Assembly (NCBI RefSeq): GCF_000699445.3
Contig: NC_067195.1
Coordinates: 85,942,569 to 86,006,568, forward strand
Source: Schistosoma haematobium
Lineage: Eukaryota > Platyhelminthes > Trematoda > Strigeidida > Schistosomatidae
DNA: 64,000 bases
Direction: 5' to 3'
Under the pieces are notes generated by a model, which was given only the letters and a program-made list of their open reading frames with translations, was not told the DNA's origin and did not search any database. Positions 1 through 64,000 of the stretch are shown here, piece by piece. Position 1 is the first letter of the stretch, and the number at the start of each line of letters is the position of its first letter. A program made the position numbers and the translations under genes.

Positions 1-82
1 ATTCTATATCCTTTTTTTTTAATTCGTTTAATTTATTATTGTTTGTTTTACTGTTTTGTTTTTATTTTCATTTGAATTAAAG

Positions 83-167
83 TTAAATTTTAAATTCTGT
101 TCAACAATTCCATCATTTGATTCAGAATTAATTTTATATAAAAAATCATTACCTTGTCGTTATTTGT

Positions 168-248
<81 letters not shown>

Positions 249-457
249 ATCATCATCCATCTATTACTACAATTCCTCGTCAATTTTTAACTAATAATAA
301 TGGACGTATTACAATATCAAATTATGTACAACAAATTATTAAATTATTTCATATGAATCCACCATTATCAATGGATGTTTATACAATTGCTTTATCTACA
401 ATACAACATGAATGGATACATCGTGCACGTTTATTATATTCATTTAAACGTTGTCAA
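83..457 (+). CDS. Poly-Thr gene, penultimate exon
   Basis: The exon reads through to the GTAAGT donor at 458 with phase 0. The acceptor AG at 81-82 follows about 60 bases without another AG; it is the best choice but not proven. Confidence 0.65.
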
Positions 458-2912
458 GTAAGTTGATTCCGTTTTGATGATCAATGAAATCTAGGTTTTA
501 CCCTAATTGATTAAATTTGTTCAAATAAAATACATGTACTAAGATTATTGAAACTCTATTTTATCATGTTTATTGGTGGTGGTGGTGGTGGTTGTGGTTG
601 TGGGGCGGACTTACTTACTTACGCCTGTTGCTTCTCGTAAAGGAGCATAGGCCGCTCACTACTAGCATTCTCCATCCAACCCTATCTTGAGCAATCCTTT
701 CCAGTTCCTTCCAGTTGTTATTCATCCTTTTCATATCTGATTCTATCTACCGACGTAATGTGTTCTTTGACCTTCCTCTTTTCCACTTCCCTTCAGGATT
801 CCAAGTTAGGGCTTGCCTCGTGATGTAGTTTGACGATTTGCGTAATGTAAGTTCTATCCATTTCCATCGTCTTTTCTTAATTTCCTCTTCAGCTGGAAGC
901 TGGTTTGTTCTCTCCCACAGAAAGCTGTTGCTGATGGTATCTGGCGGAAGGTCTCCATTTTTCTTCCGTTTAAAATGAATCCTCTTTATTTATACGAATG
1001 TATTTGTTTTTTTCTTCGTTTTTTTTTCTTTATTATTCAAAATTGCCTTAACGATTGTTAGTAGTTAGTGTTGATAGTTGCATCGTCGTTTTACTTCTCT
1101 GTTGCTAGAATCAAATACATAGACAGTTTTCTTAAGTCTACCTTAACAGTAGTCATTCCGATAATGGATCGATGATTCCTGAGTAACGAAAGCGCTGGAC
1201 ATATATGCGATAATATGCTCAGTAAATTAACATATTCATTATCATGAATATCCTGTTATAGGATGTTCAATGATAATAATTCTGTGTTTATATCGAATCT
1301 AGTCTTGTTACTTGATATTATAATGTACTTGTTCATTGCTAGATTCATGTTTATGTATGATCAATTAACTATGTAAAGTCCATAATCATTTAACTATTTA
1401 AGTCATGAATATAAAACCAAACATTTTTGTGTAGGTTTAGTTGTCGTTTCTAAGACTGTTATTATCTCGGATTATTTTTACTGGTCTACACTTGCCATCG
1501 CTTCTTGGCCCCCAAATGCTATGGTTCGGCCGAGAGTCAGGAGAGTCCGCTCACCCTCTCGGAATGTTCTCACATGGCCGCGCGTATATAGCCTCTGACA
1601 AGGAAGTCTTACTCACTGCCTTCTCGTGGTGGGGGTGTTGTTGAGGACGGAAAGCGAATGTCCAGTGCTTTGACCGGGTTGGTGGACATGGAGAGTTCAC
1701 CTAGGGGAGTTGGAAAACCCTGGTTCCAAACCAATGGTGTACATGGGCTTCAGGATCCTGAGGGAGCAAATGGCGTATGAACTAATCGTTGGTCACCGGC
1801 TACCATGTTACTGTATCTTCTTACGATGCTCCACTGCATTGTGGATCAGACCTTCAGGTCGAAGGCTCCGGGTGCGGCCTCATAAGAAACCACCTACTTC
1901 GGTTTGGGCACCCGGGCAGTATCACAGCTCTCGCACAAACCAAATGAGATCTGTGTGGCGCATATATATTTGATGCCTTCTTGTACCAATATCTATGTGT
2001 TCGAATAATAATAGTGCCTCCCCTTTCCATCAATAAAGTGAATCACATTGTTCAATTTCGTCTTTCTAAATTAAAAAATATTGTATTGTTTGGACGAATG
2101 ATGACTACAGAACCATATTGTAGGTACCGATTCAATCATGGTATTGTAACCAGCATGTTAGTAGTTTATGGTTTTTATGGAGCTTGTCAAATTTCATAAA
2201 TCACATCAACAATTTCCCCGAGTCGTTTTATATTAACAAGTCATGCACTCTTTAGTGGCTAATTCCGAGAAGTAACTCCCGGGGTTCTTATGAGAAACTT
2301 GAACCGGTGAATTTCAATTATATCGAGTGTAAGTAAGATTGTTGCATAGTATAGCAAATCGAATAAATTTGAAAATGTGAATCACTGGATGTAGACTCAG
2401 TAATCCAAATGTTAAATGTTTACTGTAAAACCTAAAGGTCCTAGGTTAGACCTTCGGTGAATTTGCGAATGTACATTTTTGAGGAGTTCTTGTCTTTAGT
2501 TTACTGGTTTTCCCTGATTGTCTAATTCAGGTCAGTTCGTGGTTTAATGTATTAACGTTTTGGTGCTCATGTTGTTGTTACCTTACTTTTCCATTAAATA
2601 ACCATCTCTTCCTCCTTTCAATCTTAACTACAGGGATCATCTTTGAGTGGTGAGGAAGCAACTCGTCGTTGGACTAATGTACTCGCTTCAATCAATTGTC
2701 AATCAGCGGAAAATGCAGCTGTGGCAAGATTTTGGCAAGGTGCTTTAAGTCAATACTCTCGTAATAATATATGTCACTTACGTAAATGTCCAACCGCTAC
2801 CAATTCAACGAATACATCAAGACGTGGTTCATTTAGCTCGAGTAATGCCGATTTAAATGCTGCTGTTTTAGCAGCTGCGACAAATTATCAATCGGTTCCA
2901 TTAAATGATTAA
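83..2912 (+). CDS. Unidentified protein with poly-threonine tract, last two exons
   Basis: Two exons join in frame: 83-457 ends ...Arg-Cys-Gln at a GTAAGT donor (458), and 2634-2912 begins after an ACAG acceptor and ends in TAA. Both the acceptor before 83 and the 2634 acceptor follow T/C-rich runs. The readable part is about 217 residues: a hydrophobic/basic start, 26 consecutive Thr codons (170-247), then a compact segment ([23 protein letters not shown]) and, in the second exon, [18 protein letters not shown] and [10 protein letters not shown], ending in a Ser/Asn/Ala-rich tail. The non-repetitive part looks like a folded helical domain, but I do not recognise the family and no function is assigned. 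Upstream exons must lie left of the window. The intron (458-2633) holds an SR2-like fragment and an RTE-derived unit. Confidence 0.72.
170..247 (+). repeat. (ACT)26 microsatellite, translated as poly-Thr
   Basis: This is an uninterrupted run of 26 ACT triplets, in frame with the exon, so it encodes 26 threonines. Length is probably polymorphic. Confidence 0.95.
574..602 (+). repeat. GGT-rich microsatellite
   Basis: A short GGT/TGGTTG run lies directly before the 3' end of an antisense SR2-like fragment. Confidence 0.8.
609..950 (-). mobile_element. SR2-like (RTE clade) LINE 3' fragment
   Basis: The minus strand matches the C-terminal coding end of the element family seen at 14505-15055, 42436-42936 and 45484-46175, and ends in the same (TAAG)n tail, here read as ACTTACTTAC at 609. 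It is 5'-truncated, sits in an intron and has no intact frame. Confidence 0.75.
1513..2010 (+). mobile_element. Short non-autonomous RTE-derived unit, copy 1
   Basis: About 500 bp, closely similar to 58651-59140. The start (GGCCGAGAGTC) is shared by both copies. The end (GGCGCATATATATTTG, then TTGTACCAATATCTATGTG and AATAATAAT) is also the 3' end of the RTE element at 41455-41520. It has no open frame of its own, so it is probably mobilised by that LINE. It lies in the intron of the poly-Thr gene. Confidence 0.7.
2634..2912 (+). CDS. Poly-Thr gene, terminal exon
   Basis: It starts after ACTACAG and runs in phase 0 for 92 codons to TAA at 2910-2912. Base composition is clearly more coding-like than the flanks (GC-richer third positions, many Ala codons). 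Confidence 0.7.
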   Translation, partial: GSSLSGEEATRRWTNVLASINCQSAENAAVARFWQGALSQYSRNNICHLRKCPTATNSTNTSRRGSFSSSNADLNAAVLAAATNYQSVPLND

Positions 2913-3509
2913 TTATCTGTATTGTTTTCATTTTTCTTTCATTTTTTTCTTATCTTTGTTCTTTTATATTTTGTAAATTTTTGTCTACTTGTGTTTTTGT
3001 TTCTTTTGTTGTGATTGTTAATTCGTCTCACTTTCTCTCCGATATCATCATAATTCAAACGTGAAATTGTAGGTCAGATTCTCTTGTTCCTTTACATCAT
3101 CACCATCATCATCACAATTATTACGCTGTAAATAAGTTATCTATCTAGTTTTCTTACTCCGGTATAATCCATAATAATAATAGTCATGATGATGATGGTG
3201 CTGTTGCTTATTCGCTTAATGAGATCAAATGTTTATTTACTGTTGCTTCACTGAACCAACTAATTGTACCGGTGTATATATATCTTTATATATCGCGCTT
3301 TAAGAAGTGAAAATATCAATCTGTCATTGTACTAAAAATATTCCCCATATAACTTACATATGATCAATCTGACTAATAGTGATCGCTTATATTTGTCTTA
3401 TCAATATTACTGTATATAATTCACTATGTTATTGATTGATCAGTTGTGATCATCATTTTGATGATCATTATAAAAAGCAAATGTTACACTTAATCTTGTT
3501 TTATTTGGC

Positions 3510-3545
<36 letters not shown>

Positions 3546-3939
3546 TTATTATTGATTCATGTATTTTTGTTTGATAACAACAACCTTACGAGTGTATATT
3601 TCATTCTTCTATAGGTACCATGATGAGATAGATGTGTGATTTCAATATATTTCAATATATAAAACATCATCATTTTTATCTTATTTTAGAAGCCTTCAAA
3701 TATAATTTCAAGATTATGCGGTTTTGATTGTTCGTCAGATTTGAATCATTATTACTATATGTACCTTATTTTTCTATCGATAAACTTGGAACGTTTTATT
3801 AAATTGAATGTTTGCCATATTTATCACACTTACACCTAGATAATTGCTACTCTAATCTAGATATTATGTTGTATAATAACAGTAGATTGAAAAAATGTAT
3901 GCAGTCGACAAGACTAGAAAAATTCATAATCTCATTTTA
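2913..3939. other. AT-rich 3' flank, nothing recognised
   Basis: Downstream of the poly-Thr gene there are only AT-rich sequence and an (AT)n run at 3513-3542. I see no frame, RNA gene or repeat relative here. Confidence 0.6.
3513..3542. repeat. (AT)15 microsatellite
   Basis: Perfect AT dinucleotide run. Confidence 0.95.
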
Positions 3940-4460
3940 GGCCGGGTGATTTAGAGGACCTAATTTAGTTTGCGAGATCTTGCTATTAGAGGTATGAGGG
4001 CGGTTGACCACATCGTGGAAGGGTTCTTCTAGAGGTACCTGAAAAAGAAATAGGGTTAGAGGTGGTCTTAGTAACCTGAGAGCGTGACTGCAGTGCTCAA
4101 GGAACAGCTGCTTGAGGTCGGTCACACATGACCTTTTTATGAGTAATTTTTGTGTTAGCTTGTCGAGACCTTACCGCCATTGGCGGATGTCCGTGGGATA
4201 AGGTGAGGTGTGCATTTTTAGGGCCGACTTTTTCTAACCCCACTCTTTTGTGGGAAGGCAGCATCGCTGTTATGCTAGTTGTCTGAAGGAAACACCTTCC
4301 TGCTGTCACACCTCTGTACAGTCAGCAGTACAACTTCGCCCTCGAACCTTGGGTTTGCTACTTCTAGCCTTACCGCTCTTCAACCGACCTGTATGTCATG
4401 GCAGTACCATGAGCAACGATTGTTCCAGCCAGTATAGCTCGATTGGTTTTTAAGCTATTC
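3940..4460 (-). repeat. Unassigned ~520-bp dispersed repeat, copy 1
   Basis: Its reverse complement aligns along its whole length with 33985-34490; shared landmarks are AGCTATACTGGCTGG, GCACACCTCACCTTA and ACAAAAATTACTCATAAAAAGGTC. A third, partial copy is at 24893-25165. It is GC-richer than its surroundings and has no long frame. The class is not determined; it may be a non-autonomous LINE derivative. Confidence 0.7.
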
Positions 4461-5600
4461 TCGTAACCCCCAAGCTAGAACTACACAGCGACCTGAACAC
4501 GAGAGAAAAGGCGCAAAATATGCGAGAAGCACTTTATTCCAAAGGTTCGTTTTAGCACAGAAAATATAGGGTTTTCATAGTATTTTAGATGTCCTTGAGT
4601 TTACCGAAAATTCTGGAATGCTACTAAACATAGTAGCAGTATAGTAATCAGCCAATCAGAAACTGTATATGTGAATTTTCACTTTCCTAACGTTTCTGGC
4701 TAAACTTCAAGTGGAGGCTGATTGAATAAAATGCTTCTTAGTGTTTCTTGAACCTTTCTTGTCTTTTGCGAGAAGTTTTCTGGATTACCCCAACAGCAAG
4801 CTCGACCACTGTGTCAAGGTAGCAGCAACGATCAGGCGTTTGAGTGATAGTTGTATTGATGATTAGCTCAGGAGACAACAAAAGTAATGTTCAATTGAAT
4901 GTTTAAGGTCAAGTTCAATTGAGAGGCGATATTTTTCCCTCCACGTAGGCTGTAACATACAACAAACTAGAATTTGATTGATTTACTTGCTCTAGTTGAC
5001 CAATTTCAACTTGTCAACACTACTAGGAACTGGTTTAAACGTAACTAACGTGACATCATTAGCAGGTCTAAGAATTTGTTTAGTCATCAATGTAAGTGAT
5101 TAGTTATATAATTAAGTTGAAGTCACGGTATTTATTAAATAACTTTATTTTCTGGATAAACATACAGAATCGTATTATATAACATGATCATAATCAAGGT
5201 CGAGAGAATATCATGTGATTAGTCTAAGTATTGATGAAGCTGTAAATCCATGTGATTAATTTTCGAAAGAGATATTTTTTAGATTAGTGTTAAGGAAGAT
5301 GCTAATGAGTTCAAGTTCGTAAAATTCGATTCAAACGTAACAGTTGGATTGACTCCGATCATTTTCTCAAATCTACGACAATTAATGAACTTATTTTGAA
5401 TTCTCATGGTTTAATATGTTGATCCTGTAATTGTCCATTCCAGTTTTACAGTGGTAGCTTAATACATCCAGTTTTCTATCAATAGATCACTGTTTCCAAA
5501 CTTAGTTCACCAGTTCGAGCATGTGTTGCGAGGTAGTAACACTTATCTTCACATTTACAGTGCCTCATACCTCAGTATATAAATCCCTGGTTTGGTAAGT
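4461..5600. other. No feature recognised
   Basis: AT-rich non-coding sequence with no recognised gene or repeat. Short words near 4800-4830 (CAGCAAGCTCGACCAC, GGTAGCAGCAACG) resemble the sequence after the repeat fragment at 25140-25190, hinting that the 3940 repeat may extend further in a decayed form. Confidence 0.5.
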
Positions 5601-5604
5601 AATG

Positions 5605-5865
5605 GTTCTTCTTTTACAGAGCCGACTTGCTCTTGTCACATTATGTGGGACAAGGTCTCTAACACACTCAGTCCTGGGCCCTCCTCTTCAGTTGTTCCTA
5701 AGCGCTTTTCATTCTTTTGATATCAACTTCGAATTACTGGCGCAATGTATCCTTCGGTCTTTCTCTCTTCCTTTCACCATTACGGAATTAATCATGTCCG
5801 AACACCTCGATTCCATTATCACTGGCCAAGTAGAACGCTGCAGCGAATTTTGCAATCATTTTTAA
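5605..5865 (-). mobile_element. Probable decayed LINE fragment
   Basis: The plus strand has CCTGGGCC, GGCGCAATGTATCCTTCGGTC and CTTCCTTTCACC in the same order as the antisense SR2-like fragment at 37248-37400. It is heavily diverged, so the assignment is tentative. Confidence 0.35.
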
Positions 5866-7182
5866 ACTCCATTTATTTATTCCTTATGGTGATACATATT
5901 CACTTCTAACCAAATTCATCATTGTTGAATTGTATCCAATTAGTATCGTTGGTCCATATTATTAAGAAGTCTCAAATTACTGTGAATATATTTGCACTTC
6001 TTCATGTAGTTTTATGGTTCCCTGATTGGCGTCAGTTTCTAAGGAAATCCTCACAATCTATCCACGTAACTGCAAAAGTTCCTTCTCACTAGTAACCATC
6101 CTTATGTTGATTATCTCAAAGCTTCAGTAGAAATACCAGATCTGTCGTGTAAACCAAATAGGTATCAAAACATTTGGTGAGAGTCACGCTATACCATGGA
6201 ATTATTGCTAATGAAATGAGTAATACGGTATTCTTACTCAATGATTTGAAGACTTTTGTTTGATATGAGATTTAAAGATCGTGAGCTATATACTGTATAG
6301 GGTTGTAAGTGTACACCACTGCTAAAACAAACTAGGACAGGATGACTCCCCAATGCTCTATGACAGGTATCAAGGAAGCTATCACCATGCAAACTATTTA
6401 TTTACATTCACCACATATTGTAATTGGTCTTTTTTTAGGAGTTAGTATTAAAAAAGTGTTTGAGGAAATAAAAATCAAACGCTCGACAGTTTATTTTTTG
6501 ATGAGTTCGAGTAGTTCCGAGTCCGAATCCCGGTCGAATTGGAGGCTTCGCTGAATTTCTTCCGATGACACATTACATTACCTTAGATACTTTGATTTAT
6601 TTTATATAGCTTATTATCCCCTTGCATTTTGTGTTTTTGTAATTGCCCTAGTTTTTTTTATAATTTTAACTTATACAAGTGATTCAAGGTATCTGGATAG
6701 TCTTTCCGGTGTTCTGATTGCTAATTTGATGTATGAATTCCACATATATAATCAATTATTGCTGCAAACATTAATTACGTCAGTAAATTCATCATCATTC
6801 GCGTAGGCAGTTTCACAATAGACAAACAAACAAAAAATATATTCTTTAAAAGTTGTATGTCCATTAACTAGGATTAATGAGACTGAGCCAAGTAAGTAGT
6901 TCTTTACAAAATTCAATTGACTAATTCATTATCATACTGTGTAGTATATAATTTCATTCATTCATCATTTACATAGACTATATATATATATTAATCATAT
7001 TTCGATTACTTTCGTCGCGGATGCCAATTTATAAATGGATAATGTCATTATAATCTCAACCAATCAGATTCCAAGAAAATTTTTACTGATTTATGATTGG
7101 TTAAATGTGTTGTGATTTGATTGGTTAATATAATAATATATTAAGAATAAATTTGAATGAAATTCAAACTTTAAAAAGTAAA
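5866..7182. other. 5' flank of the 3CxxC gene
   Basis: No gene or repeat recognised. A TAA at 7126 is the last in-frame stop before the ATG at 7183, which supports 7183 as the first start codon of the downstream gene. No clear TATA box or initiator was identified. Confidence 0.5.
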
Positions 7183-7343
7183 ATGAATTATTCATCATAT
7201 CAAATATGTTTATGCTCATTTCATATAATAAATATTTTAATGGAATATTTTATAAAATATAAATTTAAAATTGAATGTATCATTCATGATATTACTGATT
7301 ATAAACAACATATTTATTCTATTGATAGTGAATTACATGAAAG
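7183..7343 (+). CDS. 3CxxC gene exon 1
   Basis: Starts at the first ATG after an in-frame stop (7126) and ends at GTAAAC (7344) in phase 2, which fits the single base at the start of exon 2. About 53 residues, rich in Ile/Tyr, with no clear signal peptide. Confidence 0.6.
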
Positions 7344-10300
7344 GTAAACGAAATATCGATTTTATATTGATTTAATGATTATTGATAAGAGTAATCAAAT
7401 TTCAGAAGGCTTTTTTTGTGTAGATATTATAGCCATTTCAATAGTTGAGGTCATGAGTCGAATGAAGTTAGACCACCATGGAAAATCTGGAACTACTGGA
7501 TGGCTGTTTCGTCCTAGTATGCGACTATTCAGCAGTGTACATCCATGATCCCGCGCTCGCAAGATCTGAACCCAGGACCTATCGGTCTCACGCGCAGATA
7601 CTTAACCTCTAGACCACTAAGGTATGCAACGGTGTTAATGTCTAACTTCAACCAATCCACAAAATTGAGCGACACATCCAACATTGTCATCAGTGAGTTA
7701 CTATCTCACAACAGACCTGGTTGAACTTCACTGATCATTGCTTCTCACTAGAACTCCAGGAAATAACTATTGAAGTCATTCACTAGTAAACACATGATGA
7801 TTATTATCAGAAGGGGGGTTTTGTGGAGATCTTAGTAATTTTGTAGTGGAATTCATGAGTCAATTGATTTTAGATCACCATGGAAAACCTGGAAGCACTG
7901 GACTACCGATTCGTCCTAGTATGGCACTATTCAGCAGTGCATATCCACGACCCCTCACACGGAACTTAGATCTAGGATCTACCGGTCAGTGGTGCAGTTT
8001 CGTGGATTGTTTGAATCTAGATATTAACACCGTTGGATGCCGAATTACTGGTCTAGATATTTAGCGCGAGCCTGATAGGTCCTGGGAGTGGTGATGGGTG
8101 AGTGCTGCTGCGGAGTCCCGTACTAGGACGAAAGGGCCGTCCAGTGCTTCCAGGTTTTCCATGGTGGTTTAGCTTTAATTGACTCATGAATTCGACTATA
8201 AAGTTACAAACACGTCAATTCAGGCATCCAGCTAGTAAACAGCGCTTTGTAGTCTCGAAAACTAGTTCATCATGAATAATAATGTTTCTCTTACAGTATG
8301 TTCTTCAGTGCTTAGGCTATGGTGTGAAATAAAAATTAAAAAAGGAGTTTCTGCGACATGTTTTTCTTTATGATTTTGTTTCCGTTGGTTTTAAGGAAAG
8401 TTTCCTGATGAACACTTTAATTTGTTTATTCGGTTGTTGATTAAATCTGTTGAGATTCAGTTTATTTCGTCAGATCAACTCTATGAATATCTGCTAGGTG
8501 AATTCTATTCTGTTATAGCCTTACAATACTTGAAATGAATGGGTAATCATCGTGGTTTTTATTTGATCCCCTCCTTTGAGTAGCCAGGTTTTCAAGAAAT
8601 TTTTAATAAGCATTGGATTCTAAACGGATTTACTTGTTAAGCAATCACTTTTATATGCATGTACGAAATTATTAAACCAATGAAGACAGTTTATGAATAA
8701 TGTGATGACAGGTGTACTAGTTGCGATAAAGAAAACTAATAGGAACACGTTAAATAACATTAAGTGACTTATTTCTGTTTACTATATGACCGCTATCGAT
8801 CAATATGAAAGACCCGAGCTTCGTATTGTCTTGACAGTACCTTTTCCTAACCACGAAGGGAGGTGTTCACTAACTTTTTGGATCAGTTGTCTGGTAGTGC
8901 GCCCAACATAGCTTTCTCCACAGGACCAGTTCAATTCGTAAATAAACATAGAAGTGGCATAACCAGGTAATTTATCCTTTAGTTAGGAAATCACCATAGA
9001 TCGTGTCGAGTACGATAGACCGAGGTTTGCTGCATTAAACGTCCTCTTCACTGCTCTAGCCAATCTGTCACGTAGTACATCACCAGCTATATCTCTATTG
9101 AATTATAGCTTCATGAAGAGAGGTTTCTTACTAGCAGTTAATGTCACTATTTTCTTGTTTGTTACCCTCAACTGTTACTTGAAGAAACCATGTGGATAAC
9201 CGAATTCAATCAACATATTGTGTATGAACTCTAATTCCTTATCAATTGTATCGACTGAACATATCTTAATAGCTCTATTTATCAGACATTTGACTAAGTT
9301 TCTCTTATAATGAAGAGGTACGAAGCTTGAGAAATGTGTATATTGTCTTGATGAACAACGTTTTCTATATTACTGTATATTAGAGTAAAGGTTGATGAGG
9401 ATCTAATCGAAAACAATATTGTTCGCTTATATCTATGTTGTTCTATATTCATAACTGTATCGTTATATAATGAATTATTCATTCACATCAGCGAATAATG
9501 TAATTCATGTATTACATTGATTTCCTCTTTGATAAATATAAATAGAGACGGACTAATAAATGTATGACAATAACGCTAAATTCATCAAATGAATTTTCTT
9601 ATTCTGATGTGTTTATTCTTCTACCTTTTTTCTGAATGATTTGATTACATACATCAACAGATCAAGTAACCAGGTAATACAAATGAACGTCAATGAAAAG
9701 TTCATAGACAACTGACATGATATTTTAAAACAAAGATGGATAGTGGCTAGCAGTGGAATCCAGGATGTGGCTTTAGTCCTATATGCAACTCGTCAGCTGG
9801 ATGTACCTGCATCACAGAGTTGATGTTCACTTTGGGGCTCGAACCGACCACCGTTCACTTCAAATGCCATAGCGTTATTCATCTAGCTACTGAGTCCTGA
9901 TAGCCACCTGCTTGTGGGAAAATACAAGTAAAATGACACCAAATGAATTTGATATGATATTTGTTGCAGAGTGAAATTTTTTTTATTTGAGGTGGTTTTG
10001 TGTGTGTGGGGGTGCGACTATTAAGTAGGTGTTAGTTATCATAAACTGGTTATATTTAGGGTGCCATTAAAAATTATGACACTCTGGACTACTGTTTCAT
10101 GATGTAATCCATGATGTTCTTAAACTTCAATTGAATAATCTTAAAGTACAAATGTACTGGGATTAAAATATCTGTTATTATTAGTTTTGATCATCATTCT
10201 GTTTGTCGAATTCATTCAAGTTGAAGTTGTATCAATAGATACATGCTCAATATTACTAAAGATTAAACATTTTCTACGAAACCTGAAGACCCTGAGTTCA

Positions 10301-12293
10301 ATTTCTGATGGTGTTGAAGATGAACATTGCCGAGGGATCCAATGTTAGGATAAAAAACCTTTGACCTGGTTACCTTCATGTCGGTACAAAACTACAATGA
10401 ATTAACCGTACAACACTTACCTCTGTCTCTCTTGTAATGATTTATCAGATAAAATTGCTTATCTCATATTGTAAAATACCTCGTCTAAGTAATCCTTTAT
10501 TATTATTATTATTATTTATGGTAGACTTCATATATTATGGTTGGGATATTTTTATGAATTATATGTACAACCAGATTCTTTATATGGAATAATGTGGATA
10601 TTTAGTCCATTGAATGATAATTCACAAATTATAAAAACTAATCTTATATGGTCAAAGAAAATTCCAGCAAAATTTCGATTTCATTGTTCTGTAAGTTATT
10701 TTATACTCATACTACTTATATTATGCTTATGTAAGAGGATAATGATATTACGTAATGATCAATGAATGATGGGACTATAATTTATGGACGACCTTTGAGT
10801 GACGCTAAAGTGACCTTGAGGGTGTTCACCTAGTAACTAGAACTAAATGAAGGTTATAAAACAGTGTGAGGAATAAGAATCATGATTCATAGTTGATGAT
10901 TAAGGTTAGAAATTAGATTTCGGGTTTTTATCACAAACTGACATTAGCCATAATACCAAAACTCTATTTAGCCAAATGGATGAGTGAATCTTGAGCCAAA
11001 ATCTGAGATCTGTTATCTTATACAAGATTGATTCGTCCATAAATTATAGTCTCGCCCAATTACTTGTGAATATATCTCAGTATTTTAACAGGTTCATTGA
11101 GGTCAGAATATCTCAATGTTAACAACTTAGACTATGAAGGTGATTGAGACAGGTTTGAATTGGATTCCACACAACGATGTAATTATACCTCACTAATAAA
11201 TACTAACTAATGAAATCTCAGTCTTGGGTTTCTTTTGCCGACAACCACAAACTACTTAAAATCTCGGACTATTGAGAATATACATTGGATAGATCTAGAT
11301 AATTTTGCATTGACATCACCGTAATCTAATTAGCTGATTCTTATACATCTCATTACATAATAGATTAGGGAGACATTTTATAAGAACTATGTTGTATTTA
11401 TGGGCAAAACATTGTAAATTAAACATTGACAAAATATTACATTTACGCTGAATACTGTATCATAGTAACTAATTGTTCTAAACATTATCGAAATCGAAAA
11501 TCGTCTTATTTCGAAATATTTCTTTATATATAACATAGACATAGTCATATTGCAGTGAACGAGAACACACAAATGAGATCAACCGGATGTATGTGAATAT
11601 AAAGTTATAGGAAGTCAGTCGCGTCGCGCATAGCTCAGTGTTAACGTCTTTGACTGTGAAGCTGTGTGACACGGATTTGAATTTGTCTGGAAGCATCAGT
11701 TCCCTCATGATTACAGATACAACTTACTGATGAGTGCCTAGTAGCACGAAATCTAGGTCCAGGATTACCCGTTGGCTAGCTCCAACCACTATCTTGTCTC
11801 AACATAGTACACGCAGTGTTGACTCGCTTAGACTACTGGTCACATTAAAATTTGGTCGATAGGATCTGACCTACATTACATTGATCACCACCCGGTGATT
11901 AATCAGTTATAAATTACAAAATCCCTTGGTAAAATCTGATAACTATACAGTGAATACTTCATTTGCAAAATGTCAATCAATTGTCTCAAACGTGACTGCT
12001 CCTTTATTTACACACTAACCAATCTCTCTATCTTCGTTCTCTCTCTCTCTCTCTCTTCCGATCTTCTTAACCTTCTGCCGCCAGACATATCACTTTTAAT
12101 TGATGATACATACTACTAATATCTATCGATATCAATAGCACATATCACAACAATATTAATATCTAAATGAATAATGCCAAATTTTCATTATAAAAACATC
12201 ATTTATCATTTATAAAGTACATTATTAGATAAGATTGTTTAAGTAATCTATACTGATACCTTAGTGATTTTAATTCTTTTCATTAAAATAGTA

Positions 12294-12326
<33 letters not shown>

Positions 12327-15300
12327 ATGTACTGTTAAATAAGATTCATATTGAATACTTTTACATTCAATGAATCATAATTATTAAGTTATTAGTCTAT
12401 TTAGAAGAAAATGTGATCCTCATTTTTGTGATAAGGAAGTGATAATTGATGTACTTTTAACAAGAATGAGTCTCAGAAGAAGAAGAAGAGGAAGAAAAGG
12501 GGGAGAAAAGAAGAAGAGGAAGAGGAAGAAGAGGAGGAGGAAGAAGAAAAAGAAAAGGAAAAGAAGATAATGAGGATTAAATTATAGCTACAAGATTTAA
12601 AATTATACAAAATCAATAACACTATTTATAGTAATCAGTAGTTTGTTACTCAATGTAATGGAATTCAGCTAATGAGTAAATTTTGAGTGAGTAGATGATA
12701 GCTTAATGTCATGATAGTGATAACTCTCTTATAATCAATGTTGATTATAATTAAGCTCTTTTATTAACTTACTTAACAGACAATGGTATTCGAACAGTAG
12801 CAGGTCGTCTATTACTATGTGCTATTATGATCACACTATCATAATTGTATAAACGTGTATGCTTGATTAGTTGTGATGTCCTACGCACATATCTCTCTCT
12901 AGCTTAAATGTTAATCGCTTAATTATTGCTTCATGAATCATTATCTTTCCCATGTATATTATATGTATTCCTATCCTATTATTAGATTTCACCTAGCTGC
13001 CTAGCTGCATCTTATTCGATCTGACTATTAATTTGCCTTTGTATTTACTCACGTACACATACACAGACATTCGCCTACCTGCTTCAAATTCGCTTGATGT
13101 ATTTGTAGCTTTGTGATACGTGCTATCCGTTAATAAACTGTATTCGCCGCTTGTTAATGCATTCTAATTTCAAATTTATATAATAACGGTTATCAAAGGT
13201 GGTTGATTGACGAAGTTAAGCCACTATATCTTATCATAACAGATCAACAGTAGGATATATGTGTATTAAACTAATACGTTCTAAGTAAAATGCAATATGC
13301 ATTCCACTTTCTACTCCTCATCATCATAGGGAAGATCTGTTTATGTAAATTTAAAGTGACATAAAATCCATACATTACTAAACAATGTTAAACAATTATT
13401 ATGGTCTATACACTGATGGATTTCTTAAAAACATCTCAACATTGTAATTATTAGTAATTGAGATATTCATAAACCAGTCGACCATCCGAAGAAAGAAAAA
13501 GGGGAGAGAAAGCAGTCTTCTCTGTCTCCGGTCCTCATTTGGAATACAGCTGTCCATGCACGACCTTTCAGTTTAGTCCGTCATATGAATTCGGTACGAT
13601 GTTGACGATTTTCTCGGCTACTCACTTCATAGTGTTGAATAAGTTCCCACAATGTTCTCTTATCCACACTGTCAAATGGTTTCTCATAATCAAGGAAGTT
13701 AATGTTTAATGAGGATTTCGATTGTTCAACGATGATCCGCAGTGTCACGATTTGATCTGTGCACAACTGAACCTTATAGAATACAACCTGGTGATCACGA
13801 AGTTGAGCATCTACTGAGTCTTTCATCTGGTTCATCATCACTGTTGAAAACTTTTCCTGTTACTTATAGTAGTGTGATTTCTCTATAATTTTCACATTCT
13901 CTCAGATCTCCTTTCTTTGCTATCTTGATGAAGTTTGCCTGTGGCACTTAACCCTCCTTCCAAATCTTCCCGAATAAAACGTGGCGTATCTTTGCAATTA
14001 CTTCTACGTGTGACTTCATTACTTCACCTGGTATGTTATCAAGTCCTACTGCCTTCCCACTCTTGATTTGTCTAATGTCCATCCTGATTTCTTTGGTTCT
14101 TATCAGAGTGACATCCACAGGATGATCTGTAAGTGCTGCTTCAGTGTGCAGTGGATTCAGTATAGTTGGTCTATTCAAGAGTTCCTCGAAGCATACTACC
14201 CATTTTTCCTTGAATCTCAATGATTGACTTGGCTTCTTTCTTTTCCTTGATCGGTTCCTCTGGTTTAATATATTTCCCTACCAGTTTCTTCATTATATCG
14301 TACAGTTGTCTGATAAATATCCATTCAACTGATCGCCGCTCGCTGAATAGAATAGCTTATGAAACTAAAAGGAGCATAGATTATCCAAATACAAAGTTTA
14401 AAAAATGAAGTATACTTCAAACATTATACACGTAATTCAAGTGAATAACAACTAACATTTCAGTCTACTAAAATGTTCGGGAGATATAGGTTAGCAGTTT
14501 CCTTATTACTTACTTATTTACTTAATTTCTTACTTGCTTACGCCTGTTACTCCTCATGAAGGAGCATAGGTCACTCACCATCATTCTTCAACCAACCCTG
14601 TTCTGGGTAATCCTTCCCAGCTCTTTCCAGTTGTTATTCATCCTCTTCATATCTGCTTCCGATTGCCGACGTTATGTGTTCTTTGGCCTTCCTCTCTCCC
14701 GCTTCCCTTCAGGATTCCAAGTTATGGTTTACCCCGTGATGTGGTTTGATGATTTGCGTAATGTATGTTCTATCCATTTCCATTGTCTTTTGCTAATTTC
14801 TTCTTCAGTTGGAAGCTGGTTTGTTCTCTCCCACAGAAGGCTATTGCTGATGGTATCCGGCCAATGGATGTTGAGTATCTTGCGTAGACAGCTATTTATA
14901 AATACTTGTACCTTCTTGATGATGGTTGTTGTAGTTCTCCAAGTTTCAGCTCCGTACAGTAAAACTGCCTTGACATTCGTATTGAAGATTGTGGCTTTGA
15001 TATTGATTGAAAGTTGTTTTAAGTTCCATTTGTTCTTCAATTGTAGGAAGTTTCCTTATTAACACAAACTGTTTATCATAATTTGTATTACAAGTTTTTA
15101 TCTTTTCGTTACTCCATCTATTCTATTTCTTCTTTGTTCTTACCTTATTACGTATTTAATAATGTGAATTATCTTTAAATCGCCCATCAAATTCACTTGG
15201 TATTGTTTACTTGTATCTTCCTGTTGTTGTCTAGGATTGTAATTGATCAGTCTCTTGTTGACATATGTGAATTCCATACAGACTGTATCGTTATTGCCTT

Positions 15301-18140
15301 CAGTCACTTACATCTTGGAAATCTCTTGTTTCATCTGTTTATAAAGTTTTACAGTTAATCTATAAGTGCAATGATCTACTTTTTGTTTTTTTAATTAAAT
15401 AATTTATACTACTTAAATTCTGTTTTAGTATTGCAATCATATATGGACATCGAAAAAAGGATATATTAATATATTTATTGGTCATCGTCCATTAAACAGA
15501 ATAATTGATCAATCCGGTTATATAATTAATATTTATGAATTTCTATTCTCTTTAGATCAACAGAAATGTACTCAATGTAATTCGAATAAATTAATTTCAG
15601 GATCAACATATCCACATGAAGTGATAAAAGTAAGTGAAATAATATGGAAATAACTTTTATGATTTCTATGATTATAAAATGTTAATAAAACGTTCTATGG
15701 AAATTGTTGAATATGAAGTACCACATCAAAGACTAATGTCACTTAGAACAAATGTTGAAAACCAAGAGGAACTGAGTAACCATTCCATCCTAGTATGGAG
15801 CCCCTTACCAGTGGACAACCACGACCCTGGTGAGGACTTTCAGCAATCATTGTGGACACTTAACTTATTGACCACCAAGTTGTCATCTGATGGTTCACAT
15901 TTCCAAATTAAGTTGTTTTGCAATATTTCATGATGATTACCTATTAACACCAGTAATATTTATCTCAAATCCAACATGACTGAACCCCACTGTACACTGC
16001 GTCTTACTATAACACTTGGAATTTATTGAGTCAATCGTTAACATACACAAGGTAATTGTTATCGTAGGGTGTTTTGAAGACTGATGATATTGAAGTTTCA
16101 CGACAAGGACTGACGTTATTACACACACATCAATGAAAGCATGTTATATGAAAAGACTGTTTCAAGGAAGAAAATTTTTAAAGTGTAATTTACTTATCTC
16201 ACTTCATTAATTAATGATCAACCAGTATTTGTGTTATATCCGAGCCAAGATTAAATCACGAGTATTAATTGACTAATATTATCTATACATTCTTATAGTG
16301 TTGGTGTTCTGGACTCAAGTGGACGGGCTAGGCGTATTGGGACCAATAAGGACGCTAGGCTGCCCATACCGGTCGAAAGTCACTGGTTTGGCACAGTGCT
16401 AAGATTGTATAAGTCATATTTTGATTGATAGATAAATCACGTAAGAAAAAGCCGGACATAAAGTCACAACAGTTTGCTCATACTTCTCCCAAATTAGAAT
16501 TATTCAGTAGGTAATTTTTTAAGTAGAGTTTCTTTCTGTTCAAAATGAGTTTTTCAACGGTTAAGGATTAACTAGTTGGAGACCTGCTTGATAATATCGA
16601 TTTCAATTAGAGTTTTTACAATGTATTCTACTAATGCAAAACTTGAAATTCAAAATTGTTTTCGTTATATGAAACAGTCTTAATCCTTGTAGTCTTTATT
16701 GGTCAACTTTTAGTAGTTGAAGGTGATTAACAAGAAGTTCTGAATACCTTAAGTTTTTTACTCTTGAAAGATTTTCAGCAAGAAAGAAACTAGTGCATTC
16801 TGTCTCGTTTCATTGAAACAGTTAGAACTGTATCACGTATGGTTATTCAGAACGCATGTTAGTACAGTGTGCAACTGTTTCATTGATCATTGATGACCAA
16901 GAACTATACAATCAACGTTTAATATCCATAACTTAAATGTACGTACGGTGGGACTATAATTTATGTACGACATTTGAGTGACGATAAAGTGACCTTGATA
17001 ATGTTCACCTGCTAACTAGGACCAAATGAGGGTTATAAATCAGTGTGAGAAATTAGAGTTATGATTTACAGCTGATGGTCAAGGTTAGGGATTAGATATA
17101 AAGTTTTAATCACGAACTGACATGAGCTAAAATCGTAAAACGCTCTATAATCAAATGGATGAATGAATTTCGTGCCAAAATCGAAGACATGTTATTTTAT
17201 ACCTTATTAGTTCGTTCATAAATTTTTGTTAAAACTTGATCACAATATCGTTGAAGTTGCAAATGTAAATCATCGGATACCAACTCAGTGGTCTAAGATT
17301 TATTATCGTTTACCACGAGGATTGAAGGTTCTGAGTTTTATCCTTGGTGAGTTCATGTGTCTGAGAACTGTAGAAATGTCTCGTGATAAGATGGAACAGA
17401 TGTCCAGTGCATCTTACTTTGCAATCGTCGTCTAACTAAAGTCAGCTAGTAACATAAAATCACACTATTCTCATCAAACTGGAAGATCAGTTGATATACT
17501 TTGAGACATTCACATGTAAACCACTTCCTTACAACTTATGATTTCATTGCTAAAACAATTCTTTTTCAAATATACACCCGTTTTTTAGGTTTTAGCATAC
17601 ATTCGAAATTATATTACTATTAAACCGATATATTTCAGTACAACTCAATATGGATTCCAAATTGAATTTTTTAAAAATTCATTTACTTTTAATCAACAAA
17701 AGTCCATAAACAAAGAAACTATTAATTCTCAGATCGTATCCAATAGTAACGGTGAGACATTCAAAGAAATCTGCTCAACGAAAAACGATCAATCCTTTGA
17801 TTCTTTGAAAAAGTCCAGTGAAATTTCAAAGTTCATTAAAAATTCAAAAAATTACCCATTCAATGAAGAAAGTATCAAATGTAATCATCGTACTTTATCT
17901 ATTACTGAAGGGAAATCAACAGTACAATTACTAAAAGACAACAATCGAGAAGTTATTATGACTAAAAATAAATTAAATAACATCAATAAGAATGATACAG
18001 ATCTTTATTTAAACAAAGAACCGGTCAGTTTGAAGTGCATTCCTAAACCTACCGAACTTGAATCTACAACAGTTGATGATTTAAAACAAACTGGAAATCA
18101 GATCAATAAGATGTCAATTCGCGGATCGTGTTATGTTTGA
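7183..18140 (+). CDS. 3CxxC-type (RTP/Zar1-like) zinc-finger protein
   Basis: Four exons join in frame: 7183-7343, 10525-10690, 15429-15629 and 17589-18140 (TGA). The predicted protein is about 359 aa. Residues ~98-120 read [20 protein letters not shown] and ~153-160 QQKCTQCN: a Phe-x-Cys-x2-Cys-x3-Trp motif followed about 45 residues later by a second Cys-x2-Cys, as in the 3CxxC zinc-finger family (receptor-transporting proteins, Zar1). A third Cys pair is not evident. In vertebrates, RTPs help chemoreceptors reach the membrane and Zar1 binds RNA; neither role can be assumed here. Residues ~230-355 form a low-complexity Asn/Lys/Ser-rich tail. Introns are filled with SINEs, a Penelope relic, MITEs, LINE fragments and an LTR remnant. 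The exon structure is firm; the family call is moderate. Confidence 0.68.
7403..7800 (-). mobile_element. SINE family B, copy 1 (near full length)
   Basis: Read on the minus strand: a ~170-bp leader, a tRNA-like part (box A-like TGGTCTAGAGGTTAAG, box B-like GGGTTCAGATCTT), a hammerhead-like segment with GGACGAAAC but a damaged CTGA core, then a conserved tail ending ...CCTTCTGA. Family members recur about ten times in this window. Confidence 0.75.
7808..7995 (-). mobile_element. SINE family B, copy 2
   Basis: Antisense copy with the family tail (CATGGAAAACCTGGAAGC) and a damaged hammerhead (CTGAATA core). It abuts copy 3 head to head. Confidence 0.7.
8000..8215 (+). mobile_element. SINE family B, copy 3
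   Basis: Sense copy: ATTAACACCGTTGGATGCC leader, decayed tRNA-like part, GCTGCGGAGTCCCG..GGACGAAAG segment and tail CATGGTGGTTTAGC. The hammerhead core has CTGCGGA instead of CTGANGA, so it is predicted inactive. Confidence 0.7.
8216..8805. other. Intron sequence, nothing recognised
   Basis: AT-rich intron 1 sequence of the 3CxxC gene without recognised repeats or RNA genes. Confidence 0.5.
8810..9310 (-). mobile_element. Penelope-like element relic with GIY-YIG region
   Basis: The minus strand, in broken frames, reads [19 protein letters not shown] followed by a [13 protein letters not shown] stretch. That is the arrangement of the GIY-YIG endonuclease end of Penelope-like elements (Cys-x-Cys-Gly, Tyr-Val-Gly-Arg, Glu-His). 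Upstream lies a KPLFMKL-like connection region. It contains stop codons and shifts and lacks the RT core. It is only loosely similar to the element at 49330, so it is a different lineage. Confidence 0.65.
9735..9945 (-). mobile_element. Sm-alpha-like SINE/satellite unit, copy A1
   Basis: Minus strand: box A-like CTCAGTAGCTAGATG, box B-like GGTTCGAGCCCC, GTGAACATCAACTC, GGTACATCCAG CTGACGA and CATCCTGGATTCC. The hammerhead is dead: stem II is disrupted and GAA has become TAA. Confidence 0.75.
10525..10690 (+). CDS. 3CxxC gene exon 2
   Basis: After TATGGTAG. Contains [21 protein letters not shown] and [14 protein letters not shown] sequence and ends at GTAAGT (10691). It carries the first cysteine of the first Cys pair. 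Confidence 0.7.
10771..11053. mobile_element. MITE with 21-bp terminal inverted repeats, copy 1
   Basis: The left end reads GACTATAATTTATGGACGA; the right end (11032-11053) is its perfect reverse complement over those 19 bases. The internal ~240 bp are non-coding and match the copy at 16950-17232. No target duplication is obvious. The TIRs imply mobilisation by a DNA transposase, of unknown superfamily. Confidence 0.8.
11100..11175 (+). mobile_element. tRNA-like SINE family C head, copy 1 (fragment)
   Basis: ATCTCAATGTTAACAACTTAGACTATGAAGG..GACAGGTTTGAATTGGATTCC parallels the copy at 11625-11700 (box A TAGCTCAGTGTTAACG, box B GGATTTGAATT). No ribozyme core follows here. Confidence 0.5.
11625..11790 (+). 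mobile_element. tRNA-like SINE family C, copy 2
   Basis: A tRNA-like head (GCATAGCTCAGTGTTAACG, then GACACGGATTTGAATTTGTC) is followed about 40 bases later by a hammerhead core at 11727-11760. The 3' end was not delimited. Confidence 0.55.
11723..11766 (+). ncRNA. Hammerhead ribozyme core, family C type
   Basis: CTGATGA (11727-11733), stem II GTGC/GCAC with a CTAGTA loop, GAA (11748-11750), then a short stem III ending GGTC, with the predicted cleavage after C11759. All conserved core bases are present. Stem I (upstream AACTTA against downstream CAGGATT) pairs poorly, so this copy is probably inactive or a relic. Confidence 0.5.
12295..12324. repeat. (ATT)10 microsatellite
   Basis: Perfect ATT run. 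Confidence 0.95.
12476..12570 (+). repeat. Long all-purine (GAA/GGA) tract
   Basis: About 95 bases almost entirely A and G (GAAGAAGAAGAGGAAG type). It lies in intron 2 of the 3CxxC gene, on its sense strand. Confidence 0.85.
13500..14225 (-). mobile_element. SR2-like (RTE) LINE reverse-transcriptase fragment
   Basis: The minus strand encodes, in broken frames, the thumb/finger part of an RTE-type [34 protein letters not shown], then [20 protein letters not shown] (RT motif A region). Stops and shifts make it dead. It is separate from the adjacent 3' fragment at 14505-15055, because the order is wrong for one element. Confidence 0.8.
14505..15055 (-). mobile_element. SR2-like (RTE) LINE 3' end
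   Basis: The minus strand has a 103-codon open stretch with [35 protein letters not shown] and [13 protein letters not shown], the C-terminal domain typical of schistosome RTE elements, and ends in a TAAG-rich tail. 5'-truncated. Confidence 0.85.
15429..15629 (+). CDS. 3CxxC gene exon 3
   Basis: After TTTTAG, 67 codons in phase 0, ending at GTAAGT (15630). Supplies [10 protein letters not shown] and the second pair, CTQC. Confidence 0.72.
16232..16471 (+). mobile_element. Internally deleted solo LTR, same family as the 42937 element
   Basis: Starts TGTTATATCC and ends CACAACA. The 5' ~70 bp and 3' ~170 bp match the 531-bp LTR at 42937, but about 290 bp in the middle are missing. Flanks ATTTG and GTTTG are a near-perfect 5-bp target duplication. 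Confidence 0.75.
16950..17232. mobile_element. MITE with terminal inverted repeats, copy 2
   Basis: Same family and orientation as 10771-11053 along the full length (GTGACCTTGA, ACCAAATGAGGGTTATAAA, AAATGGATGAATGAA). The right TIR has decayed (TTCGTTCATAAATTTTTG). Confidence 0.75.
17589..18140 (+). CDS. 3CxxC gene exon 4 (terminal)
   Basis: After TTTTTTAG, 184 codons to TGA. The first ~40 residues ([16 protein letters not shown]) look structured; the rest is Asn/Lys/Ser/Thr-rich. No AATAAA is seen between the stop and the solo LTR at 18355. Confidence 0.7.
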   Translation, partial: VLAYIRNYITIKPIYFSTTQYGFQIEFFKNSFTFNQQKSINKETINSQIVSNSNGETFKEICSTKNDQSFDSLKKSSEISKFIKNSKNYPFNEESIKCNHRTLSITEGKSTVQLLKDNNREVIMTKNKLNNINKNDTDLYLNKEPVSLKCIPKPTELESTTVDDLKQTGNQINKMSIRGSCYV

Positions 18141-18354
18141 TATGAATTCACTGACTGTTAATATTTTACATTCTCAGTATATTCTTTTTTGTTGACCATT
18201 TATCATATTCCCATATGAAGTTCTTTTACTTTAAGCGCCATTCAAATATGGGATCAAAATTATTTTAAAGTGTAATAATTAGACATAAAGAAGAATTGAT
18301 AAACTTTTAGTCAAATGTTCTCATTTCTCTAGTCATTGTCTATGTAGATAATAG

Positions 18355-18881
18355 TGTTATATCCTAGTGAAGATTACATTACGAGTAACCTCTGAGACCT
18401 AGTAGTGAACTAATATTATCTATACATTCTTATGGTATAAATATTCAATAATTAGATCATGTATATTTATATTCCTCTTGTTATAAGCTTCATTTTGACC
18501 TATAATTTATTATTGTACGCTTTACGGTTCTTAAGCTATGTTCAGTTTATTGACTACTGCCTCCCACGTTCACAGTCACTTTTTGGCTTTATTGTGTACA
18601 AATGTTATTTCCTATTTTATGGTGCGTTGCGGTTTGTTTGTTTGTTTGATATATAAACCCAGTATGTCTGAAATAAATGATTCGATTCGATTCATATTAC
18701 AGAAGCTGCTATTGTGTTCTGGACTCAAGTGGACGGGCTAGGCGGACATAGGACCAATAAGGACGCTAGGCTGCTCATGCCGCTCGAACGTCATTGGTTT
18801 GGCACTGTGTGAAGGTTGTATAAGTCATATTTTGATCAGTGAATAAATCACGTGATAAAAGCCGGACATAAAATCATAACG
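18355..18881 (+). mobile_element. Solo LTR of the 42937 family
   Basis: About 527 bp aligning end to end with the LTR of the complete element (TGTTATATCC start, ATTCCTCTTGTTATAAGCTT, GATATATAAA, GAAATAAATG, TCATAAC end). Flanks AATAG and AAGAG fit a decayed 5-bp duplication. It carries its own TATA-like and AATAAA signals, 215 bp after the 3CxxC stop codon. Confidence 0.85.
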
Positions 18882-20328
18882 AAGAGATGGTTAATTATTA
18901 TCATATTCTGTTTTACTAATAGTTATGTTTCTCATAATGAACTGTTGATTGATCTTGTATTTCTTCTGTTATATTACTGCTTAATTTCAATTGAATCTTT
19001 ACACTTTAAATTTTTCGTTTGCTTTACTGATTTCTCACAGGTTAAATGTTAAATGATGACTTTTTATGATTAACATTATTTGGTATCTGGTTTACATAGT
19101 TGCGGAAAGTATCAGTCAGTAATAGATATCAGCTTTCGAAACGCTGAAATCTATTTTTGTGTCTTGAAAATTGAAATAAAGCATAAAAGTACTTGTGAAG
19201 ATGCCACAGGTATTCGGAGTTTGACAACGCTTTAACCGGTAACACCTGATATGAATCGTACCCACCAAGTGAAATCAAAAGACAGAAGCGAAGTGGTCCG
19301 AAGATATATTTGATAGGCTATCGATATGTCAAGGATTGTCTGATGTAATCTGGCTAGCGATTGCATGGGTTGTTGAGCACGGCGTTACAACTCGTGATTT
19401 GGTGCGGATGCATGACCGAGCGCCTTCAGCTAGGTGAGTCCATTAAAACTAATGTGGTCAGCATCCAATGTTGAAGACTTTCAGAGCTATTTATTTTGGG
19501 GATTAATTTACCGCTACATTTGAGCTACATGTTCCTATCATCTGGATATTTTCAACAAGTTATCTGTTTTCTTATTTGTTTTAACACATCGTTATGATCA
19601 TTAGTCGCCTAACCTATAGAGGAGCGTTTGTGAAACGTTTAAGACATTTTGTTGCATAAGTTACAGAAAGGCGAATCAGGGATATCGCGATTGCAGCAAT
19701 ATGCATAGAAAACAATGTATATTATTCAAATGACAATTCCTGAAATGCTAACATTTAGTTGGCGATCACTCAATATTTATCGTCAGTGTAGATCAAGAAA
19801 TAAGGAAAGGAAACTTGTTGAAATACTTTGTGCTGAGAATTCTGCATTATACCAAAAATGTATTGAATAAAGACAATAATAATATTTAATGCATGAACTA
19901 GTTTACTTCATGGGTTTTTTAATCACTTCAACGTTGAATGTAATTGTACCCTTCCATAATATTCTTAAGTTGTTGACCTTTTACAATTTCATTACATTTA
20001 TTAAGACTCTTGGCCAAATATATATTAGCGAAACATTCTCGCCTGTAGCTTCAATATATAACCGTTTATTTATTGAGGAATACCACAAACTAGATCGTAA
20101 AACTTGGGCAAGTAGTTTTCATTTCTTATATTTTGAAGATATCACGAATATTCAGTACTTGATATCGTTTTTGTTATTAACACTGGTTATCGATGATCCT
20201 AAAGCCAATCAAACTAGAGCTCAGCAATAAAATGTTTTGGAGCTATATTCTGAGGATGGTCGATGTGTCGAGAAGTATATGACCTGAACTGTAACTCCTG
20301 AGAATGCACTGTCAAAGCATATGTAATA

Positions 20329-20330
<2 letters not shown>
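18882..20330. other. Intergenic, mostly unrecognised
   Basis: Only a short ~75-bp repeat at 19798-19875 (CTTGTTGAAATACTTTGTGCTG..ATTGAATAAA) is recognised; it recurs at 28562-28630 and looks like a LINE-type 3' tail. The 19200-19450 stretch is GC-richer but unassigned. Confidence 0.5.

Positions 20331-20372
<42 letters not shown>
20331..20372. repeat. (TA)n microsatellite
   Basis: Perfect TA run of about 42 bases, bracketed by two copies of GTCAAAGCATATGT (20311 and 20493). Confidence 0.9.
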
Positions 20373-20374
<2 letters not shown>

Positions 20375-20382
20375 GTGTAGTT

Positions 20383-20572
20383 GCAGTCATATAAATTGTC
20401 ACGTACTGTCCTCCAGGTTGCCATACTGAATTCTTCATCCATAATCAAATTTCTGATAAACTCAACTGAAGTGAGTTTCAGTATTTCGCCAGTCAAAGCA
20501 TATGTGTATTCCCAGGTGTTTCGGATACTTCGCCTGTTTCCTTCTTTAAACTGCACCTCGATCCTTCCTTAG
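20383..20572 (-). other. Coding-like fragment of unknown origin
   Basis: The minus strand is open for ~60 codons with balanced composition (RNTWEYTYALTGEILKLT, EFIRNLIMDEEFSMATW). It may be an exon of an unseen gene or part of a transposon ORF; I do not recognise it. Confidence 0.3.
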
Positions 20573-21149
20573 TAGAAAATACCTTTCGTTTGACAAGTGA
20601 CCGGTCCATGCTTTTGACGACTGGACAACTTTGTATATTACGGGTCTTTTGTATAAACTGTTATGAGAGTTAACGAATGTGCCTGTTGGAGACACTACTT
20701 AACTCTTTTTATACATACATTTAATTCTTTGGCAAAACTTTTGTACGCCTCTATATCATGTTCGTATTTTTAATTTTTTACCACTTACTACCATATCATG
20801 CAGTAAGACCGAAAAAACAGTAAACTTTGGAGCCAGCAAGATATGACTACTGAAATTCGTAAAATCCTTGGTTGCACGGCAAGTTCTAAATCGATGGTGG
20901 TATATTTGCTTTATTAAAAAGTTTGCTATGTTGTCAACGATGCTCGTTAGGTTTTTAAAATACGACACTTTGGGCAATGACTTTTTCTTGTTGACAGAGA
21001 TGAAATGATTCTATCAATTAACTTAATTCGGTACTCCTTCCTTGTGTATACTCATCGATTTAAATCATGTTAGTGAATGACGCAACTTAATAAGTCATAA
21101 ATGAGAATGGATGTTTGAAAACATAGATTTTGTACACGCAATGATCTGG

Positions 21150-23330
21150 ACAGACAGTCAGAGGAATGAAGCGAAGAGAAGAAAGCAAAGTGAAATAACA
21201 TGCGAAGGAGTAGGCTCGTGAGCCACCTGATTTAATCAAGAGTTAGTCATTATTTACAGTCAGGTTATAGACATGTGATTAATGGGATAAGAGGTGAACA
21301 CACATGCGCTCAAATATAAACAGTCAGGGTAGACAAGTGAATGATTAACAAGTTCAAAATGTGAATCAAGAATGAACAAACTGTCTTTTCTATAAGCTGG
21401 AATAAGCTATGTGGGCTTCACATAGCAACCGACACTGGAGTTAATATAGAACCAAAGTCAACTTGGTCACTTTTAAAATTACTTAGTGATTAATTGACAT
21501 CTGATATGCCCTCACTTTTCTCGTCCTCAAAAGCACAGAATTTACGAAGACACTATAAAAGTATTTGCAAACACAGAACGAATTACTTGTTAGCTGACTA
21601 TCGAATTTCCCACATTCACCAATAAATGAAACTCATTGCATCGACACGTCATTGAAGCTCCATCTATCAACGTTTTCAAAAAGAAGCTGAATCAATTGAG
21701 TAACTATAACTTCCAGTGTTAAAACAGGACACTGGACCTCCAGTCTGCTCCAAAAGAAACTTCAAATGGTTCAAATGTTTGTGGACGGAATAGAAGAAGC
21801 TTTCGCTTAACAGGTCTCCGTGTCTAGTAGCGGAGATCACGAATAACTCCAGGCAGGAACCGACGTATGTTAACGATAAAAGAGGAAAAAGAAACAGTTA
21901 GATCAAAGTAATATGCTATCCGTAATCCTTAAGAATAGATCAAGTTGCACCTTAGAGAAATCCTGGGAAATCGCTTGGACTAGCTCGGCCGGCAGTGAAT
22001 TCCAGCATTTGACAACTCTTAAGGAGTAGAGGTTGTGTCTACAGTCCATTCTGCTATGTTGTGTCTCCAGTTTTTGGGTGTTATCCCTTAGGTTGGTGTT
22101 AGGATCAAGCTTAAGTAGGTGTTTAAGGGGATGTCTAGAAGTGTTAATGATACTGTAAGCCATCAGAAGGTCACCTCTAAGACGCCTATAATCTAATGGG
22201 TATAGGTTAAGTGATTGGAGGTGCTCTTCATAAGGTTTGAATTTGAGCCCTCGAACTGATTTCGTGGCTCGCTGTTGGATACGATCCAGAGTGCACTTAT
22301 CCTTTTAGAGTGAGGGAGAAAATACTATATTTCCGTACTCTAAATGAGGACGGATAAAACTGTTGAAGATTATATGGAAAGTTCTTCCGTCAAACTGGCC
22401 AAAAATGCGCTTCAATGTTACCAGTGCAAGGTTTGCTCCCCATCCGATCAGCGATGGTTGTCCATTTGTCCACTGCAGTCAGCAGGTCGGTCACATAAGA
22501 TTTACTCTTCCTGAAACCATGCTGTTTGGGTGAGAAGAAATGTAAGGAAAGTAAATAGTCATGCGTACCATCGCATATCAGGGACTCCATGAGTTTTGAA
22601 GGCATCGAGAGAAGAGCCACCGGCCGGTAACTTGAAGTTCCATTGCGTCGACCTCCTTTGAATGTTGGTATGATGTGAGCCAGCTTCCAATTTTCCGGCA
22701 CTTTTCCTCGACTTAGTGAGTGTGAGAACATCACGCTAAGCGGCATTGCCAGGATTGACGCTGCCTCCCTCAGTATAGCAGAATGGACTATATCTCGGCC
22801 AGGAAACGTGTCTTTTCTTAGGTGATGCAGCATCCGGAACACCAAGTCCGTGCTCAGGTTCACTACGGAAAGTCCTTTGGAGTTGCAGATGAAGCTGTCA
22901 TCAGTATAGTTGATGTGGGTGGGTTGAAATGTCCGAGAGTACCGTTCAGCCAAAAGGTTAGCAGCGTCGCCGTCGTTAGGACCTAGCAGTTGAGAAAATC
23001 CAGTTTTGGCTTAACGAAGAGAGGCTGCATAACGGAATAAACTTTTCGGATTAGAGACAAATTTATCCATAAGTTTTGTCTGATACTGAAGCCTGTCTTC
23101 TCTTATAGCCTTCGTGCGTATGTTCCTTACGTGTCTGTATTGCATGTACGCTCCGTTGTTGTCAGTTCGTTTGTGTTCTGTCCAACAGTGCCTATTGCGG
23201 CTTAGCATGCGAAGACTGCGGTTCTTGATTATTGTAGGTTCCTTGTAGCTTTTGGGGAGCGTGTGAGGAACTGACTGCATTGTAGCACATGAGCAGTTAA
23301 AAAATCCAATGAGTATCCACATGTACTGTA
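21150..23330 (-). mobile_element. CR1/Jockey-like (SR1/Perere-type) LINE, internally deleted
   Basis: Minus strand: 23322-23011 N-terminal RT linker (RHVRNIRTKAIREDRLQYQT, PKSLFRYAASLR); 22953-22400 RT fingers (KDTFPGRDIVHSAILREAA, GTSSYRPVALLSMPSKLMES, PKQHGFRKSKS); 22390-21903 C-terminal part (FIRPHLEYGN-like, NLYSLRVVKCWNSLPAEL); then a ~750-bp 3' UTR. Between about 22415 and 22440 the sequence jumps from before RT motif A to well after the YADD region, so the catalytic core is absent. No copy of it could be active. Confidence 0.8.
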
Positions 23331-24892
23331 TTTGATAAAAGAATTACGAATAACGGAAACTCGATATAAATAATTCAACGTGAAACGTCTTATGACAATT
23401 ATCTTGTGACATTAAGGTTTTTTTACTGTATTAGCTTAATCAATTTATCTTGTTTTGTTACATCAAATCTTTCTGCTTTGGTCATTGTTAAGAAGTACTT
23501 CTGTTTTCGCAAATATGAACTTTGACCTTATTGGGAATTCCCTTACAAAAGGATATAAATACTTTTGTGTTTAGTGAGTACCATTATGTTACACATGATC
23601 TTTTTGAAATTTTATAAAAATATGTACATTCTAAACGTAAATGAAAACAATACATGTTTGTTTAAAATTTCATACATCTAAAGCTATATATATACGCATA
23701 TGCTTATAAACAAGTTTTATCATCTACTTCCAGGTATATTTGTCACAGAATACCAAGGATATATGTTATTCATCAATATATTTTTATTTTAAAATTGCTA
23801 ACTATCTCTATTAACTGAGGGAAGCTGTATGCAATGCTACCAACTTTTAGTATTCATGGTAGTTTATAAGAATAGCCAGCCCAGCGATTTCATTTTTGTG
23901 GGAGTAAAGTTTCAGCTTTTTACTCAGAGCCGGGCACGTCATTAGCTTGATAATCCAATTTTGATTATAGAGCCTTATCAACCCTACTGAGTTAGCAGCC
24001 GGTAAAATGTGGGTATGTGCCCTTCTATTTAACTGACTGGAGGTTCAGATGCTCTTTTACTTGAAATAGAACGGGTATGTCACTCAAATGCTTGTTTAAC
24101 ATTGCCTTTTGCCCGTAGAACATTGCTTATAGAAGCAAAAACTAGGAATGCGTTGATAGTATTACGTTACATATTTTTTTGAATTAGTTTCTTTTCCAAA
24201 ATATAAGCCTAAGCATAATGTTGTCGGTCTAGATGTTTATGCGTGAACCAGGATCAGAAACTTATATTTTAGAAAACTACAGCGTCGACTACTCATATAT
24301 GTTTAAGAAGACAGAAGATAACACTTCAAAAAGTTTTTATTCGTAAAGGAAAGACGGCGATGTTTTCACAAATTCAGTACAAAATAACTAGTAGAATAGG
24401 TTCGAATTAAATGTCTAAATGTCCGTGTCAACATCTGCGATTTTGATTGTAATAGTCATATGAGTGAAACATCAACAGTAGTGGGAAGTAGTATTATAAT
24501 GATAACAGCCATCATAGAAACACTTTGTAAAAACATTTAGGACAGTGAAACCAAGGCGTGAGGAAATTCGAAGAATTAAAGGATTATTGCTCCGAGACAA
24601 TTCAGGAATTGTAGACTTCTTAATTGAAATTTATTGACTGACTAATCGTAATCTACATATTAATAGTTGGGTTATGCGATTCTAAAGTGGTCAGAATAAC
24701 CAAATTGAAACCGTTGTTTCAATATGTTCTTAAATTTAATGCAATGCATTATATTTAATTTGCCACTTATCGACTTTATTCGCTATACCTGAACCATATA
24801 TCTGCAGATCACTATCCTTAACTGATCTGTGTCAAACTATTGAGGGCCTAATCAAGTTAGACGGGAATGGTGTAACGAACAAACTAACTTCG
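23331..24892. other. Intergenic, nothing recognised
   Basis: AT-rich. A possible first exon of CCDC112 was sought here and not found. Confidence 0.5.
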
Positions 24893-25165
24893 AAGTCAAG
24901 GAGTGTAAATTCAGGGTCACCTCTTTCTAACTCTGCTCTTCTTTTTAGAAGGCAGCATCAATGTTATCTTGGTTGTCTGAGCGGAACATCTTACTGCCTT
25001 CATACCTCTATACAGTCAGCAGCACGATATTACCCTTAGATCTTAAGTTGCTGCTTTTATTTTTACCGTTCTCCAACCGATCTACTTGGAATGTTAGGAC
25101 CTCGAGGAAATATTGTTCCAGCCAGTATACCGCGACTGGTTCATCACAGTAGGTAAGCCCGACCA
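24893..25165 (-). repeat. Unassigned dispersed repeat, partial copy 2
   Basis: Same orientation as 3940-4460 (CTCTTCTTTTTAGAAGGCAGC, CTCTATACAGTCAGCAG, GTTCCAGCCAGTATA). It covers roughly the last half of that unit. Confidence 0.65.
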
Positions 25166-25462
25166 CCACATCACGGTAGCAGCAACGGTCTGGGTTTAGG
25201 CTTTGAATAACAAACTTATTTTGGACAGCTCTTTGATGCGATTGTCTTTAGGTTAATATAATCTGGTACATTTTGGTGTTCTCACTAGCGTTATCTACAA
25301 TTACCAGTAGTATCTAGTTCCTGATTCTTGTTTTTTTAAACTAGTGCAGATATCTCTGAATAAACTTCAAGATGAATATACACTTTTGTAAATGATAAAC
25401 ACTTGACTATTTTTTCTGAAAAAACTAACCAATAGTACATAATACACAAGTTTTCTTTTCAG

Positions 25463-25554
25463 AGGTTTCTTTTAAAAAATCAAGTGATGGAAATAGAACG
25501 TAAAAATCATGATCAAACTAATTTCACTTCTGATCTACGTCTACTAGACTATCA
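25463..25554 (+). CDS. CCDC112: CCDC112 exon a (first seen)
   Basis: After [30 protein letters not shown]..., donor GTAAGT, phase 2. An upstream exon with the start codon is expected. Confidence 0.75.
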
Positions 25555-28500
25555 GTAAGTAATTAAAATTATTAACCCTACTGTATATTTTTTCTTTTTG
25601 ATTCTTTTAAAGATCAAAAAAGTTCTATAAAAATTCTTTCCAATTGTTGAGCAAATTATCTTTACATCATAAAGAAATTAAATCTATTTTAGAATATTCT
25701 CAAGATTTAAAATCAGTTCTCCTGACTGATGGTATGTGGTTTGATTGAGCTTCTGTTAAGTAACAAATATATATGATCTCTTTACGTATGTTTAGGCAAA
25801 AAATATCATCAAAAACTGTTCAAATTTCGTACATTGGTCGAATTGTTCAGTTCAAAAAAATCACAAATTGTAAATAAACAATTAAATCATGGGAATTGTA
25901 CGTGACATTAAAATATGTTGTGATACTCTTTATAGGCGTAAAAGAGTTACAAAATCTACTGAAAAGTATTGAGGAAATTCTAACAGAATACAAAACAGAG
26001 GAGAGAATGATGTAAGTCACTTGACTTTGCGTGTTTTTTTAGTCTTTTATGAGGCTCAGTATTTTGATTATGGTATGGAATCCACAAATCTAAACACGGT
26101 TCATTAATTTAAAAATTAAAACTTAAACAAAAGTATATTGAGCAAATTAAGAATTGTGTTTTTTGTCCGAAAACACCAAACATCTATTGTCTACCTTGCA
26201 GCGCTGAATAAAATATGCTTTGATAGCTATTTTTGTATACTAATCTTAAGTAGGTTTTACTTTATTGCCAGTTCGTACACTGAACAGATTATTCTACAGG
26301 TTTCACTCATTATTTCTTAGACAGCTGGTATTTAGAAGCTATTTGTTGAACATTTCGTGCATGTTATCTAGTTTTGCAACAAATAATTACTAACAAGTGG
26401 ATGAACTCCATGATAATGCTTTTACACACTACGGTGATTGATTTTAGCATACAGTTTGGATAAAGTATAGGTTCTTGAAATATCTCGAATTAGTTTGACT
26501 GAAATGTTAAAGGAAACATAAACCGACGTTGAAATTTTGCAGTTTTATTCATGCATTGCATAACAATATCATATCGATATTATACATTGATAAACATCTT
26601 GAACTCGTTATAACTTTTATGAACATTTAAAAAATGTTCTTAAACGGTTGCTTTTTGTATTTTTAAAAAAATCTTTTCCTAATTATTAGTGCTGAAGCAT
26701 TACTTCAACAAGAAGTTGAATTATGGCAAGACTGTTTAAATATGGAGCATCGAATAAGTGTTTGGGAGAATGATTCAAAATGGCCAGATAAAATTAATTC
26801 AAAAATTCAAAATAGAGAACATTCAATTAATTCGTTGACACGTTTAAGTATTGGAAGTAAAAACTTACCAGCTGAAGTAAACGAATTTCAAGTAAGTATA
26901 TTTCAGCAAATTGAAAATAAAAAATATACCGTTCCACATCGTCAGCTGTAAAGAGAATAAAACATTTTGACGGCACTCATTCTTCTATCATACATTAAAT
27001 CCAGCCTAGCTGGTAATCCTGTATCATATGTTTTTGTAGTTTAAAAAAAACCAATAATCCGTGATGTATGTGTTGTCACTGTTCTGCATCATAATACAGT
27101 GTACAGTTTGGATAAGGGTGGGAAGTACTTTTGATGAGCATTTCAAAATTATACTTCTACATTGAACTCTATTCCAAGACAGCTACTACTTAAAAAGTTA
27201 ATCAGCGTCTAGACAGACAGTTGGGTAACTAACTACCTATGTTCTTACTTTTCTGGAAGAGAATAGTACATTGTGTTTGGAGGAAAGTGTACAACGTCTC
27301 TACCGATTCAAGAAGATGTGTCACAAAGAGTTGTTCTTTCCCCTTTTCCGCTATCTTTTTTCTTGTATGTTCTGTCATTTTTCACAGAAAACACTTGTTA
27401 AATATGAGAATTATCTCACTTCTTACTTCCTTATATATCCCTTTAAAATGAATCATTTTGGTGTCTTTTTGAACGATGGTTTGCTGTTAAATTTCTCATA
27501 ATGGGTTTTTTTGTGGAGATTTTTAGAAATTTCACAAGTTGAAATCATGAGCCAATTGAAGTTAGACATTAACACCGTTGGATGCCGGCTCAGTGGTCTA
27601 GTGGTTAAGTGCTCGCGCGCGAAGCCAGTAGGTCCCGGGTTCGATCCCCGCGGGGGGCGGGTTCGTGGATGCGCACTGCTGAGGAGTCCCGCACTAGGAC
27701 GAAACGGCCGCCCAGTGCTTCCAGGTTTTCTATGGTGGTCTAGCTTCGATTGGCCCATGATTTCAACTTGTGAAATTTCTCATACTCAACCTTTCAAAAT
27801 TTCAATTACAGCCCGAGACATGAATTACACTTAAACACTTTTTTGGAACCCCATAAAGTTTGTACTACTGAAGATTCTGCAATAAAAACAGTGTCTAAGG
27901 TCATTTATCTCGGTATAGGTGTGTCCTCTGGTCTCTTTTGGTCTTCTCATTGTTCTATTATTATCGAGGGAAGTTTTTCATCCGACTTTTGATACAAAGA
28001 AGCTGCATGCTTTCGGCATTACTCGACATTCAATGTTGTGATTTGTTAATTCTTTCATATTACTTACCATTAGTTATTGTTCTCCATTATGCTCATTCGA
28101 GCTATTGAGAAAAGATCTTGCTGTTTCTTAGAGAGTTTTGAAAGAAGTCTGTAAGTTGTGTGGTGAATCTTTTGAGGTCATTAATAATGTGGCTATAGAT
28201 AGACATCTTAAATCTTACGAACTCCTGACAAGTGTTATCTAATCCTACACTAACCATCTACTTCGTTTATATCGCTAGTTTTGCAAATCTTCTGGTAGAA
28301 CGAGACGTCAATACATTAGAATTCATACACACAAACAAAAATATAAAGGGCTATAATACTTTATCTTGTGAATATATACCATGTGTTGAATAGGTTGTTA
28401 GAAGTGATCTAATCAATAACTTGTATTCTTAAACATGTTCCGTATTAAAAGTTGTATAGATTCCAATCTTATTAAAAGCATTTCATTTAACTTCAGGTAG

Positions 28501-30561
28501 TTTATTAGCTTCATTTGTATATGTATGTATGTAGTTTCATTTTTTTAATTTTTGTTTTGTAAAAGAAGCTTGTTGAAGTACTTTGTACTGATAATTCTAT
28601 ATTGTACTAAACACATAGCATCGAATAAAATCATGACCACCATTGAAAACCTGTAAGCACTGGACGGCCGTTTCGTCCTATTATGAGACTCCTTAGCAGT
28701 GCGCATTCACAATCCCGCCCCTGGGATTCTAACAGAGGGCGTTCAGTCTCGTGCGCGAACGCTTAACCTATAGGCCACTGAAATGACCGGCATTCAACGG
28801 TGTCATTGGCTCACCTGCTGAATAAAGCCATTGATAATAATGATTATAGTAATAATAATGATAATGATGATAATAACTTGTGATAATGCAGTTTGGCATT
28901 TTATAATATGGTTGCATTTTGAGATGACAATATTACCTCTTCTATTAAATAAATGTAAAAAGAATATGAGTCATTGGATTTTTGTACAGCAAAATACTCA
29001 CTCTTAGTACATTACGAAATCGATGGTACATACTGTTAAATACTTCATTCTTGAGACAGTACAATGATACTAATACACATAAGCTTTTAACTGATGCTCG
29101 ATTAAAGTTTACCCATCACAGAAAAATCGTTTCCTGATAATTTTGTTCTTTTGACCATATTAATGATTTAGCTTGTATATAATACGAAAATAGTTTATCC
29201 TCTCATACTTAGCCAGTACTGTCGTACGATTACAGGAGGCATTTAAAACTTCACTCATCCAGGAAAATATATATAAGTTCGTCAAATAAAAAAAGTATAA
29301 TATCACGCAATCGAAACTTTATTCAAATGCTTAACCCATCTGAATAGTTCTTCAGTTTATGCTTATATCAAATGTATAGAGGACTTACTCACTTACTTAC
29401 TTACGTCTGTTACTCTTCATGGAGGAGTATAGGCTGAGCACCAGCACTCTCCATTCAACCCTGTCCTAAGCAATCCTTTCCAATTCTTTCTAGTTGTTAT
29501 TCATCCTTTTCATATGTATAGAGTCATTCACATTACATGACAGTTCCTCTGATTCTTTTTTTGTTTCCATTCTTATGATTAAAAAGTATTCAGTAATCAT
29601 TTAAAACATCAATAGATGTCAATTTATGTAGTAAAACATTTGGATATTACATTTCTTTTTGAATTATAGAACTTTTTAGATAATCATGGTGGACGAACTG
29701 GTGGTTGGACTGAAGATGAACATTTAAAATTTTTAAAATATTACAAAATTAAGAAATTCAAATATAAAAATGACTGTAAAGATCCTGAAAATGAAGAGTC
29801 CAATAATCCTGATCATGATCATCCTCATGAAGAAGAAGAAGAAAACGAATTGTCTACTTTGACAATAGATCATCATGAACAACAAACAATAAAAGATGAA
29901 AATTTAGATAAAATAAATAAAGATAATACTAATGTGAATATGAATGTATTACATGATGAACTTGCAAATATAATCATGACTAAAACACCAAAAGAAATAG
30001 CTGAACATGAAAAATGGTGGAAAGAATTTCAAAAATTTGAAAATGCAAAACGTAAAGCGATTAAAATATGGAGTGAAAATAGGGTATGATTTATAAAAAT
30101 GTCATTATATTTATTGATTTATTATATATATATATATATATCAGAAGAGGTTTTGTAGCGATTGTAGTAATTTCAACAGTTCAGATCATGAGATCTGATA
30201 CTAATTAACATATGCTCACTAGTGACTGGCTTCAAGAAGTATATCCTGAAGTTCTAGTGAGAAGCAGTGACCAGTGGAGTTCGACCAGGTCTGTTATACG
30301 ATAGTAACTCACTGATGACAATGGTGAATGTGTCGCTCAATTTTGTGGACTAGTTGAAGTTAGACATTAACGCCATTGGATGCCAGCTCAGTGGTCTAAT
30401 TGGTTAAGCGCGAGACTGATGGATCCTGGGTTCGAATCTCGCGAGGCGGAGTTGTGGATGCGTACTGCTGAGAAGCCCCACAATAGGACGAAACGGCCGT
30501 CCAGTGCTTCCAGATTTTCCATGGTGGTTTAGCTTCAATTGACTCATGATTTCAACTGTTG

Positions 30562-30624
<63 letters not shown>

Positions 30625-33600
30625 ATACAAAGTTAACTAATCATACTTCTATTCTATCAATCTAACTATTTTGGCAGATACATGTGAATGCTATAGCATG
30701 TTACACACATTCATTTCCAATCACTTTCGTATTTAGTAGTATGTCCATACCTGTGATAACTTTAATTTTAAAATATAATAAGCTCTAAGCAATTGATATG
30801 AACCTAACGAAAGAAAATGGAACCATTTATATATTCTATACTAATCATTGTTTTTACTCTATTCGAATTGGAATTTTTATTAGAATGAATTGGTTCATGA
30901 CTTGAAATTTTTTGAAAGAAAAGATTTATAAACTCTTGCGAAATATCTAAACATTAGGCTACAGCATTCATGTACATATCCTAGAGCAAAAGTTGAAACC
31001 ATAGTAATTGGAGATGAATATTAATCACTAAGTCGAAGTAAACACGATCCGATTACTGCTTATAGTCTTACTGCCTCTACCACTACGGGATTTGAATCGA
31101 CAACAGCATCTCTGTGCTAATGTGGTGTGGAAACTCGAACTGATGTACGTACGTACGAAGTTCTACGTTGTTACTGACTGACTTTAAGTTCAAAATATAA
31201 CCATTCTTAAGACCTTGATAAAGAGATGAACTTTACACACAATACTGTGTACACAAATGATGTTCTAAATTTAAGGATGGTGTAAATATTTGAAGTGTAA
31301 GTTAGTTTTAGGCGTATAACGTTTTGACAGGACTTTGTAAACTACATCTTAATACTCAGAATACACTATATGGTACCGATTAGGTAAATTAATCGTCTAT
31401 GAATGTTATTCGAAAAAAAGGTAATTTTTTTCAGGAAAAAGACTCAGTCCTTCTTTGAGTTTTGATGACATATCTTTCTCAAACTTCAAAGGTTGCTTAA
31501 TGACAAAGATTTTACTATTCGAAGTATGGTTTATTTTTTATTGTCGGGACAGTACACCAAATCGAAACAATTAGTAGTACCATTTTATGTTACTTAGTGA
31601 CAGTAAGTATTTTCAGCAGATATGAAATCAAATCTATTCGGGAATCATTAGCTGGATGTACCTGCATCTGAGTTAATGTTCACTCTGGGACTCGAACCCG
31701 GTACCGTCCGCTTTAAACTACATCGGGTTATCCACTCAGATACTGAGTCCTCATAGAACGGAACGTACTTCCTGGATTCCATTGTTATCCACTATCCATA
31801 TTTGCAATATCGAAGTAATACACGCAGGATACACATATGCCAACAAGTGACTGATCAACTGCAGTCCTAAATATCAATCCGAAAATTCAAACAATACCAA
31901 GTGAATTTAATTAGTAGTAATATTTTATATTACTTATAAATAGTAAGTAGTTTCAACACGTATAAAATTGAATCGTGATATCAGTTCGAAAAATGTTAAA
32001 AAATCCAAGTTCATTCATGTGATTTGCTTATGATTTAAGAATAATCGGGCATAATTAAATCTTGACCTTCTTAGCTAATCACCATCCAAATCTTATATTT
32101 GACTATATTTCAAATTATGTATTCCATTTACTCAACAATTTATTCAATACCTTAATTACATCATAACTCATGAAATTATCTTTTCATTGAAATTTTTAAA
32201 AAACTATGATATCAGGCATTTCTATAGCACTAACAAACGTATATCAAACTCTTTACATTGAGAAAAATAGTCAGCCAGTCAGCTATAATTTACGAACAGG
32301 CACATATATGCATCGGTCCAAGTTGTCATACCTCATTAACACAACATGATGAACACCAAATTCATAGGAGCATTTACTTCAACGGCAGTATTATATGTAA
32401 AAGAGTGTATATAAGCATCTAATACAGGGAGAAAGAATTAGTTCAAAGGAAGAAGGGTACAAAGTAATTTTAACTTCACAGTTTAAAGCAAGACAGCGAG
32501 TGTATACACCAACACCAGTCTGATCAGCCCTGATGAATTGGTGTCTGACGAAATCTCAGCACGGATTCGAAAAGCTCGTTTGGCTTTTGCCAACTTACGT
32601 CACCTATGGCGAAGGCGAGATATCCGTCTATCAATAAAAGGACGAGTATACTGCGCGGCAGTCCGTTCTGTTTTAATTTACGGCAGCAAAACATGGCCAT
32701 TAAGAGTAGAAAACACTCGTAAGCTACTAGTATTTGACCACAGATGCCTTAGAAATATTGCTGGCGTCTGTTGGGATCACCGGGTAAGTAATAGTGAGGT
32801 TAGACGCAAGGTATTAGGGAATGATGGTAAATCAATTGATGAGGTTGTGAATCTTCATCGACTGAGATGGTTGGGTCACGTGTTACGTATGCCCGAACAC
32901 CGATTACCACGACGTGCAATGTTAACCGGTGTTGGAGATGGTTGGAAGAGAATTAGGGGCGGCCAAACCAAAACGTGGCATCAGTGCTTGAAGTCACTAA
33001 CTTCTAGTCTGAGCCATGTTGGTAGATGCAGACTACTTAGTTGGGGTCCACGTGACTATCGTAACCGATGGTTGGAGACTCTTGGTGACATGACTCGGAA
33101 TCGATCACAATGGCGTCGGTGTATACACTCCTTGTCTTCCCTTAAACTAATAGATTAAAATCGCTTCATATCTTCCTTTCTACGTACTAATTCTTTCTTC
33201 CTGTACTGTATCCTTATATGCAATCTTTCCTTTATATATTACCACCATTGAGTTAACTACTTCTATGAATCTGGTGTTCGTATTGTTGTTGTTAATGAGG
33301 TATGGCAACTTGGACCGATGTATATATGTGCCTGGTCCTACGTTGTAGCTGACTGACTGACTGACACCTACACCATTGTGATTGATTCTGAGTCATGTCA
33401 CACAGAGTCCTCTAACCAATGGTTACGACAGTCACGCAGACCCCAACCAAGTAGTCTGCATCTATCAACATGGCTCAGACCAGAAGGTAGTGACTTTGTG
33501 GACTGATGCCATGTTTTGGCTTGACCACCCCTAATTTTCTTCCATCTGTCTCCAACACTAGTCAACATTGCGCGTCGCGATAATCGATGTTCAGGTATAC

Positions 33601-36600
33601 GGAATACGCTGAGAAAAAAAAACAAAAGTTAACTAACTTATCATAGATAACTATTTCATTTATTCAATAACCAACTAACTAACCAACTATCAACAAAATT
33701 CCATTGACAATCAATCAATAATTGAACATAAAACAAAAGGAGTAACAATGTAACGTTTTAATGAACACTGTCATATAATCATTGCTCGCTTTTCTTTTTT
33801 CGAGTCTTATCGATTTATTTTTAAGAAAAGCAAAAGTTGAATAAAGAAGTTTTTCTGTTGCCTAGATGATTGAAACAAAAAGTGTGATAAAGTATCACTT
33901 CACTGATTTTTTGCATGTAAACTATTGAAAAAACAAAATTGAACAAAGAATATTTAAATATGCATTTGAGTAGTATATGATAAAGGAACCGAGCTATACT
34001 GGCTGGAACAATAGTTCCCCAAGGTCCTACCATGTCAGACAGGTCTATTGTAGAGCGGTAAGACTAAAAGCAACAAACCCAAGGTCTGATGGTGAAGTAG
34101 TACTGCTGACTGTACAGAGGTGTGAAGGCAGTAAAGTGTTTCCTCCAGACAACCAGCATAGCATCGATGCTCCTTCCCACAAGGAGGGGTGGAGTTAGAA
34201 AAGGTCGACCCTAAAAATGCACACCTCACCTTACCTCACGGATATCCGTCTCCGGCGGTAAGGTCCCAAAAAGTACGGAGCTAACACAAAAATTACTCAT
34301 AAAAAGGTCGTGTGTGACCGACCTCAAGCAGTTGTCCGTTGGGCACTGCGGTCACGCTCCCAGGTCACTAAGACCACCTCTAATCCAATTTCCTTTTCAG
34401 GTACCTCCAGAAGAACCCTTCCACGGTGTGGGCAACCGAGAAGTGATAACCGCCCTCATACCTTTAACAGCACTCAAGACCACTGTATTCATAACTAATA
34501 TATGATTAAGTCATTACAGTTAGATAAGATATACTTCTGCCTATTATGGAGTGAGTGCCTTACTAGTCTGATACTGTTCAAGTATGTAGAACTTTTCACC
34601 TCTTCCAGAACTTCTCCATCAAAATGTGATTTTATTGCTACTTGGTGTGTGTTGTATTTCTGAATGTAGTAACATAGGAAAAATTAACAGAAGCACAGAA
34701 ATGGTGTTCTTTTTTAAGAAACTGAAAATGCACTTATTGAGAACTGGAATTTTTATCGAGAAGATGTTTTGCGTGATCTGATAAGTTATATTGTTGAAAT
34801 AGAGGTGACATTTACTTCGAAAGAAGTCAAGTAAATGATCAACAAAGAAGGAGTCAAAATAAAAGTATAACTGAAAAATTGAAGGTTCAGATCATGGTAG
34901 AAGTTAAATGGCTTTACTTTACATACGTAGTTCTGACTTATCTAAACATATGGGAAAAGCTTCGGCAATTAGAATCTCACCATCTCTGGTAATTTTCTAC
35001 TTACCTTTTGGATGACTTTAAAAGTTGTATCTGTTTTGATTGGATGACCCTTGTTCACGAGCTGACAGAACTAACTTCAATTAATTAATGATAAGACGCG
35101 AATATATTTGCAAAGCATCAATGACTCCTTTCATACGGATGATTTTCATTGAAAGTCAGAAATCCATTTCAGTACGGATATCTAGTGAAAAGAACGATTA
35201 ATTTTTGTCCGTGTACGCTTTTGGTGATTGTTCAATTTTATTGAAATCATTTACTGATCAATATTAGTCCACCACTGAAAACCTGGAAGTATTGGTCAGC
35301 CGATTCGTCCTAGTATGAAACCTCTCAGCAGTGCACATCCACGATCCCACACTCGAGACTCGAACCCGGGACCTATGAGTGCTTAATCGCTAGATTAATT
35401 AGCTAACATTGATTAACTTTAATGTCTTACTGCGTGGTCATCTTTTATTGTCTTCGGTGGATAACTGACTTACACCTGATACGGTTGAATTCAACTGGTC
35501 GCAGCTTCTCACTAGAACTCCATAAATCTCCTCTCGGGCACGTGATGATTATCAGTACTGTGCTCACTAGTGAATAGTTTCGAGAGGGAATTCTCTCTAT
35601 GTCACGATCATCGTTCTAGTGAAAAGCCTCAATCCGTAGATTTCAGTCGTGTCAGATGTAGTTTTATAAGAATCATTCAATATCAATCAAATTACATACT
35701 TGAATAATTTAAAAACTTTTTTCAGCGTTTAAATATGCAAAATAGAAAACAATGTAAAGAGAAAAATGATGATAATGATAGTGATGATGACGCAATGGGA
35801 AAGAATCATCAATCTCATATCAAACAACATTTATCAATCAGTCAATTAGAAGCTAGAAAAGCTGAATTAGAACAATGGCGTAATCAAAGAGAAGAAATAA
35901 AGAAACAAGAAGAATTATTAAAGAAAAAAATTGAAAATCAATCAAAACAAGCTGAATTAGAATTGAAACGAAAAAGACAGGTATAGTTTTTTCATGACTA
36001 AATGGTTCAGCAGATAACCCAGTCTATTGCTTTTAAGTTATTTTACTAGCTTTAATGGACTTTAATGGATGATAACAGAAGGAACATGGGTATTATTTCT
36101 TTAGTGTATATCAATGGGAAGTGATACTCAAAAACTGAGGTATTTCTAAGTAAAGATGAATAGTAGAATCCAGGACGCGTGTTTCGTCCTATTTGGGGAC
36201 TCGTCAGCTGGATGTACCTGCATCCTAGAGTTGATGTTCACCCTTGGAATCAAACACAGTACCGTTCGCTTCAAACTCCGTCACATCATTCATTTAGCTC
36301 CTGAGTCCTGATAGCCATCTGCTTTTGCAATAGGGTGAAGTTATATTCACATGGTGTTGTTTAATTATATCTTTCCACTATCCATCTTTGCTTATAAAAC
36401 TTGTAACTCCGGGCAATATCGAAGCAGTCCGCACAGGATGCACATATGTCAAAAAGAGACTGATCAATTGCAGTCCATCTGAGTGTTGTAAGAGGTATTT
36501 AGGAACGTGTCATTTCCAAATAAGTCATACTGTATAACAATTAAGTGTAGGCTATGATAACCTGCGAATATTACATCATAATGTGAAATAAAACTGTTTA

Positions 36601-39600
36601 TTGATGAACAGAGGAGTTTTTGATCCATTGACTTTGTAATTTTCCAGTATTGCTGAAAGCACTGGAAATCCGCTATTTCCATGCCAGAGATTTCCTAACC
36701 ACCTACTTTCGTTTTATAAAAGTTATCATTGCTACATATGCTGGTGTTTTCTTTGTTGTTGTTAAAGGAAACGGCTTACTGAAATCACAATTCAATGGAA
36801 TAGGGAGTACATCTGTGATATCTGACTTAAATTTCCATATTTTTCAACTTACTGGTACCTTATTGATTAGGCTGTCATCTTAAAACTTCAAAGAGTAACA
36901 GTTCTACTCAACTTAATTAAATCGAGTTTAGAAAAAAAGATCAACCATACCACTATCCATAGATTGTGAAATATCAAATCAGTATACTTAACAGTCAACA
37001 TTGTAGAGTCAGTTAATTAAAACAAATTTTAATTCATAATTGGAAAACAAAAAGTTTAAGGTTCGAAACTGTCAACCAATAATCGATACAATCAAGAACG
37101 AGTCAAGTTGTATTGATTTGTTATATCCTCAATGCAAACCGATCAATACTTTTTTTATCATGTTCATTTACATACATTCAACGTTGAAGTTCAATTCTAG
37201 TGACAGTGTTGTCGTGTTTTTTCCTATTGTATTCCAAACATTATGCATACCTACTTACTTATGCCTGTTACTCTCAATAGGGTATAGGCCGCCCACCAGT
37301 ATTCTCCAACCCTATCTGTCCTGGGCCTTCCTTTCTAGGTCTATCAAATTTTCTTTCATTTTTCTCATGTCTGTCTCCATTTCTTGGCGTAATGTATTCT
37401 TTGATCTTCCTCCTCCTGAAGCTCCTCTGGAGCTACTGCCGGCCCCAGACCCGGATAAAGAAGGAGGGTTGGGTATGGGGTTACCGAACTCATCCCGTAG
37501 AAAACTAGCTCGCTAAGAAAACACTAACATATATTTTGTGTATTTGTTATTATTCAAGGCGAAAATTCAACATAAAATCTCTTTGTATAAACAAGAGAAA
37601 ATGGCCAAGAAATTAACTACCCTCCATCAATTGAAGATTCAAACAGAAATGGAACAACTAAGCCGTCAACAAAAAATTAATGAAGCCGCTAGTCGAATTG
37701 AACAGAGAGTAAACTGGGTTTTTTTAAATTCTTTTTGTATTTGTGACTTACTAATGATTCTATACTGTTTTGTATTTCCTAATAATGGCACCATAATGAA
37801 AATCTTCATGTCAGCATTCTATTATCTTAAGAATAATATTGTCACAAAAAATATATATATCAGAAGGGGCCTTGTGGGGATTTTAGTAATTTTAATAGTT
37901 GAGATTATGAATCAATTGAAGATAGACCACCATGGAAAACTCCAAAGCACCAGATGGCTTGTTGTGGGATTTCTCAGCAGTGTGAATTCATGATCTCGCC
38001 TCGCCATATAAGAGTCCAATACCTATCAGTCTGGCACGCAAGCGTCTAACCACTAGATCACTGAGCCGGCATCCAACGGTGTTAATGCCTAAATCCAACC
38101 AATCCACGAAACTGAGCAGCACATCCACCGTTGTCATCAGTAAGTAACTATCTCACAACAGACCCGATTGAACTCTACTGGTCACTGCTTCTCACTAGCT
38201 GAGTACTGAAGAAGTTTTTCTGAAACCACGTGCACCATTCAAACTGGCTGCCGTCAACGCTCGCACACTTATGCAGGTTGGACAACAGAAAGGGCTGGCT
38301 ATGTCTTTGGAAAGTCTTAATATCGATGTTTGCTGTCTATCTGAGACCCGTATTCAAGACTCTGGTGAAGTACAACAAATTCGCTCACCAACTGTCGCTT
38401 CGAAAGCTTGTTTTACGTGCGTTTGTCCGGGGACCCTGTGGCATCTTCGTCTGGTCTACTGGCGTTGGTGTCGCACTAAGCGCTAGAGCTGAGGCAGCAC
38501 TAGTCGATTGGATCCCCATTAACAGTCGGTTATGTGCTGTTAGATTAGAGTTCCATCAAAGTGAGAAGAAATCGGCGTGAGAAACGATGTCTTTTCGTCA
38601 TCTCCGCCTATGCCCCGACAGATTGCAGCCCGGATGCAATCAAGGATGAGTTTTACCACCAGTTATCTGTTCTTCTCCAGAAAGTGCGCTCGACAGATAT
38701 TGTAGTACTAGCCGGAGACTTTGTAGTGTTAGTCATTAATTTTAGCCCATAATATATCTTATTCTAGTTTCCGGACATTCCATTCTATTCATTCTACTTG
38801 AGTCATGTTTTGACCTTGTTAATTATTCGCTTGTCAGTTTTGACTGTTTTTATATGAGCGTATATGTGTGTGCCCATCTTATCGCATTAATCACATGTCT
38901 GTAGTTTATTTTGTCTGACTATAAATATTGAGTAACGCTTAATTAAAATGGAGTTGGCTTCCCAGCCATCTTCCATACGTGTCATTTTTGCTTTGCTATG
39001 CTTCATTCGCTTCGTGTACGAAATATATGTATTCTTAAGTCAATTCTCGTAATTCGACTTATTTAATATCGTTATTGGATAACGCGATTTACGTCGACGA
39101 TGAAACACGAGAATAAGGTGATAGCAAACATTCGTACACTCTAAATTGGAGTCAGATCCACGGGCCATTACAACTTGAATGCTCAGGTAGGGAGTCTAGG
39201 CACAGAAGAGAGTCGTTTAGGTGGCACAGTCATCGCCGATGTGCCACCTGGCGTCCTCCCTCTGCATCTCAAGCCTGGACTCAGATTGATCACATCGCGA
39301 TCATCTACCGCTGGTGTGGTTGTGTACAAGATTGCCGTTCCTTTTGGAGTACGTATCTGGACTCTGACCATGCCTTGGTCTGCGCCAATCTTACCTTACT
39401 TTTCAGTGGACAACGAAGTGACCGTCACCAACGGATTGATGTTGGCAAGCTGGTTGCAACTTCTGTTGCAAGTAAGTATCGAACCGAGCTAGCTTCTAGG
39501 CTAGCTACCATTCCACCGAAAAGCATAGATGAGCATTGGTTGCAATAGCATGACGCCATGAAAATGGCGGGTACAATCAGTTGTGGGTTTGCGAAACGTC

Positions 39601-42600
39601 CCGCTTATAAGCACTGGGTTTCTACAGGTTCCTTACAACTCGTTGAAGCCCGTCGGTCTACTCCGGGTGACCGTCAGTTTGACCAAAAACGAAGGATGTT
39701 ACGTAATGGAATTGGGCAAAGCTTGCTTAAGAACCAAGAAGCCTGGCGGTCGGAGCGTGTTAATGAGCTGGAAGCAGCAGCTGCATCTGGTAATTACCGG
39801 AAGCTCTTCCAACTCATCCGAGCCACTGGCAGCAAGAAGTCTGGTGTGAGCGAAACAATCTGCGAGGATGACGGAATGCCAATCACTAAGATCAATCGAC
39901 GTCTTGGACGATGGGCAGAATTTTTCGAAGGGCAGTTCAGCTGGCCTGCTGCTCCGGCAACATCGGTCAGACTGTCCTGCCCTCCATGGCCGGTGGCGAC
40001 TGATCCACCAAATGAGGTGGAAGTCCGCAAGGAACTCCAACTCTTGAAGCGTTACAAATCACCTGGCCCAGATGACTTACCTCCGGCTCTTTTTAAAGAT
40101 GGTGGTGACTTTTTGACTAAGGAATTGACGACGTTGTTTACAAAGGTTTGGGAACTAGAGAGTGTACCAACGGCATGGAATGAGTCAATAGTTGTCCCTA
40201 TCTTTAAAAAGGGTTCACGTCCTTCCTGTAACAACTATCGGGGGATAAGTCTACTTCCGATTGCGTCCAAGCTATTGGCTTCCATCATACTTCGTAGGTT
40301 GTTCAAAACCCGAGAAAGATTGACTGGCGAGGAGCAGGCTGGGTTTCGTTCTCACGATTCCTCTTCAACTTCGCCATCGACGACATTCTGGAGACAGCTC
40401 TGATGAATGTAAGTAATGGTGGTGTGGATCTGTTGCCTGGAGAAAGACTTCTCGACCTTGAGTATGCGGACGATATTGTCTTACTGTGCGATAATGCCCA
40501 AGGCATGCAATCCGCACTTAATCAGTCGGCAATCAATGTCCGTATGTACGGTATGTGCTTTGCACCTTCGAAGTGCAAAGTACTTCTACAAGACTGGCAG
40601 GATTCTGATGCTGTACTCACTTTGGGTGGTGAGCAAATAGAAGTAGTCGAGAAGTTCGTGTATCTGGGTAGCTGCATAAGTGCTGGTGGGGGTGTGAGTG
40701 ATGAGATCAATGCACGTATAGTGAAAGCCCGAGCGGCTTATGCCAATCTGGACCACCTTTGGCGCCTTCGTGATGTTAGTCTGGCTGTAAAACGTCGGAT
40801 CTACAACGCGTCGGTGAGAGCAGTTTTGCTCTATGCTTGCGAAACCTGGCCTCTCCGAGTTGAGGACGTAAGACGACTCTCTGTGTTCGATCATCTTTGT
40901 CTCCGAAGGATTGCTGGCATCCAGTGACAACACCATGTTAGTAATGCAGAGGTTCGGCATCGTGTGTTCGGGCACAGAGACGATGATGCAATTGGCGTCA
41001 CCATCTTGAAACACCGACATCGGTGGCTTGGACATGTTCTACGAATGTCATCCCAGAGAATTCCACGTCGTGCATTATTTGCCGACTGTGGGACTGATTA
41101 GAAAAATCGGGGAGGTGGTCAGTATATGACATGGTGTCGTGGCATGAAAGAAAGCTGTAAGGGACTGGCTTCTGTTGGTCCTTCACGACTCCCTGGCTGG
41201 GGTCCGAGAGATGGTGCTACACAGTGGTTAGAGACGTCATCAGATATGGCTTAGAATAGAAGCCAGTGGCGATCCTGCTGTAACCTTTTACTTTCCTCAT
41301 AAAAGGTGGTTGTATCTCCCTTAACTGAAGGATTTCTTCTGATTGTACCTTCCCGTTCCCCCATTTTTACGATTATTATAACACCACCTTACATCAATCT
41401 CTTCGTTATCATTCTCTCTTTTTTTCCTTCCCCTTAAATTCTCATTGTTTTGTGTGGCGCATATATATTTGGTGCCCCTTTTGTACCAATATTTATGTGT
41501 TCAAATAAATAAATAATAATAAGCTTCAATTGACTCATGATCTCAACTATTAAAATTACATATGAAATTATTAGTTATTTTGTTAACTACATAAATCATG
41601 ATGAAAAACAAATTTATTACCAACACACGTCAATATATCGAGTCCCGAGTACGGTGTCGTGGATACGCACTGCTGAGAGATCTTTTACTAGAACAGAAGT
41701 GGTTATCCAATGCTTCCAGGTATTCAATGATTGTCTAACATTAATCAGCTTATGATTTCCACAAAAATTCAATATGTCTAGCTAAAAATAATCAATCAAT
41801 TATGCTTCCTAATAAAGCGAATTGATAATGATATATATATATCATATTGGAATTGAAATGTCTAGCTGTCATATCAGATTATACATATATATTCCCTAGT
41901 TTGAAATGAACCGTATTTATTCCTATTGAGATACATATTTAGCATAGTTCCAATATAAACACAAAACATTTGGCTCGGATACGAGTACCAGGAAAATGTG
42001 ATTAACTATAGGATGGTATCACATATTACTATTGATGATTGTTAATTACAACAATAATCATAATCATAAATAAACTAAACAAAAATGTTTTTGTAAATCT
42101 TGTCAATTATTTCCTTACGCATGTTACTCCTCGTGAAGGAGTATAGACCGCTCACCAGCATTGTAATAGTTTTAGTAGTTCTCCAAGTTTCAGCTCCGTA
42201 CAGTAGAACTGTGTTGACGTTCGTATTGAAGATTATAACTTTGATATTGGTTGAAATTTGTCAACTACTGTTTGTTTTCTTTTCTTTCCTAGACAATTAA
42301 TCAACTAAACCAATTATCTGCTCGCAAAAAAGCTAAAGAACAGTCAGAAATTCCTCGACAAGAATTATTAGAACGAATTCCAATACAGGTTAGTGACTAG
42401 TTGGTTACTCAATCTGATAAAACAGATCACAATCATACTTACTTACGCCTGTTACTCTTTGTAGAGGAGTATAGGCCGCTCACCAGCATTCCTCATCCAA
42501 CCCTGTTCTGGGTAATCCTTCCCAGCTCTTTCCAGTTGTTATTCATCCTCTTCATATCCGCTTCCGATTGCCGACGTTATGTGTTCTTTGGCCTTCCTCT

Positions 42601-45600
42601 CTCCCGCTTCCCTTCAGGATTCCAAGTTGGGGCTTGCCTCGTGATGCAGTTTGGTGATTTGCGTAATGTATGTCCTATCCATTTCCATCGTCTTTTCCTA
42701 ATTTCTTCTTCAGCTGGAAGTTGGTTTGTTCTCTCCCACAGAAGGCTATTGCTGATGGTATCCGGCCAATGGATGTTGAGTATCTTGCGTAGACAGCTAT
42801 TTATAAATACTTGTACCTTCTTGATGATGGTTGTTGTAGTTCTCCAAGTTTCAGCTCTGTACAATAGAACTGTTATGACGTTCGTATTGAAGATTGTGAC
42901 TTTGATATTGGTTGAAAGTTGTTTTGAGTTGCATATTGTTATATCCGAGTTGAGATTAAGTTACAGGTAACTTCCGAGGACTATTCATGGACTAATATTC
43001 TTATTGTATAACTACTCAACAATTACACTATGTATATTTATATTCCTCTTATTATAAGCTTTATTTTGACCTATAACTTATTATTGTACGATTTACGGTT
43101 CTTAAGTTATGTTCAGCTCATTAACTACTGCCTCCCACATTCACAGCCACTTTTTGGGCTTATTTGTGTACAAATATTATTTCCTATTTTATGGTACGTT
43201 GCGGTCTGTGTGATTGATATATAAACTAAGTATGCTTGAAATAAACGATCTGCTCTGATTCTGGTCTGATCTGCTCTGATTCGGAAGCTGGTATCTTGTT
43301 CTGGACTCAAGTGGAAGGGCTCGTAGGACATAGGACCAATAAGGACACTAAACTGCCCACACTGGTTAAACGTCATTGGTTGGCCTAGTGTGAAGATTCG
43401 TATAAGTCGTATCCGGATTGGTAGATAAGTCGTGTGATCGAAAAGTCAGACATCCAAGGTCATAACAATTGGCGACGGGGTTTTTGGCAAAAACAAAATA
43501 ATTGGGAGACGCAAGGTCATAACAACTGACGACGGGGATTTTGGTGGCAACAAAGAAATAATAATAATACAAGTGGTGACTCAGATTTTGGAAATAAATT
43601 AGCTGTATAATTGCCGGTGATTTTTGGAGCTAATATTATTGGCAACAAAAAAAAAAAAATGTCGATTTCTTTCGAACAGTTGCGGTTAATATTACAGCAC
43701 CAGCAGAAGATGTTTGCCTTGCAACAAGAGCTATTTATAACAGTTTTGGGCAGACTTTGCATTCAAGCAGAAAATAAGAAATCTATATATCATGCAGATA
43801 ATGGTGCAGCAATGGACAATTCAGAAGCATATCCTGTGGAGGATTCACATCCCCTTATACCTGAATCAGAACGTAATATTTGTAACGTATCCGGCTCACA
43901 GCAAGAAAATACTGTTCTAAATGCTCATGAAGTTGTGACAATACCAGATGATCAAGAACCAGATCCTGTAGATGAAGCCCAGAGTCCAGAATTGAATGAA
44001 ACGCTACTGGTTCTGTCTAGCTCTGAAAATAAACTCCAGCTCGAACAAAATTGTGATCCACGTGCTATTAGTCGAGAAAGCTGTGGGGACTCGTATTCAG
44101 AAAATAACTGGAGCAACACGATGAACCCAATTGTACCAGATGTTACTCGAAGTCACCGGAAGACAGAAATTGATATTGAGTCGACTTATCCGATTTCTAA
44201 TGACAATGTACCAAATATTGGTTCTCAGAATAATACATATAATTTTAATGAAACTTCTTATAACAATGAAGAAAATATGTCGGCTGTTTCAAATGATGGT
44301 CAAAAATCTAATTTAATTTTGTTAGGCGTTGACTTTCTTAATGACTCATTATCTACTAACGAGATTCATAATGAATTTGGAAGTAATGACCTCAAGTCGA
44401 TGGTCGTTCATCATCATCTAGTCATTTTTAGTGGATTCTCCAGTCAATACAAGAAACATGGTTTAAATAAAGTCCTACTAGTTGTAATTTGGAGCCATAA
44501 GGACCCAACATTATTTCGAGGAGGAGGAGAATGTCGAGGAATTTAAAGTCACATAATTCTTTTTTTTAATCAGAATCTAAAGTTGGAATTTTCAAAAAAA
44601 AAAAAGGGGGAGGTGTTATATCCGAGTTGAGATTAAGTTACAGGTAACTTCCGAGGACTATTCATGGACTAATATTCTTATTGTATAACTACTCAACAAT
44701 TACACTATGTATATTTATATTCCTCTTATTATAAGCTTTATTTTGACCTATAACTTATTATTGTACGATTTACGGTTCTTAAGTTATGTTCAGCTCATTA
44801 ACTACTGCCTCCCACATTCACAGCCACTTTTTGGGCTTATTTGTGTACAAATATTATTTCCTATTTTATGGTACGTTGCGGTCTGTGTGATTGATATATA
44901 AACTAAGTATGCTTGAAATAAACGATCTGCTCTGATTCTGGTCTGATCTGCTCTGATTCGGAAGCTGGTATCTTGTTCTGGACTCAAGTGGAAGGGCTCG
45001 TAGGACATAGGACCAATAAGGACACTAAACTGCCCACACTGGTTAAACGTCATTGGTTGGCCTAGTGTGAAGATTCGTATAAGTCGTATCCGGATTGGTA
45101 GATAAGTCGTGTGATCGAAAAGTCAGACATCCAAGGTCATAACACATATGTTGTTCAATTGTAGGAATGCGGCCCTTGCTTTGCCAACACCTGTATCTTC
45201 TGGATGATGGCTTTCGTAGTTCTCCAGATTTCCGCCCCATACAGTAGAACTGTCTTGACATTTGTATTGAAAATCCTGACCTTTATGTTATTTGACAGCT
45301 TTTTTTATTTCCAGATGTTCCTCAGTTGTAAATATGCTGCTCTTGCTTTACCGATCCGCGCCTTCACATCTGCATCAGACCCACCATGTTCATCTATGAT
45401 GCTGCCCAAATATGTAAAGGTTTTTACATCTTCCAAATCTTCTTCGTCAATTGTGATTTGATTGTTGTATGCTGTGTTGTATTTCAACATACACAAAGGG
45501 AAAACTAAGGTCCTCAAATTCAAAGCGGAGAACAGCAATCCAATCACTCTTCATGGCGAAACTCTGGAAGATGTAGAGTCCTTCACATACCTGGGAAGCA

Positions 45601-47868
45601 TCATCGATGATCAAGGAGGATCCGATGCAGACGTAAAGGCGAGGATCGGCAAAGCAAGGGCCGCATTCCTACAATTGAACAACATATGCAACTCAAAACA
45701 ACTTTCAACCAATATCAAAGTCACAATCTTCAATACGAACGTCATAACAGTTCTATTGTACAGAGCTGAAACTTGGAGAACTACAACAACCATCATCAAG
45801 AAGGTACAAGTATTTATAAATAGCTGTCTACGCAAGATACTCAACATCCATTGGCCGGATACCATCAGCAATAGCCTTCTGTGGGAGAGAACAAACCAAC
45901 TTCCAGCTGAAGAAGAAATTAGGAAAAGACGATGGAAATGGATAGGACATACATTACGCAAATCACCAAACTGCATCACGAGGCAAGCCCCAACTTGGAA
46001 TCCTGAAGGGAAGTGGGAGAGAAAACATTGCTTCGGATAATAGAAGCACATATGAAAACGATGAATTACAACTGGACGGAGCTAGAATGGATTGCCCAGG
46101 ACAGGGTTGGATGGAGAATGCTGGTGAGCGGCTTATGCTCCTTCACGAGGAGTAACAGACGTAAGTAAGTAGGTAATGCTGTGTTGTATTGGAGAATCTT
46201 GCTTTCCCCTTTGTGTATATTGAGACCTACTGCTGCTACACTAGTCGTCTTCTTCTGCATTTGTTGTAGAGATGGCGATAGAGGAGCAAGATCATCTGTG
46301 AAGTCTAGGTCGTCCAGCTGAATCCTAGCTACCCACTGTATCCCGTGCTTCCCATCAAATGTTGACGTCTTCATGACTCAGTCGATCACCAGGAGAAAGA
46401 GAAAGGGTGAGAGTAAGCAACTTTGCCTGACACCGGTCTTTACCTCGAACGAGTCTGTCAATTGTCCTCCATGCACAATTTTGCAGTTTAATCCATCATA
46501 GGAATTCCGTATGATATTGACTATCTTCTGAGGCACGCCGTAGTGTCGAAGGAGCTTCCATAGTGTTGTTCTGTCTCCTAAGCTTCTAGGTAAACCTAAT
46601 AAAAAATAATTTCTTATTCCAGTATTCCATATTTCCTCAAATCAGATCTTGTATGAATAATCTTTTATTTCAACAATAATACTAATATTAGGTCAACAAT
46701 TCTAGGACTTGCATTGACAAGTATGGTATGAAAAACTAGACCGATGAACCTATGTGCCAGGTTTTAATTTGCATATAACCAACTGATCACTCCTCTTAAT
46801 ATGATTGATTTCTGTAGCTAGTGAACATCAAACTTCACTGTAGATTTCATATATTTTGTGCTTTGATTAGAATTGGTTTACGAACTACATTTCTGGCTTT
46901 AAGACACATTAATTTGTATGAAGACCAGTTATACTACACTTAATGCCTAAACTGTTACGTCATTGATCTTTCTACTCACTTTTGTGAAGAGGATAATTTG
47001 TCTAATCCAGATTAAGACCTTGATGTGATAGACTGACTGGCTTAACCTTTAGGTTAGTATGCGTGAGTTCAAAGTGAGAACAATTGCTTGTGGTAGGGAG
47101 ATGAAAACTATTTTATCACCTGATTGACTGACAAGAACGCCAGTGAGAGAGAAGACTAGTCAACTGGAACACTAGTCGATTTATTCTCAATTCTGATCTG
47201 GTTACTGATTTCCAGATCAGTGTAAAGTGAGAAACATGAATAAATAGATGACTAACCTGACCACAACGTACAATAATTAGGAAAATACAATTATGTCCAA
47301 AACTGGAGATTAACATAGGAAATAGAGTACAAAATAATACGTTTAGATTACAATAGCTTTGGAACAAAGAGGGCTATGGCAATGAATCCTACATCAAACG
47401 AAAGCTTATGGTTTGTAGAATAGACTAGGGGCAAAAATAAATGTTACTGTTTTACAAACTTTAAATGAAATGAAATAACGTCCCCCCCTCCAACAGTAGC
47501 TTCCGTACTTTGTCAAGGTTTCTTGTTTCTCTCTTCAACATCATAAATCGAAGTAAACAGAACAACATTGAAACCCATAATCTACTGGTTGAAAGTAGAT
47601 TACTTGAACTACAATACTCTACATTTAGTTCTTATAACTGTAAAGTTTATCGTCACTTTCGTAATCCTTTTTTTCACTACTTCTCATTATTATTATTATT
47701 AAATAGACTAATATACAAGTTACACGTGATCCACAACGTTTATGTCAATTAACAAAAGGATGGGAAATTCGTTTAACTCAACCAAAAACACAAACTATTA
47801 TTCATCAAGGTCTTAATTTAAGTGTAAATACTGGTAGAATGATACCACAATGGAGAAGAAATTTATGA
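25463..47868 (+). CDS. CCDC112: Coiled-coil domain-containing protein 112 orthologue
   Basis: Ten exons join in frame to about 555 residues: 25463-25554, 25613-25731, 25796-25897, 25936-26011, 26690-26891, 29670-30083, 35726-35980, 37559-37708, 42293-42388, 47707-47868 (TGA). Family hallmarks: [14 protein letters not shown] at the N-terminus, a [20 protein letters not shown] block (exon 6), [19 protein letters not shown], long Lys/Glu/Gln coiled coil in exons 7-9, and the C-terminal [18 protein letters not shown]...IPQWRRNL, matching the conserved CCDC112 ending (Asp-Pro-x-Arg-Leu, Thr-Lys-x-Trp, Trp-Arg). Vertebrate CCDC112 is linked to centriolar satellites and cilia (known); the same role here is inferred. 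An acidic His/Glu/Asp insert in exon 6 is unusual. The start codon exon was not found. Introns carry most of the window's mobile elements. Confidence 0.85.
25613..25731 (+). CDS. CCDC112: CCDC112 exon b
   Basis: After [26 protein letters not shown]..., donor GTATGT, phase 1. Confidence 0.8.
25796..25897 (+). CDS. CCDC112: CCDC112 exon c
   Basis: After [23 protein letters not shown]. The GTACGT donor at 25898 is the only one that keeps the next exon in frame. Confidence 0.7.
25936..26011 (+). CDS. CCDC112: CCDC112 exon d
   Basis: After [26 protein letters not shown], donor GTAAGT, phase 2. Introns b-d are only 38-64 bases, typical of the 5' small introns of schistosome genes. Confidence 0.8.
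26690..26891 (+). CDS. CCDC112: CCDC112 exon e
   Basis: After [22 protein letters not shown]..., ends EVNEFQ at GTAAGT. Confidence 0.82.
27530..27790 (+). mobile_element. SINE family B, copy 4 (best tRNA-like head)
   Basis: Box A-like TGGTCTAGTGGTTAAG (27594-27609) and a perfect box B, GGTTCGATCCC (27638-27648), are followed by a hammerhead-like unit (27673-27718) and the tail CTATGGTGGTCTAGC...CAACTTGTGAAATTT. A minus-strand echo of the tail (GAAATTTCACAAGTTGAAATC) lies at its start, as in copies 1 and 6. Confidence 0.85.
27673..27718 (+). ncRNA. Hammerhead-like motif in SINE B, near-intact
   Basis: Stem I GCACTG/CAGTGC (27673-27678 with 27713-27718), core CTGAGGA (27679-27685), stem II GTCC/GGAC, GAA (27701-27703), stem III ACGG/CCGC. 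One defect: base 27711 is C where the U before the cleavage-site nucleotide is required (GCC instead of GTC). Family consensus has GTC. Predicted weak or inactive. Confidence 0.6.
28562..28630 (+). repeat. Short LINE-tail-like repeat
   Basis: About 70 bp similar to 19798-19875 (CTTGTTGAAGTACTTTGTACTG, GAATAAA). Likely the 3' end of an unidentified element. Confidence 0.4.
28635..28815 (-). mobile_element. SINE family B, copy 5
   Basis: Antisense copy with GGACGGCCGTTTCGTCC. On the minus strand the ribozyme core reads CTAAGGA (G to A in CTGA), so it is predicted inactive; stem I, stem III and GTC are kept. Confidence 0.75.
29382..29515 (-). mobile_element. SR2-like LINE 3' terminal fragment
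   Basis: ACTTACTCACTTACTTACGTCTGTTACTC is the antisense (TAAG)n tail and last ~110 bp of the family. Confidence 0.75.
29670..30083 (+). CDS. CCDC112: CCDC112 exon f
   Basis: 138 codons with the conserved HGGRTGGW block, an acidic [12 protein letters not shown] insert and [19 protein letters not shown]; donor GTATGA (non-consensus at +6). Confidence 0.85.
30123..30622 (+). mobile_element. SINE family B, copy 6, flanked by (TA)n
   Basis: A near full-length sense copy (leader, GGTTCGAATCTC box B, hammerhead with GAAACGGCCGTC, tail) lies between (TA) runs at 30123-30140 and 30564-30622. Core reads CTGAGAA and stem II is mismatched, so it is predicted inactive. It begins with an inverted piece of the family tail (TCAGAAGAGGTTTTGTAG). 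Confidence 0.8.
31055..31190 (-). repeat. Unassigned repeat U, copy 1
   Basis: Reverse complement of 62895-63045: shared CTCTACCACTACGGGATTTG, CACAGAGATGC (reversed) and GTACGTACGTACGAAGTTCTACG. The end (CTACGTTGTTACTGACTGACT) resembles the 3' terminus of the RTE element at 33340-33365. Confidence 0.55.
31630..31905 (-). mobile_element. Sm-alpha-like SINE/satellite unit, copy A2
   Basis: Minus strand: CACTTGTTGGCATATGTG, AGTAT..GAGTGGATAACC (box A-like), GGTTCGAGTCCC box B, GTACATCCAGCTAATGATTCC. The hammerhead is truncated directly after its start. Confidence 0.7.
32269..33365 (+). mobile_element. Fold-back RTE-derived element
   Basis: The right part (32510-33158) is a 206-codon open frame of an RTE C-terminal domain: [69 protein letters not shown]. 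It is followed by the 3' UTR and (TGAC)n tail. The left part (32269-32509) is a diverged reverse complement of the 3' end (33119-33365), starting exactly at the (GTCA)n tail. The two ~240-bp arms could form a hairpin. No RT or endonuclease core. Confidence 0.8.
33398..33612 (-). mobile_element. RTE fragment (same family as 32538-33158)
   Basis: Minus strand: [20 protein letters not shown] and [19 protein letters not shown], equal to the C-terminal end of the neighbouring element, in opposite orientation. Confidence 0.75.
33985..34490 (+). repeat. Unassigned ~520-bp dispersed repeat, copy 3
   Basis: Reverse-complement partner of 3940-4460, full length. Internal landmarks: GGTAAGGTCCCAAAAAGTAC and CTTTTCAGGTACCTCCAGAAG. 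Confidence 0.7.
34501..35260. other. Intron sequence, nothing recognised
   Basis: AT-rich part of the CCDC112 f-g intron without identifiable repeats. Confidence 0.5.
35265..35660 (-). mobile_element. SINE family B, copy 7
   Basis: Antisense: ACCACTGAAAACCTGGAAG tail, CGATTCGTCC hammerhead remnant, box B GGTTCGAGTCTC, then the ~250-bp leader (AGTTCTAGTGAGAAGC on the minus strand). Core damaged. Confidence 0.7.
35726..35980 (+). CDS. CCDC112: CCDC112 exon g
   Basis: After TTTTTTCAG; 85 codons of acidic then charged coiled coil ([19 protein letters not shown]), donor GTATAG. Confidence 0.85.
36163..36222 (-). ncRNA. Hammerhead ribozyme, all core residues intact
   Basis: Reading the minus strand: stem I 5' arm ATCCAG, core CTGACGA, stem II GTCC/GGAC with a CCAAATA loop, GAA, a short stem III (AC..GT), GTC with cleavage between 36174 and 36173, and stem I 3' arm CTGGAT. 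This is the Sm-alpha arrangement (short stem III, open stem I), and nothing required is missing. Self-cleavage is inferred. Confidence 0.8.
36163..36490 (-). mobile_element. Sm-alpha-like SINE/satellite unit, copy A3
   Basis: About 325 bp, one full monomer length. Minus strand: GACTGATCAATTGC..., CTCAGGAGCTAAATG (box A-like), degenerate box B, GGGTGAACATCAACTC and an intact hammerhead at its end. Sm-alpha units in schistosomes are tRNA-promoter-bearing repeats whose transcripts self-cleave (established knowledge). Confidence 0.8.
36491..37247. other. Intron sequence, nothing recognised
   Basis: CCDC112 g-h intron; AT-rich with no repeat relatives recognised. Confidence 0.5.
37248..37400 (-). 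mobile_element. SR2-related LINE 3' fragment, divergent subfamily
   Basis: ACTTACTTATGCCTGTTACTC tail antisense, then TTGGCGTAATGTATTCTTTG. More diverged than the other SR2-like copies. Confidence 0.6.
37401..37516 (+). mobile_element. Probable RTE 5' region fragment
   Basis: GC-rich, open on the + strand ([27 protein letters not shown]), unlike the AT-rich intron. It resembles the linker in front of an RTE endonuclease domain; tentative. Confidence 0.35.
37559..37708 (+). CDS. CCDC112: CCDC112 exon h
   Basis: After TATTCAAG; 50 codons of coiled coil ([18 protein letters not shown]), donor GTAAAC. Confidence 0.83.
37858..38205 (-). mobile_element. SINE family B, copy 8
   Basis: Antisense: TCAGAAGGGGCCTTGTGGGG tail, CATGGAAAACTCC, deleted hammerhead, box A reversed (CTAACCACTAGATCACTGAG), leader CAATCCACGAAACTGAGC to CTTCTCACTAG. 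It ends where the RTE element begins. Confidence 0.75.
38206..41520 (+). mobile_element. RTE-clade LINE with endonuclease and RT, broken
   Basis: Endonuclease: [30 protein letters not shown], then after the LTR insertion [22 protein letters not shown] and SDHALV motifs. RT (39558-40403): [47 protein letters not shown]; then (40345 on, other frame) [15 protein letters not shown] and [11 protein letters not shown]-terminal: [37 protein letters not shown]. 3' end with AATAAATAAATAATAAT tail. Several frameshifts, an internal deletion at ~40350 that removes RT motif A, and an LTR insertion make it inactive. Confidence 0.85.
38722..39172 (+). mobile_element. Solo LTR (451 bp) inside the RTE endonuclease
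   Basis: It begins TGTAGTG and ends CATTACA and is flanked by ACTT on both sides (38718-38721, 39173-39176). Removing it and one ACTT restores the Gly-Asp-x-Asn-Ala-Gln endonuclease motif in frame. A TATA-like CTATAAATA lies at 38920. It is unlike the 531-bp LTR family. Gypsy-type integrases make 4-6 bp duplications, so Gypsy is likely. Confidence 0.85.
41521..41765 (+). mobile_element. SINE family B, copy 9, degenerate
   Basis: AGCTTCAATTGACTCATGATC (tail piece), then GTGTCGTGGATACGCACTGCTGAGAGATC and AATGCTTCCAGG. The hammerhead is destroyed after CTGAGAGA. Confidence 0.6.
42105..42278 (-). mobile_element. SR2-like LINE fragment with internal deletion
   Basis: CTTACGCATGTTACTCC 3' end joined directly to TTTTAGTAGTTCTCCAAG (coding ...WRTT region), missing ~350 bp. 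It ends 15 bp before CCDC112 exon i. Confidence 0.7.
42293..42388 (+). CDS. CCDC112: CCDC112 exon i
   Basis: After [28 protein letters not shown]..., donor GTTAGT. It sits just 3' of one SR2-like fragment and 47 bp before another. Confidence 0.8.
42937..43467 (+). repeat. 5' LTR
   Basis: Contains GATATATAAAC (TATA-like, ~43215) and GAAATAAACG (poly-A signal, ~43238), so U3, R and U5 can be outlined. Confidence 0.9.
43659..44546 (+). CDS. Gag-like ORF of the non-autonomous LTR element
   Basis: An open frame of ~295 codons from ATG 43659 (an upstream in-frame leader also exists). The first 30 residues ([20 protein letters not shown]) are Gln-rich and helical, like the start of Gypsy-type Gag proteins in flukes. 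The middle is acidic, Asn/Ser/Glu-rich and unstructured. The last ~60 residues ([24 protein letters not shown]) look like a joined-on remnant of another part of the parent element. No zinc knuckle or enzymatic motif is seen. Its function, if any, is unknown. Confidence 0.6.
   Translation: MSISFEQLRLILQHQQKMFALQQELFITVLGRLCIQAENKKSIYHADNGAAMDNSEAYPVEDSHPLIPESERNICNVSGSQQENTVLNAHEVVTIPDDQEPDPVDEAQSPELNETLLVLSSSENKLQLEQNCDPRAISRESCGDSYSENNWSNTMNPIVPDVTRSHRKTEIDIESTYPISNDNVPNIGSQNNTYNFNETSYNNEENMSAVSNDGQKSNLILLGVDFLNDSLSTNEIHNEFGSNDLKSMVVHHHLVIFSGFSSQYKKHGLNKVLLVVIWSHKDPTLFRGGGECRGI
44614..45144 (+). repeat. 3' LTR
   Basis: Identical by eye to 42937-43467; preceded by the polypurine tract and followed by the CATAT duplication. 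Confidence 0.9.
45189..46600 (-). mobile_element. Older SR2-like LINE, RT to C-terminus, split by a nested copy
   Basis: The minus strand encodes, in pieces, [22 protein letters not shown] (RT motif C, Asp-Asp retained, Ala to Thr), [18 protein letters not shown]; then after the 45484-46175 insertion [40 protein letters not shown] and the [13 protein letters not shown] region. A subfamily different from the inserted copies. Confidence 0.8.
45484..46175 (+). mobile_element. Nested SR2-like LINE, 5'-truncated, with 15-bp target duplication
   Basis: A 692-bp sense copy is flanked by ATGCTGTGTTGTATT at 45469-45483 and 46176-46190. The frame 45484-46040 encodes [36 protein letters not shown] and [18 protein letters not shown]. 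It ends GTAAGTAAGTAGG. A small deletion near 46020 removes part of the C-terminus. Confidence 0.88.
46601..47706. other. Intron sequence, nothing recognised
   Basis: AT-rich end of CCDC112 intron i-j; no identifiable element. Confidence 0.5.
47707..47868 (+). CDS. CCDC112: CCDC112 exon j (terminal)
   Basis: After AATAG; 53 codons with the conserved C-terminal block [13 protein letters not shown]...IPQWRRNL and TGA stop. Confidence 0.85.
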   Translation, partial: TNIQVTRDPQRLCQLTKGWEIRLTQPKTQTIIHQGLNLSVNTGRMIPQWRRNL

Positions 47869-48077
47869 ATTTAATAGATTTTATTGCTCATGGTAACTAT
47901 TTCTTTCTTTGTCTTTTGCTAAAAAACAAAACTGTTTTATTGATTTAAACAAAGAATTCATATCATCATTATTCGTCTTGATTTTTTCTTGTTTGGTTGA
48001 TACTACTTATTTGATGGTACATATTACAATGAATTTGTGTAGTTACTATGTATATATACTGCCGAGAATGTATATAA

Positions 48078-48398
48078 ACATAAGTAGCTAAGTGGAGAAT
48101 GCGGTGGGATTTGAAGCGGATGATACTGGGTTCAAGTCCTGGAGTGAACATTAACTCTGAGATACAGGTACATCCAGCAAATGAGTCCTCAATAAGATGA
48201 GACGGGCGTCCTGCATTCCACCGCTAACCATTATCCATCTTTGCTTAAAAAACATTGTGACTTAAAGCTGTATCGAGGTAATCCGCACATATGCCAACAT
48301 GTGACTGATCAATTGCAGTCCTAAATAACAATAGGAAGATACAAGTACAACAACACCTAGTGAATTTAAACTTCACCTCATTGCACAAGCAGATGGCT
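48078..48398 (+). mobile_element. Sm-alpha-like unit A4 (first of a tandem pair)
   Basis: Box A-like AAGTAGCTAAGTGGAG (48083), box B-like GGGTTCAAGTCCTGG, GTGAACATTAACTC and a decayed hammerhead (CAAATGA core, GATGAGAC). It continues without a break into unit A5, period 325 bp. Confidence 0.8.
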
Positions 48399-48402
48399 AT
48401 CA

Positions 48403-48590
48403 GGACTCAGTAGCTAAGTGAATAATGCGATGGCGTTTGAAGCGAACGGTACTGTGTTTGATTGACAGAGTGAACATCAACTCTAGGATGCAGGTACATC
48501 CAGTTGACGAGTCCCCAATAGGACGAAACGCGCATCCTGGATTTCACTGCTAACCGTAATACATCTTTACCTAATAAACATGTTTTTTTT
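48403..48590 (+). mobile_element. Sm-alpha-like unit A5 (second of the pair)
   Basis: CTCAGTAGCTAAGTGAATAA, degenerate box B, GTGAACATCAACTC, then a hammerhead at 48495-48545. Confidence 0.8.
48493..48546 (+). ncRNA. Hammerhead ribozyme, one core mutation
   Basis: ATCCAG, then TTGACGA where CTGACGA is required (C3 to T), stem II GTCC/GGAC, GAA, GCATC at the cleavage site and CTGGAT. The lost core C predicts no activity. Confidence 0.7.
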
Positions 48591-48769
48591 AAACGAGAAT
48601 AGTTTAAATACTGAATGTAAAGCAACAGACATTTTTCCTGATATTCAAGATAATCTATTGTTGAACTATGATAAACTTTGAATAATTATCACTTTAACTA
48701 ACCTTATCACACGTTTGAATTTCATCAATAAAAAGTATAATTATTAACCACTGTGCAATAATTTAATAG

Positions 48770-48975
48770 TTGAATTCATGATTCAATTGAAGCTAGACCA
48801 TCATGGACAACATGGAAGCATTGGACGGTTGTTTTGTCCTAGTATGAGATTCCTCAGAAGTGTGCATCCATGATCCTTCACTGTGAGATTCGAACCCAGG
48901 ACCTATAGGTTTCGCGCGCGAACGTTTTACCTCTAGCTTTAATTGACTCATGAATTCAACTGTTACATTACTATA
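48770..48975 (-). mobile_element. SINE family B, copy 10
   Basis: Antisense: CATGGACAACATGGAAGC tail, hammerhead with an intact CTGAGGA but GAA changed to AAA, box B GGTTCGAATCTC, truncated box A region. Confidence 0.7.
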
Positions 48976-49329
48976 ATATCCAAGAAAACCCTCGTTCGTT
49001 ATACAATAGTTGTTATCAACATATCTAGAGAAGGATTGGTCAGATTTCTGACTAATCTGTTAGTGCAAAACTGAATTGGAACCACTAGGATGGTTGATAC
49101 ACTTTCAGCTTAATTTTTAAAAAAAGATAAGTAATTACATCGACATCGAATGTATCTTACATTTTAAAGAAATTCATCAGAGACTAACTGTTTGTAAGTG
49201 TTCATTTGTGAAGGTAAATGATAACTAATCACTGTCCCTATCTAAATGGATACACGTCAAGTCGCATAAATCCAATATACTAATAGTAATTATATCGATA
49301 TTATATCTTGTATTATTACTACTCATGTT

Positions 49330-51345
49330 AATTTCTTCCCAGTTAATCCTGAAAAGTATGACACTAATTTATCTTCCATCGTATTATCTGCTAATGGAAA
49401 GAAACCACTCTCTCTATCGGTTTTAATTTCTCGGTCCCTATAACGCAAATGTCAGAATTGGAAATAAATACCCAATTTGAAAATCTATATGATCAACTGA
49501 ATACTCTAACCCCTACGTCTTTAAATAATCAAAGCTGGTGTAAAACAAAACCGGTGGATATAGCACACCAATTTCATAATGTTGAACCAAAGCAGAGAAA
49601 CATATTAACTTCTCAGCATTTTAAATCATTAAAAGAACTACGAACAAACCCTGATATTGTCTTGTTTAAAACCTGATAAAGGATCATGCGTAGTTATCAT
49701 GAATAAATGTGAATATAAAAGTAAGACGTGATCCATCCTCAGTGATGAAAGTAAATTTATGCCTGATGTTGAATTTGGAGGTATCAGCAAACTAGAAGGA
49801 AGAGTAAATTCAGACCTAGAAAAATTGTTACGCATGAATATTATTAATAAATAGGAATTTAATTTTCTAAAACCTATGGGTTCCGAGTTCCCTCATTTAT
49901 ATGGACTACCTAAAATTCACAAACCCAATGTTCCTTTACGTCCAATTCTATCAATGTGCAGATCACCTACATATAACCTGGCTAAATGGTTAGCAAAGTT
50001 GTTGGACCCTATTCGAAGACATCTATGTAAGTATTTTCTAAAGGATTCTTTTGAACTGGTCGATCATTTAAGTGATATTAATATCAAGGAAAAGACAATA
50101 TGTTCATTTGATGTAAATTCCTTGTTTATAAATGTACCTTTGAAAAAAACCATTGATATATTATGTGATTACGTATCTGCAAACAATTTTCAATTATGTG
50201 TACCTGTAAAACTTCTTAAAGATTTACTATTACTATGTACTGACAAAGTTCAGTTCACTTTTGAAGGTGAATACATTCGTCAGATTGATGGAGTTGCTAT
50301 CGGTAGTCCGCTAGGATCATTATTAGCAGATATGTTCATAGCACATGTTGGAAATCTGGCTGATGGCCTAATCGAAAACATGTCACTTTACAAGAGATAT
50401 GTGGACGATATCTTAGTTGTTTGTGAAAGAAAAGAAGATATGTACTGTTTATTGAATAAATTTAACTCTCCAAAACCATATCAGTCTCTCGTGTGAAGAG
50501 AAGAAGAACGATCAGCTCCCCTTCCTAGATATACTTCTGAGTAGACGAGAAGATGGTTAAGTCAAGCGATCTATTTTAAGAAAACCAACATGGACAGGTC
50601 AATACGTTAGTTATTATAGTTATTGCCCTGTGCAATACAAACGTGATTTGATAAGGTGCCTTTTCAACAGACTTGATCGTACTTGTACAAATGACGCCAT
50701 TGATGATGATGTTAAGTTGCTAAATAAAACATTAATAAAAAATGGCTATCCTCTGAAATTCATAAATAGATGGAAAGTCCATGGTACAGTGAGACCTACT
50801 GTAGCCTTGTCAGAAAAAAGCCTGTCTACATCACATTGCCGTTCAGAGGTGATTAAACTAGCCTTTTATTCAAACAAAGACTTAAATCAGTCATCAATAA
50901 AACCTATTGCGCAGCAAAGCTCACTATCAAAGAAAGAACAAGGTGCATGCTTCATCCAAAACTTAAAAGACATGAAAACGATTGTGTCACATCCCACCGT
51001 GTTTACCAATTTAAATGTGTGTGTGGTCACACATACATAGGGAGGAGTAATCGTGATCTCAACATTTAGGGTGAGTGAACATGTACCAAAATGACTTCAG
51101 AAACAAATACAATCAAGTGACCCAATAAGAGTAGAGGGTAAACATCCATCATCCTCTATTGCTAAACATATAATTGAAACAGGCCATAAGATTGATCTAA
51201 ACCCGGCCTTTGTGGTGTTGTATAAAAGTGTAAAAGGGCGTATATTAAGGTTTATTAAAGTCTTAGCCATACGAAAATTCAAACCCCCTTTGTGTGTTCA
51301 AAAACAGTTTGTTCCTACCTTAAACCTACCCTGATAATATTGACT
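49330..51345 (+). mobile_element. Penelope-like element (Cercyon/Perere-10 type), broken
   Basis: RT in 49449-50496: HLYGLPKIHKPNVPLRPIL, ICSFDVNSLFINVPL, GVAIGSPLGSLLADMFI and YKRYVDDILVV (YVDD). Connection region 50630-50990. Then, in another frame, VYQFKCVCGHTYIGR and a basic C-terminus to about 51332, i.e. a GIY-YIG endonuclease as in Penelope-like elements. Frameshifts at about 49675, 50495 and 50995 and an in-frame stop near 49853 make it inactive. The family assignment to Cercyon or Perere-10 is from memory and needs a search. Confidence 0.85.
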
Positions 51346-53230
51346 TATTATCCAGAGTGATTAGGTTTCGAATTGTGTTCACATTATTATTGCTCTTATT
51401 ATTATCCTTATCTCCTCTTACCCCATTTCCAGTCTAGTTGACCTTTTATTTTTATATATATACATGCTCTTAACAAGTATATGTATGATCAGATCGTTCA
51501 CTAATATATCACATAATTCTGATAATCTTCGTCTTCTTATTACATTATCGAGATTAGAAAATAGTTGCGCAATATCACTAATTGATTGTAAACTACTGCC
51601 TGCTGCTTTAGTAGTCTAAATTTAACTGCTAGCAGCGAGATCTAGAGCCTGAGCCTGATTGCCACCAGGTTATGGATGACCAACAATGAGAATATTAGTA
51701 CAAGGACAAAAAACATCGATCCATTGCTTCCTATTTTTCAATAGTTATCTGACTAAAGTTAGTCTGTAATGCAACCTATAAAACTATCTCCAATCTATTA
51801 TCATAACACACTGTATTGAGAGACAGCTTCATGACCATAATAAAACAAATGATAAACCGCCTGATCAAGTTTAAAATTTCTCTTTCAAATAAATTATCAT
51901 CTGATATAGCAACGGAATTAGCTCACTATGTTATTTACATGTGCATTACATTCCAAACAACATGATCACTCGTTTACTCATCAAAACATCCTACATAAGA
52001 ATGGGAATAGGTTAAATAAATGAAGTGTTTACCGCAAATATGGAAAAGATAATAAATTTCCACATTATCATAAAAGTGGATTATGATCCGTAAGGCAAGT
52101 TTGGAATTAGAAAAATTTGCTTCGAAACTCGAAATAGGTTAATATATATAATGGGTGACTAGGATTTACATTGGCCTCCGAAAATATTTCTGATAATTTC
52201 TACATGGAAATTTATAAACTGCTCTAACATCAGTTGTACGATGTATTTACTGATGGAAGAGCATGCTTGTCTACCAGTAACACTAATTCAAAATAAGCCT
52301 AATACCCAAATGAAATCCCCATAGACAGAAGTGAAGAAGTAAGAACAAGGTAGCATGGCATTTCTCACTGCAAAGAAAACGGTAAGAGATTGAAAACATT
52401 TTAACACATGTTGCACCACTTGTCCCAGTATAAATATACAAAGTAACTAAACTTCATCATTACGTTATCAATGATACATAATTGATTATTCAGATCCTTG
52501 TCTTCTACTAAAAATACTGGATTAAAATTATTCGTATACATATACCTTATCAGGTTCCACTTTATTTTGTAAAACCCTAATATTCCAGAAGTTTTAGATA
52601 CTCAACAAATTCTGATGTCACCTATACAACTACACGTCATTTGAAGTAAAGAAAAATAAAATATATGGAAAGTCAATTAGATTTCATGCACCGCCTTACT
52701 GGCTAGCCAACTTATGAAACAGACATACATCGTTCTCAATCAATTTGATGCTATAAAGACTATAGAGAAGGATTTTACGAGAAACTGTTTGTATTAGGAA
52801 CCACGATGAATATAACTCCGCAGTACTTTAAGAATGTCCAAAGATCAAGAGATGGCGAAGTACTAAAACCAGAGTAATCATGAGATGAGACATTGCAAGT
52901 CCATGATATTAATGAATACCGATCGCAGACAACGACGAACTGATTGGTCTCTAATCCAATTAAAGATGATCCACAACGATGCCGACTTAAATAATTACAT
53001 CATAAAGCTATTTTAATAGAACGAATATTGTACAAGTCGGAACTTATCGAAATTTTTGTTGTAAAATTATCAAGTACTCGAATTACTGTGTCTACATATT
53101 CCGTTTCTAATGAGCTTCCATTTAACCCATTAAGTACTGTTCTTAATTTTTTACCAGTCTATCGTTTATATGTAATTGTGATTTTTCATTTTGTGGTGCG
53201 AGGTGATGTTTGTATAAAAACCAACGTGTT

Positions 53231-53269
<39 letters not shown>

Positions 53270-54112
53270 GCTGGCTATTTAATTCTGTTTGAAATCAAAA
53301 GTGTTAGAGGATTCATAAATAGTGAGGAAATAGGAGCTCAGCTTGAGTCGGCTGAAGGTTAAGTGTGCAGGTCAATAGTCAAATCGGTCAAGTAAATAAC
53401 GTTAAACTAAAAACGGAATAGCAAACACGGGATAAAGAATATTAGAATTCCAGTCGATTTTAATATATGGTGTCGCTCGGTATCAAGAAATATACAAAAG
53501 CAGATTAAATTCCAGAGTGATGATATCTAGGATTACCCACTATCTCCAAGCAATCTGAATGGCTAAATGATGGTGGTCCAGCCTTAGCAGTTAGATTAAC
53601 TGAAATCTTAGACGGTTGAAACTAACCAGATGTGATAGCGTCCAGTTCCCATATTTTAGCTAATTCTAAAAAAACGTATCGCGAAAACCACAGAGGAACC
53701 AGTTTAACTAACACCGCGTTTGAAATATGAGCCTCAATAATTCTTTGAAGTTTAACTAAAGCTCATGAACAGTGAATCACAGAAAACCATCTAACCTTAT
53801 TTGCAACCAAGTATTTCGTTCAACCTAATATTAATCTCCCTATTCTCATATGATAAATGGAAGTACAAGTTTTCCAATGATTTCCGAAATAATTACAGAG
53901 GGGGGGGCATGACAGAGAAAATCACCCGGAATAATTCCTCACCCAATTTCACCTAATGATGTAATCCCTGCTGAATCAATTTTCGAAAGAAACGGAATCT
54001 ATCTGACGCGATGTATCCACAAAAAAAGTGACAGCCATACATCAAAACCAAGAAAATCTTGTTTCATTCAACGTTTTCAGTTAAACCCAAAGATTCCGGC
54101 TTATTTTTCAGG
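51346..54112. other. Intergenic, mostly unrecognised
   Basis: AT-rich. 53100-53269 ends in TTTGAATAATAATAAT, like the 3' tail of the RTE family at 41500, so a decayed RTE 3' end is possible. Otherwise nothing is seen. Confidence 0.5.
53233..53269. repeat. (AAT)12 microsatellite
   Basis: Perfect AAT run, perhaps a LINE tail. Confidence 0.9.
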
Positions 54113-54450
54113 TGTTAGCGGAATATAGATTGCATTAAAACATGTTCAGTGAAGAATTGTGTTGGGGCACGTTGATTGAATTTTTTTAACCGATCCGAGA
54201 TAACGGATACATAGAGAAGATTCTACAATCTTCTGACGCGAAATTTACAAACATAATAACGTTTTCCTAATTATGATATCTACCCACTACCAATCAACCT
54301 TGTTTATTTGGAATAGAACTACGTTCCTGTGTATCCGTGTTCTGATTCGTAGACGTGTCGAGTGAAGTAGTGTTCCCAAGTACTAAGCAATAGGAAGAGC
54401 TGTACCGTGATAGGAGAGATCATAACGGAAGTGAAAGGTGATACAGTGAG
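54113..54450 (+). mobile_element. Putative LTR-like repeat, copy 1
   Basis: Starts TGTTAGCGGAATATAGATTG and is similar to 63131-63501 for about 330 bp (GGGGCACGTTGATTGAAT, GATAACGGATACATAGAGAA, AGAGCTGTACCGTGAT). The 3' end has decayed. Confidence 0.6.
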
Positions 54451-55613
54451 TCAATCCGAAGTAGCTAAAAGAGAATTACTTGATGACAATCAGAAGTCAC
54501 CTGAAGGACAAACGCATATTATAGGTCGAGAAATGGATTGATTTCCTACGTGGAAAGATATATGAGTATTTATGCATATTATTCGGTAGTTCAATAGACT
54601 TACTTCTCCACTCTCGTCATCTTGCTCAAGTAGCCAGTTTTGGAAGATAGCGCGTAGCGCACTGAGTATCAGTATCAGATCTCGGATGCCATTCATCACA
54701 ACCTTACTAACAAAAATAAAATGTATCCAAAAAAACGAAATCAGAAGTCACATGATAGAGAATCGCTTCAATATTATCGAAATTTCACTAATTCTATTAT
54801 CATTAGTAAGTAGAATAACCTGCACAAGGAGAGAGTTACGTAAAAATGTGCAAGAGAAAAGGGAAACACAATGAAACACACAAACATGAGTAGGGAGCAA
54901 GATAGTACAATCTGTCCAATTATTTTGAACAATCCATGCTTTTTATTGATCAACAATCATTGAAATAATGAGCATGAAATAGTTTTTCAGAAAAAGAGAT
55001 CATATATATATATATATATAAATGAAAATAAAAGCAACCGAGTTTAATGATGATAATGAATAGAGTATGTAGTACGTATTCACCTTGAAATTAATCAGCA
55101 TATGAAACATATCAGGATTCAAACTACAAGTCTCTAGCTTAGATAATAAAGACAAGTGTATCTATGTAAAACGAATATAACACAATGCATAAATAAAAGT
55201 AAATCTAACTAATTTATGTAAGCAAATTAGAAGAGAAATGATAAAATGCCAAAAACAAAATAAAATGGATCGAATGAAAAAAAAAACACATTAATTACCA
55301 CTAATAAATTGAAATGGTCAGCAATACTATCAAGTCTTTGAAGACTACGAAAATGTTCAAGTAGGCATGCAGATCAAAATTATGTATAAATATACGTTTT
55401 CTACATTGAACAAACAATAAAACGGAATGAGAAAACATACATACATAAACAGTAGATGGGGAAAAATAGAATATCAACCGAACATTAATGTCATAATACG
55501 AAAACAAAAAAGTTATGCAGTTTAACACTGGAGAAAAGAGTGAGAAAAAACAAACGAAAATTACAAATGGTTGAGTGTTTATGAAGAGAATATAATCGAA
55601 ATTAATCAATTAT
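54451..55613. other. 3' flank of the striatin gene
   Basis: An (AT) run at 55003-55020; TTTATT at about 54941 would be an AATAAA on the minus strand. No other feature. Confidence 0.5.
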
Positions 55614-55792
55614 TTATGTAGCTGTTACATAAATTTTGCATATGGCATCTGCTCCAGCACTAGCTGCTAAAGGAAGTTGTGGATGTAAAGCTACTGAATG
55701 AACTGATTCATTGTATTTGAATCCATGATTAGTCATTTCTTGTATGCATGTACGACTTTCAACATCCCAAACACGGATAGAGGCATCATGAC
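55614..55792 (-). CDS. STRN: Striatin terminal exon, WD7
   Basis: Acceptor CCTTAG; HDASIRVWDVESRTCIQE to ICKIYVTAT and TAA at 55614-55616. Three residues extend past the usual striatin end. Confidence 0.86.
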
Positions 55793-58700
55793 CTAAGGTA
55801 GAATACAAAGGATAAAATCAGTGTGATAATAACCATTGAATAGAGATGAATATGGTGTACGAATCGGACATTAAAATTATGACTGAAAAATCTCTTAATC
55901 GATCCTGACGATAAATATTGAATGATCGCCATTTAGATGTTGGCAGTTCAGGAATCGACATGTGAATAATGCTCATGCTTTTCAATGCATATTGCTAGCC
56001 GCCACGATGTCGCTGACTGTACTTTTTTGTAACTTGTACAGTGAAAGGTTGCAAACGTTTCAGAAATGTTCTTGTTGAAATATCTAGATGGCAGGAACAA
56101 GAAACCCAAGTATTCAAGTAGGCTGCCAGTTATCAAATACATGTTTGTGGATACGAATGGTGAATACACTGGGCTGTTTCATTAATGACTTGGTTACTAA
56201 ATCCCTCCAATAGAAGCTAAACTGTTCAACTGATAGAGTCAAGATATATACCCTACTTTAAAATGAGCGTTTTATTCATAAAAACACACAATCAATCATC
56301 AATAGGCAGAATACTAGGTGTTTTACCGTAATGAAAAAATAAAGTTTACAAAAATTAATGTATAAACTTACTTCCAGTCAATAAATACAGACCGTGAGGA
56401 TCGACTGCAAGGCTTGTAACAGCGTTCAAATGTGTAACCATAGCGTCTACACATGCCGAATTTGTAACTGATGAACGGTCGGACATGCGGTTGATATCAT
56501 AGAACCGAATACAACGATCTTCATGGGCTCCAATAACGAGAGATAATGTTTGGTGTGAACCCAGAGCATTAAGTGAGCGTTCTGTCCAACCAGAAGGTAA
56601 ACTACATTCGCCTGCTATCGGTATGTTTGCTAATAAGTGTTATTTCAAATGACAATAATTAGATAAGATCCGTTAATGATAAAATATTTAAGCGTGTATT
56701 TATTTTACATAACTAATGGATTGTTCGATGTGAAATAAATGTATGAATACATAACCCAATCATGACGAGTGCTAACTACCATGTATAGGGAGGATATCTT
56801 ACAAAAAACTTATTTGAATTACCCACTAAACGCAGAGCAATTAAGTGCATCAAAAATTGCTAGACCAATGTGATAAGTAAATAAGAACAACATCATTACA
56901 TATGCATTTGCAGGAATGATGCAATGATTTTCCTTGGAACTACTATCGGGAATACTCAACAATATCAAATACGTTATGACATAAGCAAACAGGATCGCAG
57001 TTTGTAGTAATAAGATAAGATGAAAATTCAGCTATGATGGGTCACAAATATAATCAGTAATACAGCATTTGGTTATAGCTATAGGTACCTTGATTTCCCA
57101 CCTAGTTAGAACCATTGAATTAAAAACTATCTGAATGAGAATCAGTCCTAAATTACCAGTTAATTTGTTGAAAGAGTAAATACAGTTTTGATTACATCGA
57201 TTTTATCAGTCCTAGTCATACATCCAGAAAATGTCAATTTCACAAAGTACACAACCTTTAGAGATATGCTTATTTAGGAATTTAGGTACATTTTAAAATG
57301 AAACAATTTATTGACATACCCATATTCAGTGGCTGCTCATCGCGACTAGGATCGGTCAGAGGAGGTGCTGGTGGTATTTGATTGATTAACTGACCAGTCT
57401 GAACGTCTAATAGCGCTAACCATCCCGTGCTAGTTCCAACAACACATTGAGAGGCGGTTAATGAATCCGGACGGCTGACCAAAAAATGAAGACAAGTTGG
57501 ACGTCCGAACGGGGGTTCATTAGCACCTAAAATCAATAAATACACATGTTGTGTTTATATGTGACTAATTCAAATAGTAATAAATATTTTTATTTAAGTA
57601 TTTACTGATAATACAAAATTGAGAAACTGTGACATGTATTTCCACTAAAACTATCGTTATGAGTATCAAGGTCGATGTACTATTGAAATGAATGCTTTGA
57701 ATATTTTGTAATCAAGCATACATTTTTTTGACAAAATACCGAAATATCGAATTACAACACTAACCTTTACACACACACACAACGTGTGTGTCAAAGGCAA
57801 AAACAGTATTTTGTCAATGAATTCCATCAGGTTACAAATTTGATGACAATATGTAAATCATATACACTGAAAGTTTTTCGAGTCTAAAAATAATGCTGTG
57901 GTTAGTTTATATAATCAGTTTAGATTTGTTTATTTAAACACACAAACATCGGTACAGGTAGGCATCAGATAGACATGTGCCACTTAAATCATTAGATTTG
58001 TGTGAAGGCTAGGATGCGGCCCGGGAGCCCAAACCGAAGCAGGAGTTTAGATTTATACAATTGAAATAGTAACGTTTGAAATTCTATGTTTGATTAATAT
58101 GAACATACGTCAAAACTAGCGGTTACGCGTTCAAATCGAAAGTCGAACAATACAAATATTCACTAAAATTAAGGTAAATATTTTTCTCAACGGTACAGAC
58201 AGACCCACTAACTTCTTGAGAATAAATAAACAGATAAAGCTAAATACACATTTATATTGTTCGGTCATCTGAATTTGCTGTATACACAGTTTATCTTAGA
58301 ACTGACAACAACACAATTGATTAGACGCTATAAAATGACATACCTAAAGGTTTAATTAGGCGATCCATATGAACAGATAGGACTGGAGAAATTGGTGAAT
58401 CACTTTCAAGCTTTTCTACAGTAGACCAAAAATCGATAGAACCATTTGCATGAGCAGCAAGTAACAGAGGACTAGATGGGTGTACAGCGATTGACCAAAC
58501 AGGTGATGATGAATCTAAAGGAAAAAATAAAAATTTGATAAATATCACAGTAAATTTTCCAAAATGAATAACGAATTTCTTAAAAATTGTTGAAATACAA
58601 CACAAGGCACTTCCACACTGCAAAAGCCAATCGTCATGCTTTGCTCATAAATGCCCTGGTACGGCCGAGAGTAGGGATAATCAGCTCTCCCTCTCCAAAC

Positions 58701-61700
58701 GCTCTCACATGGCCACGTGCATACAACCACCGCCAAGGAAGTCCTACTCACTGCCGTCTCGCGCCATTACTGTTGTTTACGAAATTGAGAGGAAGAAAAG
58801 CGAATGTCCGGCGCTTTAACCGGGTTGGTGAATATAGAGGATCCACTTAGGGGAGTTGGAAAACCCTAATTCCAAACCAACGGTGCACATAGGCTCCAGG
58901 ATCTTGAGGGAACAAATGGAGTATGAACCAATTATTGTTCACCGGCTACCATGCTAATGCATCTCCTGACGTTGCTCCATTGCCTTGTAGATTAGACCTT
59001 TAAGTCAAATGCTCGATGTGTGACCGCCTAAGAAAGCCAATTGTTTCGTTTTGGGTGCCCGGACAGTATCCCAGCACTCATACAAATCGAATGATTTATA
59101 TCTATTTGGTGCCTACTTGTACCATAGTTTATGTGTTTTTATTTTATTTGAACACATAAATATTGTTACAAGGGGGCACCAAATATATATGAGCCACACA
59201 AAACAATGAGGATGGGGAAAGAAAAAAGGTGCGTGTAAGGAATAAAAAAAAAAATAATAACGACCACAGATTAGTGTAAGGTAGTGTAATAATAATAATA
59301 ATAATGGGGGAAACGTAAAGGTACAATCAGAAGTATTTTTTCAGTTAAGGAAGATACAACCACTTTTTATGAAGTAAAATAAGGTTACAGCAGGATTACC
59401 ATTGGCTTATATTTTGAGCCATATGTGATAGCGTCTTTAGTCACTGTGTTGCACCATCTCTCGGACCACAGCCAGGGAGTCGTGAAGGACCAACAGAAGC
59501 CATCCTTTTGTAGCTTTCTTCCATACCACGACACCATGTCATACAATGACCAACTCTCCGCTTTTTCTAACCACTACCAGCATCGGCAAATAACGCACGA
59601 CGTGGAATTCTCTGGGACGGCATTCGTGGAACATTTCCAAGCCACCGAAGTCGATGTTTTAAGATAGTGACACCAATTGCATTATCGTCTCTGCGCACGA
59701 ACACACGATGCTGAACCTCTGCAATAATAACATGATGTTGTCACTGGATGCCAGCAATCCTTCGGAGACAAAGATGATCGAACACAGAGAGTCGTCTAAC
59801 GTCCTCAACTCGGAGAGGCCAGGTTTCACAAGCATAGAGCAGAACTGCCCTGACCGACACGTTGTAGGTCCGACCTTTTACAGCCAGACTAACATCACGA
59901 AGGCGCCAAAGGTGGCCCAGATTGGCATAAGCCGCTCGGGCTTTCACTATACGTGCATTGATCTCATCACTCACACCCCCACCAGCACTTATGCAGCTAC
60001 CCAGATACACGAATTTCTCGACTACTTCTATTTGCTCACCATCCAGGGTGAGTACAGGATTAGAATCCCGCCAGTCTTGTAGAAGTACTTTGCACTTCGA
60101 AGGTGCAAGCACATACCGTACATACGGACATTGATTGCCGACTGATTAAGTGCGGATTGCATGACTTGGGTACCATCCGCATACTCAAGGTCGAGAAGTC
60201 TTTCTCCAGGCAACAGATCCACATCGCAATTACTTACCCATATGAATTCACCACGTATTAACGGATACTGATCCAACATTTCTATAACTTATTTCATGTT
60301 ATTTAATGAATTATTAATTTATCCAGAGTACGTGCGGTGTATTTTATGGTATTTCTGATTGTCACAAAATTTGAGTAACTTGTACAGATAGCCTATTGTT
60401 TCTCCAAATAACTTAAATGGTACACAAATCTATAAATTATTTTTTACAAGAGATACATATTTACTAATGAATAACTCACTTGCAAAAACTGGACCAGTCA
60501 CAGTTTCTAGTTCTTGAGGTGCATATATGTCAATCAGACCTAGACCATTAGAGGCAGATGGTAAACGCCATGATCGAACTGTTCCATCAAGACCACCAGA
60601 ATACACAGCAGTACTCATAGTTGAGGAAAGCAGAGGGCTTGGCGTAGTGACACACAAAACAGGGCCTTTATGGCCACAGTAAACATGTACAGGTGACAAT
60701 TCGTCCACTGGACCTGAATTGAGACCTGCTCTTCCTGAGGTAATAGCCTATAAAATAGATGAATACAACCTAAATCGATGACTAGCCTTTTTAAAGTAAT
60801 GATCAAGTAGCATTGATATAATATTTTAAAACTTAGAACTACGGGTAGAGAGTTAATTATTGATAACTAATTTTATAGTAAACCCTATGGAAGGGATATA
60901 CAGTTTAACGCAGCACGGAAATAATTCTAACCAAAGTTGAACTTCTCTCTATCCGATCACATCCAACATCCTCTGTAATATAAACTGTGGGCTTTACAAA
61001 GATTTTTTGGATAAACAAATATCAGGAATTCACTGTATGTACTCAAAACAATACTAAGTATTTTGTATATTATAAAATACAGTTGCAAATGATGTATGTT
61101 GTAAGTACGGCCTGAATGCTTTTACATAATAGTTGTAATTTTGGGCTTTAAGATATCATTTGACTCAACTAACTGAGGTTTCGAGTTTCATTAAAAGACG
61201 TTTTATACATTCTGGTCCCTTAATAAATAAAGCGAGAACAAGATTTGCAGAATAACATGAATGAATTATATTTCAAGGCTTCTCCTTTACTGCAAACGTC
61301 TTACTAATATTACTAATCTAAAATTAGGCCATTTGCAGTGGATGGGAAACTTTGAAATATGCATTTGTGTATACTAAAAATCTTGTTGTTTCCCGTTGAT
61401 TACAAAACGTACTGAAAAGTACCACTGGTCAAGACATAGCTTGTGGTAGAATGTCACTAGAATTATAAATACCTAGTAGTACTCATTAAGTTCTTCCACT
61501 CAGTTTTTGATTTTGCTAGACATAACTCTCTACAGATAACATTTTGTTCATCAAACATGCAAGGATCGATCTCCAACCTGGGGATTCATTAGTCAACTTG
61601 GAGTTCGAAAATACAATAGTCCTGTTGTTAAGGTCGCCCATAAAATTTAGTCATCTGAGAACCTTGAGTAACAATCGAAGTATGTTTCAGTTATGTTTCC

Positions 61701-62838
61701 ATCCCTCTAAATAGAAAATGTTCCTTCAGTATTGGTCTGTATTAATCCGTAAAAGTGATAGTTAGACCATGATGGATCGGTGTCTAATAAAGTCGCGACA
61801 CCGGTTCAGAAAGCTCCCTTGGCTTTTCTAAACTTGTATCAACTGTGGCGTGGACGAAATGACTGTCTGTAAAGTAAGGGGAAAGTATACTGTGCAGCAG
61901 TCTAATCTGTACTGCTTCATGAATGTGAAACATGGTCTATGAAGACAGAACATAAATGTAGGCTGTAGGATTTTGATCAAACGTACCTTCGGAGCATGGA
62001 ACAGCCGAGTACATCAGTTGTTATGCCAAAGATGGTAAACGGGTTGATGATTACGAATCTTCGTATGTCGATGTGGAAGGAACATGTCACGTATCTCTGA
62101 ATACAATCTACATCAACGAGCAATCCTGATTGATCATCTAATTAACTTCATCTCTCTGTACTGACTTAGTAAACCGGGTTAATAGAAATCAATATCATGC
62201 TGTAGGTTGAATGTGAACTGTACACAAAGGTGAGTTGGTTTTCTAGATACTCTATACTTTTTTGGGGGCATAGTTATAAGAACTGCAACATGTAAAATCG
62301 AGTAAAGAATGTGATGTGGTCAACTAGATACATAGGTAATGAAGAATTACGTCACAAATTAGTGAATTCAACATACTTTATCACAATCTTAATAAGATTC
62401 TTAAGATAAAAAAACAAATTTGGAATTAATTGTAATCGACAGGACACTGTACAGTTCACTATAGCATACAAAACATGACCCAATATAGATGGGGCTGAAA
62501 AAGAGGCGATAAGCACACACATATAATTATACTAATTATTACAATAGAGAAAAAGCATACCGATCCCGGAGGCCCAGTTTTTAACAAATTCCAAAGCATT
62601 ACACATCCATCTTCACCAGCAGTATAAACAGCTCGTTCGGTGGGATGAAATGCAACGCTTCTGATACCGTCGAAGTGACCGCGAAGTGTATATCTCGGGG
62701 CCCACGGTCGACGACCAGTTGAGTAGGTTGATGAAATATTTGCCGCACTGTCTACTTGAGCATTACTACTGACAGAGCCACCTAACACTGATGATTCATA
62801 ATTGCTTCCAGGTAAATTTGAGTCACAAACATCACCAT
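55614..62838 (-). CDS. STRN: Striatin family protein, C-terminal WD40 half
   Basis: Six minus-strand exons join in frame: 62838-62561, 60747-60480, 58514-58344, 57526-57320, 56629-56372, 55792-55614 (TAA), giving ~452 residues. Seven WD blades are seen: RYTLRGHFDGIRSVAFHP..GEDGCVMLWNL; YCGHKGPVLCV..GGLDGTVRSWRL; SSPVWSIAVHPSSP..SIDFWS; GTSTGWLALLDVQTG; GAHEDRCIRFYDI; HLNAVTSLAVDPHG..SHDASIRVWDV; VHSVALHPQLPLAASAGADA. The last blade, ending near ...AICKIYV, is the striatin signature ending. Striatins are scaffold and regulatory B-type subunits of PP2A in STRIPAK (known). The caveolin-binding and coiled-coil N-terminus lies outside the window. Which of the vertebrate striatin paralogues it matches cannot be said. 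The 60480-58514 intron carries RTE copies. Confidence 0.88.
56372..56629 (-). CDS. STRN: Striatin exon, WD5-6
   Basis: Acceptor TTATTAG; LVIGAHEDRCIRFYDIN and HLNAVTSLAVDPHGLYLL; donor GTAAGT. Confidence 0.84.
57320..57526 (-). CDS. STRN: Striatin exon, WD4
   Basis: Acceptor ATTTTAG; GRPTCLHFLVSRPDSL, CVVGTSTGWLALLDVQ; donor GTATGT. Confidence 0.84.
57920..58050 (-). mobile_element. RTE 3' end fragment
   Basis: Minus strand: CTTCGGTTTGGGCTCCCGGG, GATGCCTACCTGTACCGATG and an AAATAAAC tail, the 3' end of the 1513/58651 unit. Confidence 0.6.
58344..58514 (-). CDS. STRN: Striatin exon, WD3
   Basis: Acceptor CCTTTAG; PVWSIAVHPSSPLLLAAH; donor GTATGT. Confidence 0.84.
58651..59140 (+). mobile_element. 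Short non-autonomous RTE-derived unit, copy 2
   Basis: Partner of 1513-2010 (GGCCGAGAGTA, GAATGTCCGGCGCTTTAACC, TTTTGGGTGCCCGGACAGTA, TTGTACCATAGTTTATGTG). It lies in the striatin WD2-WD3 intron and meets the next element tail to tail. Confidence 0.75.
59141..60275 (-). mobile_element. RTE-clade LINE 3' half, broken
   Basis: Minus strand: [17 protein letters not shown] (YADD region disrupted), [58 protein letters not shown]. Same family as 38206-41520. The tail TTTGAACACATAAATATTG is at 59147. Confidence 0.8.
60480..60747 (-). CDS. STRN: Striatin exon, WD2
   Basis: Acceptor TTTTATAG; HVYCGHKGPVLCV...; donor GTGAGT, phase 1. Confidence 0.84.
60748..61750. other. Intron sequence, nothing recognised
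   Basis: AT-rich part of the striatin WD1-WD2 intron. Confidence 0.5.
61755..62120 (+). mobile_element. Decayed RTE fragment (32538 family)
   Basis: The plus strand in broken frames resembles the 32538 ORF: KAPLAFLNLYQLWRGRN, SKGKVYCAAV, ETWSMKTEHKC. Many stops. Confidence 0.55.
62561..62838 (-). CDS. STRN: Striatin exon, linker and WD1
   Basis: Acceptor TTCTCAG, two bases then GDVCDSNLPGSNYES, Ser-rich linker, RRPWAPRYTLRGHFDG; donor GTATGC. Confidence 0.82.
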
Positions 62839-62894
62839 CTGAGAAAAAAATGATGTCAAGAAAATTACCTTATATGAGCGAATTAACACTGAAA

Positions 62895-63050
62895 ACAGAA
62901 AGAATCTTCAGTCAGTCAGTCAGTAACAATGTAGAACTTCGTACGTACGTACATCAGTTCGAGTTGCCACACCACATTAGCACAGAGATGCAGTGGTCGA
63001 TTCAAATCCCGTAGTGGTAGAGGTAATAAGAGTATAAGCAGTATCAGGAA
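62895..63050 (+). repeat. Unassigned repeat U, copy 2
   Basis: (GTCA)n at 62911, CGTACGTACGTACATCAGTTCG, then CACATTAGCACAGAGATGC and GATTCAAATCCCGTAGTGG. Reverse-complement partner of 31055-31190. Confidence 0.55.
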
Positions 63051-63130
63051 AATTAGTGTTTGGAGATGTTATACTCTTTAAATAACACTCTTTAGAAAGA
63101 ATCTTAAATGAAGTGAGAGTTAAAAACATG

Positions 63131-63501
63131 TGTTAGCGGAATATAGATTGGAGTAAAACACGTTCTGTGAAGAATTAAGTTGGGGCACGTTGATTGAATA
63201 TTTCCTTACCGATCAGAGATAACGGATACATAGAGAAGACTACAATCTTCTGAATCGAAAATTGCGAACATATGAACGCTTTCCTCATTATGATACCTAC
63301 CTACTACCATTCAATCCTGCTTATTTGGAACATAATTACGTTCTTGTTCAACCATGTTCTGATTTGAGACGCGTCGAGTGAAGCAGTATTCACGAATACT
63401 AAGCAATAAGAGTAGCTGTACCGTGATGATGAAACGAATAATGAAGTTAATAGTGATGTTAATTAAGATAAAGCGTATTCTCCTATCAGTTTGTTCTAAC
63501 A
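63131..63501 (+). mobile_element. Putative LTR-like repeat, copy 2
   Basis: 371 bp bounded by TGTTAG and CTAACA, a perfect 6-bp inverted end pair as in LTRs. Similar to 54113-54450. No target duplication is visible at the ends, so solo-LTR status is unproven. Confidence 0.5.
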
Positions 63502-63764
63502 TCTAAAACGATTTTTTAGATTGAAATTCAAAAATCACATAAAATCCCAGTAAATAACTGTGGCTAATGGGTATGATTATTGTTATTATCAAGAAGCAAC
63601 TAATTTAAACAATGACAACTTTCTACTTTTTCATAAAATTTACACTGACAGTCAAATAAGTTGAATTTATTCTGCCCACAATCTAAAGACCAAGTTACAC
63701 AGGAATTAAACGCAAACCGCAGGAATTTGACTGTAACATCATTAATTTATAGTGACTAATCGCA

Positions 63765-64000
63765 GTTCAGTCAGTCAGCTATAATGAAGGAACAGGCACA
63801 TATATGCATCGGGCCAAGTTGCCATACCTCATTAACACAACAAGATGAACACCAAATTCATAGAAGCAGTTACTTCAACGGCAGTATTATATGTAAAAGA
63901 GTGTATATCAGCATCTGATACAGGGGGAAAAATTAGTTCGAAGAAAGAAAGGTACAAAGTAATTTTAATTTCACAGTTTAAAGGAAGATAACGAGTGTAT
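63765..64000 (-). mobile_element. RTE 3' end / fold-back arm, cut by the window edge
   Basis: Highly similar over its whole 236 bp to the left arm 32269-32505 of the fold-back element (GCACATATATGCATCGG, CAACGGCAGTATTATATG, GAGTGTAT). It is the antisense 3' end of the 32538 RTE family; whether a sense copy follows lies outside the window. Confidence 0.75.

Follow-up and report, generated by a model that had tools for sequence, protein, structure and literature searches.

Family B hammerheads in the window

The window, a stretch of 64,000 nucleotides of Schistosoma haematobium DNA, carries a type I hammerhead motif at 27673-27718 on the plus strand. An earlier note had predicted a hammerhead here from the sequence, and this was confirmed by the Rfam model RF00163, which matched with 37.3 bits (gathering threshold 34). 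The same search found five other hammerheads in the window. The motif belongs to a repeat family designated B. Its features in the window are listed below, together with hammerheads of the type found in Sm-alpha, the classic schistosome hammerhead SINE. Unit positions refer to the family B unit described in the next section, and short and long to its two alternative 3' ends.

27489-27500, no strand: left target-site duplication AAATTTCTCATA, 12 bp, from flank comparison
27501-27567, minus strand: inverted 5'-truncated piece of the 3' end, long end outermost (blast, unit 326-403 on the minus strand)
27556-27772, plus strand: direct 5'-truncated copy, unit 144 to about 360, with the short 3' end
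27594-27604, plus strand: A-box-like motif TGGTCTAGTGG, putative pol III element
27638-27648, plus strand: B-box-like motif GGTTCGATCCC, putative pol III element, without tRNA match
27673-27718, plus strand: type I hammerhead motif (RF00163, 37.3 bits) of a copy with a core change adjoining the cleavage site
27773-27784, no strand: right target-site duplication AAATTTCTCATA, 12 bp, from flank comparison
7395-8197, minus strand: older copy made up of two head-to-tail pieces plus one inverted piece; its two sides have the long and the short end, respectively
28635-28814, minus strand: older single copy with a hammerhead at 28657-28702
30139-30565, plus strand: older inverted doublet, long end left and short end right, with a hammerhead at 30462-30507
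35265-35375, minus strand: family B fragment
37858-38198, minus strand: older single copy with a long end
41522-41762, plus strand: family B fragments
48768-48991, minus strand: older inverted doublet, short end left and long end right (unit 387; typed by the wider limits only)
9758-9802, minus strand: Sm-alpha-type hammerhead
36168-36213, minus strand: Sm-alpha-type hammerhead, 60.5 bits, core CTGACGA
48498-48542, plus strand: Sm-alpha-type hammerhead, 55.3 bits, core TTGACGA

The element around the hammerhead at 27673-27718 turned out to be longer than had been described. The insertion spans 27501-27772 and begins on the left with an inverted stretch of the element's 3' end. The B-box-like motif lies where it had been placed, at a distance of 24 nt from the hammerhead (given as about 25 bp). 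About ten copies had been mentioned; nhmmer gave 12 window matches at E < 1e-6. The claim that each copy has at least one core defect is true of the window, where all nine ribozyme-covering copies fail, but it does not extend to the genome. By the criteria applied here, the ribozyme was intact in 43 of 52 copies with at least 90% identity to the unit, in 3/18 copies with 80-89% and in 1/19 copies with less than 80% identity (89 copies in total, after the exclusion of three of the 92 extracted copies whose ribozyme contained more than 6 gaps). Because the young set consists of the best matches to the copy at 27673-27718, the intact share among young copies is not a genome average. The defects were also said to differ among the window copies. 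This holds for most of them, but two pairs have an identical CTGANGA variant.

The ancestral sequence was proposed to be an intact type I hammerhead. In agreement with this, the same intact 46-nt ribozyme is present in the majority sequence of each age class, whether young, middle or old. Copies of family B matched RF00163 with 40-50 bits over model positions 1-45 of 45, and one young copy reached 50.3 bits over the whole model. The 4-bp stem III assigned to it had to be abandoned. A hairpin with a stem of that length is impossible, since ACGGCCGU, a perfect palindrome, leaves nothing for a loop. Within one molecule the stem would have 2 bp and a loop of 4 nt; pairing of two molecules would give it 8 bp. 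The computed energy of a double hammerhead joined through the palindromic stem III of two copies was -36.1 kcal/mol, compared with -13.8 kcal/mol for the best monomer fold. For a monomer with its flanks the ribozyme fold had -13.7 and the minimum-energy fold -22.9 kcal/mol, a result that counts against the explanation preferred below.

The view of family B as a family other than Sm-alpha is supported. The blastn similarity between them is limited to 27-29 nt at the ribozyme, but with nhmmer there was one weak longer match (E 0.0026) between B and the Sm-alpha copy at 36170-36274, which included the box region.

Structure of the family B unit

The S. haematobium genome searched comprised 400,267,458 bases on 163 contigs, with the window at C1:85942569-86006568. 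From the flanks of genomic copies the unit has a length of about 400 nt, and its G+C content is 50.5%. About 180 nt are followed by A- and B-box-like motifs at 182-192 and 226-236 (consensus TGGTCTAATGG and GGTTCGAATCC, respectively) and, at 261-306, by the hammerhead; the 3' region beyond it can end at either of two sites. The A-box-like motif fits the A-box consensus TRGYNNANNGG, and the other motif was likewise assigned by comparison with the B-box consensus. The two motifs may serve as an internal pol III promoter. In several copies a few AAT triplets connect the long end with the 5' start of a following unit. The longest stop-to-stop stretch in a dimer of the unit was 114 aa, and family B is non-coding, without an RT or GIY-YIG frame. 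The unit is strongly self-paired (z = -4.4).

With ARAGORN neither the window nor the consensus yielded a tRNA, and an Rfam search with one young copy matched no tRNA family at E <= 1. At 182-236 of a unit of about 400 nt the boxes are not located at the 5' head, unlike those of a tRNA-derived SINE. Of the original designation as a tRNA-headed SINE the box motifs remain, but there is no tRNA model match, the boxes lie in the middle of the unit, and the insertion anatomy is Penelope-like and not that of a LINE-mobilised SINE.

The majority sequences of the age classes differed in none of the 46 ribozyme positions and none of the 28 tail positions (0/74 together) but in 43 of 324 positions elsewhere (P = 8e-5; ribozyme alone 0.004), in a contrast for which the regions were picked post hoc from the alignment, the pieces had been collected through their similarity to the young unit, and positions uncovered in older classes were scored as unchanged, the last of which works against the contrast. 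The 324 positions are 309 tallied ones plus 15 (171-185) without a difference, and 16 of 138 pieces, being shorter than 60 nt, were left out of the majority sequences. The pattern suggests that the source copies retained the ribozyme and the tail while the remaining unit turned over.

Two 3' ends and the anatomy of insertions

In 300,661 bases (the window and loci L009-L048) 138 matches to the unit were found. The 3' ends of 65 young pieces fell into two groups 34 nt apart, a short one near 364 (34/65) and a long one near 398 (31/65, some of which are internal junctions). Older classes had the identical two groups, and the 5' ends were scattered in every age class.

With one exception, the head-to-head doublets with both ends typed obey a simple rule: a short end on one side is combined with a long end on the opposite side. 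Among 42 young insertions (best piece with at least 88% identity, clusters no more than 35 bases away from the end of a locus being left out), a set chosen by similarity to the copy at 27673-27718, there were 25 doublets with both ends typed, 24 of them short and long and one short and short. The 24 mixed doublets were divided equally between long-left/short-right (12) and short-left/long-right (12). The older doublets were not selected by similarity to that copy. In 47 older clusters all six doublets with both ends typed were short and long under wider limits, and all three under stricter limits. The limits for typing were 350-376 and 390-412 in young copies and 345-376 and 380-412 in older ones. 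Altogether 30 of 31 typed doublets combined a short with a long end (exact P = 7e-8 against random pairing), or 27 of 28 under the stricter limits (P = 5e-7). The lone short and short doublet counts against the preferred explanation, as do the reliance on the wider limits for three of the six older doublets and the doublets at L020, L032 and L040 (one young, two older), which have one end outside both classes. The insertion at L020 (788-1181) has a 14-bp duplication and a right end at unit 235; this end could represent a third start site or a truncation.

Exact duplications of at least 10 bp flanked 23 of the 42 young insertions, compared with 20 of 2000 mismatched flanks. Two of the 23 were unconvincing, consisting of element sequence in L015 and of an AT repeat in L041. 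The 25 duplications judged convincing had an AT content of 85%, against 66% in the sequence examined. An assembly artefact was rejected as the source of the doublets, many of which are flanked by target duplications. Both inverted head-to-head pieces and head-to-tail junctions occur inside single duplication-flanked insertions. The inverted part ranges from about 43 nt to the whole unit between insertions, and the lengths of the duplications vary.

Penelope-like elements of the same genome

The reverse transcription of Penelope-like elements (PLEs) has been described as starting at two adjacent internal sites with a tail of 30-40 bp between them, a tail reported to be unique to PLEs, and insertion as the cutting and extension of both target strands at AT-rich targets (PMC11167929). 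For Adineta vaga, head-to-head inverted pseudo-LTRs (pLTRs) with a 31-bp tail that is optional on one of them were reported, and a foreign gene was carried along in trans with nothing more than pLTRs (PMC3846280).

The GIY-YIG model PF01541 gave one match in the whole S. haematobium genome, and therefore a PLE RT fragment was taken as the query. PLEs are abundant in this genome: the PLE RT stretch had at least 112 matches (110 of 7661 first-look candidates were scored), with open frames of up to 823 aa. RT or GIY-YIG-like fragments of PLEs were present in several of the examined loci and twice in the window, where they are broken (8602-9420, minus strand, and 50579-51223, plus strand). A tandem PLE array with a period of about 2843 bp and open frames of 817 aa lies at C2:34777486-34788739 and has an inverted piece at one end.

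One PLE family with long open frames, represented by L054, has the same end rule as family B. The L054 region had 42 matches, 22 of which ended at query positions 221-229 (about 600-608 of L054) and one at 234. Four insertions of this family had side ends at 577/603, 576/602, 576/601 and 566/607, that is one short and one long end in all four, and each was flanked by a duplication of 12-14 bp, compared with 4-9 bp at mismatched sides. The repeat upstream of the PLE frame at L051 also has two ends, about 40 nt apart. Here four of six typed inverted pairs were mixed and two were short and short, and a seventh pair, at the query's own locus, was untyped; we count the result of four in six against the preferred explanation.

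Six PLE 5' regions were examined. In L051, L054 and L055 a CTGANGA...GAAA motif is located directly before an ATG. RF00163 gave no match above the cut-off at these three loci, and at L034 it matched only the B copy. Among the six regions only that of L053 matched family B over more than 17 nt: at 52-221, upstream of the PLE frame, there is an inverted pair of old B-like sequences (78.9% and 79.5%). No PLE with a 3' region clearly homologous to that of B was found, which counts against the preferred explanation; the best link, a weak one, was a 15/16 match, TGAAATTTCTRAAAAT (E = 0.075). This match was not taken as proof because the two elements carry it at different end sites, the PLE at its long end and B at its short end.

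Other contacts between the two kinds of element were seen as well. B is located within a PLE 3' region, in the same place, at L036 (3950-5594) and L039 (3999-5676), and L036 has a palindromic structure PLE-B-B-PLE, as if the chimera had been copied. L034 contains a PLE fragment that includes a GIY-YIG-like domain, and a hammerhead-like stretch, CTGAAGA ... GGACGAAACGTTGG, occurs in the 3' region of this fragment at about 4389-4440.

Family B as a retrozyme-like element with the insertion anatomy of PLEs

Family B is a real and well-preserved hammerhead family. The description as a plain tRNA-headed SINE does not fit it; the element is non-autonomous and retrozyme-like and has the insertion anatomy of PLEs. 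With Penelope/Poseidon elements, as described in PMC11167929 and PMC3846280, it shares a hammerhead upstream of two adjacent RT start sites, a tail of about 30-40 nt between them, the extension of both strands, head-to-head pieces, head-to-tail junctions, target duplications and AT-rich targets. It differs from them in the absence of an RT/GIY-YIG frame and the presence of A- and B-box motifs. Moreover, its hammerhead fits the whole Rfam type I model, whereas that of PLEs is minimal and has neither stem III nor the loop contacts. Metazoan non-LTR retrozymes resemble B in being non-coding (about 400 nt in B, about 170-400 nt in the class), in their canonical type I hammerhead, head-to-tail copies and self-paired unit, and in their coexistence with PLEs (PMC7229834, PMC7761336). 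In contrast to B, with its G+C content of 50.5% and its pol III-type boxes, the published G+C content is below 45% according to a legend and below 50% according to the text of these reports. A partnership of PLEs and retrozymes was proposed there from their co-occurrence and common features. A literature search of limited depth found no example of PLE insertion signatures on a retrozyme.

Could B nevertheless be an ordinary tRNA-derived SINE, mobilised by a LINE such as RTE through its AAT-rich 3' tail, with inversions due to twin priming? It has A- and B-box motifs, target-site duplications and a tail ending in TGATAAT repeats, and of sixteen hammerhead-like small-RNA clusters reported from S. 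haematobium adults seven overlap SINE/tRNA repeats and two LINE/RTE-BovB annotation (PMC5993326). Such an element should however have a single 3' end, whereas B has two that are used about equally and are found together in a doublet. There is no match to a tRNA model, and a PLE of the same genome has the identical anatomy. Twin priming from one RNA is ruled out because both pieces of a doublet carry a 3' end, and the twin-priming version was rejected for this reason. We regard mobilisation by a LINE as unlikely. A foldback or MITE-type DNA transposon, with the inverted ends as true terminal inverted repeats, might be suggested by the copy at 27501-27772, as its inverted ends (about 27531-27573 and 27735-27772) are enclosed by a duplication. 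True terminal repeats are difficult to reconcile with an inverted part of variable length (about 43 nt to the whole unit), outer ends that differ by 34 nt and duplications of varying length; the first two of these led us to reject this candidate, which we consider highly improbable.

In a further alternative B would have no separate existence as a non-autonomous element: it might be the pLTR of a PLE family with its own ORF, of which solo and truncated copies are seen. Against this, the long end leads, in the copies examined, not into an ORF but into the 5' part of the next unit, by pattern in L008/L015, L023 and L025 and by blast in L009, L032, L036, L038, L039, L041 and L043. In addition, none of the six PLE 5' regions except L053 resembles B beyond 17 nt, and L051, L054 and L055 have the CTGANGA...GAAA motif just before an ATG. 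The pLTR-like tandem junctions, the tail and the inverted copies would be in keeping with this alternative, and so would a B-like inverted piece directly before a PLE fragment (L043, 3836-3929) and the old inverted pair upstream of the frame at L053. On the whole there is little probability that B is a pLTR, about as little as for the LINE-mobilised SINE.

We consider it probable that B is a non-coding, retrozyme-like element of about 400 nt, with a presumed internal pol III-type promoter, and that it owes its copying and its insertion in trans to the RT/endonuclease of PLEs. This explanation builds on the two 3' ends, the doublets with one short and one long end each, the AT-rich duplications, the constant ribozyme and tail, and the PLE family with the identical end rule. 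A possible course of events is as follows. Dimeric or tandem copies would be transcribed by pol III from the A and B boxes. The hammerhead would cut the multimeric transcripts, best as a dimer via the palindromic stem III, giving unit-length and perhaps circular RNA. The protein of a putative partner PLE, probably a dimer, would bind to the tail. Both strands would be cut at an AT-rich site, and from each cut end reverse transcription would be primed at one of the two neighbouring sites on an RNA. Two incomplete cDNAs joined head to head would then appear as an inverted doublet.

With somewhat less confidence, we favour a more general view according to which the hammerhead 'SINEs' of schistosomes are pol III-driven retrozymes inserted by PLEs through an obligatory two-site, two-strand mechanism, in which every insertion would use each of the two start sites exactly once, one for either target strand. 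If this is true, it would imply a symmetric (dimeric) integration complex and would amount to the first proof, from genome data, of the proposed partnership between PLEs and retrozymes. The insertion scars in the genome sequence offer structural evidence for a mobilisation of retrozymes by PLEs, previously proposed from co-occurrence. Many hammerheads exist in animal genomes, and insertion scars can decide which agent copies them. The rule of one short and one long end can be examined wherever an animal genome has retrozymes, and it sets limits to the little-known integration mechanism of PLEs.

Other hammerhead elements of schistosomes

In S. mansoni, W25.2 (415-428 bp), W26.2 (399-402 bp) and W27.2 (403 bp) have been described, with hammerheads weakly similar to that of Sm-alpha. 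Three candidates taken from W25.2 and W36.2 copies showed cleavage activity in vitro, and all species examined, S. haematobium included, were reported to have orthologs of W25.2, W27.2 and W36.2 (PMC8490949). W25.2, W26.2 and W27.2 resemble B in their very short stem III and in the length of the unit, and the W elements have tens of thousands of partial autosomal copies (PMC8490949). As far as length and the presence of a hammerhead were compared, B is possibly the ortholog of one of these three elements.

Sm-alpha/W36.2 shares with B a type I hammerhead, a short stem III and a SINE-like size, but the published unit has 332-335 bp compared with about 400 in B (PMC8490949, PMC2770079). Two clear end classes were looked for among the Sm-alpha copies and were not resolved. 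Head-to-head pairs of Sm-alpha were observed at L031, L032, L034, L037, L039 and L041 and in the window at 31633-31910 and 36161-36476, which suggests that Sm-alpha shares its insertion mechanism with family B.
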